A stretch of 64,000 nucleotides of DNA from Bolinopsis microptera (lineage: Eukaryota > Ctenophora > Tentaculata > Lobata > Bolinopsidae). The notes beneath the pieces are model-generated. The model made no database searches. It saw only the letters and a program-made list of their open reading frames with translations, and had not been told where the DNA came from. Within the stretch, counting starts at the first letter, position 1. Each line of letters opens with the position of its first letter. A program made the position numbers and the translations under genes. Location of the stretch: contig NC_087073.1 of the NCBI RefSeq assembly GCF_026151205.1, forward strand, positions 6,345,001 to 6,409,000, read 5' to 3'. Below are positions 1-64,000 of the stretch, in pieces.

Positions 1-293
1 ATTTTACATGACATCACTGCCCTATATGAAATCAAACACCATTGGTAAAATTATTCATTTAAACCGCTAGTCGGTGAAAACTACTAAGTATTAGACCGGA
101 ATATTTTGATGTTACATTTGATAGGGTTCTCGAAAACGTGCAGTGCCCAGGGGTGGAGGAAGTAGGGGGGGGGGGGGCCATGCCCGCCCCCGCCCCCACT
201 TTTCAGCCCCCAGAGGCCATAATATCAAATGCCCCCTCCCCCACTTTTTGATCCAATAAATAATAAAATTGCCAAGAAAGACCCTCAACGTAC

Positions 294-4680
<4,387 letters not shown>

Positions 4681-5658
4681 TCTGGGCATTTTATAATGAA
4701 GTGTTTTTAATGTAAATTTTGAGATGATTAATCAAAGAGTGATATACAGATTTAATATTAAGTATGGAATTTTATGAGACAGTCAGGTTTTAAAACCGTC
4801 CTTTTAGGGTTTTAAACGATGTTAGAGCAGCAATAAGTCGAGTAAAATACAGTCGAGTATTGAAATGAAATGAGGTATTTATATCCCGCTCATATGATTA
4901 ATCAACAACACAAGGAAGGTGGTTAACCATGTCAGACCCATGTCAGAGCGGCTGACTGTGAGTGATGTGAGCAAATGTATAAAAGTATAACTCATTATAT
5001 AAGGCAAAGACAAAATTAAAACATCTTTTATTGTAAACCACACTAAACTAATAGTAGTAGCTTATAAGTAGAAGCAGAAACCATACAATACATGTAGGTA
5101 AACAGAAACGAGAATCTACATTAATTACCTTGCACACAAATTCAATTTTAAAATAAAACAAAAACCCGATCGTTATTATTTAAAAAATGCAAAATAAGCA
5201 AAAAACATCAGTAAAATTAATACATCCTTTATAGATTTTTATCTTTCTTGAATTACTTAAATTAAACTGAATATTATTCTGCAGATTATGATTAAAAAAT
5301 GTGATTGTAGAGATTCACATAGAATGTGAAGTTAAATGGATCTGTAATGCTGCTGTTATAAAATAAAAATTAGGCTTGTGACTCGTCATCTAGGAGTAAG
5401 GAAGATAAGAAATTCACAATCACTTGTTAATGTAAGGGGTTCCAATCAATAAACAGAAGTGCCCTCACAAGTGAAGTCTTAACAAATGTCCCAATAGATG
5501 TGGATTCCGATGGGTAGGTATATATTTTGTTTGATTGGTCAATAGTTGAAGCTGATTGGTTAATTTCTGTCAAGTGTCAAAACAATATGCACCTCCCGAG
5601 TAGAATGTACATCATTCAGTTTTTCTAAACTTTTCAAGAAAAACAACAACACAACCTC

Positions 5659-6535
5659 TCACCTCTTACATGCAATTACTTTGTAAGGCCTCGGGACCCT
5701 AGTCCATCCTTCCGACTGGAACAATTTGATTGAAATATCATTACTGACATCAATGCTCACTGTTGGCCAAATGCTATGAGAGTCTTTCACAAGTTGTGTC
5801 AGTTTTCTGATAATGATTCTGGCTAGTCCTTTACCCCGATGATTCTGTACAACATGCAATTGCCCCATCTGTCCATCTGAATAAATCATTATCCACCCCA
5901 CTGGTAACTTTTCTCTTTCATAATAGAGAGCAACATGGGGCCGTTTGATATTCAGTTTTACATAATCTTCTTTTATTTTGCTGAGTGATTGATCTGCCCC
6001 TATATCTTGACACCAAATACCTGCCACAAACTCAACTTGACTGTCAGAAATCGACCCAAAGCTGTAACCAACAGGTAATCCAGGTATTAACCTAAAGCTA
6101 AGATTTTTAGGCAGAAAATACAACTGGTATCTTTCTCCACTGTTATAACCATGGTCAGTGACTTTATTAAACTTTTCCATAACAGGCATATATAATATTT
6201 CGGGTTGTAAATGTAGAATTATCCTAGAAATGTTTGCTTTCCTCAATTGATCGACAATTTCCTGTCTGAATACTAAGTCAACAAATGTGCTTATTTCTAC
6301 CGAAATTGCCCTACTATCACAGTGAACAGATATTCTATTGATTGTCCCCTCTTTAATAATTCCATAGATCACAGAAAAATAAAGCCCTCTTTCAGAGATA
6401 TAAGATTCGATTGATTGCACTTCTTTGTTGGTATTGGTCCATCCTTTTTCGATCATACTCAGATACAATTTGTACAACAGATTTTCTCCATCAGCCACAT
6501 GAGAAGAATCAATGGTATCACACTTTTCCATATAA
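5659..6535 (-). CDS. GLYAT-like N-acyltransferase (GNAT fold)
   Basis: A single coding exon from ATG 6531 to the stop at 5659 encodes 290 residues, the usual size for glycine N-acyltransferase-like proteins. The C-terminal GNAT domain carries the acetyl/acyl-CoA loop in QNHRGKGLARIIIRKL (about residues 229-244), preceded by KLPVGWIMIYSDGQMGQL. The middle segment FRLIPGLPVGYSFGSI resembles the linker seen in GLYAT and GLYATL proteins. These enzymes transfer an acyl group from acyl-CoA to the amino group of glycine or a similar acceptor; the substrate here is unknown. A good acceptor (TTCATTGCAG) lies four bases before the ATG, so an upstream, probably non-coding, exon is likely. A possible AATAAA lies at 5042-5037, about 620 bases past the stop. 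A different GNAT subfamily is possible but less likely. Confidence 0.8.
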
Positions 6536-7260
6536 CTGCAATGAAATGTAGCCAGGTCTAACAGTTATATTGGTATAACTTATACCAGAAATAATGCTTA
6601 AAATGTTCAGGATTTTATGTTAACTCTAGACTCGGAGAACACCTGTAAATGGCATTGTAACAAAAAGTCAAACAGTCATTCAGGAATATGTAAATAAAAT
6701 AAATAGTAAGCTGTTTTAGAGGTTTAATTGGACAATAAAATCACTACCAGTATCACTAGTAAGTCATAACTGTAAGAAACTAGGCAGTAAGCTGCAGCGA
6801 AATGTCCACAATTTAACCGGACCATTAATATGTACAGGGGGGGGGCCAAAAGTCAGTACCCATACGTTGGCATTAATAGCTCGGTCACTGAGTGCCCAAT
6901 TGAAATAATTCTTTCTGGTATGACTTATTACCACCACTGGTTCGAGGAATTTGTCAAATCGAAAAATATTCCTGTTAATTTTTTTCAAATGAAGGTTCAT
7001 TTTCGCATTTATTTGAAAGTTTGGATAGTCGAATCAAGCCAAATATTATTGAATGGTGTTTGGTCATTTAAATTACATTTGTCCTGAAAAAAAGAGAGTT
7101 CTAGCTTTTCAGATGACTGAGATATGAAGCATAACGAGTTTGTTCATTACATGTGATCAGGTGATTAGGTTGAGAAAAGACAGTTTTTTTTGTTTTGAGA
7201 AAAGACAATTTTATTATCTATCACCAGTTCAATACACGATCAATAAATATACATCCGAAT

Positions 7261-7586
7261 CAGTGGCGTAACTTAGGGCCCCGCAGACCCCGCTGTGCGG
7301 GGGGGCGCCGTATAAGGGGGGCGCAATTTTCCTGAATTTTAGGCCCTTTCACTGAAAAAACGCTTTGTTTGTGTATTTCCCTGTCCAATTTAGCGTTCGG
7401 CCGACGCGAAAAAAATATTTGGGGTACCCTTTTTTTGCTTCAGGGGGCGCAAAAAGCTGTAGGGGGGTGAGAAAAAAAGTACCCGACCTTTTTTTTTTTT
7501 TTTTTTTTTTTTTAGGGACAAAAAATTTTAGGGGGGCGCTTTTCGTCACTGAGCGGGGGGCGCCAACAAGCAAAGTTTCGCCACTG
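7261..7586. mobile_element. hAT-type MITE, copy 1, with 8-bp target-site duplication
   Basis: A 326-bp element begins CAGTGGCGTAACTT and ends in the complement CGCCACTG. It is flanked by a perfect 8-bp direct repeat, ATCCGAAT (7253-7260 and 7587-7594). An 8-bp duplication with CAG-type ends is the hallmark of hAT elements. There is no transposase, and an internal T run of about 23 bases is present. A second copy lies at 48369-48695. Confidence 0.9.
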
Positions 7587-8149
7587 ATCCGAATAAACTT
7601 GATTTAAAAGAAAATGATACAAGTATGCTAGCAGCTAGCGTGCTTGTATTTAATCAATATACACGCTGTTAAAAAGGGTCTGACCACCAACCACACCGCC
7701 ACTCACATTAGCACAGCTGGTGAAAGGACCCAGGCGCTATTAAAAGCTTTTATGAGCCCTGGTTGACTGCTGAGAGTGGCGACAGGTCTGACATTAATTT
7801 TGCATTAGTTTTTCTTATATTCCAGTAAAATTTAAGTTTTGAGTTATATGATTGTCATGCGATATTTAAGTCACAGCTGCTCGCAATACATTATTGCTTA
7901 TAAAATTGTTAAATATGCTCGCTATATACTTAACTTTTAGATACCGCATGTACATATTAAGGCTATTGAGGCTAGATCCGCATTATTGGAATTGTGCAGA
8001 GAGCCAATTACGGTGTTGTAATTGGGTAATCATTGAGTACCCTATCAATTTTGCTAACGAGATAAACAAATTGCTTGATAACTTCGTCATTTTAAATCCG
8101 TTTCGCACCATCTTTTCATATTATATTTCAGATTAAATGACCTATTGCA

Positions 8150-8370
8150 ATATGTTACAACGGAGTCTCTAACATGTTCACAAACACGAGTATAAGCAAT
8201 TCAATGTTCATTGGGTGTGGCCCCCAAAAATCGAATTTTCAAATTTTGGTGACGGAATCCTCGAACAAGTAGGTACAGTATGCCATCTGGAAAGCAACAA
8301 CTCTCAAATATAAAACAGGGCGGTGGTAAAAGACCCAACGTATGGGTACTGACTTTTGCCCCCCCTGTAC
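8150..8370. repeat. Interspersed repeat with TGACTTTTGCCCCCC end
   Basis: The stretch 8055-8215 is closely repeated at 40409-40570 (from TAACGAGATAAACAAATTGC on). The terminus GGGTACTGACTTTTGCCCCC at 8345-8364 also occurs at 40566-40585, and inverted at 6833-6862. This looks like a MITE family ending in a C/G run. No coding content. Confidence 0.6.
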
Positions 8371-8434
8371 ATTGAAAGGTGTTGCCCACACTTATAACAG
8401 CGATGCGAAGCAGAGATAAAAAACACACATACTA

Positions 8435-8955
8435 CCTTAGTCGGTAATATTATGGGGGGAAACTTATGGGTGTTAAAAATATGGACTGTTATAAATATGG
8501 TTCTTTGGCCCGAAATTCGACCCCCACAATTTTAACTGCAACTTTCCTTTCATGAAAAAATCTCAAATCAAAAATATTGATCAAATTTTTTTCACAATTA
8601 TAACCACATTGCCGCTTTCACACCAAATTTAATATTTTTTTCATTAGATATCCAATTGAAATTGTTCCTAGTTAACCCCTCAAATTGAAAGGATGGGGGG
8701 AATAGTAGACAAATCAGACTTTTTGAACCAGAACTAGCTTCAATTCAGCAAACAATAGCGTAAGCATACTTCTAGACGTGAATGAAAGAAAAGTTAAAAG
8801 CATATTATGACTGGTATACCAAAAGGAACACCAAAATTTGACTCGGGGGTTAAATTATGGGGGGGGGGGGGGGGGGGGGGGTAAAAATATGGACTGTTAT
8901 GAATATGGTTCTTTGGCCCAAAAAGGACCAAATTAGACACCCCATAATATTATCG
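8435..8955. mobile_element. Probable MITE with inverted ends and internal direct repeat
   Basis: The left end GGTAATATTATGGGG pairs with CCCCATAATATTATCG on the right. Inside, AAAATATGGACTGTTAT plus the next 15 bases recurs at about 8477 and 8884, beside a G run (about 8861-8881). No ORF. Boundaries are approximate. Confidence 0.5.
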
Positions 8956-10689
8956 AGTAAAGTATTGATAAAAAAACTAAGACAAGCTCTAGAAGTTTGA
9001 GATCAACATTGAACTATTGAAGTCAACTGCAGGCAACGACTGGCAACGGGAAATACAGCTTGATCAGACTTAAGTATGCTTCTTGATGAACAACGAAAGA
9101 CATCAAACTTGGTTAAATGTTATATAACTTAATGCTACATGCCATATAATACTTTATAGACAATAACCTTCAATTATTATGTAATTGAACTGTGAACATA
9201 ATCCCATCCCTTTCTCGCTTGTTTTTTCTTCCAATAACTGAATTATGATAGGATTTGACCTCTACCAGTATACATATTACAACTATAACAGTGAGTTGGC
9301 GAGTTGCATTCATACGATGTTTCAGGAAGCCCATGAGTCCGGCTTGTAATATGCAATTTTTCAGCATCATCTGTGGTAGCTGCACTGAAAGTATTTTAGC
9401 GTCTTGTGTTTGTACGTGTACATTCTATTCTTTGCTGTTTATTGTGTGTCATACTGCCGTATGTTATTTATGATATTTGGCTTTTGTAAATTGAGCGTAG
9501 ATGGTTCCTTAACTTAACTGTTGTGCATGTTGACAACAGTGATTGTCATACTTATATTGACTGAAATGAGTTATTGATTGGATGAAATCATTGAAATGTC
9601 TTAGAATTTTTGTCCTGCTTGAACAAACCACTTCAAATAACCGTGATCGCATTTAATTTAATTTAAAATAAAAAATGTTAATTGGACTACATTATGATTA
9701 TTTAACAAATATAACAAATCGCCGGGTTGATTATTGTTAATGGAATACTATATTTTTAAAAATTAAAATAAATTATACGTTTTTGATATTTTTGTCAGTT
9801 CTAATTTTGGAATCGGTGACGCGCGGCTCAAATTCATACAAATTAGTATAATGTGATTTGTTACATGTAAATTGTTATTACATATTATACCATTTACCTA
9901 ACTTTATTCCTATTTCCCTCGCCCGTTCTCAGATCACGTTAGCCCAGATTTGATATTCATGTGACGTGAAAAAGTGCCGCGCACACGCGCCGCGCGAACA
10001 TTATTTAAATTTGCACCTCACGGCTCACACTAAAAAATATTTTTTCGGTTTGCACACAATTTTATTTACTTGTGGACCAAGTCTATTATGTTAAATGAAT
10101 GGAGAATGACAGCTGCCATGCTGATTGACGGATGTTACTCGTCTAAATTTCTTCGAAGTAGCGCGCCGCTTTCTTTTCGAAATGCCCGATGGCAAGTGCT
10201 ACGAAGTAGCGCGCGCCGGGCCAAATCACAACCATGGTTGTAGCGCGATGCACTACTGGGTCGCGCCGCGCATCAAATAATTCTTCTCGCAGATCGGCGA
10301 AATGCGAAGGATTGACATCGTGAATTAATAACAATGGTCAACCACAACAGGTATTAAATTTGAATTCTTGCAGATGTAGGTTACTAGTGTGTGATTGAGG
10401 TTCGGTATTGTGATTGCAGCAATTTTGAAATGTATTTTGGAAAAAAAAGTAATATGCTAGTGTTACAGACTTAGAACGTTTACATACTCCGGCCGTATTC
10501 CTGGAGTTAATCCAGACGTTTGGAAAGCAGTGGCTGGGACTAGAGACGCACAAATCTAATATATAACAAGGTCTATGCTAGACTTGGGAGGCGAAGATCA
10601 AATGTCCATCTGCATCAAACAGACTGGAACCTTTTATTCTCCAAAAGTTCAAGATGTCATGTGTAAAATACAATTACAATTGTAAAAGA

Positions 10690-11100
10690 TTAAAAAAAAC
10701 TACCCGAAGGCAGCTGTACTCGTCAATAACGATTTAATAAACATCAGCTAATTGGTTACTGGGCCGCGCTCAGCCTGTCATTCCGCCTAATCTCTATGTT
10801 TATGAACATGATAGCCTAATTGGACTCTAAGTCTAATATAACTATAACGCGCCCGTATCCCGAAATACTAGGTCATAGGTATCGACCCGAACTCAACTCA
10901 AAAAGATTTTGACTGCATCTGATTGATGTAATTAATCGAAACTTATTACAATTCGTAAGCCGTGAATGAATGGGAAAAGCGAGCGATCGATTTCATTCTC
11001 AGTATCATTTTGCATTTGTTGACGGTCATTCAAATTTATATCATTTACTTTTGTTTGGGAAAGAGAGACACTGGTAGCGGTCCACTCTACCCAACTATGA
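10690..11100. repeat. Partial copy of the 62.4 kb foldback family
   Basis: ACTACCCGAAGGCAGCTGTA and the following internal segment match 62,624-62,790. GGGAAAGAGAGACACTGG and surrounding sequence (10,960-11,100) match the right arm of the foldback at 62,810-62,950. The left arm is missing. Confidence 0.7.
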
Positions 11101-11775
11101 GTTTTGGTCAAATTTAACTATTATAGCTATATTCAATTTCGTGATTAAAATAGTTATACTTATAGTTTACCAGGCGTGTCTGTCTCTATGGGTGGCGCTC
11201 TTTTCGAGACCCTGCATACATATACGTGAGAGGAGCGAGCAATTAACTATAGCAAGCTAGGTAAACTACTACTACTACTACTTAGCAAGCTAGGTAAATT
11301 AATAGTATTTCAAACAATCGGAAATAAAACTCGTTATTTAAAGTTAAATCAATGTGAATGCTACTATAATTATAAAGGTTGAATAAAACACATGATGAAT
11401 GTATGTAAGTACATAACCATCATTATCATTAGCAAAATTGGTTTCGTGTTTTTAATACTGCATGCACGATCTCACAAGCTAATCATTTAGCGATCTTCAA
11501 TATGAATAAATTAAAACGTAAAACTAAAAGTGAAATTTAGCATAAAACAATGGGAATAATAAAAATTGAAAAGCAGTCCTACGCTACCTACTGTCATTTC
11601 ATAGTGCTACTATAAAGCTCTCGCAGTCATTTGCTCGTCTAGTTCACTGTCCATGAGTGACCTCCTGAAACTCATTTCCTATCATATCGTCGTGTCTCAT
11701 CTTCACATCATCATCTGCAACACCTCAATAATCTGTGTAACTCTTTTTCGAACAGTCCTTCATTTCGTCGTTAAA

Positions 11776-12330
11776 CTACAAAACTAGTTTATAGTTTAAC
11801 ACATCTCTTCCTTTTTCAAGTGTCCAGATCCTTGTTTCCTCTACAGATCCTATGTTGGATTTGAACTGGTTGACGAGTTGCTTGATGTAGCTGCTGTCGG
11901 AGGAGTAGCCCGAACTACTTCTCGTTGTGCTCGTGCTGTCTTGAGATGGTTTCCTCAGTTCCTTCGTTTCGGCTTGCAACTTCTTCTTCAGGTCAAGGTC
12001 CATGCCACTCTTTCTTCTGCTTGCGATGTAGTAAGCCTGCTTGCAGAGACCCATCTTATCCAGGACAAAGAGGAAGTCCTTCTTGAATCCAGCTCGAGAG
12101 AGTGAGTATAGGAATGGGTTAGCGCAGGCGTTCAGAGGCAGGAAGAAAACGACAAGGATCTTAGCGTTAGAGGTCGTTATCAGTGGCTTCTCTAGGGCGG
12201 CGCTGACTCCACAAACCACGATAGGCAACCAACACAACACGTCTGTTAGGATAATCAGTGCCATCCTCAGAGTTTCACGGAAATCTGCGTTATCCAGCGG
12301 CTTTTGGAGGTGCCTCACGTTGCAGAATAT
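11776..12330 (-). CDS. LGR exon 23: TM6, TM7 and cytoplasmic tail
   Basis: Codes 184 residues and the TAG stop. [19 protein letters not shown] is TM6 and [20 protein letters not shown] is TM7, with NPFLY as the NPxxY motif. The tail of about 100 residues starts [17 protein letters not shown], with a likely palmitoylated Cys. It contains a Ser/Thr cluster ([19 protein letters not shown]) suited to GRK phosphorylation and arrestin binding, which is inference. Confidence 0.9.
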   Translation of the reverse strand: MFCNVRHLQKPLDNADFRETLRMALIILTDVLCWLPIVVCGVSAALEKPLITTSNAKILVVFFLPLNACANPFLYSLSRAGFKKDFLFVLDKMGLCKQAYYIASRRKSGMDLDLKKKLQAETKELRKPSQDSTSTTRSSSGYSSDSSYIKQLVNQFKSNIGSVEETRIWTLEKGRDVLNYKLVL

Positions 12331-15300
12331 CTGGAAATGATAGGCCATGATAAATATGTATACACGTTTGTGTCAACAATTTACATCACTAATCTTCGAT
12401 AAGATTAAAACTTTAAAAGTGAGATTATGTTGAGATTATGTTGATTAGCGCACAATTTGTGCTTCATCATATTCTGTGCTTATGTATATTGTATCTGTAC
12501 TTCCGCTATTCACGACATTGCAGTGAAATGGTCTGCACAGAGGCCGTTATGGAAACGTCTGACAAAGAACGGTCGACATACGATTAAAAGTCTCCCTTAC
12601 TTTTCAACACGTTGAAACAAGAACAAAATATAAAGCTGAGACAATTAGAAGTTCACGTCTGTTCGGTACGTGTTTAAAAGTAACTTCGCAAGTGTGACCT
12701 CGAGTCGTAGACAGCAAGGAGACACAGTTCCGTCACGCACAATGAACTCCTTCAAACGGGCGGAACAAAAGTGTTTTGTCGCGGAACAGTACGGAGTGTT
12801 GATTGTTGACATGCTTGCAAATTGGGGAGCTAATTTTGCTGACATTTTGGCCGAAGAAAGGGTTAACAAGGATACAAAGGTGAAAATAAGAAAACGTACC
12901 GTGAGATAGCAGTAGATGATAATAGTGACAGCGATTGTGTTTATCACCATCAGGGACAGTATCAGAGCCAGACTCTTTCCATCACCAGTCTGAAAAAGGT
13001 CGTGATTAGTTTGAGCTGTACAAAGAGATTCGCAACCTTGTATGGCTAGTTAGAATTTAAATAAACGCGGGCAGCAACAATTTCGATGCTGTATTACTAT
13101 TAGCCAAAGTACAACTACCTTATCGGTCATAATTATCACGGACATTACTTTAACGCTGAAGACCTTAGCGTGAATAATTAAGTCCGTGAAAATAATGTCT
13201 GTGGCATTAAGGTCCGTGAATAATAAAGTCCGGTAGTTATTTCCATTAATTTTAGTGTGTGTGAGTCCCTATATATGCGTATTGCGTACATATGTGTGTA
13301 GCCGATTACCATATTAGTTTATTAGTATGCTAGGACTAATATCAAATATAATCACTCCTCAGTCACATTCTAGGGTACAGAAAAAGGGTAAACCACGTAT
13401 TAAAAATCACCACAAATTTTCACAATTTTTGGACATTTTTGGGCGGTCATGAGTGTGAATAATTATGTCCGTGAAAAATTTGGGCCGTGAAAAACTTGTC
13501 CGTGACAATTATGTCCGATAAGGTAGTCGGCACCACGACTACATTTCTAAGCTATTGCCAAGTTTTTGTACACAGAAAACGAACAATGAAGGTCAAGCTG
13601 GAGGTATTCATGACCGAAATATAGACCCAGGAACGCGTTCTTTACATGTCTTTTAAAACTTTAAAATACCAACGGGCCAGTTTATAATTTATTCAATAGT
13701 TTATTCAGGAGCTGGCCAGTATTTTAGGCTATCCTTACATATCTTTACATGACAAATATAGTTTTTCCATCGGCAAAATCGGACAGTGTAAAGTTGTACT
13801 ATCCTGCAACTTTGTCATTAGCCACAGTTGCAGTTTTTGGTGCTCATCTAAGGGAGGGTGACCTTTCGGCCTCAACCAATACTGGTATGTGCGTACCTAA
13901 TACTGAAAACTAGTGGTCAAAATGGCGCCCTCGCTTTGTAACATCGGTCTGGATGGAAAGCACGAGGCCATTTTGATGATGCACTGAGTTTTAAAGTACT
14001 TAAATTTGAGAATATCAAAGACATTTTATGCATTTGTAATTTGTAGATATCAAAGACATTTTATGCATTTGTCGACCAAAGTTTATTTTCAATACCTGTG
14101 AAGGAAGGCAGAATGCCACGAGGCTGTAGTCAGAAAATCCGAGAAGTGGAAGAGCGCCGGCTGTAGCAGAGATAATCCATCCAATCAGCTGAAAGAGAGC
14201 TTGGTTAGAGAACACGTGGGATGATCAGTTAAAAAAAGAGAGGCTAGGCCTAACCTAGGTAACCTAGCAACAGTAACCTGGTGGCCCACGAGAGGATAGC
14301 ATGGGGATGCTCTGTCTGCCTCTGGGACATGGCAATCCTGGTGGAGATTGCCGGAGAAATCAAAGTGAATAGTGAAGGATGGTGTTATGAGGGGAGATGA
14401 GTCATAAAGGAACGCTTTAGTGCCAGCTGGGTGTGGAAAAGAAAAATGGGCTAAGACAACGTGTGAGTAGTCTCTCTGTCACGCCGGTCTGGTCCAGCTC
14501 CTCTGGCACAATTAAGCGTTTGGTGCGGTTTGCGAAATTGACAATAGTGGAGATGTTTTGGTTGTCGAATCAGATCAGTTTGTAATGGTCCTAGTTGAGG
14601 TGTGGTCCTACACACAAGTGTAAAATGGCGCACTCTTGTGTGGTCTGTTGAGGATTGATGTGGTATAAGACAGTGTGCTTTGTGGTGTGTTCTCTTAGTG
14701 GTGTTAGTGGTGTTAGTGGTGTTAGTGGTGTTAGTGGTGTTAGTGGTGTTAGTGATGTTAGTAGTGTTAGTGATGTTAGTAGTGTTAGTGGTGTTAGTAG
14801 TGTTAGTGGTGTTATTAGTGTATTCTGTTAGTGGTGTTAGTTTGATGTCTGGAGAGTGGTTTATCAAGGTGGCGGGGAGGATGTTGTTAAACTGTAGCTA
14901 TGTCAACAGTTAGTCGTCACAGAAAGAGAGAAAAAGGGGTTCTGGCTCTACTCTGCTCCAAACAGACAGCTGAAGTGTGAGTGGTTACAATGTGTTGACT
15001 GTTGCTATGGTAACCACGTGACATGTTAAGAATGCAGAGTGTCAACACCCCCAGTTTAAATGTTTCGAGTGGTGAAATTTCTACGACTTGACTCCAGACA
15101 ATGGTGCAGTCTGTTTAAATCTGCCAGTTTCACGGCTTCGTTCACCCAGCTTGCAGTTACCCCACCATGGCAGCAAGTTAGAGAACATGGCAAATGTTAC
15201 AGCGGGAAACTAATCGTTGCGCGGAAAAATCAGGTCCAGCCTAAAGTTTGGAACCGAACGTTTAAAGCCTGATATTCTTAAACACCGTGTACTGTGTAGT

Positions 15301-18300
15301 CAACAGTCAAAAAGTGTTTGTTTATTGAAGGTAAATAGGGAAAATATAACGAGTCTGAAGACATAGAAGCTTTGTGCAGCGAACAAAGAACTGACAATAG
15401 TTAGATTCTCTGTTCGTGATAATATTTCGAAAGTCTCGCCACCCCAGACAATTAGTCATGAAGTTATGGACCACCTTACTAACTTTTTCACGGTTGCCGG
15501 TTCCGTGGTATTTGGCAAAGGTTTTTTTGAGTGGATGCCAATTTTACAGAAGTTCTGCAGCAAAATCACGTTTGCAATTTCAACACCGATGAGGATCGTT
15601 TTTAGAATGGGGTGGCATTGAAAAAAAGCGGGACATGATTTTTAAAATCACTAAGTTCCACAAATTCTCGGTAGAAAGCAGCCCGAAAACTTCCCACTAG
15701 TATTTTTACTGAGCTCACGAGGAAAACTTGCTAAATTCCTTTGCCTGAACCCTAAATTCTATTTATCATACCATGATAAATGAATAATCGAATAAATCTA
15801 TGATATATTTTCGTAAAATTAGCATGCGTTATTTGTCCCCCGCATACCCACGGCACCAGGCATCCTACCGGTGAGCACTCCTCAAAATAACCATGTTACT
15901 AGGGTTACTATTCCGTTACTAACCATAGCAAATGCAATGTGGCGGGTTTTAAGGTGTTTGTAGGGGTTGGAATAGTGGATAATCGTGACCATCCTCTCCA
16001 CGCTGATCACTGTTAGTGTGAAGACTGACAACTCGCTGCTAAACGTCACCATGAACCCTGCAATCTGGAGATTGGGACACTGGTTAGTGGGGATATGGAA
16101 ATTGGGACACTGGTTAGTGGGGATATTGAGATAGGGACACTGGTTAGTGGGGATATAATCCTGCAATCTGGAGATTGGGACACTGGTTAGTGGGGATATA
16201 ATCCTGCAATCTGGAGGTGGGACACTGGTTAGTGGGGATATAATCCTGCAATCTGGAGGTGGGACACTGGTTAGTGGGGATATAATCCTGCAATCTGGAG
16301 ATTGGGACACTGGTTAGTGGGGATATAATCCTGCAATCTGGAGATTGGGACACTGGTTAGTGGGGATATAATCCTGCAATCTGGAGATTGGGACACTGGT
16401 TAGTGGGGATATTAAGATTGGGACACTGGTTAGTGGGGATATTGAGATTGGGACACTGGTTAGTGGGGATATTGAGATTGGGACACTGGTTAGTGGGGAT
16501 CTAATCCTGCAATCTGGAGATTGGGACACTGGTTAGTGGGGATATAATCCTGCAATCTGGAGATTGGGACACTGGTTAGTGGGGATATAATCCTGCAATC
16601 TGGAGATTGGGACACTGGTTAGTGGGGATATTAAGATTGGGACACTGGTTAGTGGGGATATTGAGATTGGGACACTGGTTAGTGGGGATATTGAGATAGG
16701 GACACTGGTTAGTGGGGATATTGAGATAGGGACACTGGTTAGTGGGGATATAATCCTGCAATCTGGAGATTGGGACACTGGTTAGTGGGGATATAATCCT
16801 GCAATCTGGAGATTGGGACACTGGTTAGTGGGGATATAATCCTGCAATCTGGAGATTGGGACACTGGTTAGTGGGGATATTAAGATTGGGACACTGGTTA
16901 GTGGGGATATTGAGATTGGGACACTGGTTAGTGGGGATATTGAGATTGGGACACTGGTTAGTGGGGATCTAATCCTGCAATCCGGAGATTGGGACACTGG
17001 TTAGTGGCGATGTGGAGATTGGGACACTGGTTAGTGGGGATATAATCCTGCAATCTGGAGATTGGGACACTGGTTAGTGGGGATATGGAGATTGGGACAC
17101 TGGTTAGTGGGTATATAATCCTGCATTCTTGAGATTGGGACACTGGTTAGTGGGGATATGGAGATTGGGACACTGGTTAGTGGGGATATAATCCTGCAAT
17201 CTGGAGATTGGGACACTGGTTAGTGGGGATATGGAGATTGGGACACTGGTTAGTGGGGATATGGAGATTGGGACACTGGTTAGTGGGTATCTAATCCTGC
17301 AATCCGGAGATTGGGACACTGGTTAGTGGGGATATGGAGATTGGGACACTGGTTAGTGGGTATATAATCCTGCATTCTTGAGATTGGGACACTGGTTAGT
17401 GGGGATATGGAGATTGGGACACTGGTTAGTGGGGATATAATCCTGCAATCTGGAGATTGGGACACTGGTTAGTGGGGATATGGAGATTGGGACACTGGTT
17501 AGTGGGGATATGGAGATTGGGACACTGGTTAGTGGGTATCTAATCCTGCAATCCGGAGATTGGGACACTGGTTAGTGGGGATATGGAGATTGGGACACTG
17601 GTTAGTGGGGATCTAATCCTGCAATCTGGAGATTGGGACACTGGTTAGTGGGGATATTGAGATTGGGACACTGGTTAGTGGGGATATTGAGATTGGGACA
17701 CTGGTTAGTGGGGATATAATACTGGTTACTAAAAATTTGACTATGGACATTGTGGCTTGTGCATTGCAAAGTACTGCAGTACTGCAGTAACCATGGTTAC
17801 AGGGCAGGATTAATAAACTGATCACCCTGTGTTTCAAAACATTTACATAAGTTTTCTTTTCTTGTCGAGCAACTTGCCAAATACGTCACTTATTCAGAAG
17901 GGAGTTGCTTTAACCTCAAAAAGCCGACACACCTTAGCTACAAATTCTACAGAACCAGAGAATCAGGGGCCCTTTAGTATGGCCTAATTGCAAAGTTCTG
18001 ATTACTGGCTCCACCTTGTGTCTAGTGGCACTGCGTAATACCTCTGTCTCGCCACTCCAAACAGAGGGAGGGGTGATTCCCAGAGGACAAACATTACCTG
18101 GCCACTATTCAGGGTTTTCAGTGTTCATATATCATCAGTTTTAGCATTAAGGACAGGTGCTGAGTTACCACATTAACTACCACTACCGGACAACTTCATA
18201 ACTCAACTACAACCAACAAAACGTTAAAGTTTACCTTGCAGCCGGCTCCATTCTGCCAGTCCATAGCAAAGTCTTCGTAGAGACCATAGGTTTTAGCGTC

Positions 18301-21300
18301 CACAATAGCGAGCATCATAAGGTAAATACCAGTGAAGAGGTCCGAGAAGGAAAGGTTCATTATTAGGAACCGGGTTGGGGTAAACCTGAGGAAGGGAGGT
18401 TATAGCTTGTAAACTAAATCATGCTTAGACACGTGACAGAAACCGAGGTTATAGCATGCAGCATATGATCAAAACAATCTCCTTGTCATATATTACTCGT
18501 TAATTTACTTTGATTTAAACATCAAAAGGGTGGTTAAAAGATTAATTGTTCTAGAATAAGAAATTCAGGAACTAAGATAAACAAGAAGGTTAGGTTACCG
18601 ATGGTGAGACCCAAATCTGCTTGCGTAAAATGCTCCCAGCTATTTTAACGCTGATTTAATAAATTGATAATCGCGAAAATTCTATCGATCGTGATTCTGT
18701 CGCAAACCAGTATCACATTTCCCATTTTGTTCGCCAAAAAAATACATAGGTACTTGAAAATCCGATTTAAAATTATATTTACTTTTTAGTGGATAAGATG
18801 GTGATAGTAAAAAGAGTCAAGTTGCCCAGCACAGCCAAAGTGCAGACGATCCAAACACCCATCCTTAGTACCCAGTTCCCAATTAGGTCTTCACAGGGAT
18901 TAAACTCGTCGGGTTGCGGAGTGCAATGTAGCTGAAACACAGACTTTGTAATTTTCCGGTACCTGCCAATTCCTACTGCCTCTTTGCTGAGCAGGGGCCC
19001 AAAAAGGATTCATAATTAAGCTTCAAGGCTCTGGTGCGCAAAAGGAAGCCAAAATAAGCTGCAAATATTGTACAAAAAATAGAATACAAAGCAAGAGAAA
19101 GAAACCTCGTCAGTAATTGGAGCTAGTTTTAGTATAGTGCCGTTATCACCTTCTTTATCCAGCTCCTCGAAGTTGATAACTGTTACATCCCCGAACTTCA
19201 AATACGCTGCAGGGTAAAACTCTATTACGTGGGTTATTACAGACTATAAAACACGTGACCTCTCCTACCGGTCTTCCCAGTCATCACTTTGAAGTAAACT
19301 CCCCGCCTACAAAGTCACGTTTAGTGAGGAATACAGAACACAATATTACTTGGTGTGGGGGTCCAGGTCAAATCAGCAGCGTCCCTCTTGGGCCGGGGTG
19401 GCTGGGTGGTGGTGGCGGAGGGTAAAGGAGACGTTGTCATGGTCATTGCAGTGTGAGTCGACCAGCTGGCACTGCTCTTTAGTTCTAGTAATCTGTCGCT
19501 GTAGAACTGGAAATCAGTTGTTCCGGTTATGTAGGTGGGGGTTATGTAGGAGCTCGTACCATCCTCTCCTCCCTTCTCTGTGATTAAAACTAACTAAGAT
19601 TAACTTATGTAGAATGTAGATACATAATCCTATTAAGGTTGCGTCTCATTTCTCATCGAAGAGCACAAATAAGTGGAAATACAGATTACTTGTGATGAAG
19701 GGAAATTTTGACCAAAAACAAATAAACTGAGAATTTGTTTACGCAAATCAGCGACAAATTCAATATCTTTGTAATAAATGAATGAAAATGCTTACTGGGT
19801 TGTTTGATGGCTGTAATAAAGGTTGCTTTATAATCGATTGGAGCTTCATCCTTCCAGTGTCCAGACACAAATTTCCCGGTAGTTGTTTTATCTTCTTTCT
19901 TTTGGGAATTCCTTCTTGACGAAGATAATGATGTCATTATCAGAATAAGCGTCACTTGGAAATGATACAAAGCTCTCTCTCGAAAAATCGGGGGATCGTT
20001 TACTTGTTACTGTTACGTAACCACAGAATATGGTTTCAACCGATGACAAGTTTTAAAAACCAGATTCGACGTCACTAGATGCCACAGGAACGAAACCCTG
20101 GCCCACCCTCTTAATTAAATGGACAGGTGACTTTGATCACGGAATTTTAAAGTATAAGTTAAAACAGCTCACTTGATTTTCTTGAACCAGCAGCACATGA
20201 CAGGAAAGGGAACGGTGGCTCTTCTCAGAGCATCAAGACCCTGACGCGGCAGTTTGGAAACCAATTTAACGTTACCTGCAGAAATTAAAGAGATTATAGA
20301 ACGGCCGGTGAGATTTAGTCTATGAAATATTTTCCTCACAATGTGCTTGGTAGAAATTTTTGCGCTTAATCGTAATTCCTTTCTATACACTGACTCAGGT
20401 GATAGTTAAGCTAAGTAAGTGCTTAGAAGGAGATATTATTAACAAATATTTTTGTAAATTTACACGTGTTGATTAAATATCCAATCAGTGAATTACAATT
20501 TTTATTGCCGTTAAAAATTATCGTGTCATCAATTCCTGTGCCCGAAAAGTGAAGCCTTTTTGACAGGCATAGTCCAGAAATTATTGTCATCTAATCAGAA
20601 ATAATGAGAAAGTAGAAGTTAAGAGTGGAAATCAGGACAGCCGGACTGCAAATAGTCAGCTTAGCGTGACCAAAATCACATTTTCGTGTCTCTTTACGGA
20701 ATTCATACTGCCATGTATACTGACAAGTCTATCCCAAAATAAGAAGAATTACCTACCCTCCAGTTTAAGAGTATCCACGGCAGAGAGCCCAACATGAGAC
20801 AGCTCCTCGAGATCAACGTTAAAACTGAGGTCCAGGAACCTCAGGGTCCCAGCCAGTCCGGCGAGGGTTTTGTTGTTGAAGATGGTGAGCTTGTTGTTGG
20901 AGAGGATGAGAGTTGTCAGTGCTGTCTGATCGAAGAAGTTATCAGGGACGTGGCTTATGCCGTTACTCCCTAAGTCTAGCATGGTGAGAAACGAGTTCTC
21001 AGATAATTCCAGCTCTTCTAAGGATGATATCTTGTTTCCCTCAAGATGGAGTCGGTCAATTTCGGGCATCAGTTTCAGAAGTCCTTTCTCAATCCATTCA
21101 ATTTTGTTATGACTCAAGTCTCTGGAAAAGAGGAAATTGTGAGTTTCTGTGAGAAAAGTGAATTCGTAATTAATTCATAATTAATTCATAATTAATTACC
21201 AAACAATTGTCCATTTAAACAGGCCCTGGTAAAATGTGAAACTTAAACCATATGACGTAGTACAAAGAGTAAACAGTAGCACGACACTTACAGATCTTTC

Positions 21301-24300
21301 AGACGACCAGCAGACTTGAAGTGTTTAGCAGGGAGCCTGGATATTTCGTTATCAGAGACGTAGAGAAGGAGAAGAGATGTCGAACAGTGGGGTGGTTCAG
21401 TCAGCTTGTTTCCACTAACGTCCCTAGTGTACCAGAGGTTCATGTTGATATTTCGATAAGGTTTCTGTTCAGTTATTAAGATTTGATATTGAAATTGTCT
21501 CTGATTTCGCGGTTAGTGAAACTTTATTTCGAAATTATAAGCGTTAGTTTAATGTTATGGAATTTCGCAACGATTTATTATTAACGATTTTTGTTTTCGG
21601 TGAATGAATTCGAATATGTCACTTCGAAATATTTTGAAGTTTCACCCAAAGCTTCGGATCTTTCCAGTTAATCGGAGACAAATAAACTTGACGTGGCAAA
21701 AAAGTCGCGATAAGTTGACGGTCATTTACGAATATTTCTCGCTTGTCATGAAATCTATTAGTATTTTATTCTCTGGAAAAATATTTGAAGCTACAGTTTG
21801 GATGAAACAGAGGAAATTTTTAGTCACTCGTATGCGATTCGTTAAATCTAAGAAATTTTGCTTTTTAACTTATTAAAGTTGTAGGGTATTTGTTGTTAAA
21901 ACAAGTCCTTAAATTCATTTAACGCAGAAATATAGCCTGTCACAAGTTATACCAGCCTTCAGTAGTCGATCAGTTTTCTCTGCAAAATATTTCGGGAAAT
22001 CGTTAGAAGGAACAGGAAATAGAAAGAAATAAGGGTCTGCCCGACTAAACTTACAGTTCGTGAAGGTTCGGAAGATGCCTGGACGGTAGGACTAAATGGT
22101 GAAGTGAGTTATGTTGTAGATATAACGTCTCCAGCTGTTCCGTTTTTCTCAAACTTGTTTCAGTTAGATTCTTGATAGAGTTCCCGCTTAGATCTCTGCA
22201 AAGAAAGGTGTCGAATTATTACAAGATTTTACAGCGTGGTTTGAGTATTTGAATGATTAAAAGATTTATTTTAAGAACTTTTTAAAGGTGAATTATCAAT
22301 GTTATTATGTAATAATTTCTAGAGATTTAAAGATGGGTCGTTTTTGTGGGTGCAACATTTTATCTTTATATTCGGGGAACAAGCTCACTATACTAATTCA
22401 GCTCCTGGTTTAAATTAGATTCTGCTTCAATCTAACAGCCATACTTTCAAGTTACAACACTGAAAGACTTACAATTTTAATTTTCATTTTTATACTTACA
22501 ATTTTCGAAGTAGAGGTAGATCAGAGAAACAGTGATCCGGTACATATGAAATAGAATTCTCGGACAGTTGCCTGGTGGGAAAAGCATTGTTATAGTGGAA
22601 CAGTTCGGATAAGATATTAAAGAGGTTTTGAGACGTCTGTATTACCGCATTAGTTTCAATTTGTATTACCTCCTTGAAGGTGTGAGTATTCGAACGATTA
22701 AAAGATTTATTCTATCCCAACAATTACGATCAATACTCATGATTACTCACAGATAATTAAGTTGGGGAAACATCTCAAAATCTTCCTTACAGATGGTGTC
22801 AATCGAGTTTTGGGCCAGGACCCTGAAAGATAATCAAAATTAGAGTTCATACTTAGAACCCGAAACTTTCATCATAGTCTCTAATCATTCAGGACCAGGT
22901 ATTAGACTGTATAAGTGAACAAGTGAAAAAGGGAGATAAGACCCCTGTGCTGAGCATGGCCGGAGGCCCCTTGAGTCGGACAATGTGGGAGTAGTTTTCC
23001 TATTGGTAATGAGTTTGGAAGTTCGGTCTCAAACTTAATAATATGTGGATTGTGGAACACTGCTGCCGTGTTATCTCCAACAATTATCACCAAGCTTCTG
23101 TTTATGCAGCGAATTCATGACCGACCCGGTCAGAGTCTGAAACATTTGTGTATGTGGGAGAATTCTTTTAACATGCATTCTATTTAAATATTAGAGGGAT
23201 ATATAGGGGAGAATAGTGCGTGACTAAAGTCGAAGAACCCCTGGAGTTAGAGAAACGTAGGTAGTTGCGGACAATCGGTGTGAGCACTGTGTGGGCACTG
23301 TGTGGGCACTGTGTGTGCACTGTCTGGGCACTGTGTGGGCAGCTGTGCAACTCTAAACCACTTTATCGGGGAAGAACAGGCCCTGCCACAGTTACAATTT
23401 AATCCGTCTACTTGGAGCTCTGTCATCAGACATGAGCTCGTTCTATGTTTCCCAATTCAAATTATTTTCGTATGCAACGAATAAGGTGAAGAAAATACTG
23501 ATCCGCGGCCAGTAATATCCCCTTGTAATAAATGTAACCTTCGTAATCCCAGACCACGGGACCAACGTATTTGGTCAGTGTAACTCACTAAGAAAATCCG
23601 CCAAACTAGCGATGGTGGCCAGGTAGTCTTACAGTGAGACACCTCTGTACTCTGCACACACAGACACAGGCTTCTTGTAAGCACGTTATCACTTTTGACG
23701 AGCAAAGATTCCATTCCTTAAGCAGAGTGTGGCAAGTGGATGCTGGAAATGAAGTAAGCGCGAAAGTATGCAGTGCGATTTTGGCGTTCACGCTAAATTC
23801 CTGATCCAGGCACATGTGTAATTAAATACATACTTGAAGAAAATATGTGCCAGAAAAAGTAAATGTATGATCTATACTCACAGAACCCGTATTGCAGAGC
23901 GGGTGTTTGGGGGCTGGTTTTGGGGGAAATGTCCGATCACGTTGGAAGCCATCGTACTGAAAATAAAGGATCATCATTTTACCATCCGTACGAAATAGAC
24001 GTTGGAAAACGCTCTTATAGGTTGAGCTAGTGACTAGACTCGTTACTTTTTCGTTGTTTTTAGCGGTAACTAAGTTGCACTTTACTGAGGATTCCTCTGA
24101 AAATCAATAGACCTATTCAATTATTTCAACACATGCATTTATGATTTGTGGCTTCAATGAGCACAAAACATACAACTACCAAGCAGAACATATAACTCAC
24201 CAGTTCTCCAAGTTTTCATACTGTAAAACATTGTCGAAATTCTGCAGTCTATTCTTCTCGATAGACCTGGTTGGGGGGTTGTCATTCGGGTTAGAAAGAA

Positions 24301-27300
24301 CTTTCCATTTGCAGGTGTTGATATGCATTTGGATTTGTTTAACTATAAATATTATTGTTAATAGTAAAGTATGACGTGACTAAGATCGTATTAAACTGAG
24401 CAGCGCAGAAAAAAATTATTATGGAATCGCTAAAACGGGGAGTTACACACTTACAGGGAGAGAAGAGAGGTTTTGAGGTTGTTGAGTTCGGGCACTTCCG
24501 TCAACTTGTTACTTCCAAGTGATCTGAAATACCGGATGTTTTATTACTGCCAAGAGAAATGTCAGATAAACTTAGTGTAGATAACAGGTTATAGGCCTGT
24601 GCGACACCCAATCGCCTAGTGCGCGGTCTTCAGTTTAATAAATTAACCTTTTAAATAAAGTGGTGGAACTTCTGAGAAAAAAGTTTAAACAGTTAAGACC
24701 TTGTGAGTTCAGCTTAGCTTGTTTATGTCATACCCAGGATAGGAAACGGATTATTTGTTCATGCATTAACTTTCGAAACCGCCGTTGGGTTTGTAAATTT
24801 AGGCCTAAGTGGCCAGTTTGTGAGCGTGGGAAAGGAGAAGATTTAGACTAAATCAACTATTATAGTAACAGAGTAGTGATAAAACTTACAAATGAGAGAT
24901 GGAGGGGGACAGAGCATCTTCATGAATCTTCTCTATGGAATTGTACATCAGGGTCCTGAAAAAGGGATTTCTGTCAAATCAAGTCATGTTGAACAAATCA
25001 TTACACATTGAGCAGGTTTTTAGTTGGAATCATATTAGTACCATAGCATGTCTGGTCTTGTTGTGTTCAAAAGAATACTAAAATCAGTGCAGTATATTGG
25101 TGATTGGTCACAGAAATCTAAGTTCTAAAATTTCGGAGAATTCCAGACATTGAGAATTGTCCCGTGAAATTCCATGATTGTTCTGGTTTGTTGTATATAA
25201 GATTTCTACTGCAGATGGATATTAAAATGTTGTCACAAAGTCCCGCCAAATCTGTGCGTTGTTATGAATTTCAAAGTTTAAATATTTTCTATCGGTGATA
25301 ACTTTTTATTTACTGTGGTTTGTGGTTGATAGCTATTGATCCAATATAAGTGAAGTGGTATAAAAATGAAATATTTGATCTAACGCAGCGACTTTACCAC
25401 AAATTAATTGCAGATGAGTAGAATATCACTATTCCAACAATATTTATACAATTAAGGTGTGGACTTTCAAATCGAGTGAGTGATTGCGTTCGTGGTGCCA
25501 TCTAATTTAGGATTGCTTAAGTACCGTGTCGACGATGATCTACCTGGTGGAAACTCTGAACTAATGAACTACAAGCTTGCTAAAACGAACACCTCTCTGA
25601 AGGCTGCTTAATCCTCCGGCTGATTTGCGTGCCATTCCAGGCTAAATATAACTCGTGAGGGTAGCAGTAATATCTCGCACTCTCATGTTAGAAAAAACGC
25701 ACGCAAACGTTAGCATGTCCAGGTGAGGTAATCAATGAGATCAGCTAGGTTTTATCACATATTCTTACAACGAGGAGGGACTGAATAGGGGTTCAGCTAC
25801 CAAGTTTAGAGAAAATAGTGTCGGGATTATAACGATTAACCTGTTAAGCTGTCACCGTCTGCTGGTAGGAACCTTCAACTTTGTGTGTGGCGAACGCGAA
25901 TGTGTTTATAGTACCATGACAAATTGAAATTCTTCCAATACTTCCAAAGAGACAGAACTGTCCCGGAAACTTACAGTACTTTGAGATCTGGTAAGTTGTT
26001 GAGATCTTGCTGGTGCAGAACTGTTAGCTGATTGAAGTCCAAGTACCTGAAGCAGAGGAGCGGTTATTGAGGTAAATCCTTTGAGCTTGGGCCACTGTTT
26101 TAAACTCCAGTTACCCTCTATTCTTGAGATATTACTGTAGACAGTTGTTTCACCCAGTTAGTAACCCCTACAACCCATCCAGTCTATAAAAACTAAAATT
26201 ATAAGATGGTTAAAGAAAAGTTAAACTTCAATTTAAACATGTTTAAGGGCGCTCTGTTGAAATGCGCGCGTCAAAAGGAGCAGTAAGACCTCGGTCACAC
26301 AGACAGAGTGACGACTAAGGACATGGAAGCTCTGCTAGCTAAACTCAGGTCATCCTAGGTAGAGTCCTTAGTTGTTGTGGAGAGGTTATTTTTAGATCCC
26401 CGTACTTTTTAACTGTGTTACTTCACTTAATGAGAGAGGGTGGGGATTTAGGGACTGTCACTACAAACAAAGGGTTTTGTGTTTACAAGTAGCAGCAAAA
26501 CATCCGCAGCAAACAAAGAGTTTTGCTGAAAACTTGGCACCGAGTCCCTCTAAACAAGGACAGAAAGTTATCAACAGAGAATTAGTGTAACAGAAATATC
26601 ATAATAAAGTACTAACAGGCTGCTGAGGGTAGGGTTAGAAAAGTTGTTAACTCGGGAGACTTGGTTGTAAGTCATGTCCAGGATAACAGATGAGGAGCTG
26701 GATATGTTGGGTAAGTTCGTCAGTTTGTTTCCCTTGAGCTTCACGATGTTTACTGACGGAAACTGGTCGAAGAATCCCTCGGCGATGAGCTCGGTTTGAC
26801 AATCGTTGAGAGTCCTGGTGAGGAGTGGTATTGTGAGACTAAGGGGTGTAATCACTGGCACAGCTGCCAGTTACCCGGAACTAGGAAAACTTGACTTGAT
26901 AACTGGGATATCTCACGATAGCTGCCAGCTCCGAAGAACGATGGCTATCGTGTTGTATTGTTATCATTCGCCACTTCATTATTTGACACAGCACGAGATT
27001 CAAACTCTTCGCAGAAACTTACAAGGATAAAAGATCTTTGTATATTTTCCCGCCATCTTTTTGTTTCAGGTGGGTGATTCGGTTTCCAGATAAATCCCTG
27101 AAATATTATATTGTTTAGAACGATATAAGATGTAAACATGAACAACTAACTGACATCACCTTATGCGTCCAGTTATTAAACATCACTATAATATATAGCG
27201 GGGCCAGAATTTCTCACAAATATTAGAAAGATGTTTTAACTCAGGCCATGAGGCCACCCGGCCTTAACTAGCACTTGAACAATAAGATGTAAACATGAAC

Positions 27301-30300
27301 AACTAAGTGACATCACCTTAAGAATCCCCGATTGAGATATTTAGCATGGTCAAAACTTCCCAAAGACTACCAAGGCCAAGCTGTTTTAACCTTGAACTAT
27401 GTCCAAGGCCTTTAACCGGTACAATAAAGAGTTGCATTTGCTTTGAAATATCCCTTTGAGGGAGATCAGCCTAAGAAATTCCCTAAGATGGACCTTAAAA
27501 GTTTCAAACAATCAGACAAACGGACTCTAACCACTTGCTACCAACAAACAAGAAGCCGAAATTCCCATAATTTAGGTCTTCATCAGTTCATGACGGTCTT
27601 CATCAACCAGTTCCGCTCCCCTAGAACCACTGTAGAGGTACACAGTACAACAAGTACACAATACACACGGGGCGTCCGGGAGGCGCCCTCCTACTCTACT
27701 GTTAACACTCTCTATAACTCTCCACAACTTCAAACAGTGGGCTGCCCTCTTAAGAGAGATAAGAAACAATGTGGCCATGAGAATGACACGAGCCGAGAAG
27801 ACCCACAGGGCCTGAAACAAGTTCTTATCAGTGGTGTGATGACAAGTTGTGGGGGCCGGGGAGCGAGGTGGGAGAGGCGGGAACAGCGCACGTGTACAAA
27901 CAATGGAGACCAGAATACAGACGATTTGAGGACAGAGTATTTACAGTATTTCAACTGTTAGACTCAATTTATGGTTGTTATTTATTCAGCAAGATATTGG
28001 GAGTTAAATTCAGGGGACTCGGGTCCTGGATCGAAGGATAATATCCTGAAACTTTGCTCCCATTCTTTTTTCCGTTTATCATAGCATATCGCTAAAATTG
28101 CTGTAACAGCTCTTAGTACCTGTTTCTAAAAATAGAAATGTTGGCGAAGGTTAATTTGTGATAAATTGGCGGACAGAAGGGTATTCAGAGTAATTACCTG
28201 CTGAATTACTACCTGACAAGTGCAGTGTATGTACCATATTAGAGGGTGTGCAGTTTTAACTGAACTCTATACAGGGTACAATATAAGTTTTTGCTGGTTG
28301 GAGAATTTAGAAGGATCCTGCGGGGTAATGATTCCTCAGTTCTCATAAAGGTCACCTGACCAGTTCGATCAAGAACACCAGATTGCCTCCGTGCATGCAG
28401 CCACTCCTTTTTGACGTAATGGAAATAAGCATGAAATCCAAGGGTACGACCTTCATATCTTCTGAATTGTGATTTAAAACTAGTATATGTTTTAGCGGCT
28501 TCGAAAATTCATTCCCCTATTAATGGTGTAAAAAGGTAATCATCAATAAGAACATCTTGCTGCGATCATGTGAGAAAGTTGCCGGTGAGATTTATTTTAG
28601 ACTATAATATTGCTCAATACAGTAAAAAACTCAGCGAATTTTAATTACTTTCAAAAGATTATGGGACAAAATGTGCACCTTGTGCACTTATTCCAATGCT
28701 GGAGACTTTTACAATTAACTTTCAACCGATATGCTGTAAGCTGGGGGCATATCTTAGATTTTTGACCCCATGATATAAGTACAGCGAAAAATTCTGCACA
28801 GATATAATTCCGGCAAAGCTAGACATTAACAGTAAACCCTTTACCCTACACCATAGCATCAAAGTTTAAATAAGTCTTGACCGCGACAGAAAAATTTTAA
28901 ACTCTCTGTAGCCATATCATGTGTCGCAGCTAGTTCCCTGGTTAATTTTTTAAAACATATGGAGGCAAGTTCTTGAAAAATTAGGATTTTCTGTATATAC
29001 CACAAATTGTGGTAAATAAATGACACGTTCTGTAAGAACTGAAGGGTAAACATGTTTACTGAACTTTGCTATGTAGAAATCGATTTAGATTGTTTGCGCC
29101 TAAAATGCGTTAGACAACTTTGATGGCCGATGAAAATCCAGATTATTCATCATTGGTACTTAAACAGTTGTTACATAATTTTCAGAATGGATGCCTAGCT
29201 GTTGCATAAAGAGGAAACCATCATGGCTTGGGTAGTGTAAATTTCTCGTGATTATAAACTAGAGTCACCCTAAAAATCCGAAAATCCCTTCAAAGACCAG
29301 CCCGATGACCGGTCATGGGGGTCTAGTCTGCAATTATTAAATTAGTTCTTTGAAATCAGCAAGGTGATACACAGGAGATCGATGACAGATGCATCTTTTG
29401 TAAATATCTATTTTTAAAGGACCACCCCATATTGAGGGCAAGTTCAAAAGACAGGTACGGGGTTGCACTACCAGACTAGGCTTCCACTGAATCAAATATA
29501 TTACCGCTTACAGCTTAAAATAGCGATCCTGACGAGATGAAGACCATGACTGACTGACAAGTGACAAATAGGGGGAATAAAGGGGAATACTAGACCTCAC
29601 CCCCACACAAGTGCAGACACAAATTACAGCCCACTGACACCGGGGCTTCCTCGTACATTTCCATTTTCGGGCATGAAAAAGCGGACAAATCCAGTTACTA
29701 TTCATTTGACTTTTAAAGTTGAAATTAATTTGACTTTTAAAATGAAGCAGGTCACCAGTCTCATTGATTGATTAGCGTTGTACTTCTTCTTCTTCTTCAC
29801 CCCTCACGCCTATTGTCTTCAGTAATGGACAGTAATTGTGCCGTCAAAAGTTGTCAATTGTAAACAATAATACTGTGTTTTTGACCCATTAAATGAACTG
29901 AGGTCTGACTTTTTTTTCTGCAAGGCCTGAAGATCTTCTATTAATATTTACAAAAGGCTTTGGCGAGGAAACATGATCATTTTGATTATGAGAAAGTAGA
30001 TGGATTCCGGCCCAAATCATACTTTAGAAACTGCGTCTAAATGAAATAATTAATAATCCTACTAAGTACTAAGATCACTTTCGGGTACTAATGATATCTT
30101 AACAATCGGAAGGTATTTTGCGTCTTTTTTGGATGAATCACGGGAGAGGAATATGAAAAATACGGCGCCTCAAATGATTAGTCATAAGGCCCCAATAAAA
30201 TGTATTGAAATTAGTATAACGGTCATGACTCATGAAATAATAATTGTATATCATCTTAATGAAAAGGGATAACATTTTTTGACGGTGAGATCACTTTTGT

Positions 30301-32217
30301 TCAACGGTGTTTCCGGTATAGAATTATAGACATTACACGCACGAAATATCTTGTTAAAATTCCAACCTACAAATTCTGGAGGCACTGTAAGCACTACCAA
30401 CGAAATACTTTCTTGCTGAAAGATTGTAAATACGAGACCAGATGTTCTCACAACCATATTGATGATAGATAACATAGAATGAGTGCTCGCTACTGAGCAA
30501 TGGATTTGAAATTATTCATAATTAAACTAGAACACTGTGCACAGTATTGAGTTCGTACCACTTTTCGAAATTGACCCCCACTAATTTCTAAATTCCTGTA
30601 ACTTGTAGTCAACATAATTTCACATGTCACCTTTAACAGAATTCTGTCATTCTTTGGCGAAAACTTTTAATTAAAGTCAACATAATTTCACACGGCATTC
30701 CTTCCCGACACGAGCCATGAAACACAGCTCACTAATTGAGGGTTTTAACTGTACCCTAACTGTCGACTGAACAGCAGGAACGCCCGCTCGACCAGGCTTT
30801 TAACCTCGCAGTAGCCGGGTAAGTGTCAGAAGACATCTGTAGTTGGACATTCTAGGGTTCTAGCTCGGAGTTTAACTTACGGTCACTTTCTTTCCAGGAA
30901 AAAACGTACCCAGTACGTGCTGAAAACTGGGGAAATTCTTGGACAAACGACCTGTCTGACCATCAATACTAAGTAAGTGAGAAATGGAGCAGATGTAGAA
31001 ACTGTGGCCTGGTTTGGTGTTTACAGGGTGAAAAGTGGGCGCTCTTAAGTTCATAACCCTCCAGTCAATCAGACACCATTCACGATGAAACATTCCAGTG
31101 GAACTTCAAGTTCACGCAATATACTGTAGAACTAGAATTTCCTGGAACTGGATTCCAGGGGCCTCTTTTAGATATTAACAGCCTGAACCCTTGCATGTTG
31201 TAGTTTTTACGTTAAATCCTGACTCCACCCTCTATTAAAGTATTAACATTCGGTATCTTCACAGAACACAATACTGACACTAGTAAACATTTTGCCGCTT
31301 GACAATCGAATTAGTCCAAGGAACTCTCCCGTAACAATCAACGGTATCCCGAGGTTCTTTTGATCAAAGGTGGGCTGATTAGCATTTTCATGGGAAGGAG
31401 TAGAGGCAAGAATTCGGGTCTGGAGACAGACAGGAGTTTCTACTGCATGCAGTTATTTCGACATGTACATTAATATGCAAACCTTACCTTAAATACCATA
31501 TATCCGATATTGATTGATCAGCTATTTACTATTAGCCAGATCAACCCGGTGCAGGGTGCATTGATGCAGCTTAGACGGAATCGGCCCATGTAATGTTTGA
31601 CCTCCACGGTGAAAACACGAATATTCATATTCAAGAACGAAATACATAGAAACACTATGCATACTTCTGTTTCCTTTGATTTTATTGCCTTAAAATGATT
31701 CAGTTAAAAGCTTGCTTCTCGGCTCCTCACGACTCCCTGCCCTCAACCCCTCTGGCCTCTTTCTCCGCTCTACAAACAAATCTTGACAAAAATAACAGCC
31801 GCCAGAGAAAGCTAGCTCTACTGACCGAGGTAGCTGAGATATAACTCATATACGTCAGATCTGATGACAAAATGATACCTCCATTTAAAAGCAGCAATAC
31901 GAACCCTTGCACTTTCGAAAGATTGAAGGCACTTGAGATTTTCATAACTGACAAGATTTTCGGGAACAACAGGAAGTACATCTCTCAAATACATGCAAAG
32001 TAAATCCATGATCAAAGAGAAAATTCACAACTCACAGAGTTCTCACTGAGATGTCTACGTCCGGAAACTCCGTCAACCCAGCGTCGGTACAATTGACAGA
32101 TCTGACTTTCTCGTGACTGTCAAAATCACATTTGCAGTGCAGTGGGTATTTCGAACCACAAGGTGCACCTTCTGTTGTTTTCAAAACCAGAAAAATTAGA
32201 GACCAAAGCAACAACAT
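11776..32217 (-). CDS. Leucine-rich-repeat GPCR, glycoprotein-hormone-receptor-like (LGR), complete 23-exon gene
   Basis: Twenty-three exons were traced from ATG 32217 to TAG 11776. Their lengths sum to 3,315 nt, an uninterrupted frame of 1,104 codons plus stop, and every junction has GT and AG in matching phase. Order: signal peptide ([17 protein letters not shown]), cysteine-rich LRRNT, about 20 LRRs, hinge with CC and NPC motifs, seven-helix domain, Ser-rich tail. The 7TM is closest to FSH/LH/TSH receptors (type A LGR): [10 protein letters not shown] in TM3, [10 protein letters not shown] in TM6, [12 protein letters not shown] and NACANPFLY in TM7. It should be a plasma-membrane Gs-type hormone receptor; the ligand (perhaps a cystine-knot hormone) is inferred. 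Vertebrate type A receptors have about 9-12 LRRs, so this ectodomain is long, as in type B LGRs. No LDLa module is seen. Exon coordinates are given in the block entries below. Confidence 0.92.
12900..18931 (-). CDS. LGR exons 18-22: TM1 to TM5
   Basis: Exons: 18931-18783 ([22 protein letters not shown]1 with GN), 18385-18235 ([18 protein letters not shown]2 with its Asp, then DWQNGAGCK), 16064-15924 (TM3, [16 protein letters not shown]), 14188-14096 ([20 protein letters not shown]4), 12989-12900 (TM5, [19 protein letters not shown]). The DRY-equivalent is ERM; vertebrate type A receptors have ERW. Exon 20 must use the acceptor CTCCAG|ATTGCAGGGTTC to stay in phase, and that acceptor is the last unit of the minisatellite at 16,065-17,720. 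Confidence 0.88.
13115..13526. mobile_element. MITE with CTACCTTATCGG inverted ends (in LGR intron 21)
   Basis: The left end CTACCTTATCGG and the right end CCGATAAGGTAG are exact complements. Inside both ends are degenerate runs of GTCCGTGAA and AATTATGTCC. Length 412 bp, no ORF. Diverged pieces of the same family lie at 54,590-54,690 and 57,390-57,500. Confidence 0.8.
14693..14855. repeat. 9-bp tandem array GTTAGTGGT in LGR intron 20
   Basis: About 17 copies of GTTAGTGGT and one-base variants (GTTAGTGAT, GTTAGTAGT). Because the unit is a multiple of three, both strands stay open and give artificial TNT and VLV repeat ORFs; there is no coding evidence. Confidence 0.95.
16065..17720. repeat. 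Minisatellite built from a 3' splice site, LGR intron 19
   Basis: About 50 units of two kinds, 43 bp and 30 bp, share GGGACACTGGTTAGTGGGGA. The 43-bp kind adds CCTGCAATCTGGAGA, which read on the LGR strand is TCTCCAG|ATTGCAGG, the actual acceptor and first codons of the TM3 exon. I count about 21 such units besides the real one, several with point changes. Every unit carries CTAAC about 20 bases before that AG position. Higher-order blocks are visible: 16314-16529 recurs at 16782-16997, and 17104-17319 recurs at 17353-17568. Confidence 0.95.
19106..20275 (-). CDS. LGR exons 14-17: hinge region
   Basis: Exons: 20275-20173, 19914-19796, 19577-19350, 19206-19106. Exon 14 has the family hinge signature ([18 protein letters not shown] then MCCW), equivalent to YPSHCCAF in vertebrate receptors. 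Exons 15 and 16 are a Lys-rich then Thr/Ser/Pro-rich linker ([19 protein letters not shown], followed by a basic KR), likely O-glycosylated and possibly cleavable. Exon 17 ends at a weak donor, GAG|GTTTCT, which is required by the phase of exon 18. Confidence 0.8.
20757..27097 (-). CDS. LGR exons 2-13: leucine-rich repeats
   Basis: Exons: 27097-27023, 26814-26617, 26046-25975, 24955-24890, 24523-24455, 24266-24201, 23956-23882, 22822-22751, 22571-22500, 22195-22055, 21423-21292, 21121-20757. Most are 66-75 nt, one repeat each, and every junction from exon 1 to exon 13 is phase 2, nearly always splitting the last Leu codon of a repeat. Examples are [77 protein letters not shown] and [11 protein letters not shown]. 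Exon 13 (365 nt) holds about five repeats ([56 protein letters not shown]). The single non-Leu junction is Cys, between exons 7 and 8. Because phases are uniform, an additional repeat exon could be present and missed. Confidence 0.87.
23282..23340. repeat. Short tandem repeat GGGCACTGTGT in LGR intron 8
   Basis: Five to six imperfect copies of an 11-bp unit, GGGCACTGTGT. No other signal. Confidence 0.8.
27098..32035. other. LGR intron 1, 4.9 kb, no second gene seen
   Basis: A GC-richer patch at 27,600-27,930 contains overlapping ORFs on both strands with no recognisable domain. It could be an intronic promoter or exonised repeat. Otherwise AT-rich sequence without clear repeats. I searched for phase-compatible LRR exons and found only the one at 27097-27023. 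Confidence 0.6.
27123..27320. repeat. Short direct repeat in LGR intron 1
   Basis: ATAAGATGTAAACATGAACA followed by ACTAA and TGACATCACCTTA occurs at about 27125 and again at about 27282, 157 bp apart. No function recognised. Confidence 0.7.
32036..32217 (-). CDS. LGR exon 1: signal peptide and LRRNT
   Basis: Codes 60 residues plus two bases. A hydrophobic leader is followed by [11 protein letters not shown] and [14 protein letters not shown], a four-cysteine LRR N-cap. I chose ATG 32217 over in-frame 32364 because the leader then starts at the N-terminus. Donor GTGAGT follows at 32035. The first intron runs to 27098 (4.9 kb). Confidence 0.85.
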
Positions 32218-32317
32218 GATCAACAAAATTGAATGATCAGCTGAGGTAGAAACGTATTGCAAATGAAGGTTATGAAGGTGTCGAGTTGCAAGCAGTGAGA
32301 GGGAGAGCTGAGTTGAC

Positions 32318-32404
32318 CACGTGACTGCTGTCTTGAGATCACGTGGTCCCTGTCTGGCGGTCACGTGCGAAGAGAAGCTGTTGAGTAAGGGTCACGTGAC
32401 GTCA
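32318..32404 (-). promoter_or_regulatory. Probable LGR promoter: four E-boxes and a CRE
   Basis: CACGTG occurs at 32318-32323, 32340-32345, 32362-32367 and 32393-32398, all within 81 bp and 101-181 bp upstream of the LGR start codon. The last is part of GTCACGTGACGTCA, so a perfect E-box overlaps a perfect cAMP-response element (TGACGTCA, 32397-32404). Flanks match the GTCACGTGAC type bound by USF, MITF and TFE factors. CREB-type control of a cAMP-coupled receptor is plausible inference. No clear TATA box. Confidence 0.6.
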
Positions 32405-34094
32405 TATGACAGTTGGTGAGTAACGCAGCTCCCCCAGCTGACCTCCCCGACCACCAACGCGATACACAGAGTCCCGGGATACACAAACAGATCATCGACC
32501 ACCGAGTGCGGTGTGGGGAGGAGGTCCACAGTGCGATCATCTGTACATCCTGGTGCGGGCCAGTTTACCCTGTTAGTGTGCCGGGGGAGACACTGTGTCT
32601 ATATGGCAGTAAGGTTTCCTTACCCCCTCTCTCTTGTTTAACTTTTCTCAGCACCCAGCACCAACCTTGAGAATACCGGAGCGATGATAGCACAACCTCG
32701 CATCATCCTAAATATAAAGCGTCTATTGACTCATCAGAGGGGGCGTTTAACAGGTCATCTAATGGTTTAGAGGGACTCGGTAGGATCACATTCTTGGCAC
32801 GTCTAACAAAGTGACGTTTTGGCGCCATTTTACCAAATTAACTGAAGTGCTAGAGTTTGCATTAGTGAAGCAATCGAACTGTTAGTGTTAACCAAACGCA
32901 TCTCAATTATTTGGGGAAAACTAGTGTTGAACTTGAAAAGTAGACCTAGACGGCCGGGGTGCGTCATTCTTTCTGAACTAGATTTCCGACAAAATCGGAT
33001 AAGCACCCCCCCAAAATAGCTAGTGGCCGTATGATAGCTGAGTGGCAATTGTCCGACATGTAGGGGAGTGTTGGAGGATAGGGCTTCCTACTACCGGTCT
33101 CACAAAACGGAGACTCCGTTCTTCTGAGTCACACAACACTAAACGGCTTTTACGTTAGTCCGACTAAAAACGTTCAATAAACACAGTGAAGCACTGATCA
33201 GGGGGAACTGTGTAAGGAGGGTACATGATCAGCAGTTAGTGCGGAGGACAGGGATAGTTTGGGGAGGACAGGGATAGTTTTAGTCACGACTCGCTGTCCC
33301 CGTTATCAGATCTGAGTTTGTTTCTGGAGTTTCAGCACGTAGTATATTTACATGACAGTTTTTGGGAGTTCCAAATAATTTCTGATTATTCTGATTTCTT
33401 GCGACAAATGATACTGCACTGTTAGGATAAACGACGTTTCAAAGTAATAACTTCGTATTCATGCTGAAAAAATTGGTAAATATGTGAGAAAACTGTCTCA
33501 TAAAATTTATTAATCAAAAATATTTACATAATATTTACATGATGTGATGGCTATTTTTTTGACATAGATAACATTGTGCCAGCTATTTTTCGATCTGTGA
33601 ACGTCAACAGATTTCAATAAAAATACCATTAACGAAACTATACCAATAAGTAAATCTATTTCTATCTAAAATCTACTTCTATCCATTCGTGATTGAGAGA
33701 TACCATGATGATTGATCACAGACAGCAATAATACAACTATTTTTGTTTTTTTCTGGGACTGAGAGGTCCCATATGATGCAGGAGACGTCTAGGTGTGAAC
33801 CACTCAATCGGATTTTTGGCAAATAAGGGCAGATTACCGAGTTGCTGCAATATATTACCTGTACTTCTAGTCGAGCAATCTTGGCAGTTGTCCCGTGAAA
33901 GGACAATGCCTTTTGAAATCAATATAGTATACTAGGTAGATGTCATAAGACGTTATGGCAAACGTCAAGTAACCCTTCTTGAGTATCAGAAATGGTGGTA
34001 CGGAAATTATCAGAGATTCAAGAGAACTCCAAATTGAAAATAATGGGGACTCAAAATACTGAGAACTCAAAGAGGGCGATATTGACTTGAAAAT

Positions 34095-34285
34095 CAAACA
34101 GCTGTTATAGCTATATAATGGCAATGTGTTACAGCTATATAATGGCAATGTGTTACAGCTATATATAATGGCAATGTGTTACAGCTATATAATGGCAATG
34201 CTGATATTGACTTGAAAATCAAACAGCTGTTACAGCTATTATATAAAGGCAATGCTGCTAACAGCTGTTACAGCTATATAATGGT
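34095..34285. repeat. Tandem repeat TACAGCTATATAATGGCAAT
   Basis: Six or seven imperfect copies of a unit of about 27 bp around ACAGCTATATAATGGCAATG. One block with GATATTGACTTGAAAATCAA is repeated at 34,077 and 34,203. Confidence 0.85.
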
Positions 34286-35235
34286 TATGCTGCTACCTCT
34301 GCCTGGAAAACTATAGATCGTTAAAACTAAAAGTATAAGTCCAATGAACATGAGATCGGAGTTTATTTCGAAATTTTGCCGAGATTTAGGTATCATTGAA
34401 GACGTTCAGAGGAACCAATGATCCCAATCCTTTGGTAATGGTATCGATATCTCCATTGTTGGCATCTGTAGCAGAGTAATTGGTACAGTTCAATGGATCC
34501 AATAGCCTTTTCTAAAAGCTTCTTTTTTCTGGAATAAGAAGAGTGGCGTTTCAGTTAGAGGTATTAATACGTTAATTTTCTTCAGGACTGGCAATGCAGT
34601 GTCTGCGTGAACTAAACCGGCATAATTGAGTTCTCAAGTATGTGCTTGACAGTTTGAGTTACAAGCCTTCTAAATATCACAATTCTATTGCATATGTCGC
34701 GACGTCTTAATCAAATAAGCTGCAATAAAAATTAACCAAATAAAAATGAGTCTGAGTTCATACTTCAGTAAACATAGTTACAATAACCTTGATATTAACT
34801 CAGTAATATAAAGTTTTGCAGGTAAGTTTCCTTATAATAAATTAAAGGGACACCCGGTGATGATTGACGCGTCTCGCGGGGAGTAAGGCGTTGGTGAAGT
34901 ATCCAGACGGTCGTTATAATGAGGCGCTTCGATGCTCTTTTGACACTTTTAACAGCTGCTATTTTCGTATTATTGAAAAAATCAGCAAGCCGCTGAACAT
35001 CGGCAGCTATTCGGGGTCCCATATAGCACAAATTCCACGAATCGTGATAGATTTTACAACACGATATTTTAAACTCAGGAATTCAACATGTCTATAATAA
35101 TAATAATGTAATGTTTCCCCACTTCATGTCATAAATTTGAGAATTCTCAGGAGGAGGCCATCATATTAATTATTATATCAGATGATTAATTTTAATTAAT
35201 ATAACAGATGAAATACTAATTCCACGCTTATCATG

Positions 35236-35425
35236 TAACAGTACCCACGTGACACGTAACAGTGCACACGTGACACTGTAACAGTACCCACGTAACACTA
35301 TAACAGTGCCAACGTGACACATAACAGCGCTCACGTGACATTGTAACAGTGCCCACGTGACACGTAACAGTGCCCACGTGACACGTAACAGCGCTCACGT
35401 GACACGTTGCCCACGTGACAACAGC
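35236..35425. repeat. CACGTGACACGTAACAGTGCC array, rich in E-box palindromes
   Basis: About eight degenerate units of roughly 20 bp, each built around CACGTGACA and GTAACAGTGCC. At least six perfect CACGTG sites lie in 190 bp. It is 3.0 kb upstream of the LGR start codon, so it could be a distal bHLH-binding region; simple satellite drift is the alternative. Confidence 0.85.
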
Positions 35426-36758
35426 GTTCGCGTTTTAACCTAGTAATACCACGTGGACTTGCTCACTTAGTCACGAGCAGAACATGCACTGTTCACTAAT
35501 TTAAGTGCCACTGTGCAAAAAAACATATCAAGTATCTGTATATTTATATTATTATTATATTCTTATTATTATTATTATTATTTATATTCAGTAGAGTATT
35601 AAGAAAATTACAGACTCGGAGGGATCAGGGGCTGTTTCGGCAATTTTAGATTTCAGATCTTTAACTCAATTTTAACATGGTTTTACGGCACCCGAATATG
35701 GCAATTTTGGGTTTTTACCCAATTTCGTATAACAGTGCTGTATTTTGTAGTATGGTGAGTGTAAATGTAATGGCGACGGTCGTGCTTGCCAGCAGACTCG
35801 GAGGGAGGTATTCTGTCAATCGTTGTGAATACTCGACACACCCATTACGTTTTTTCCCTTCTAATAATGCTTATGAAGTATGGTTGACTAAAATATTGGA
35901 CATTTCTCTTTGAATTTTTCGGCAGGATGGAATCGGGGGAAAATGATAAAACAAACCGAACTATAAGTATATAAATATGGTTATATTTATATTGTCGACA
36001 AATTAATCACGTTAACACGTTATCCTGAGGAACTGCAGTTGGCATATTTTCAATATGGAGGCAGAGGTCCTATACGAATACCCAACATGAACAGTGGAAA
36101 TTCTTGGATAATAATCCTAACTCGAATGACACGCAGTGTGAGCGGAAATGCCTAAGTTAAAATATTCTATCGGAATTTTCGACGTACTGCAAATTGTCAT
36201 GATTTGTTTGCATAATTTTCAAAAAGGCGGAATTTTCGATTACCGTATTATATATACATAATCTATTATATGACGGTATATTCATATCAACATGGTTCAC
36301 TTATATTTATGCTAGTACGGAATCCGCCCTTTTTCCGGCGCCTTTTCACTAAAACGTTTACATTCATTGTGTTTATACAACATGTTGTATAAACAAAATT
36401 AACAGAAAAGATGATATTTAAATGGCCTAAAATCATTTCAATCCCCATCTTGTTTCAATTGTGTGTCCTGTAAGTGTAATGATGATAGAAAGTGGTGGTT
36501 GATTTCAATTAAAATATAAATTTCAGTTGATAAATACTCATTATATTTTATTTTGTTAGTTATTTAGAATATATATTCGCATGTATCCACAGTATATTTA
36601 CATTACACGTTCAACGTGATATCATTATCAGTGCAGTGTGTACAACACCAACTACACCGATCAATTGCCAATCTGCGAAACATTTAATTATTATTATCAC
36701 TTCGAGATGGCCAGGCCTACTCTCATGCTGTCTATATGTGATGATTAATTCTGAAAAA

Positions 36759-36814
36759 CTAGGGACAACTGGGGAATGATCCCAGAACTGGGATCATTCC
36801 CCAGTTGTCCCTAG
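36759..36814. repeat. Perfect 27-bp-arm palindrome with 2-bp loop
   Basis: The arm at 36759-36785 begins CTAGGGACAACTGGGG. Its exact complement occupies 36788-36814, with only AA between. Such a compact hairpin is either a recent foldback insertion or a structured RNA/DNA element. Confidence 0.95.
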
Positions 36815-38089
36815 TGATAATTTATTTTGTTACATTACTTAAAAAGTTTGAAATTTAATATTATGTAGAAGAACTACGAAGATTTCATCCGAATTGTGGT
36901 GTTTTACTGCCTATCCAATTTATTTCAATATTATGTAATATAAATCCAAGGAAATAATCTTTAGCAAGGTATAACTATAAAACGAACCTGTCTATGAGAA
37001 TTTAAAATAAATTTAAATATGACTTAATTAAATTTTAAATCAAATGTGAAAGTTACCCAAGTTTGTAACAGTTAGAAGCCTCCACTCAAATCTCAGAATC
37101 AATGTCACGTTTGAAAATAGACTTAAACCGCCTCTCCATCCAACTTGGCTTCACTTCTCACCAGTCGAAATCATTGCTGCGTGATTTCTAGTCATGGTCT
37201 AACATAAGAGCCGAGCTTTTTTTAAATCGTAAGTCGTAACTAATGTCTGTTATATAAATTTGAATCATAATCCGGATCCCCCCCTATCGAAAACAATTAT
37301 AGACAAATTAAACTGTATCGTCAGCATTGCGTAACCACTCAAATTTTAGCATCACTTTTGTGCTTGACAGAAAAAAGTTGACCCGTTTAATAAAGAGTGT
37401 TTATGAAGTTGAACTGTTTTAAGGATTCCACTTATGAAATATACAGGAAGTAGTGCTCTCACGGCTTTCGACACCTTATTTGCTAACAAGCTAAAAAATT
37501 GACACTTATTCAGAGAACCCTAGTGGCCTTGATAATAATAACGGCAATTTCACAATTATTCATAGAACGATTCAACAGTACAAATATAGATTTATAAGCT
37601 TAGGATAAAGTTCGGGCGATGAGACCTGTTCCTATATTGTAGCTTAAGTATTATGCAATATGCATGGTACACGAACAGTAATATTAACTTATCAATACAG
37701 ACTGCTACTGCTAGCTATAGTTTTAGAAGACTTGGGGTGCTTTGTATTAATTATGAAATATACATCTTGTTGTACCAATTGTGGTTTACCGTTCATGTTT
37801 AAAAATTGAAACTGAGGGAGAGACGGGAGTCTTGGCCATTTTTAGAATTTGATGAACTATTGGTATTAGTAAAACATGTAAAACGTAGAAATAGCCAAAA
37901 TGTACACCGCTCTCGGTGATACATCATGGTTAAAGGTGATGACCTCGCGAAAATAATGTTTGTGGAAATACGGACTGATATTATCGGCTGATTGGTATTA
38001 AATGAATTAAACGGATTAAACGGATTAAACGGATGAAAGGATTCAAAAGTCAAATTAAGATGGTAATGTCTGACCCAATATAAAAAGTA

Positions 38090-38180
38090 AATTAACCCAA
38101 AAGCAAAAATTATATATACAAGTTATTACAAGAGAATGAGAATAAAATTGCAACCACTATAATAAACAAAAAATAATCCC
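38090..38180. repeat. Repeat shared with 40,270-40,395
   Basis: The segment around GGTAATGTCTGACCCAATAT and GAGAATGAGAATAAAATTGC is near-identical at the two places and ends in AT-rich DNA. No coding content. Confidence 0.75.
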
Positions 38181-38454
38181 CGCAAATCTTCAGAATGAGA
38201 TTTATTATATCTTATATTTATAAAAATAGGACAAAGTGAGAGTTGTAATTAGTTTTTTAATAGACAGATTAAACGGATTAAACGACTCAAAATCTTCAGA
38301 ATGGGATTTATTTTTCTAATAATTTAAATTAACTCTTATAAAAGTGTTCCGAGTCTTACAGTTACATTATATTAGGCAATATTGTTATTGCTAGGAATTT
38401 TATTAGAGGATGTTTTAGGGAATCTTCGTTCATGAGCTTTGGTAAGGAACTTTC

Positions 38455-39240
38455 CTAGGTCTCCGATGGTTGTAGGGTGAGCGAAGAATTTTCGCCGAAG
38501 ATCTGTCCAATATCAGAGAAGAGTAATGTTTTACTTTGTTGGGACAAACAGTGACGGAAATCTTCATAGAGAGGGCAAGTGTGCAATACATGAAGCTCAT
38601 CTTCGATGATTGGATCAGGGAAAGGAAGCTCTAGAATTAGAAGGTCGAGTGACTCCACATTTGTAGTAGAACAGTGTTTGCATACCCTATTCGAAAGTTT
38701 GTGGCGATCCATGTCGTGTCTTCCTTTTTCGATGTTGTATTGATGCGAGCTTGTTCTGAGTTGCGCAAGTCTCCTAGTCTGCTGTGGCTGTAGGTTGATC
38801 GACAGGTATGTTTCGCAACCGAAGCTTGCCTAGAATCCCAATTTTTTGTTGAGTGTTCGCTCTTTGTTCCATTGTTGAACAAAAAAAGTTTTCATTGCCT
38901 CGCTGATTTTGAGAGGGTTTGAAAGATCGCTTCCTCCTGATAGTTGTTTCACTGTGTTCCTGGTGGATTCCATTTCCAGCCGGGAGAACCAGAACTGTTT
39001 CAGAATTCAGATCCCTCTGCTCGGCGTAAGTGTGCCTCACTAAGGAAGAGCATCCCTTTTTGTCCAATCCCTCCAACCTCCCGAGGTAGCTATAGACTTT
39101 AAGTCTATAGGACGAAAGCTCGATAGCAAGCGGATATCTTCCAGTGTCACCCCAAAAAGTGGTATGCATGAGCCATGAGAGCAGTAAACTTTGCAATTGA
39201 GTCGGTAAATTCTGGGTTGTAATTTTCAGTTTGACCTGAA
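38455..39240 (-). pseudogene. Decayed non-LTR retrotransposon, C-terminal end of ORF2
   Basis: Pieces in several frames reading right to left show the usual C-terminal signature of CR1/Jockey-type elements: GDTGRYPLAIELSSYRLKVY with SYLGRLEGL (about 39090-39160), then a zinc-knuckle-like CKHC, then DELHVLHTCPLYEDFRH (about 38550-38605) before the stop at 38455. Frameshifts break the frame. The upstream end is cut off near the GTACCAC microsatellite at 39,307. Exact clade uncertain. Confidence 0.7.
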
Positions 39241-39306
39241 TTTAAAATATTCCATTTGCCGTCGTCACCCCCACTCTCTCCACCAGGACGGTTTTCTGCA
39301 CCAGTG

Positions 39307-39625
39307 ACGTACCACGTACCACGTACCACGTACCACGTACCACGTACCACGTACCACGTACCACGTACCACGTACCACGTACCACGTACCACGTACCACG
39401 TACCACGTACCACGTACCACGTACCACGTACCACGTACCACGTACCACGTACCACGTACCACGTACCACGTACCACGTACCACGTACCACGTACCACGTA
39501 CCACGTACCACGTACCACGTACCACGTACCACGTACCACGTGCCACGTACCACGTGCCACGTACCACGTGCCACGTACCACGTGCCACGTACCACGTGCC
39601 ACGTACCACGTGCCACGTGCCACGT
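39307..39625. repeat. 7-bp microsatellite (GTACCAC)n
   Basis: About 45 copies of GTACCAC, nearly perfect for the first 230 bp. The last 85 bp alternate with GTGCCAC, producing CACGTG palindromes. A 7-bp unit with no stop leaves all frames open, which explains the long ORFs on both strands. Each unit contains the self-complementary ACGT. Confidence 0.97.
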
Positions 39626-40646
39626 GGTACCTCCGACACAATATGTGGTCACCATGGGGCACTTTACACCACTCCTACTGTAGAGACTACCAAAAAAGAC
39701 TTGGTCTCCCCCACCTTAGACAATGAACTCATTCCAATTATGCCTTTCCTTTCTATTTACAGAAATATTTAGAAATTTTGTTTTCGATTCCGAATGTATT
39801 GAGCTTTGTGGGCTAATTTTCTTCAGAAACATTCTATTTCTGTTAGGTTGGTCATTTACCGCCTACGAATATCTGAATTAATAACTTGCTACCAGGAGAA
39901 AAGGGATTAAGTCTTAAATTTTCCGAGAGTCTGTCATGAGACAAATAAATGTTTAATCATAATGTATTAATAAATTTTCTAAACTTAGAAAAAGAAATGA
40001 CCGGTGTTAGATAACTCGAATTCAAAGCAGTTACTCCCATCGTCATGATTTATGGCTTCCCCAGGCATACTCTAAAAATACCTGTCGATGGCTTGAAATG
40101 ATTCTAGAAAATTAGCCTACAGACTGTCACATTTCAGCTTAAACACCAATTTGAACTTCGGAGGACTTTTCTCTATTTCAACTGAATGTTGCATTTAATT
40201 CTTTAATTGATGTTTTGGGACAAAGTGAGAGTTGTAATTAGTTTTTTTAAATAAACGGATTAAACGACTCAAAAGTCAAATTACAATGGTAATGTCTGAC
40301 CCAATATAAAAAGTAAATTTACCCAAAAGTCAAAAAGTATAGGTATATACAATTACAAGAGAATGAGAATAAAATTGCAACCACTATAATAAATATATGT
40401 TTACAGCTAACGAGATAAACAAATTGCTTGATAACTTCGTAATTTTAAATCTGTTTCACACCATCTTTTCAGATTATATTCTGGATTGAATGACCTATTG
40501 CAATATGTTACAACGGAGTCTCTAACATTTTAATAAACACCAGTATAGGCAATTCAATGTTGATTGGGTACTGACTTTTGCCCCCCCCCCTCCCCCTGTA
40601 TATTTAATGATTTTAACACCACGTTAACATTTCGTGGTGTGAGCTT

Positions 40647-41804
40647 TATAAACCCCTCCGGGTTAGAATAAGATTCTGATAATCCCGGCCCCTTATCGAT
40701 ATTCATTCAAGGTTCTGACTGAGGAATATTGTTTAGATATAACGCCAATTTCAAATGTCATAGTACCTTAGTTGTATTTATTTGGTAGTATAATATACTT
40801 TACTCCCCAATTCCATTTCATATTTTCCATACTGATCTCATATATAGCTAGAATTATGAAATTTATTGGTCCTAGTTGTATTTATTTGGTAGTCCCCAAT
40901 TCCATTTCATATTTTCCATACTGATCTCATGTAGCTAGAATTAAGAGTAAAATGTCAAATTGCTGGTCCTAGCACTAACCCGGAGGGGTTTATAACACAT
41001 AAAACCGGCACGCTTAAGTTATATTAAAATAACCCCTCGTGTTAAAGCACGTCGGGGTTATTTTCATAATAATCCCTCGTGCTTCGCACTCGAAATTATT
41101 ATAAATTTTTCCCGCGCGTCGCGGGAAAATTGAAATATAATCCCTGCGCTTGCCGGGTTATGTGTGTTATAACACATAACACCAGCACGCTTAAGTTATA
41201 ATAGTAATACAATAATACCTTGGCTGCTTCGGGCCGCTCGTGATAATTCCCGACAGCTTGCTGGAGGGAATTTGCGGCCCGAAGTTACTGGGCGGCGCTC
41301 AGCCTGTCATTCCGCCGAATCTTTATTCATATGTTGTGAACATAATAGCCTGGGGTCCCCAGGTAAGCCCGAATGCCGAAGCAGCCAAGGTATTATTTTT
41401 TATAATATTTTCCGGTTCCGATTGGAAGGGGTGTAATCCGATACGTGCGCATGATACAATATAGTGTCTAATATATAGAACGCCAGTGTTATTTGTTTTA
41501 CAACTTGCCGCCAGTTCTTACGTTAAGCCATAGGTTACGTGACATTTTTTACCAATGCGCGTCGAAGTAGTTAGTCACGTGATACACGTCATCAAAACGC
41601 GTGACAGTGCGCGGTTGAAATTATCATGGAATATCAAAACAAAACAAATCTTGTTGAGCCAAATTAGCTGGGTGGGATTATAGAAGCTGTGCCGGGGTTA
41701 TTTATTCAGCGGGAAAAAACTAACAGCGGGAGCCGGGATTATCAGAATCTATTTAGCGGGAGCCGGGATTATCAGAATCTTATTCTAACCCGGAGGGGTT
41801 TATA
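40647..41804. mobile_element. Element with perfect 43-bp terminal inverted repeats
   Basis: 40647-40689 (beginning TATAAACCCCTCCGGGTT) and 41762-41804 are exact reverse complements. The 1,158-bp span has no transposase. It contains one hairpin-rich cassette (41,029-41,173) and a segment GGCGCTCAGCCTGTCATTCC (from about 41,293) found elsewhere in the window. A non-autonomous foldback or MITE-like element is most likely. Confidence 0.75.
41029..41173. repeat. Hairpin cassette, copy 1
   Basis: About 145 bp made of successive short hairpins: AATAACCCC...GGGGTTATT, ATAAT...GTGCTTCGCAC...ATTAT, TTTCCCGCG...CGCGGGAAA. A second copy with about 90% identity lies at 41,811-41,966, just outside the right inverted repeat. 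Confidence 0.8.
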
Positions 41805-41810
41805 TTAGAA

Positions 41811-41966
41811 TAACCCCTCGTGCTAATTCTAAAGCACGTCGGGGTTATTTTCATAATAATCCCTCGTGCTTCGCACTCGAAATTATTATACATTTTTCCC
41901 GCGCGTCGCGGGAAAAATTGAAATATAATCCCTGTGCCCTGCGCATGCCGGGGTCATGTGTGTTAT
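41811..41966. repeat. Hairpin cassette, copy 2
   Basis: Same order of hairpins as 41,029-41,173. Substitutions and a short insertion (ATTCTA) lie mostly in loops, so stems are preserved. Confidence 0.8.
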
Positions 41967-42206
41967 ACTTATATATAGTGAACAGGATTAAACAGGATTA
42001 AATATAAATTTCTCAATGAGAGCCCTAACACTCACCGCTCACGTCTTGACTATACATCAATATAATAGAAATAAATAAATAAATAATGTACTGCAAGAGT
42101 GTTCTTAAAATAAAAATTTAAAAATCATAAAATTTTAACTTCGTCACATCTTTTGTTGAAAGAGAAACAAGTGCAAATAAAATAATTTAACTACCATGAA
42201 CATGTT

Positions 42207-42254
42207 CCAAAATGATATGATATGGTGATCGATCACCATATCATATCATTTTGG
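42207..42254. repeat. Perfect 48-bp palindrome
   Basis: The sequence from CCAAAATGATATGATATGG to its complement is exactly self-complementary around ATCGAT with no spacer. Imperfect pairing continues outward (CATGTTCC / GGAGCATG). Confidence 0.95.
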
Positions 42255-42471
42255 AGCATGATATGAAATGAAATGAAGCTCGACTTGACCGTCACGTATC
42301 CGCAGAGGAGTTCTGTTGAGGTATAGTAAGAACTAAGATATATATTATATAGTAAGTAATAATCGTCCGTCAGAATGAATTTTGTAGTACATAGTGATAG
42401 ATGGCTGCATTCTATTTACAATCAAATGATGGAGTAGTTCGCTGTTTAATAGTCTCATGATTGAAATACTG

Positions 42472-42538
42472 ATAGTTGGAATATAATATCCGGTTGGAAG
42501 TCCTTGTCTCTTCCAACCGGATATTATCCAACTATCTA
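42472..42538. repeat. Hairpin ATAATATCCGGTTGGAAG
   Basis: An 18-bp arm at 42483-42500 pairs with 42510-42527 over a 9-base loop. Pairing resumes further out (GATAGTTGGA / TCCAACTATC). Confidence 0.85.
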
Positions 42539-42894
42539 TTTACATTTACAATCATTTGAATTGCTGGAATAGAACACGAAAACTGAATTATTAAACGAAG
42601 ATCACGATCAGAATGTTGCCCGAGTTAACTTAATTTTCTAATATCGCTCAGTCGATAATATAGACTTGATATTGGATTTTACCCATTTAATAAAATTTTG
42701 AAGGACAAGAGAACAGTTAAAGGACGAGTTTTGCTGCAAGAATGCATAGTTTAACTATGTATGGAATGGTGTGAATGTGATCCTCGCTTCATAATTCAGT
42801 TTTACTGCACTGCCACTACAACGGTTCACCTAGCCATGAGTCTACTCGTACTGTGTGACGCGCTTGTTTCATAACGCGCTACTGGCACTGCAAC

Positions 42895-43185
42895 ATGCAA
42901 GCGAGAGGGCTCTGGATAGAGCAACTAACATCGGCTATAAATTATCAACAAGAACTCAATGTGCAAGAGAGGGTAATTTTTTGGAATAGATTAATAGATG
43001 ATATTCTAGGCCTCTGGAAAGGTACACAGAAACAGTTTGATTTATTCGTGACAAAGTTGAATGCAGCTGCAAAACCATTCGGAATTCAGTTCGGGGATTG
43101 CCATTTTGGTAAGTCAGTACACAGTAGGATGATGATATTTAGTCACTCTACACTCGACTGTGACCCGTTCTCCAGGTGGCCCTGA
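42895..43185 (+). pseudogene. Fragment of a Penelope-like reverse transcriptase
   Basis: An ORF of 96 codons contains FWNRLIDDILGLWKGTQKQF, the catalytic IDD palm motif of Penelope-type RTs, followed by FVTKLNAAAKPFGIQF. The rest of the RT and the nuclease are absent, so this is a decayed piece unlike the copy at 500-2638. Confidence 0.6.
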
Positions 43186-43318
43186 ATGACTATTCGCAAC
43201 ACTATAAAAAACCCTCTAATCTGATCGATCCCAACTCTAACCCTATAGGTACGTTAGGGTTATGTGGTTGCGAGAAGCATTATTTGATGCGCGCGCGACC
43301 CAGTAGTGCATCGCGCTA

Positions 43319-43371
43319 CAAGGGTTAGGGTTAGGTTATAACCCAATACCTAACAAAATCATTTGTTGGAA

Positions 43372-43419
<48 letters not shown>
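43319..43419. repeat. TTAGGG-like bases and a 47-G homopolymer
   Basis: AGGGTTAGGGTTAGG at about 43321 is a short telomere-like interstitial run. An unbroken run of 47 G occupies 43373-43419. The flank ATAACCCAATACCTAACAAA (from about 43338) recurs at 48,925, and the next bases there show the G run sits inside a repeat family. Confidence 0.9.
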
Positions 43420-43420
<1 letters not shown>

Positions 43421-43849
43421 GTAATGACTACCAATGGAGACTTCTTGGGGACTAATGGGACTAAAAATCGTGGGGACTAGAGGTCAACTCGTTGACGTAA
43501 TTCACCATTTGTCCCATAAGTCCCAGAATTTTTGACAGTTATTTATGGTTTTCAAGTTAGTTTAATAACGATACGATCGAGATGTTTTGTCCAAGATAAG
43601 AGTAGGATAAATCTGACTTAAAAGTAAAAGATAAGCCCGGTTGTAATGTGTTCTACCACTGTACAAGTCAGTTCAGATTGAGGTAAATTGAAGTTTAGCT
43701 CTCGTGAAGGTAGAAGTAGCCGACTCGCTGAACTCTTGAATCTTTTGACCCATCAGCATGGACATTATCGGGAAAATGATGATCGATTAGAATCTTACAG
43801 TTACCTCCTCCTTAGAATCTTACAGTTACTCCTCCCAGAGGGAGGAAGA

Positions 43850-46495
43850 CTGAGGAGAAAGAGGAGGACTGAGGAGGACTGAGGAGGACTGAGGAGGAGG
43901 AGAAGGACCGAGGAGGACTGAGGAGGAGGAGGAATGAAGAGGAGAGGGAGGACTGAGGAAGAGGAGCAGGATTGGTGGGAAGGAGGAGGAAAACGAGAAG
44001 GAGGAGAAGGAGGAGGACTGAGACGGGAGGAGGAGGAGAAGGACTAAGGAGGAGGAGGACTGAGGAGGAGGATGAGGACTGATGAGGAGGAGGAGGACTG
44101 AGGAGGAGGAGGATAAGGAGGAGAATGAGGAGGAGGAGGAGGAAGACTCAGGAGGAGGACTCAGGAGGTGGAGGAGGATGAGGAGGACTCAGGAGGAGGA
44201 CTGAAGAGGAGGAGGAATGATGAGGAGGAGGAGGACTCAGGAGGAGGAGGAGGACTGAGGACGGGGAGGAGGAGGAGGACGAGAGCGAAGATGAGGAGGA
44301 GGAGGACTGAGGAGTAGGACTGATAAGAAGGAGAAGGAGGAGGAGGTGGAATGAGGAAGACTGAGGATGAGGAAAAGGAGAAGGAGGACTGGGGAAGAGG
44401 AGGACTTGGGGAGGACTGAGGAGGAGGACTGGGGTAGGACTGAGGAGGATGATGAGAAGGAGGACCGAGGATGAGGAGAAGGAGAAGGAGGACTGGGGGA
44501 GGACTGATGAGGAGGATGACTGGGGGAGGACTGGGGGAGGACTGAGGAGGAGGAGGACTTCGGAGTAGAAGGAGGAAAAGGAGGAGAAGGAGTAGAAGGA
44601 GGAGAAGGAGGAGAAGGAGGAGGAGGAGGAGGAGGAGGAGGACTGAAGATGAGGAGGAGGAATGATGAGGAGGAGGAGGACTCAGGAGGAGGAGGAGGAC
44701 TGAGGACGGGGAGGAGGAGGAGGAGGACTAAGGACGAGGAGGACTGAGGAGGAGGACGAGAGCGAAGATGAGGAGGAGGAGGACTGAGGAGGAGGACTGA
44801 GGAAGAGGACTGATAAGAAGGAGAAGGAGGAGGAGGTGGAATGAGGAAGAAGACTGAGGATGAGGAAAATGAGAAGGAGGACTGGGGAAGAGGAGGACTT
44901 GGGGAGGGACTGAGGAGGAGGACTGGGGTAGGACTGAGGAGGATGATGAGGAGGAGGATGATGAGGAGGAGGACCGAGGATGAGGAGAAGGAGGACTGGG
45001 GGAGGACTGATGAGGAGGAGGACTGGGGGAGGACTGATGCAGATGAGGAGGAGAACTGGGGGAGGACTGAGGAGGAGGAGGACTTCGGAGTAGAAGGAGG
45101 AAAAGGAGGAGAAGGAGGAGAAGGAGGAGAAGGAGGAGAAGGAGGAGAAGGAGGAGGAGGAGGAGGAGGAGGACTGACGAGGAGGAGAAGGACTGAGGAG
45201 GAGGAGGAGGATGAGGAGGAGGAGGACTGACGAGTAGGAGGAGGACTGGGGACTGAGGAGGAGGACTGAGGAGGAAGAGGATGAGGACTGAGGAAGAGGA
45301 CTAGGGAGGATGAGGAGGAGGAGGACTGAGGATGAGGACTAAGGAGGAGGAGGAGGAGGCTGAGGAGGAGGGGGACTGAGGAGGAGGAGGACTGATGAGG
45401 AGGAGAAGGAGGATCAGGAGGAGGACTGAGGAGGAAGAATGAAGAGGATGAGGACGAGGATTAAGGACGAGGATTAGGAGGATGATAACGAGGACTAAGG
45501 AAGAGGACTGATCAGGAGGAGAAAGAAGAGGAGAAGGAGGAGAAGGAAGAGGAGGATAAGGAGGAGATTGAGGAGGAAGAAGAGGAGTATGACTCAGGAG
45601 GAGGACTAAGGAGGTGGAGGAGGATGAGGAGGAGAACTCAGGAGGATGACTGAAGAGGAGGAGGAGGACTGACGAGGAGGAGGAGGAGGACTCAGGTGAA
45701 GGAAGAGGAAGAGGACTAAGGACGAGGACGAGCATGACTAGTGGAGGACTGAGGATGAGGACTGATGAGGAGGAGAAGGAGGAGGACTTAGGAGTAGGAG
45801 AAGGAGGATGAGGAGGAGGAGACTGAGGAGGAGGAGACTGAGGAGGAGGAGGAGACTGAGGAGGAGGAGGAGGACTGTTGAGGAGGAGGAGGATGATGAG
45901 GATCAGGACTGAGGAGGACTGAGAAGGAAGACTGAGGAGGACGAGGAAGAGGACTAAGGACGAGGAGGAGGACGACTGAAGAGGAGGAATGATTAGGAGG
46001 ACAAGAAAGAGGAGAAGGAGGAAGAGGATGAGGAGGAGGAGGAGAACAAGGAGAATGAGGAGGAGGACTGGGGGAGGACTAAGGACGAGGATGAGGACGA
46101 GGACGATTATGAGGAGGACAGAGGATGAGGACTGATGAGGAGGAGGAGAAGGAGGAGGAGGACTGGGGAGGATGACTCAGGAGGAGGATGAGGAGGACTC
46201 AGGAGGAGGACGACTATGAGGAGGACTGAGGAGAACTGATGGGGAGGAGAAGGAGGAGGAGGATGAGAAATGAGGATGAGGAGGAGGAGGAGGAGGAGAA
46301 GGACTGGGAGTAGGACTGAGGAGGAGGGGACTGAGGAGGAGGGTGAGGAGGACTGAGGAGAAGGACGAGGAGGAGGACGAAGAGCCAGGAAGAGGACTGA
46401 AGAGGACTCAGGAGGAGAAGGACTCAGGAGGAGGAAAACTTAGGAGGAGATGGAAGAGAACTGATGAGAAGGAGGAGGAAGACTAGGGAGGAGGA
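43850..46495. repeat. 2.6 kb homopurine (GGA/GAC-rich) satellite
   Basis: The + strand is almost only A and G with scattered ACT and TGA: degenerate units such as GAGGAGGACTGAGGAGGA with higher-order near-repeats (for example 44,215-44,400 and 44,650-44,880). Such tracts can form triplexes. ORFs of Glu/Arg or Ser/Pro/Leu repeats inside are by-products. Confidence 0.95.
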
Positions 46496-46659
46496 GGACA
46501 TCTAAATGTTTTGTCTGTTTTTGTCCGTTTTTGTCCGCCCTACCTTTTGTCCGTTTTGAAAATAAAGGGTACCGAACGGACACAAAACATGATCCCCCAG
46601 CCAAGCATGTGTTACAATACAAATGTAATTGACTATACATTTAAGGTGCAGTGTACTAG

Positions 46660-47063
46660 GGGGGGGGGGAGCCAGTGGATATTAGTAGATATTTGTAGAT
46701 TAATGTAGAATGGATAATCCACGAAAAAAGTGGATGACATTCTACAAATTTAGACATTTATCTCCAACAATTCAGTAGAATTTCTGGGCACATATTTGAT
46801 ATTACATTTTTTGTAGATAAAATAATGTAGATATTTGTAGATTATTGTCAATGGATGATTCACGAAAATTCTACAAATTCTACAAATTTATACATTTATT
46901 TCCAAAAATTCAGTAGAATTTCTGGGCACATATTTGAGATATACATTTTTTGTAGATAAAATGTAGATATATTGTAGATTATTGTAATGGATAATTCACG
47001 AAAAAAGTGGATGACATTATCCAAATATCTACAAATATCCGGCTTGGCTCCACCCCCCTCCCC
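46660..47063. mobile_element. hAT-like MITE with 8-bp target-site duplication
   Basis: 404 bp begin with a G run then AGCCAGTGGATATT, and end GGCTTGGCTCCACCCCCC in inverted sense. They are bounded by TGTACTAG at 46652-46659 and 47064-47071. Inside, GTAGATATTTGTAGATTA and CAGTAGAATTTCTGGGCACA are repeated. No ORF. Confidence 0.8.
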
Positions 47064-47191
47064 TGTACTAGTGATATTATGGTATGTTTAAAGACCGGAC
47101 CACAAAATATAACCCGGTACCTAGTGTTGTACTAATACATAATAACAGTAACAGGGATAAAATTAATGAGCAGAAACAATCGATCTCACGT

Positions 47192-47331
47192 CAAGAGGCC
47201 GAAGCAATCGGGTCTGGGAGTACATGACAACTCCGACTAGTAGTGAGCATACTAGCCTCTGCAAGAGGCCGAAGCAATCGGGTCTGGGAGTACATGACAA
47301 CTCCGACTAGTAGTGAGCATACTAGCCTCTG
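47192..47331. repeat. Exact 70-bp tandem duplication, weakly 5S rRNA-like
   Basis: Two identical 70-bp units start CAAGAGGCCGAAGCAATCGG. With the preceding CGATCTCACGT, the order CGATCTC, CGAAGC, TCGGGTCTGGGAGTAC loosely follows the internal control region of 5S rRNA genes. A 5S-derived SINE fragment is possible. It is too short and altered to be a functional 5S gene. Confidence 0.45.
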
Positions 47332-47964
47332 CAGTGGAAAAACACATAAAACATAACAACATAGCATATGTAGGGGTTCTGGTTGAATTATAACACTTCT
47401 GAGAGGTTTTAGGGCTTATGGTAGTCGGGAGATCGATTCTGTAAATTTCTCAATTTTCCGATTTTTCCGATTCCGATTTTGGCCTCATCAACCCTCATAT
47501 CGGAAATCGGGTTGGACCCCCCCCCCTCCTTGCACGATGCACAGGTCTCTAGAGTAACGGTACTGCACCACCTGACAGGGCTTTCCAATATCCTTTTTGT
47601 GAATATTTCCATAAATGATCGTCAAAAAACAAAAGAAACCAACGCCAATTTCAAATTACTGAGCATATCATTTCAGACAAATCAATACAAAAGTAATAAG
47701 AAAAATTGATAATGCGTTTATTTTCCTTGCGCTACAACTCGTGTTACTAGATCAATCTGATAAAATAAGCGTATATATGCAATGTTCTCCTCAATGTTGT
47801 CATTGGTAGTCGCCCCCGCCCCCTCCCTTAATTTACCTGAGGTACTCTAACAGCCCTCAAGTAGCTCCCAAGAAGTCAGGAATGTCCAGTGACCATTTAT
47901 AAATATTTTAGACTTCAGTCTTGAGAAGTTTACGATCTGGTCTGGAAAAGCCAGATTTTTTGAA

Positions 47965-48076
47965 ATCTAAATGGGGACTAATGGAGACTTTTGGGGACTA
48001 ATGGGGACTAAAAATCATGGGGACTCGGGGTAAAATCGTTGACGTAATTCCCAAAGTCCCCAAAAGTAGTCATTAC

Positions 48077-48107
<31 letters not shown>
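47965..48107. repeat. GGGGACTAATGGGGACTAAA repeat ending in a 30-C run
   Basis: Tandem GGGGACTAATGG units are followed by AGTAGTCATTAC and 30 C (48078-48107). The same sequence follows the 47-G run at 43,420-43,540 (GTAATGACTACC, then GGGGACTAATGG units). The homopolymers look like the ends of a repeat family. Confidence 0.7.
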
Positions 48108-48108
<1 letters not shown>

Positions 48109-48920
48109 TTGGAACCCTAACCTTAACGAGAAATTAGACCAACTTCCTTATATCATGGTCATATCGCGTGAATATCGAAACAGTTTTTTTGCCAATATCT
48201 CGCCAGGGGAGCATTTTAACCCTATTATGTCAATGTCATGGTAGATGATTCGGAATCAGCGTCCGAAAATACATCGATTCAGGTTGGTTTCAACTGTCGG
48301 GAGCCCAATTTTAAAACAATGGCGGGTCTGAGCCACCATCATAAATGAATATTTAATGGGCATCGCCGCAGTGGCGTAACTTAGGGCCCCGCAGACCCCG
48401 CTGTGCGGGGGGCGCCGTATAAGGGGGGCGCAATTTTCCTGAATTTTAGGCCCTTTCACTGAAAAAACGCCTTGTTTGTGTATTTCCCTGTCCAATTTAG
48501 CGTTCGGTCGACGTGAAAAAAATATTTGGGGTACCCTATTTTGCTTCAGGGGCGCAAAAAGTTGTAGGGGGGGGGGGGGGGGGCGAGAAAAAAAGTACCC
48601 GACCTTTTTTTTTTTTTTTTAGGGACACAAAAAATTTTGGGGGGCGCTTTTCGTCACTGAGCGGGGGGGCGCCAACAGGCAAAGTTACGCCACTGGGCAT
48701 CGGAATCCAAATAAATTTAAAATTAACATTAATTTAGAATTTGAAAAGAACATCGTACAGCTACTTGTTATAGTTTCATGCAGTTACGAATGGAAACATG
48801 CGCTATAACTATAAGTATATCATTTACTGTAAGGAACAGGAACTTGCTCAATCTCAGGAACAGCAGTGAGTTAGGAGTGGAATGATGCTCTATACCATTA
48901 TCATTTCCACGTTTAGAAAT
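48108..48920. repeat. Duplicated segment, copy 1 (interrupted by a MITE)
   Basis: From GTTGGAACCCTAACCTTAAC to about 48,920 the sequence matches 48,952-49,410 almost base for base, apart from the MITE at 48369-48695 and small indels. A more diverged relative is at 58,660-58,975. Confidence 0.9.
48369..48695. mobile_element. hAT-type MITE, copy 2
   Basis: Near-identical to 7261-7586, with the same CAGTGGCGTAACTT / CGCCACTG ends. It sits in a duplicated segment whose other copy (near 49,203) has the uninterrupted sequence GGGCATCGAAATCC, so the empty site is preserved. GGCATCG is duplicated on both sides. Confidence 0.9.
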
Positions 48921-48951
48921 TTTATAACCCAATACCTAACAAAATCATTTG

Positions 48952-49410
48952 TTGGAACCCTAATATAACCTTAACGAGAAATTAGACCAACTTCCTTATA
49001 TCATGGTCATATCGCGTAAATATCGAGACAGTTTTTTTGCCAATATCTCGCCAGGGGAGCATTTTAACCCTATGTCAATGTCATGGTAGATGATTCGGAA
49101 TCAGTGTCCGAAAATACATCGATTCAGGTTGGTTTCAACTGTTGGGAGCCCAATTTTAAAACAATGGCGGGTCTGAGCCACCATCATAAATGAATATTGA
49201 ATGGGCATCGAAATCCGAATAAATTTAAAATTAACATTAATTTAGAATTTGAAAAGAACATCGTACAGCTACTTGTTATAGTTTCATGCAGTTACGAATG
49301 GAAACATGCGCTATATCATTTACTGTAAGGAACAGGAACTTGCTCAATCTCAGGAACACAGTGAGTTAGGAGTGGAATGATGCTCTATACCATTATCATT
49401 TCCACGTTTA
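48952..49410. repeat. Duplicated segment, copy 2 (empty MITE site)
   Basis: Tandem direct duplicate of 48,108-48,920 without the hAT MITE. No coding content. Confidence 0.9.
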
Positions 49411-49618
49411 GAACTAGGATTATGCTCGATATCATTATCAAGTTTAGGAATGTGACACTGGTCCATAAAACACGACCGGAAATTCCGGAATCGTTTAACT
49501 TCAAGTTCCTGAATTTCTATCTACAATTAGTACAGCTACTGTCCTTTTTATTGGAATGTCAGGAGAGATCTGATTAAAAAGTATTATAGGAGCTGGTTAG
49601 ATGGTTCTAATAATAGAT

Positions 49619-52446
49619 TTTTTTTGAAGGTACCGCTCCCAACGGTCAAAGTGTAAAATTATTATATACAATACAATTTGAAAATATAAAGATAATATCA
49701 ACACATATTACTAGTCCATCCTGGTATGAGGTTGATGTCGCTGTTCGTGTCGTCGCACCATTGGACTGCTCTTCCTCTGTGTCCTCGGATGGCGGCGAGG
49801 GTTGTGCGGAGGATTGAGAAGCGGAGTTTTCGGCGTATGTGAGAAATCGTATCACTATAGGGTGTTCCCCTTTTGTTTGATATGAGTGTTGCGATTCTCT
49901 TATGGAAAGCTTCAGCCTCTTTCCCCATGCTTCCGCTAGTGGAGAAAACGAGGGGTGTAAATGTGCTTTTCTCCACTTCCAGGACCCGGCTGTTATATGT
50001 TCGTTTCTTTTCAGCCTCGTGTTTCTGAAACACTTTGTCAATGGGCCCACTGTTGCTTTTATTCCCGTCATGAAAGACTCGAACGTCGAAAAACGTCTTG
50101 TCCACGGTGTTCCAGACCCCCCTTGCCGTGATGTCCAGCCTTGCATCTGGTCGGGTGTTAGTCGTTTTGAGTTTGAAGGTTTCTCCTGTAAGAGGTAGCA
50201 ATTTTGGTTCTGTCCGAACGTCTTTGCATACCTCTTCCAGGAGACTGGCTTCTAGGTCGCGGATCTGGTTGTGCCGCATATCCCTGTAACCTCCCATAGC
50301 ACAGGATAGTGCATGGTCTATGGTGTTCGCTTTAGAGCATGCACATATCTGCGGTCTGTCTCTGATTGGGTGTTTATATCTCATCAGGACGGCGTCGGAA
50401 AATTCCTGCTTTGATAACGTATAGTGGAATTCCTCCAGCGGTAAAGCGGTAAGCCATGACGATGCTCCTTTCTGGCAGAGAATGTCCAGGTTTCTGCTGG
50501 TGTCGTCAGTACATTTTGCTTTAATAGAGGCCAACTTGTACTTATTGTAGAGGGTTTTCTCACTAGAAATGCCATTTTTCGCATGTTTGATCTTTTGGTT
50601 CATTTCATGGGTTTCCTCAGGGGAGAGTGTGAGTTTCTGGTTTAAGATAGCCTCAGTGAGAGGTTGTGTGGCTTTCCTGGAGAGGCTATATTCTAATGGG
50701 CACATTTCCACGGGATTGGATACAGCTAGGCCTCCGAATCTTGTGGGTAGGCTGTAAATGTCCCTATCTGTGTCCGTGAAAGCATGGTTTCCAACTATTA
50801 TTGGTAGAAAACTTGAGCGAATACATGCCTCCAGTGGGGCGAACAGGTCGGCTATATTTGGTATTGTCCTCATCACGTATGTCCACCTCTTGCTGAGTCC
50901 AGTGATATACGCTGAGTACGCCAGCTGGGGTTCGGTTAGTGCGATCTTGCATAACTCCTCAAGCTCTGTGACCCATTTTGCCACCTTACCTTGTACATAT
51001 TGCTTGATAAATGACTGTGTCCCTATGGCAGCGCCGAGGTATCTCTGCCCTCCTGATTTATCCCCAGTTCCCTCCTGAGTAATCTGGATTCCTGTCCCAT
51101 CAAATAGCTCTCGTGCCTTGTCTAGGTGTTCTTGTTTGACAACTAACCATGTCTTTGTGGCATTTGGGAAGTATCCTATGGGAGGTCCAATTATCAGAAG
51201 TTTGTCCCACCAGGCTTTGAGTGACTCCAAGTAGCCGCCAGCTCCTCCGTCGTCGGCGTACCAGATATTCTTACAGCCGACGATGAGTGACAACTCTTGT
51301 AGAAGCATGAGAGTGGAAATGGAATAAAAACCGGATGCACAGTTGTCACCTTGTGTTGTTCCTTCTTTAGATAATAAGTGATTGCCATCGGGGAGGAATA
51401 GTTTCGATGGGTTTCTGTAGGTGTTAATTAGGTACGTGGCGAATTCGGGGCAGGTGTGTCTGATGTTGTGCAGTGCTGTCTGGCGATTGAGGCTGTTAAA
51501 CGCGTTCGTTGCGTCCACCAGTAGGACTCCCTGGCAGTCGTCTTCAGCAAATATGTCGGACATTGCATGACAGGCGGCTTCGTATCCTCCCTCTTGACCC
51601 GCAGAAAGCTGTAGTGGCCCGACGGAGTTGATGATTTCGGGCTTCAGGAACATGACCACCGTTTTTCCCATTATTCGTCGCAAGACCTCACCAATACCTA
51701 TAGGACGAATGCCTGGGTTCTTATCGAGAGGTATAAGTCTACAGTTTAGCAAGGGTGCGATTGGCTGCGGGTCAACGTTCTCGGTGCAGAGCCTCCTACA
51801 TGCCCTGGCTATTGAATCACAAGCGTCTGAGGAGGATTTTCCGAACGACTTTGAGCACAATATCCTCCTCCAGGTGTCGCTGTCAAGGCCACTGGGCCCG
51901 CACGCTCCTTTCGTGATTTTTGCGGCTTTGTAGACCAGTTCGGCGTCGATGTTTTCGAAGATGACAGGTTCGACGATGGGCACCTTATCCTTTTTGAGTA
52001 CTCCAGTTGCTAGTGGGGCTGCGTCAGGATGTTTGGTTTTCAGTTTTTTGACAACTTCGGGACTGATTTCCAGGGGTTGTGAGTTGTTGTTTGTTATCCA
52101 TCTCAGAGCTGCCGCAACCTTGCCCTGTAGCATCAGTCGTGTGAAAACTTTGGCAACATGGGTTTGGTTCTTCTGCTGTGTGTTTTGGGGTATTCTCTTC
52201 TGTATAGCCTCACATTCCGACAAGAGCTTTTTGAACTTTCCTGCTTTCCATTTCTCCAAACGTTCTCCGAGGTATTTGATATGATCTCGATTTTTTGAGG
52301 TTTTCGAAGGTTTTTGGAGCATTGTTGCAGTAAATACGTTAAGAGCTAGAAATGATATTGATTCCATCGATGTTTTGTTGATCCAAAGGTCAAGCAGTCG
52401 AGTTATTTCTCCGATAAATGCTTTGCCGAGGGTACCTGATGGGATC
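49619..52446 (-). mobile_element. 5'-truncated non-LTR retrotransposon with 14-bp target-site duplication
   Basis: TTCTAATAATAGAT flanks the element perfectly at 49605-49618 and 52447-52460. On the minus strand the element ends in an A run next to the left copy, as expected for target-primed reverse transcription. The ORF is open to the very 5' boundary (no stop between 52446 and the first ATG at 52367), indicating 5' truncation. The perfect duplication and intact 889-codon frame suggest a recent insertion. Confidence 0.92.
49698..52367 (-). CDS. Non-LTR retrotransposon polyprotein: RT plus restriction-like endonuclease
   Basis: 889 residues from the first ATG. RT motifs in order: GPSGLDSDTWRRIL (157-170), RLIPLDKNPGIRPIGIGEVL (210-229), VLLVDATNAFNSL (281-293, catalytic Asp285), EGTTQGDNCASG (335-346), WYADDGGAGG (369-378, YADD), QRYLGAAIG (441-449). 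After the thumb comes a CxCx7Hx3C knuckle (C675, C677, H685, C689), then TRPDARLDITARG (738-750) and FFDVRVFHDG (759-768), the layout of the PD-(D/E)XK-like nuclease of R2/NeSL-type elements. The N-terminal zinc fingers of intact relatives are absent through truncation. Clade within the restriction-like-endonuclease group not settled. Confidence 0.85.
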   Translation of the reverse strand: MESISFLALNVFTATMLQKPSKTSKNRDHIKYLGERLEKWKAGKFKKLLSECEAIQKRIPQNTQQKNQTHVAKVFTRLMLQGKVAAALRWITNNNSQPLEISPEVVKKLKTKHPDAAPLATGVLKKDKVPIVEPVIFENIDAELVYKAAKITKGACGPSGLDSDTWRRILCSKSFGKSSSDACDSIARACRRLCTENVDPQPIAPLLNCRLIPLDKNPGIRPIGIGEVLRRIMGKTVVMFLKPEIINSVGPLQLSAGQEGGYEAACHAMSDIFAEDDCQGVLLVDATNAFNSLNRQTALHNIRHTCPEFATYLINTYRNPSKLFLPDGNHLLSKEGTTQGDNCASGFYSISTLMLLQELSLIVGCKNIWYADDGGAGGYLESLKAWWDKLLIIGPPIGYFPNATKTWLVVKQEHLDKARELFDGTGIQITQEGTGDKSGGQRYLGAAIGTQSFIKQYVQGKVAKWVTELEELCKIALTEPQLAYSAYITGLSKRWTYVMRTIPNIADLFAPLEACIRSSFLPIIVGNHAFTDTDRDIYSLPTRFGGLAVSNPVEMCPLEYSLSRKATQPLTEAILNQKLTLSPEETHEMNQKIKHAKNGISSEKTLYNKYKLASIKAKCTDDTSRNLDILCQKGASSWLTALPLEEFHYTLSKQEFSDAVLMRYKHPIRDRPQICACSKANTIDHALSCAMGGYRDMRHNQIRDLEASLLEEVCKDVRTEPKLLPLTGETFKLKTTNTRPDARLDITARGVWNTVDKTFFDVRVFHDGNKSNSGPIDKVFQKHEAEKKRTYNSRVLEVEKSTFTPLVFSTSGSMGKEAEAFHKRIATLISNKRGTPYSDTISHIRRKLRFSILRTTLAAIRGHRGRAVQWCDDTNSDINLIPGWTSNMC

Positions 52447-52493
52447 TTCTAATAATAGATACTCCGTATAATATAGTCCTAGGGAGTTCCTAT

Positions 52494-54846
52494 AATTGTC
52501 CCGCTACCTCCATGCTTTACGAAAAGCAAAGTTCTAAAATTCCATATGCTCTGTTTTCCTAGCCAAGACCATGGACATAAACTTAAAGGCTATATAAAAC
52601 GTTCAACGAAAATTATATACCCGATGCATTAACCGTTAACGGATGCAGTGGTTTAGCAGTTACTGGGAATGTCTCTCAAAACTCAGTATCATATTCATAT
52701 CATTTCAGAGACGTCGAGAAAGGTACATCTTGATCCACACATGGATAATTTTCAATTGTCAATGGCCTGGCCCCAAATGATATTGGCATGCTGTTCAAAA
52801 ACAACCCCCCGACATGAAATAAAAGCCACTGCGTACCGACACTGAATAAAAAATCACAGCGCTGTGTGGCAACTCACTATGAAAACTCATTTGGAGTGAA
52901 AGCGGCACAACTGTGGAATCTTCTTATCAAAGTACTCAAAATAAGTACGATTATTTCTGAAAGAATACTGAAATCGACAGTTCTTATTATGGTTCAAATT
53001 GATTAATACAAGAAATTCAAATATAGCACTAGCAGCCAATACCAGTTTTCCGCATTAAATTTATATCATGTTGGGGCACAAAATATTAATTCTGTCACAT
53101 TTTTAGTGACTTATGTTACAGGCCTAAGGTTTTAAAGTGTTCCAGGAAGCCAAACTTAAGATCACCAACGATTTAAATGTTCCTCTTTCATCTTTCCTCT
53201 GAGTCGCTTGTTTAGAGTTATACTTAGAGTCAGTTGAGATCTACCTTACTCGGGAATACTATAACGGGTTAATTTATGACTGGGAATATTAATGACCGGG
53301 AAAAATATGGCGGACTTTCCCAAAACCCGCCAAATTATCCCGGTCATGTATTTACCGGTGGCCGACCTTTCACGTTTTTTTTCAGAGGTATACAAATTTT
53401 CAACCGAAATTTCTGTTTTTGTTACTTGTTAAAGAAGTTATTTCAATTTACAGTTATTGATATTACTCAGAAATAGAAAAAAAAGACACGTCTATTTAAA
53501 GGAAAATAAATCTAAGCAATAATAAGTCAAATCTTCATTAAAGCGTTTTCTCATTCTCATTATCGCTAATGTCCCCTCCATTATCATTATTGATATCCCC
53601 CTGCTGCTGACCGTCAAATTCGAAGTTGTATTGTTGTCTTAACAAGACTTTAATTTTGTCCGCTAATGGGGCTACTGCTCTGAAGGTCAGCCGGAGCTTA
53701 AGATATATATATATATATATATATTAATATATATATATATTATATATTATTATTATTTTCGTTTTCTTCTATAACATATAAATTGTTTTCTTCTCTACGA
53801 TTCACTGATTCATGGGCAAGAGATGTGAGAATCACGGTCCACCCTGAAATCTGATTTATATAACCAAATTGTGATTTTTATAACGAAATTATGGTAGCAA
53901 ACGCCAATAAAGTTACAGCCCTCCATCCACTGCTTCAAAAGTCTTTTCTAGCACATATGAGACTTCAGGTAAAATACGATGATCACCACCCCCTTGGAAC
54001 CCTATAATCTGAGTCGGCGGGTTTTTTTATGACTGGTAAAATTGTTGACCGGGAAAAATATGGCGGAATCTTCCAAAACCCACCACTTTATCCCGGTTAT
54101 AATATTCCCGAGTATAAGGTAATCACTAATCAGTAAGGAATTTTCAGTTAATTGTGTGATCTAGTTAATTAGGTTATGATCAAGATCAACGACTGAGGAG
54201 GCTCAGTGAGCTCACTCTGCGTTCAACGCTGCGATTAGGAGCAATGCCAAGATATTTGTTAGACACCCCATACAGATTCTAATGACTGTGCAGGATACAG
54301 AGAACAAAGCAACTAATACAATGAAGCATCTACAAACTCGATCTCGGAATAAAGTAAAAATAACCAAATTCCAGGAAGAAGGAAATGCGTAAAATAAAAC
54401 GAAATAGCTCGAGGGATGGTAACATCATACCTGCTGCTAACCTAATACCCAGAATCCGTTGAGAGATGATCAACCGACAACCGCGAAGCTTCCTCTGTCG
54501 AGTCGCTATCAACCAGAAATCAGAATGCAGTGTAATTAGCTGTATTTAAAAACACAACTCGAGATAGCTCATTATCTTACTACCTTATAGGACATAATTG
54601 TCACTGACAAGTTTTTCACGGCTCAAATTTTTTTACGGACATAATTATTCACGCTCATGACCGCCCAAAAAATTGTGAACATTTTTGGTTATTTTTAAAA
54701 TAAAATTAAGTGTCTCTCGGATCAGATGGTAGTCCAAGGGTGGACTGCTGGGTGCTGGGGCGCCTGACAGAAAACCATATTGTGATTAAAGCCCCGAAAC
54801 GGTGTCAGGTTTGTAACTGATGATTCTAGTGATCCATGCTCCTGTG
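52494..54846. repeat. Old interspersed repeat, copy 1, interrupted by a TIR element
   Basis: Starts TTCCTATAATTGTCCCG and matches 56,170-57,645 through GAGTTTGCTGCT, except for an 880-bp insertion at 53,242-54,121. At 52,707-52,830 the + strand keeps a broken C-terminal ORF with RRRERYILIH and VNGLAPNDIGMLF, typical of the end of non-LTR ORF2, so this is a dead retroelement 3' region. Confidence 0.75.
53242..54121. mobile_element. DNA transposon derivative with TACCTTA..CTCGGGAATA inverted ends
   Basis: The left end TACCTTACTCGGGAATACT and the right end, read inverted (TACCTTATACTCGGGAATAT), are terminal inverted repeats extended by GACCGGGAAAAATATGGCGG on both sides. On the minus strand, about 53,706-53,538 keeps the end of a reading frame (KLRLTFRAVAPLADKIKVLL, ending NENEKTL and stop), probably a transposase C-terminus, so this is an internally deleted copy. 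An AT dinucleotide run lies at 53,703-53,750. The empty site is at about 57,000. Confidence 0.75.
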
Positions 54847-55589
54847 AGTTTGCTGCTAGTGCTGTTAGTGTTAATTAACGATATCAATTCATCGCAGCTC
54901 GGCGCAGCATGCACAGTTAAGTAGCGCAGTAAGCAGCACAGTAAGTAGATCGGCGAGATGCACCACTGTGCCTCACCGAGCTGCGAAGGATTGACATCGT
55001 GAATCAAATTACAAAGTAATTCAAGAAGACACGCGCCAAAGACGCGCAGTTTCTGAATGATGTCAACGATAGCTTAAAATTCACTGATGTCATTATTATT
55101 CAGCGTGACCGGTAATACTAATAGTCTGAAAATCAAAAGGAGAAAACACAAGTATAAATCACTAAAAAAGGAGTATCGTTTTACCTAGAATATAAGTCAA
55201 ATATAGATTAAAGACTAAGACGAAGAGTAAGGGCTTATTAACTTTCGTGCCAACTTTAGAGACGGTAACCACATTAAACTGAAATTTTCCCAATCAAAAT
55301 TTACGCATTAGAATTAATATATCAGTACAGATCTTATACTTGGAATCAGGTACTTTCAAAACATTTCTCTTAAATTATCTTTCTTAACACCGTTCAATTG
55401 TAACTTTAAATTAAAATATGATGATGCCGACGATGCTGGAATCTGATCAGCTAATCGTTAATCGTTAGTGTTATGTCACCATGTGACAAGAATAGTATGA
55501 TAAACCTCCCAATCAGTATATATGTATCAAAAGAAAATATTGATCTTCAAATCGACACAGCTGGTAGTGGTATTTGATTTTGATTACCT

Positions 55590-55670
55590 GGGGACCCCAG
55601 GCTATTATGTTCATAACCAATAACCGAATAAAGATTCGGCGGAATGACAGGCTGAGCGCCGCCCGCCAGT
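55590..55670. repeat. Dispersed motif CAGGCTGAGCGCCGCCC
   Basis: A segment of about 80 bp containing GGCGGAATGACAGGCTGAGC recurs in either orientation at 10,760-10,815, 41,285-41,365 and 58,250-58,325, often next to CCTGGGGACCCCAGG-like palindromes. Probably the terminus of a non-autonomous repeat family. Confidence 0.7.
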
Positions 55671-56169
55671 AAGCATTTGATAGCATCATAGCAAAGAATC
55701 TGAAGCTTATGTGCGTCGGGAGCCCTTTTTGAAACATCTCGAAGTTAGAGTGCAGAGCGCATGATTACTGATTATTAGCACGATTGGGTGAAACAAGGAC
55801 GAAACCGTGTGTTGATTAGAATTAAAAGAGGAAGGTATTTAGTGATAAATTGCGCACTCTTGCATTTTAGTTTTAAATGGTAGACTATCTCGAAGTAGGG
55901 CCTTTAATTTAACCTTAATGCAGTTATTTAGTAAGTCTAGGGAAAACACGAGCTTTAGTTGTCGGAGATGAAATTGTTTCTGTTCCTGATCGAAGTTGCA
56001 ATGATGCTGATAGATTTGATGCAGCTCAGCACTCAGCAGCCACTGTCTTCAAATAAAGAGAGTTCCAGTTCTGCAGTCTCAAATGTTTTCGCCCAGCTTT
56101 TATTTTCATCGTGGTTATACACTTATAGAAGACAGACCTGAAGATATACTAGTATAATGATAATAATAG

Positions 56170-57645
56170 TTCCTATAATTGTCCCGATACCTCTGCTTTA
56201 TGAAAAGCAACGTTCTAAAATTCCATCTGCTCTGTTTTCCTAGCCAAGACTGCATGGACATATAATTGAGGATATATAACGCATTAGCCGTTAACGGGTG
56301 CAGTGGTTTATTATTAAGAAACTGTTTACACCATTAAAATATTCAAAACCCCTAAAAGAAATCAAGTCATCCTAAAATGGTGATCAGTGGTTTATACTAC
56401 TGGGAATGTCTCTCAGAACTCAATATCATATCATGATCATTTCAGAGACGTCGAGAAAGGTACATCTTGATCCACACATGGAAAATTGTCAATGGCCTGG
56501 CCCCAAATGATATTGGCATGCTGTTCAAAAACAACCCCCGACATGAAATAAAAGCCACTGCGTACCGACACTGTATAAAAAATCACAGCGCTGTGTGGCA
56601 ACTCACTATGAAAACTCATTTGGAGTGAAAGCGGCACAGCTGTGGAATCTTTTTATCAAAGTACTCAAAGTAAGTACGATTATTTCTGAAAGAATATTGA
56701 AATCATAATTTGTTGTAAATGTTTAATAATTTTTCGTTTACATCGACAGTTCTTATTATGGTTCAAATTGATTAATACAAGAAATTCAAATATAGCACTA
56801 GCAGCCAATACCAGTTTTCCGCATTAAATTTATATTGTTGGGGCACAAAATGTTAACTCTGTCACATTTTTAGTGACTTATGTTACAGGCCTAAGGTTTT
56901 AAAGTGTTCCAGGAAGCCAAACTTAAGATCACCAACGATATAAATGTTCCTCTTCCCTCTGGGTCGCTTGTTTAGAGTTAGAGTCAGTTGGGATCTAATC
57001 AGTAAGAAACTTTCAGTTAATTATGTGATCTAGTTAATCAGGTTATGATCAAGATCAACGACTGAGGAGGCTCACTCTGCGATTAGGAGCAAGATATTTG
57101 TTAGACAGCCCATACAGATTTTAATGACTGTGCAGGATGCAGAAAACATAGAAACTAATACAATGAAGCATATACAAACTCGATCTCGGAATAAAGTAAA
57201 AATAACCAAATTCCATCATAAATAACATCATACCTGCTGCTAACCTAATACCCAGAATCCGTTGAGAGATGATCAACCGACAACCGCGAAGCTTCCTCTG
57301 AATCGCTATCAACCAGAAATCAGAATGCAGTGTATATAGCTGTATTTAAAAAACACAACTCGGGATAGCTCATTATCTTACTACCTTGTAGGACATAATT
57401 GTCACTGACAAGTTTTTCACGGCTCAAATTTTTTACGGACATAATTATTCACGCTCATGACCGCCCAAAAAATTGTGAACATTTTTGGTTATTTTTTAAT
57501 AAGTGTCTCTCAGATCAGATGGTAGTCGAAGAGTGGACTGCTGGGGCGCCTGACAGAAAACCATATTGTGATTAAAGCCCCGAAACGGTGTCAGGTTTGT
57601 AACTGATGATTCTAGTGATCCATGCTCCTGTGAGTTTGCTGCTGT
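56170..57645. repeat. Old interspersed repeat, copy 2 (uninterrupted)
   Basis: Counterpart of 52,494-54,846. It lacks the 880-bp TIR element, reading GGGATCTAATCAGTAAG straight through at about 56,991-57,007, but has two small insertions of its own near 56,310 and 56,705. The broken non-LTR C-terminal ORF lies at 56,444-56,620. Confidence 0.75.
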
Positions 57646-57993
57646 ACGTATCTCAACTCCGCATCTTGGGTGAATATACGTACATCTTCATACTAAACCC
57701 AGGTGTGGCATGGCCATGAGTCAGTGAATACGGGCGAGCGGATGCAATAGCGAAGGTGGCGTGGTAATGCCTAAAAGACACAGTCAGGTTGTTGTCAGTT
57801 TGCTGACTGTAAGGGAGGAGGTATCTGGTATATCCGTATTTCGCTGCTACTGATGCAGTCCTTGATATGTGATCTGGCAATCAAGGCTTCGTCTAACTAT
57901 CTGCCGTTGGGCTTGTGGAACCCGTAGGGGGGGGGGGCATACATAGGTTGGAATGGTTTTGTGCACCACGAGGAGTGAGGGAAGGAGGTTTCA

Positions 57994-57999
<6 letters not shown>

Positions 58000-58032
<33 letters not shown>

Positions 58033-58035
58033 GTT
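58000..58035. repeat. GA dinucleotide microsatellite
   Basis: About 12 GA repeats with small interruptions. Confidence 0.95.
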
Positions 58036-58659
58036 GTTAGGATCAGCACTAGTAGGTGGAATGTTTGGTTGGAGCCCTCTGTTTTCCTGTATAGCATTTT
58101 AGTCACTCCGCAGTTTATTAACTGTTTCTCAACTATACTCGATATTGGATTTTACCCATGGAAAACATTCCGATCTAACATTCCCAAAAATGCCAGCAAG
58201 TGTAACTGACCTGCGTGATTGGGAATTAGATTAGCCCTTACCTGGGGATAGGACCAAGGCTATCATGTTCAGAGAGATTGGGCGGAATGACAGGCCGCTG
58301 GCCGCTGAGCGCCGCCCAGTAAGATTAGTCCGAGTCGTGATGATTAAATTTGCTTGGAATTTGTGAACGATTACGTGGCAAAGATACAGAGTACAAGATA
58401 TACTATAAGTATAAATATCACGAACTTGGTCTCACAGCGCATTTATTCCTGATTTCTAACAGTTCGTTACGTGTCGAATCATTTTGCTCTCCTAATTTAG
58501 CTGGCCAAGAAGTCTGTCTAGCCCTTACAATATATCATATTAAATATATGGTCACAGGAGCCGAATTTTGCCAAATATTAGGGCCGGGTGAATTATAGGG
58601 CTGATAAGACAGTTTATAGATTATAGTTTGACTGTCATGTGACTTTTTAAACACGTTCT

Positions 58660-58975
58660 CTTGGTGGCCCTGAATGACTATTCGAAATCCTAGCCCTCTT
58701 ACTCTAACCTGATAGTGATCCCAACCCTTACCCTAACCCAATATCTAACAAAAGCATATGCTGAAACCCTGACCCTAACGAGAAATTATATCAAATTCCT
58801 TATATGGTCATGACTCATACTCATATTACGTGATCGAGACAGCTTTTCGTCAATATCTAGCTCACCAGGGGAGCATTTTAACCCTATGTCATGGGGATGA
58901 TTCGAAATCAGCGTCCAAAAATACAGCGATTCAAGTTAATTTCAACTGTCGGGGGCCCTTTTAGAAAAATCTCGA
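58660..58975. repeat. Diverged third copy of the 48-49 kb repeat
   Basis: GGTGGCCCTGAATGACTATTCG matches 43,166, and the following AACGAGAAATTA, GGGGAGCATTTTAACCCTAT and AATTTCAACTGTCGGG match 48,125-48,300 with many changes. It ends 130 bases before the gene at 59,108. Confidence 0.75.
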
Positions 58976-59107
58976 AGATTGACTGTAAAGTGATTTAGCA
59001 CGCTCGTTCTCAGAGTTTCGTAAAAACGCAGTTATTTATTGTGAATTTGTTATTAACTTTACCTGACTTTAGTAGGAGTATTCCAACGAAGCAAAGTAGA
59101 AACAAAG

Positions 59108-60143
59108 ATGCTGGTCTTGCTAACTGCACTAGTGGTAGCTGCAATACTGGGTACAACAACAGCCGATGAGGAAATTCAAATTCCGTGGATCAACGAAGTA
59201 CCAACCAAAACTAAAATACCATTCGATGAGGCTACACAAGCAGTGGAATTAAAAGTAAAATGGGGTATCGCCAATAATGGGTATTATTGGTACATCATAA
59301 ATCTCAACGGAAACGATGAAGAAGCGAAGGTTGGATTTGGTTTTTCAAATCCGGGATATACATATCAAGATGGCCCCCTGTCCGGAAATCCATTACCTCC
59401 AACTTGGGCTGTAGCGCCGTGCATCGGGTCAGAGAGAAGGCTTCCTATGCCAGAGAATTTTGTCTTTACTGAGGAAGAGGTGATTTGGACAGTGTGGAAG
59501 GACAATGGAAAGCTGAACGTTCTTTATAATGGAGAAGATTTTTTGAGAGATGGGTATCCTGGTGTTAGTGAGGAATTCGATTGTGAAAATCCGACTGAGT
59601 TTCCAGACGGGAAAGTACAATGGGAACCATATTGGGTTGCAGAATTAAAAAGTGTAACCTTCATGGGTTGGAATGCTAATGAACAATTTGATGGATACAG
59701 ATTTATCCCAATTCCTATGGACGCAGAACCAGGTAAGAATGGGTATTTGTAAAAGGCGCTGTTGAGTATTCACCAAATGTGTCATATTTCATAAAATAAG
59801 AAATTTAATTTCATTGTTAAACTTAAAGAATTTCGCTCTAAATTTGACATAATGCACTTGATTTAATCTCTTCTAAATAAATACTAGCACCCGAGGGCCA
59901 CGGTGTGCCTAACAGCTACAGCAAACTTTAGCCTAAAATAAATAAATAACATACAAGGGTAACCTTTTCACTATAAGTCATATAATTGTACAAACAGAAA
60001 TGCTTAAAGGTCTGTTTTCAGAAAATAATGACGACAGTGGTGACGACATTCATGGTGACGACAATGGTTCTTACAGTGGAACTACCTTGCTCTCTCGCAG
60101 TTCAGTGATTGTAACTGCTCTTCTGATGGCTGCATTCTTTTAG
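59108..60143 (+). CDS. Secreted, probably GPI-anchored protein, two exons, 248 residues
   Basis: Exon 1 is 59108-59732, ending CCAG|GTAAGA in phase 1. Exon 2 is 60022-60143, after TGTTTTCAG. The joined frame is 748 minus 1 bases long (249 codons with TAG), while read-through of the intron stops after seven odd residues. Residues 1-19 are a signal peptide (MLVLLTALVVAAILGTTTA). The body has two cysteines (105 and 159) and a Trp/Gly/Asp-rich beta-type pattern (VIWTVWKDNGKLNVLYNGED, later FMGWNANEQFDGYRFI) that faintly resembles the farnesoic acid O-methyltransferase-type ligand domain. Exon 2 adds an acidic Asp/Gly/Asn stretch, GSYSG as a possible omega site, and a hydrophobic end (SVIVTALLMAAFF), the form of a GPI-attachment signal. 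I do not recognise the family with confidence. A candidate AATAAA is at 60,684. Confidence 0.8.
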
Positions 60144-60149
60144 ATTTTC

Positions 60150-63100
60150 TATTGAGTGTAATAATGTTAGGGACCTAAAGCATGATACGCATAAGACAAG
60201 GACATACGCACGCATTATTAAATAATCATTAATCATATTTGCTTTATTAAGACTATCAAATAGTATTAAGAAAGAATCTTGAGAAGCCTTGCCCTGCATG
60301 CTATATAATTATATAATTATATAATTATAATTATATAATGATTTATTAAACACTTCCAGTGTGGTGGCAATTGGTATTCAAATTCGTACTAGGACGATTT
60401 AAATAATGTTGTAAAACTAAAAGTGTTTAGTAGAGCGTAAATTACTCTTAGATTATTCATTTCATTTCAAATTAGTATTGATTGGATACACCAGAAGTTT
60501 GGAGATGGAACAGTTATGATGTAGTAGTCTTGGTTTTAGGGATGATTCGTTAGATTTTTAAATGTAGTTTTCACTTTGTAGCAAAGTTTAGCATATACCT
60601 TAACCTTGAACTTAGACGCAACTCGAAGAGCTGTCATCAAAATTATCGTGCATTGAAACCATATGCATAGGCCATAGGTAACGAATAAATACTAGTACTT
60701 ATTAAGGACGATTTCGATTGTTCCTTCAACTTAAATTTCACTTTAAATTAAATGCATCAAATAAAACAAGAGAGTCGTGTCGTGAAAACTGTCGTCCCTC
60801 TGCCTCTGCTTCTGTCTCTTTAAGGGCAATTTTCCCCTTTAATTGACCAAAACAAATATATCAGACTGTCTAAAAGAATTGAATGCCCAGCTTTCCGCAC
60901 TGAACCGGCCAGGGTTCGGCTTGTCATACGTTGTATGACCCGCCGCGCACGAGTGCGCGGCTCCCCGGCCCCTGCCCTGCCCAGAAAACCTTACCGCCAG
61001 CTGGGCTTGCTTTTTTTTGGGGAGCCTCCTTTAAATTTACGAGACGGACATTTTGTTGAAAACCGGAAGGTTCTATCTATTTTACTTTTGGAGATATTCC
61101 CCGGCCGGTAGGGTTTGCTGGGTGTATCGTGGCCCTGTATCGTACGCGTAGAAATTAGAAAAGCTAGTGAAACGACAATAGGGGTCACAACGTGATACAA
61201 GGTTCGGCTGGTCAAGTACGGAGCTCGGCTTTTAAAACTGTATCGCCTTACCAAGTATTTCTCTAGTCTATGCAAAATTTTCCAATAATATTCCAATATC
61301 TTAACGGTTCTGTTGTAGGTTTACAACCTACCAGGACGCGCGCCGAGTTGGACTCGTCGACGGTCAGATATTTTACGAGTATCACCCGTTAACGGTTCTG
61401 GCATCCCATTCCCATGGCGATAACAGATAACAGATGAATAAATTGTTGGAAGATTTATAAATTTAACGAGAGAATGCATTCACGCGGTCTAAATTAAAGA
61501 AGCATAATTTGACGATATAAATGAACAATATTGCCATTGGTATATAACAAGTACATGAATAAAACAATCCATCAACAAAAAATATTACATACACACTAGC
61601 CCTAAATATTAAACGCTTGGAAAAAATCTCAAGAAACTAATTTTAAATTTTAGTTTTCTAAAATAAATATCCCTTCTTATAAACCACTCATCAGAATAGC
61701 TAATCACAGTGCTGGCAAGCACGACCGCCGTCATTATAGTTATACTCACTATACTATTTACCCCCTATACTATTAGTATTATACCCCTATACTGTTTTTC
61801 CAAGTATCAAGACTCATCGAAAGTCGTTCAGCAGGCATATTTTAACTTTAAGTTGAACAAAACATTCTAATTCAATGTCAAAGATTAAAGTAAGCTCAGT
61901 TATGCTTCCTATAGGTATATATTGTGCGTTAGGCTAGTTTAAAAGTTGAAAATCAAATAGTTGCACACGTGGGGACACGCCCAAATTGATCCAGAAATTT
62001 GCTAAAATCACTGAAAATTGCTATTTTCACCATTTTTATCAACTTTGGAGTACCGTTGTAATACAAGTTCTTTTTGAAATCTTTTGAAACTTTGCATGCT
62101 TATCAAACTATATAAAAAATACTAATATGCAAAAATTTACGGTGATTCAATATTGGATGCGCATGCAACGTCCGCTCAAAGTTTGCACGTGCGAAAGGTG
62201 AGAATTTTGCTCATTCGTGATTTCGATTAGATTCTGCTTTCCCGCGACAGTTAAATGGCATTATATATGAATTTAATGCAACTTGAATGAGTAAAAAGTG
62301 GCATATTCAGTCAGTGATCGACAGATATGCTTACCTAAACACAAGTAAATGTTTTCAAAGGTAAAATTACGAAATCGTTGAAATTACCTCCTTATTAATG
62401 AAGTTATCAGTTTAACATTTCGACTTTGTCAAAAAGAGATGATATTTGACCGAAGCCCAGATTTGGGTAGAGAGGACCGCTACCAGTGTCTCTCTTTCCC
62501 AAACGAAAGTAAATGATATTAATTTGAATGACCGTCCGTAAATACAGAATGATACCGAGAATGAAATCGGTGGCTCGCTTTTCCAATTCATTTACAATTG
62601 CAATAGATTAAGATTAAGAAGAACTACCCGAAGGCAGCTGTACTCGGCAATAAAGATTCGATAGCATCAGCTAATTGGATACTAACTATACCGCCGTTGG
62701 CCTTATCCCGAAATACTAGGTATCGACCCGAAAGCAACCCAAAGAGATTTTTACAGCATGTGATTGATGTAATTAATCGAAACAATAATCGAAACAATTT
62801 GTAAGCCGTAAATGAATGGGAAAAGCGGGCGACCAATTTCATTCTCGGTATCAATGTCATTTTGCATTTACGGACGGTCATACAAATTAATATCATTTAA
62901 CTTTGTTTGGGAAAGAGAGACACTGGCAGCGGTCCTCTCTACCCAATTCTGAGTTTTTGTCAAATAAGATATCAATAAAATAAACCTATATATACAAAAA
63001 GTGTGGAATTATGGAAAGTTAATCTTGAAATTACTTTTCTTTAGAGTATTTTGAAAAAAAAAACAAACCTTAAGTATATTACAAAAGATTCACCGGAACG

Positions 63101-63470
63101 AGGGTCAGATAAAATTGAACTGAAAATTGTAAATATAAACTTATACACATCACTGCACTACAATTGAAACACAACTCATTCAACAGCCACTAAATAGCTA
63201 TGGTGGGCCGGGGATGCAAAGGCTCATCGTTGAACGTTTTTCCTCCTTTTTTATTTTTGATCCTCAAACCTTTCGATGTACTGTTACTGTTTATTTACCA
63301 TCAAATTGTTGTCATTCAATTAATGTGACTAACGGAAATTTATATTTCGTAGACAAAATAAGTCGTTGCATCCCCTACATATTTTATGTTTGTCTGTGTA
63401 TAACTGTATTAATCCTATCTAATCTACCTTAAATACCTTATTAGGAAGTCTATCTGATGATCTAGTGTCT
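60150..63470. other. Gene-free stretch between the GPI protein and the SPT subunit
   Basis: No supported ORF. 60,895-60,985 and 61,310-61,400 are CpG-rich islands in AT-rich DNA (for example CCGCCGCGCACGAGTGCGCGG core). AACGGTTCTG occurs at both 61,304 and 61,392. The foldback element is listed separately. Confidence 0.6.
62442..62970. mobile_element. Foldback element with arms of about 150 bp
   Basis: The left arm 62,442-62,595 (TTGGGTAGAGAGGACCGC ... CCAATTCATTTAC) is the approximate reverse complement of 62,809-62,970 (GTAAATGAATGGG ... GCGGTCCTCTCTACCCAA), about 85-90% paired. The 210-bp centre starts ACTACCCGAAGGCAGCTGTA. No ORF. A one-armed relative is at 10,690-11,100. Confidence 0.85.
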
Positions 63471-63479
63471 ACTCTCACC

Positions 63480-63929
63480 TCAACAGAAAGGTAGTTTAGA
63501 TGCCAGGTTGATCTCAATAAGAGAGGAGGAAACCTTCTCCAGCGCAGAACATGACATCGAGACGGAGCTGGCGATGTAACCAGGCATGAAGAGGTACGAT
63601 GTGTAAATACTCAGACTTAGGATGATTATTAGAAAGAAGTTGAAGGTATTTCGTTCCCATGGCTCCAAGCAGTAGAGACCTGTGGAGCAGATATAAGGCT
63701 ATTGAAATTTATAGCGATTTAAGTAACATATGAGTTACACAAAATTAACAAATGCGGCCATGAAATAAATACTCAATAATTTTACAAAAAACAGCACTTC
63801 GCACTCACCGGTCCACAGGTTGTATTTCATAGCAATACAATAGAAAAAGTAATTCAGTCCAGACCTATCAGGATCATATTCTTCTTCCATCCCAGGCATG
63901 ATTGGATTCTTTGCTAAAACTAATGACAT
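63480..63929 (-). CDS. Serine palmitoyltransferase small subunit (ssSPT), two exons
   Basis: Exon 1 is 63929-63809 (donor GTGAGT, phase 1). Exon 2 is 63679-63480 with a TGA stop. The joined protein has 106 residues. The core LNYFFYCIAMKYNLWTG then LYCLEPWERNTFNFFL and YTSYLFMPGYI matches human SPTSSA/SPTSSB (WFYYQYLL, YMLEPWERTVFN, YTGYVFMPQHI) across the whole family length. ssSPT is an ER-membrane helix protein that activates the SPTLC1/SPTLC2 enzyme, the first step of sphingolipid synthesis, and tunes acyl-CoA choice. The selectivity residue before LEPWER is Cys here (Met in SPTSSA, Val in SPTSSB). Both ends are longer than in vertebrates, with about 25 N-terminal and 35 C-terminal extra residues. 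A donor-like GAG|GTGAGA lies directly after the stop, so a 3' UTR intron or alternative C-terminus is possible. Confidence 0.88.
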
Positions 63930-64000
63930 TTTAGAGCGAATCAATGAGATTGATTCAACGAGTAATTCAGTAAACGTTTTATGAAGTAGAAGGATGAGCT

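Follow-up and report, generated by a model that had tools for sequence, protein, structure and literature searches.

A glycoprotein-hormone-type receptor gene of the ctenophore Bolinopsis microptera carries, in the intron between its TM2 and TM3 exons, a minisatellite whose units repeat the gene's own intron-exon junction. The gene lies on the minus strand of the 64,000-nt stretch of DNA that was analyzed (contig NC_087073.1, positions 6,345,001 to 6,409,000; hereafter the window), and the array, 1.65 kb in length, ends at the acceptor of the TM3 exon (Table 1). We consider this array to be, with fair probability, a splice-junction minisatellite that belongs to a recurrent mutational class and is tolerated with leaky splicing. 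This explanation assumes no dedicated regulatory function.

The 43-bp unit consists of 35 intron bases followed by the first 8 exon bases, and reads ATTATATCCCC...CTCCAG and then ATTGCAGG. The complete unit (ATTATATCCCCACTAACCAGTGTCCCAATCTCCAG joined to ATTGCAGG) occurs seven times in the window. An initial annotation of this DNA had already described an array that abuts the real TM3 acceptor, together with the 43-bp unit, its orientation, and its coordinates, and all of these were confirmed when the sequence was read again. Cutting the array into units at CACTAACCAGTG gives 46 pieces, of which 24 are 30 bp long, 19 are 43 bp long, two are 42 bp long, and the last runs into the exon. Among the 21 long units that precede the last piece, the junction (marked here by a slash) is CTCCAG/ATTGCAGG in 16, CTCAAG/AATGCAGG in two, and CTCCGG/ATTGCAGG, with the AG lost, in three. 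The 30-bp units, 24 of the 45, all lack the copied AG, and both units that adjoin the real junction are of this shorter kind.

The units thus repeat the splice-site consensus in 16 exact copies and two changed copies with AG among 45. The earlier estimate of about 20 decoy acceptors holds in that junction copies are present, but the true count is these 16 plus the two of the CTCAAG/AATG form, and the rest are without that AG. Each of the 16 exact decoys has 25 intron bases and 8 exon bases in common with the real site. The window contains 46 matches to CTAACCAGTGT with at most one mismatch, compared with a mean of 1.14 in shuffled sequences. CTCCAGATTGCAGG has 17 occurrences in the window, 16 of them in the array and the other at the real acceptor, and a single further one in the rest of the searched genome (264.65 Mb in 232 contigs), a singleton on contig C11. 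Potential RNA hairpins of the form CACU-AACC-AGUG were not significant (z = -1.4; 14 of 200 shuffled sequences fold equally well).

Table 1. Features of the receptor gene and its array, in window coordinates.
Feature	Position	Strand
TM2 exon, ending ...GGCTGCAAG/GTAAAC, phase 0 donor	18235..18385 (start by eye)	-
Intron between TM2 and TM3 exons	16065..18234	-
5' portion of the intron, found once in the genome (sole match is itself)	17730..18230	-
Minisatellite (90 AGs): 45 units measuring 30, 42 or 43 bp, followed by the intronic stretch of the real junction	16065..17720	-
Four alternative first exon bases that keep the frame: 16079 (+5 residues), 16109 (+15), 16139 (+25), 16160 (+32)	16079..16160	-
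TM3 exon, 141 bp, beginning at the real acceptor	15924..16064	-
First 8 exon bases (ATTGCAGG), copied exactly in 16 array units	16057..16064	-
Exon after the TM3 exon, coding 31 residues	14096..14188	-
Following exon, coding 30 residues	12900..12989	-
Final coding exon, containing TM6, TM7 and the tail	11776..12330	-

The borders of the array point to its origin. At its left end the unit coincides with the array border at 17720 (ATTATATCCCC), and at its right end with the real exon start, which means that one unit corresponds to the presumed ancestral junction of 35 intron and 8 exon bases. Unit anatomy and both borders therefore fit the proposal, made in the initial annotation, that the array was born by amplification of the intron-exon junction, and we regard this origin as well supported by the sequence. 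Judging from the unit strings, the 30-bp unit appears to be the 43-bp unit without 13 bp (AGATTGCAGGATT). Higher-order copies are also present within the array. Two pairs are exact (249 of 249 and 219 of 219 bases) and a further pair matches at 240 of 249 bases. Exact copies of this length would imply recent exchange, and those of 249 bp, within one assembly, suggest that copy number has changed recently.

A plausible course of events would begin with the tandem duplication of a single 43-bp stretch that spanned the end of the intron, with its CTAAC branch-point-like motif, and 8 exon bases. A derivative shorter by 13 bp and devoid of the acceptor AG would then have arisen, and rounds of unequal exchange could have spread both kinds of unit. 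The order of these events is our reconstruction.

The identity of the host gene is supported by its joined exons, which belong to the Pfam family 7tm_1. Of their solved relatives, FSHR scores highest (253 bits), ahead of LHCGR (248 bits) and TSHR (240 bits), with LGR4 (about 150 bits) and relaxin receptor 1 (88 bits) further behind. The 7TM region is closer to the first three than to LGR4 or relaxin receptors, as is characteristic of type A LGRs, and LRR-like open frames can be seen by eye upstream in the gene. In vertebrate glycoprotein-hormone receptors one large exon generally encodes the 7TM region, whereas in this gene several introns interrupt it, including the intron that holds the array. 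The TM2 and TM3 exons join in phase 0, and the spliced sequence GAGCK/IAGF aligns without gaps to GAGCDAAGF of the FSH receptor. Genome-wide, the TM3-exon peptide matches one place only, and the exons that follow are open through to the stop codon. Because the exons on both sides of the array are open and align well with FSHR, the receptor gene seems to have been kept in working order despite the array. In keeping with a ctenophore genome, the ligand-binding region of one glutamate receptor is most similar to ML032222a of Mnemiopsis and next to 4zdm of Pleurobrachia; another glutamate receptor had kainate receptors as its best matches among the 60 of 246 hits listed.

Several other repeats are present in the same DNA. 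The receptor gene contains a second array (window 14695-14841) of 9-bp ACTAACACC units on the gene strand, most of which include CTAAC. Elsewhere, the window holds a 2.6-kb purine-rich array of the GGAGGA type (43841-46498) and 45 copies of ACGTACC (39307-39625). Long retroelement ORFs are found at 500-2638 on the plus strand and at 49698-52448 on the minus strand; one has a GIY-YIG domain (Penelope-like by eye) and one has a reverse transcriptase domain.

To compare acceptors, a matrix of 30 positions was built from 58 sites, 17 of which were taken by eye from XPO1 and the receptor gene and 41 of which were found at 46 myosin exon matches by means of the matrix itself. The version used to score the receptor gene comprises 57 acceptors, with the receptor site left out, and branch points and enhancers fall outside its scope. 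On this scale the real acceptor at 16064 is weak: it reaches 3.0 bits where the median is 10.8, and just one of the 57 others scores lower. A score of at least 3.0 bits is reached by 76 of the 90 AGs of the array in several registers, including 42 of 46 at AACCAG/TGT, all 16 at CTCCAG/ATTG, 16 of 19 at ATTGCAG/G, and both at ATGCAG/G. In the rest of the intron a single AG, at 17781, scores as high.

When translated from the AG toward the end of the exon, 86 of the 90 array sites meet a stop and four remain in frame. The initial annotation had predicted that use of a decoy would truncate the receptor. This is true of all 18 copied-junction units with AG, where entry in phase 0 leads to a stop within eight codons (IAGLYPH*, IAGLDPH*, or NAGLYTH*, with the asterisk denoting the stop), but the four in-frame sites would instead add residues. 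These four are among the array AGs closest to the exon, and they score 5.0 (16079), 7.9 (16109), 4.3 (16139), and 6.4 bits (16160). Since many array AGs equal or outscore the real site and four are in frame, the major acceptor cannot be fixed from sequence alone. We prefer 16064 because the alignment with FSHR requires no insert.

Amplified junctions are also found at other genes. A sample that was not picked for arrays, consisting of 46 of the 69 myosin-head exon matches (C3:9159442 is among those left out), contains one whole-junction array. This array (C2:3176547-3177426, minus strand; loci L093 and L094) is composed of 22 perfect 40-bp copies, each with 31 exon bases and GTAGGAGAG, and has CCTTC at both borders. 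Its units end with the exon's donor, CAG/GTAGGAGAG, which makes it a junction minisatellite of the donor type. A preference of arrays for acceptors over donors is not apparent in these 46 matches, where arrays occur close to either end of exons. At locus L072, an 8-bp array stops 13 nt short of the acceptor and copies no exon bases.

Genome-wide, three tandem copies of TTTCAGG occur at 1426 places (309 in the reversed control) and three tandem copies of CAGGTAAG at 984 places (26 in the reversed control), where the counts are overlapping matches rather than independent arrays and the control ignores any genomic excess of splice motifs. All 100 of the tandem CAGGTAAG matches listed fall in one large array on the plus strand (C1:6658097-6665824), whose units contain this motif. 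The TTTCAGG matches listed represent about 15 arrays by eye, nine of which were read, four picked by eye and five taken in list order. The first bases of an exon are copied in the units of four of the nine (L098, L099, L100, and L105). The first of these (C1:19562150-19562950, plus strand) has 45-bp acceptor-junction units at a UBE2W-like exon (85 bits). Because this unit reads through in frame (VMFIGDPPINPVLFQ), splicing to a decoy at that exon would lengthen the protein by repeat residues rather than truncate it. The exon at L099 encodes a deaminase zinc-binding region (31 bits), and a Pfam search with the exon at L100 gave no family. At L105 (C1:25355290-25355550, plus strand), one open frame is preceded by copies of its acceptor junction and followed by copies of its donor in 48-bp units (CCAG/GTATGT). 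At L104 the array stops some 20 bases short of an open frame that looks zinc-finger-like by eye, and the remaining four of the nine (L097, L101, L102, and L103) have no exon visible on the array strand. Copied junctions are thus present in one of the five arrays taken in list order, and another of the five comes close to an exon.

The motif CTAAY is more frequent on the sense strand in 13 intronic arrays and on the opposite strand in 2, a nominal bias (p = 0.007 against one half), although the ratio is already 159 to 104 outside arrays and six of the 13 are in genes chosen for the finding or for the motif. At the level of sequence, the conversion of junctions with some exon bases into tandem arrays is a recurrent class in this genome, occurring at several exons. 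The same architecture in other genes makes the finding less special to the receptor.

A search of the whole genome with a 19-base core of the array, allowing two mismatches at most, returned 137 places compared with three in the reversed control, and thereby revealed arrays in two further genes. In XPO1 on C7 (152 bits to exportin-1), the array consists of 17-bp units CCCCCTCTAACCAGTGT and finishes at the real acceptor CCCCCTCTACCAG/GTACAC, and in a DUF7886 gene on C6, 22-bp units end at CACCCCAG/TGATG. The XPO1 array is broken by an element of about 150 bp with inverted ends (GGGACAAAAGGATTTCGCG...), which looks MITE-like by eye (approximately 4673-4520 on the minus-strand ruler of locus L039). 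Among the 100 of 137 places listed, C1:17188772, C5:9840369, and C5:14909585 are lone matches. No such array was found on reading the surroundings of C11:7719160, a match from a separate search.

The sharing of a related core (approximately CYTAACCAGTGTYCC) with two other genes, and its presence in a neighboring XPO1 intron (two of six places matched, with none in the reversed control), might be taken to indicate a mobile or introner-like repeat that carries its own acceptor. We rejected a dispersed element as very improbable because the receptor locus alone was matched by a 139-base unit query, searched with common words passed over, and by the intron's single-copy 5' part, and because the resemblance to the core in XPO1 and the DUF7886 gene is real but short. 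Indeed, the likeness to the XPO1 locus extends over no more than 21 bp (95%, E 0.017). The array unit also holds the receptor gene's own exon bases, and CTAACCAGTG is not enriched genome-wide (649 places, arrays included, versus 828 in the reversed control). Related intron copies elsewhere in the genome, which would identify an introner or mobile element, were sought with the same two queries, and only the receptor locus matched. That the array is an assembly artefact is more improbable still. Exact internal copies could in principle be collapsed or expanded, but the units bear distinct variants in a structured order and similar arrays are found at several places in the assembly.

Other explanations concern the consequences of the array. 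Tuning of receptor dose by copy number, as the initial annotation suggested, is possible in principle. Array acceptors would compete, and the number of units would set the ratio of full-length to truncated or degraded products. Such a device could draw on 16 exact decoys, a weak real acceptor, and the recent copy-number change to which the exact higher-order copies point. We nevertheless think it unlikely, given that the recurrence of this architecture in unrelated genes suggests a mutational habit rather than a receptor device, and that the copied AG is missing from more than half of the units, among them both that are next to the real junction. It is likewise doubtful, if slightly easier to envision, that the array generates in-frame isoforms, in which the four sites would insert CPNLQ-type segments after the end of TM2/ECL1 and ahead of TM3, and the major site might even be among the four. 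All four are open, in frame, and outscore the real site, the length of the 30-bp unit is divisible by three, and the 45-bp unit of the UBE2W-like exon is similarly open and in frame. Yet the FSHR alignment has no need for an insert. Rhodopsin-type receptors have a conserved cysteine at the top of TM3, and an insert two residues past it would probably disturb the fold.

The array could also be a silent passenger, with splicing directed to 16064 at high fidelity. Its intronic position, the intact reading frame of the receptor, and the existence of similar arrays even in a gene as basic as XPO1 are in keeping with this idea, which we still judge improbable because many array AGs score as well as the real acceptor or better. 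In the explanation that we favor, a recurrent junction minisatellite tolerated with leaky splicing, the spliceosome would meet dozens of similar acceptors, and exon definition, together with nearness to the downstream donor, would favor those that are proximal to the exon. Mostly full-length receptor would then be expected, perhaps with small in-frame inserts. Use of other array acceptors would give messages with early stops, most of which would be degraded.

NAGNAG tandem acceptors, in which two competing sites are separated by a few bases, resemble this array in having acceptors that compete at close range, whereas the receptor array repeats an entire junction many times across 1.65 kb. The closest precedent is the minisatellite of human IFI6 (also 6-16 or G1P3), where two of the downstream repeats are reported to function as donor sites and three mRNA species result (PMC4526556, on Turri et al. 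1995). In both cases a tandem array sits at the edge of an exon and its units repeat a splice site. As described in that source, the IFI6 repeats are donors whose use in RNA is reported, whereas the receptor array repeats acceptors with 8 exon bases and is known from its sequence. The myosin array on C2, being of the donor type, is nearer to the IFI6 example as described there. In Caenorhabditis elegans, the dispersed minisatellite CeRep25B is over-represented in introns beside alternate exons (PMC4039745), and also links an intronic minisatellite with splicing choice. It differs in that it is a dispersed repeat for which the excerpt of that source makes no mention of splice-junction copying, whereas the receptor array copies its own junction. 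No report of an acceptor-type splice-junction minisatellite was found in the open-licence PMC literature.

Competing splice-site choice has mostly been studied with engineered constructs. The arrays described here offer natural tests, with 16 exact acceptor copies in the receptor gene, 22 perfect donor copies in the myosin gene, and an exon flanked by copies on both sides at L105. The RNA-seq and Iso-Seq data for B. microptera mentioned in PMC10232365 could directly reveal which factor governs the choice among the copies: position, exon definition, or site strength. There is perhaps a modest chance that the copies in junction minisatellites, whether of an acceptor, a donor, or both around one exon, are really used, and that such arrays act as copy-number splicing dials and as sources of in-frame inserts in many genes, including the receptor gene. 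If the copies are used, repeat length would constitute a heritable and fast-changing form of isoform control.
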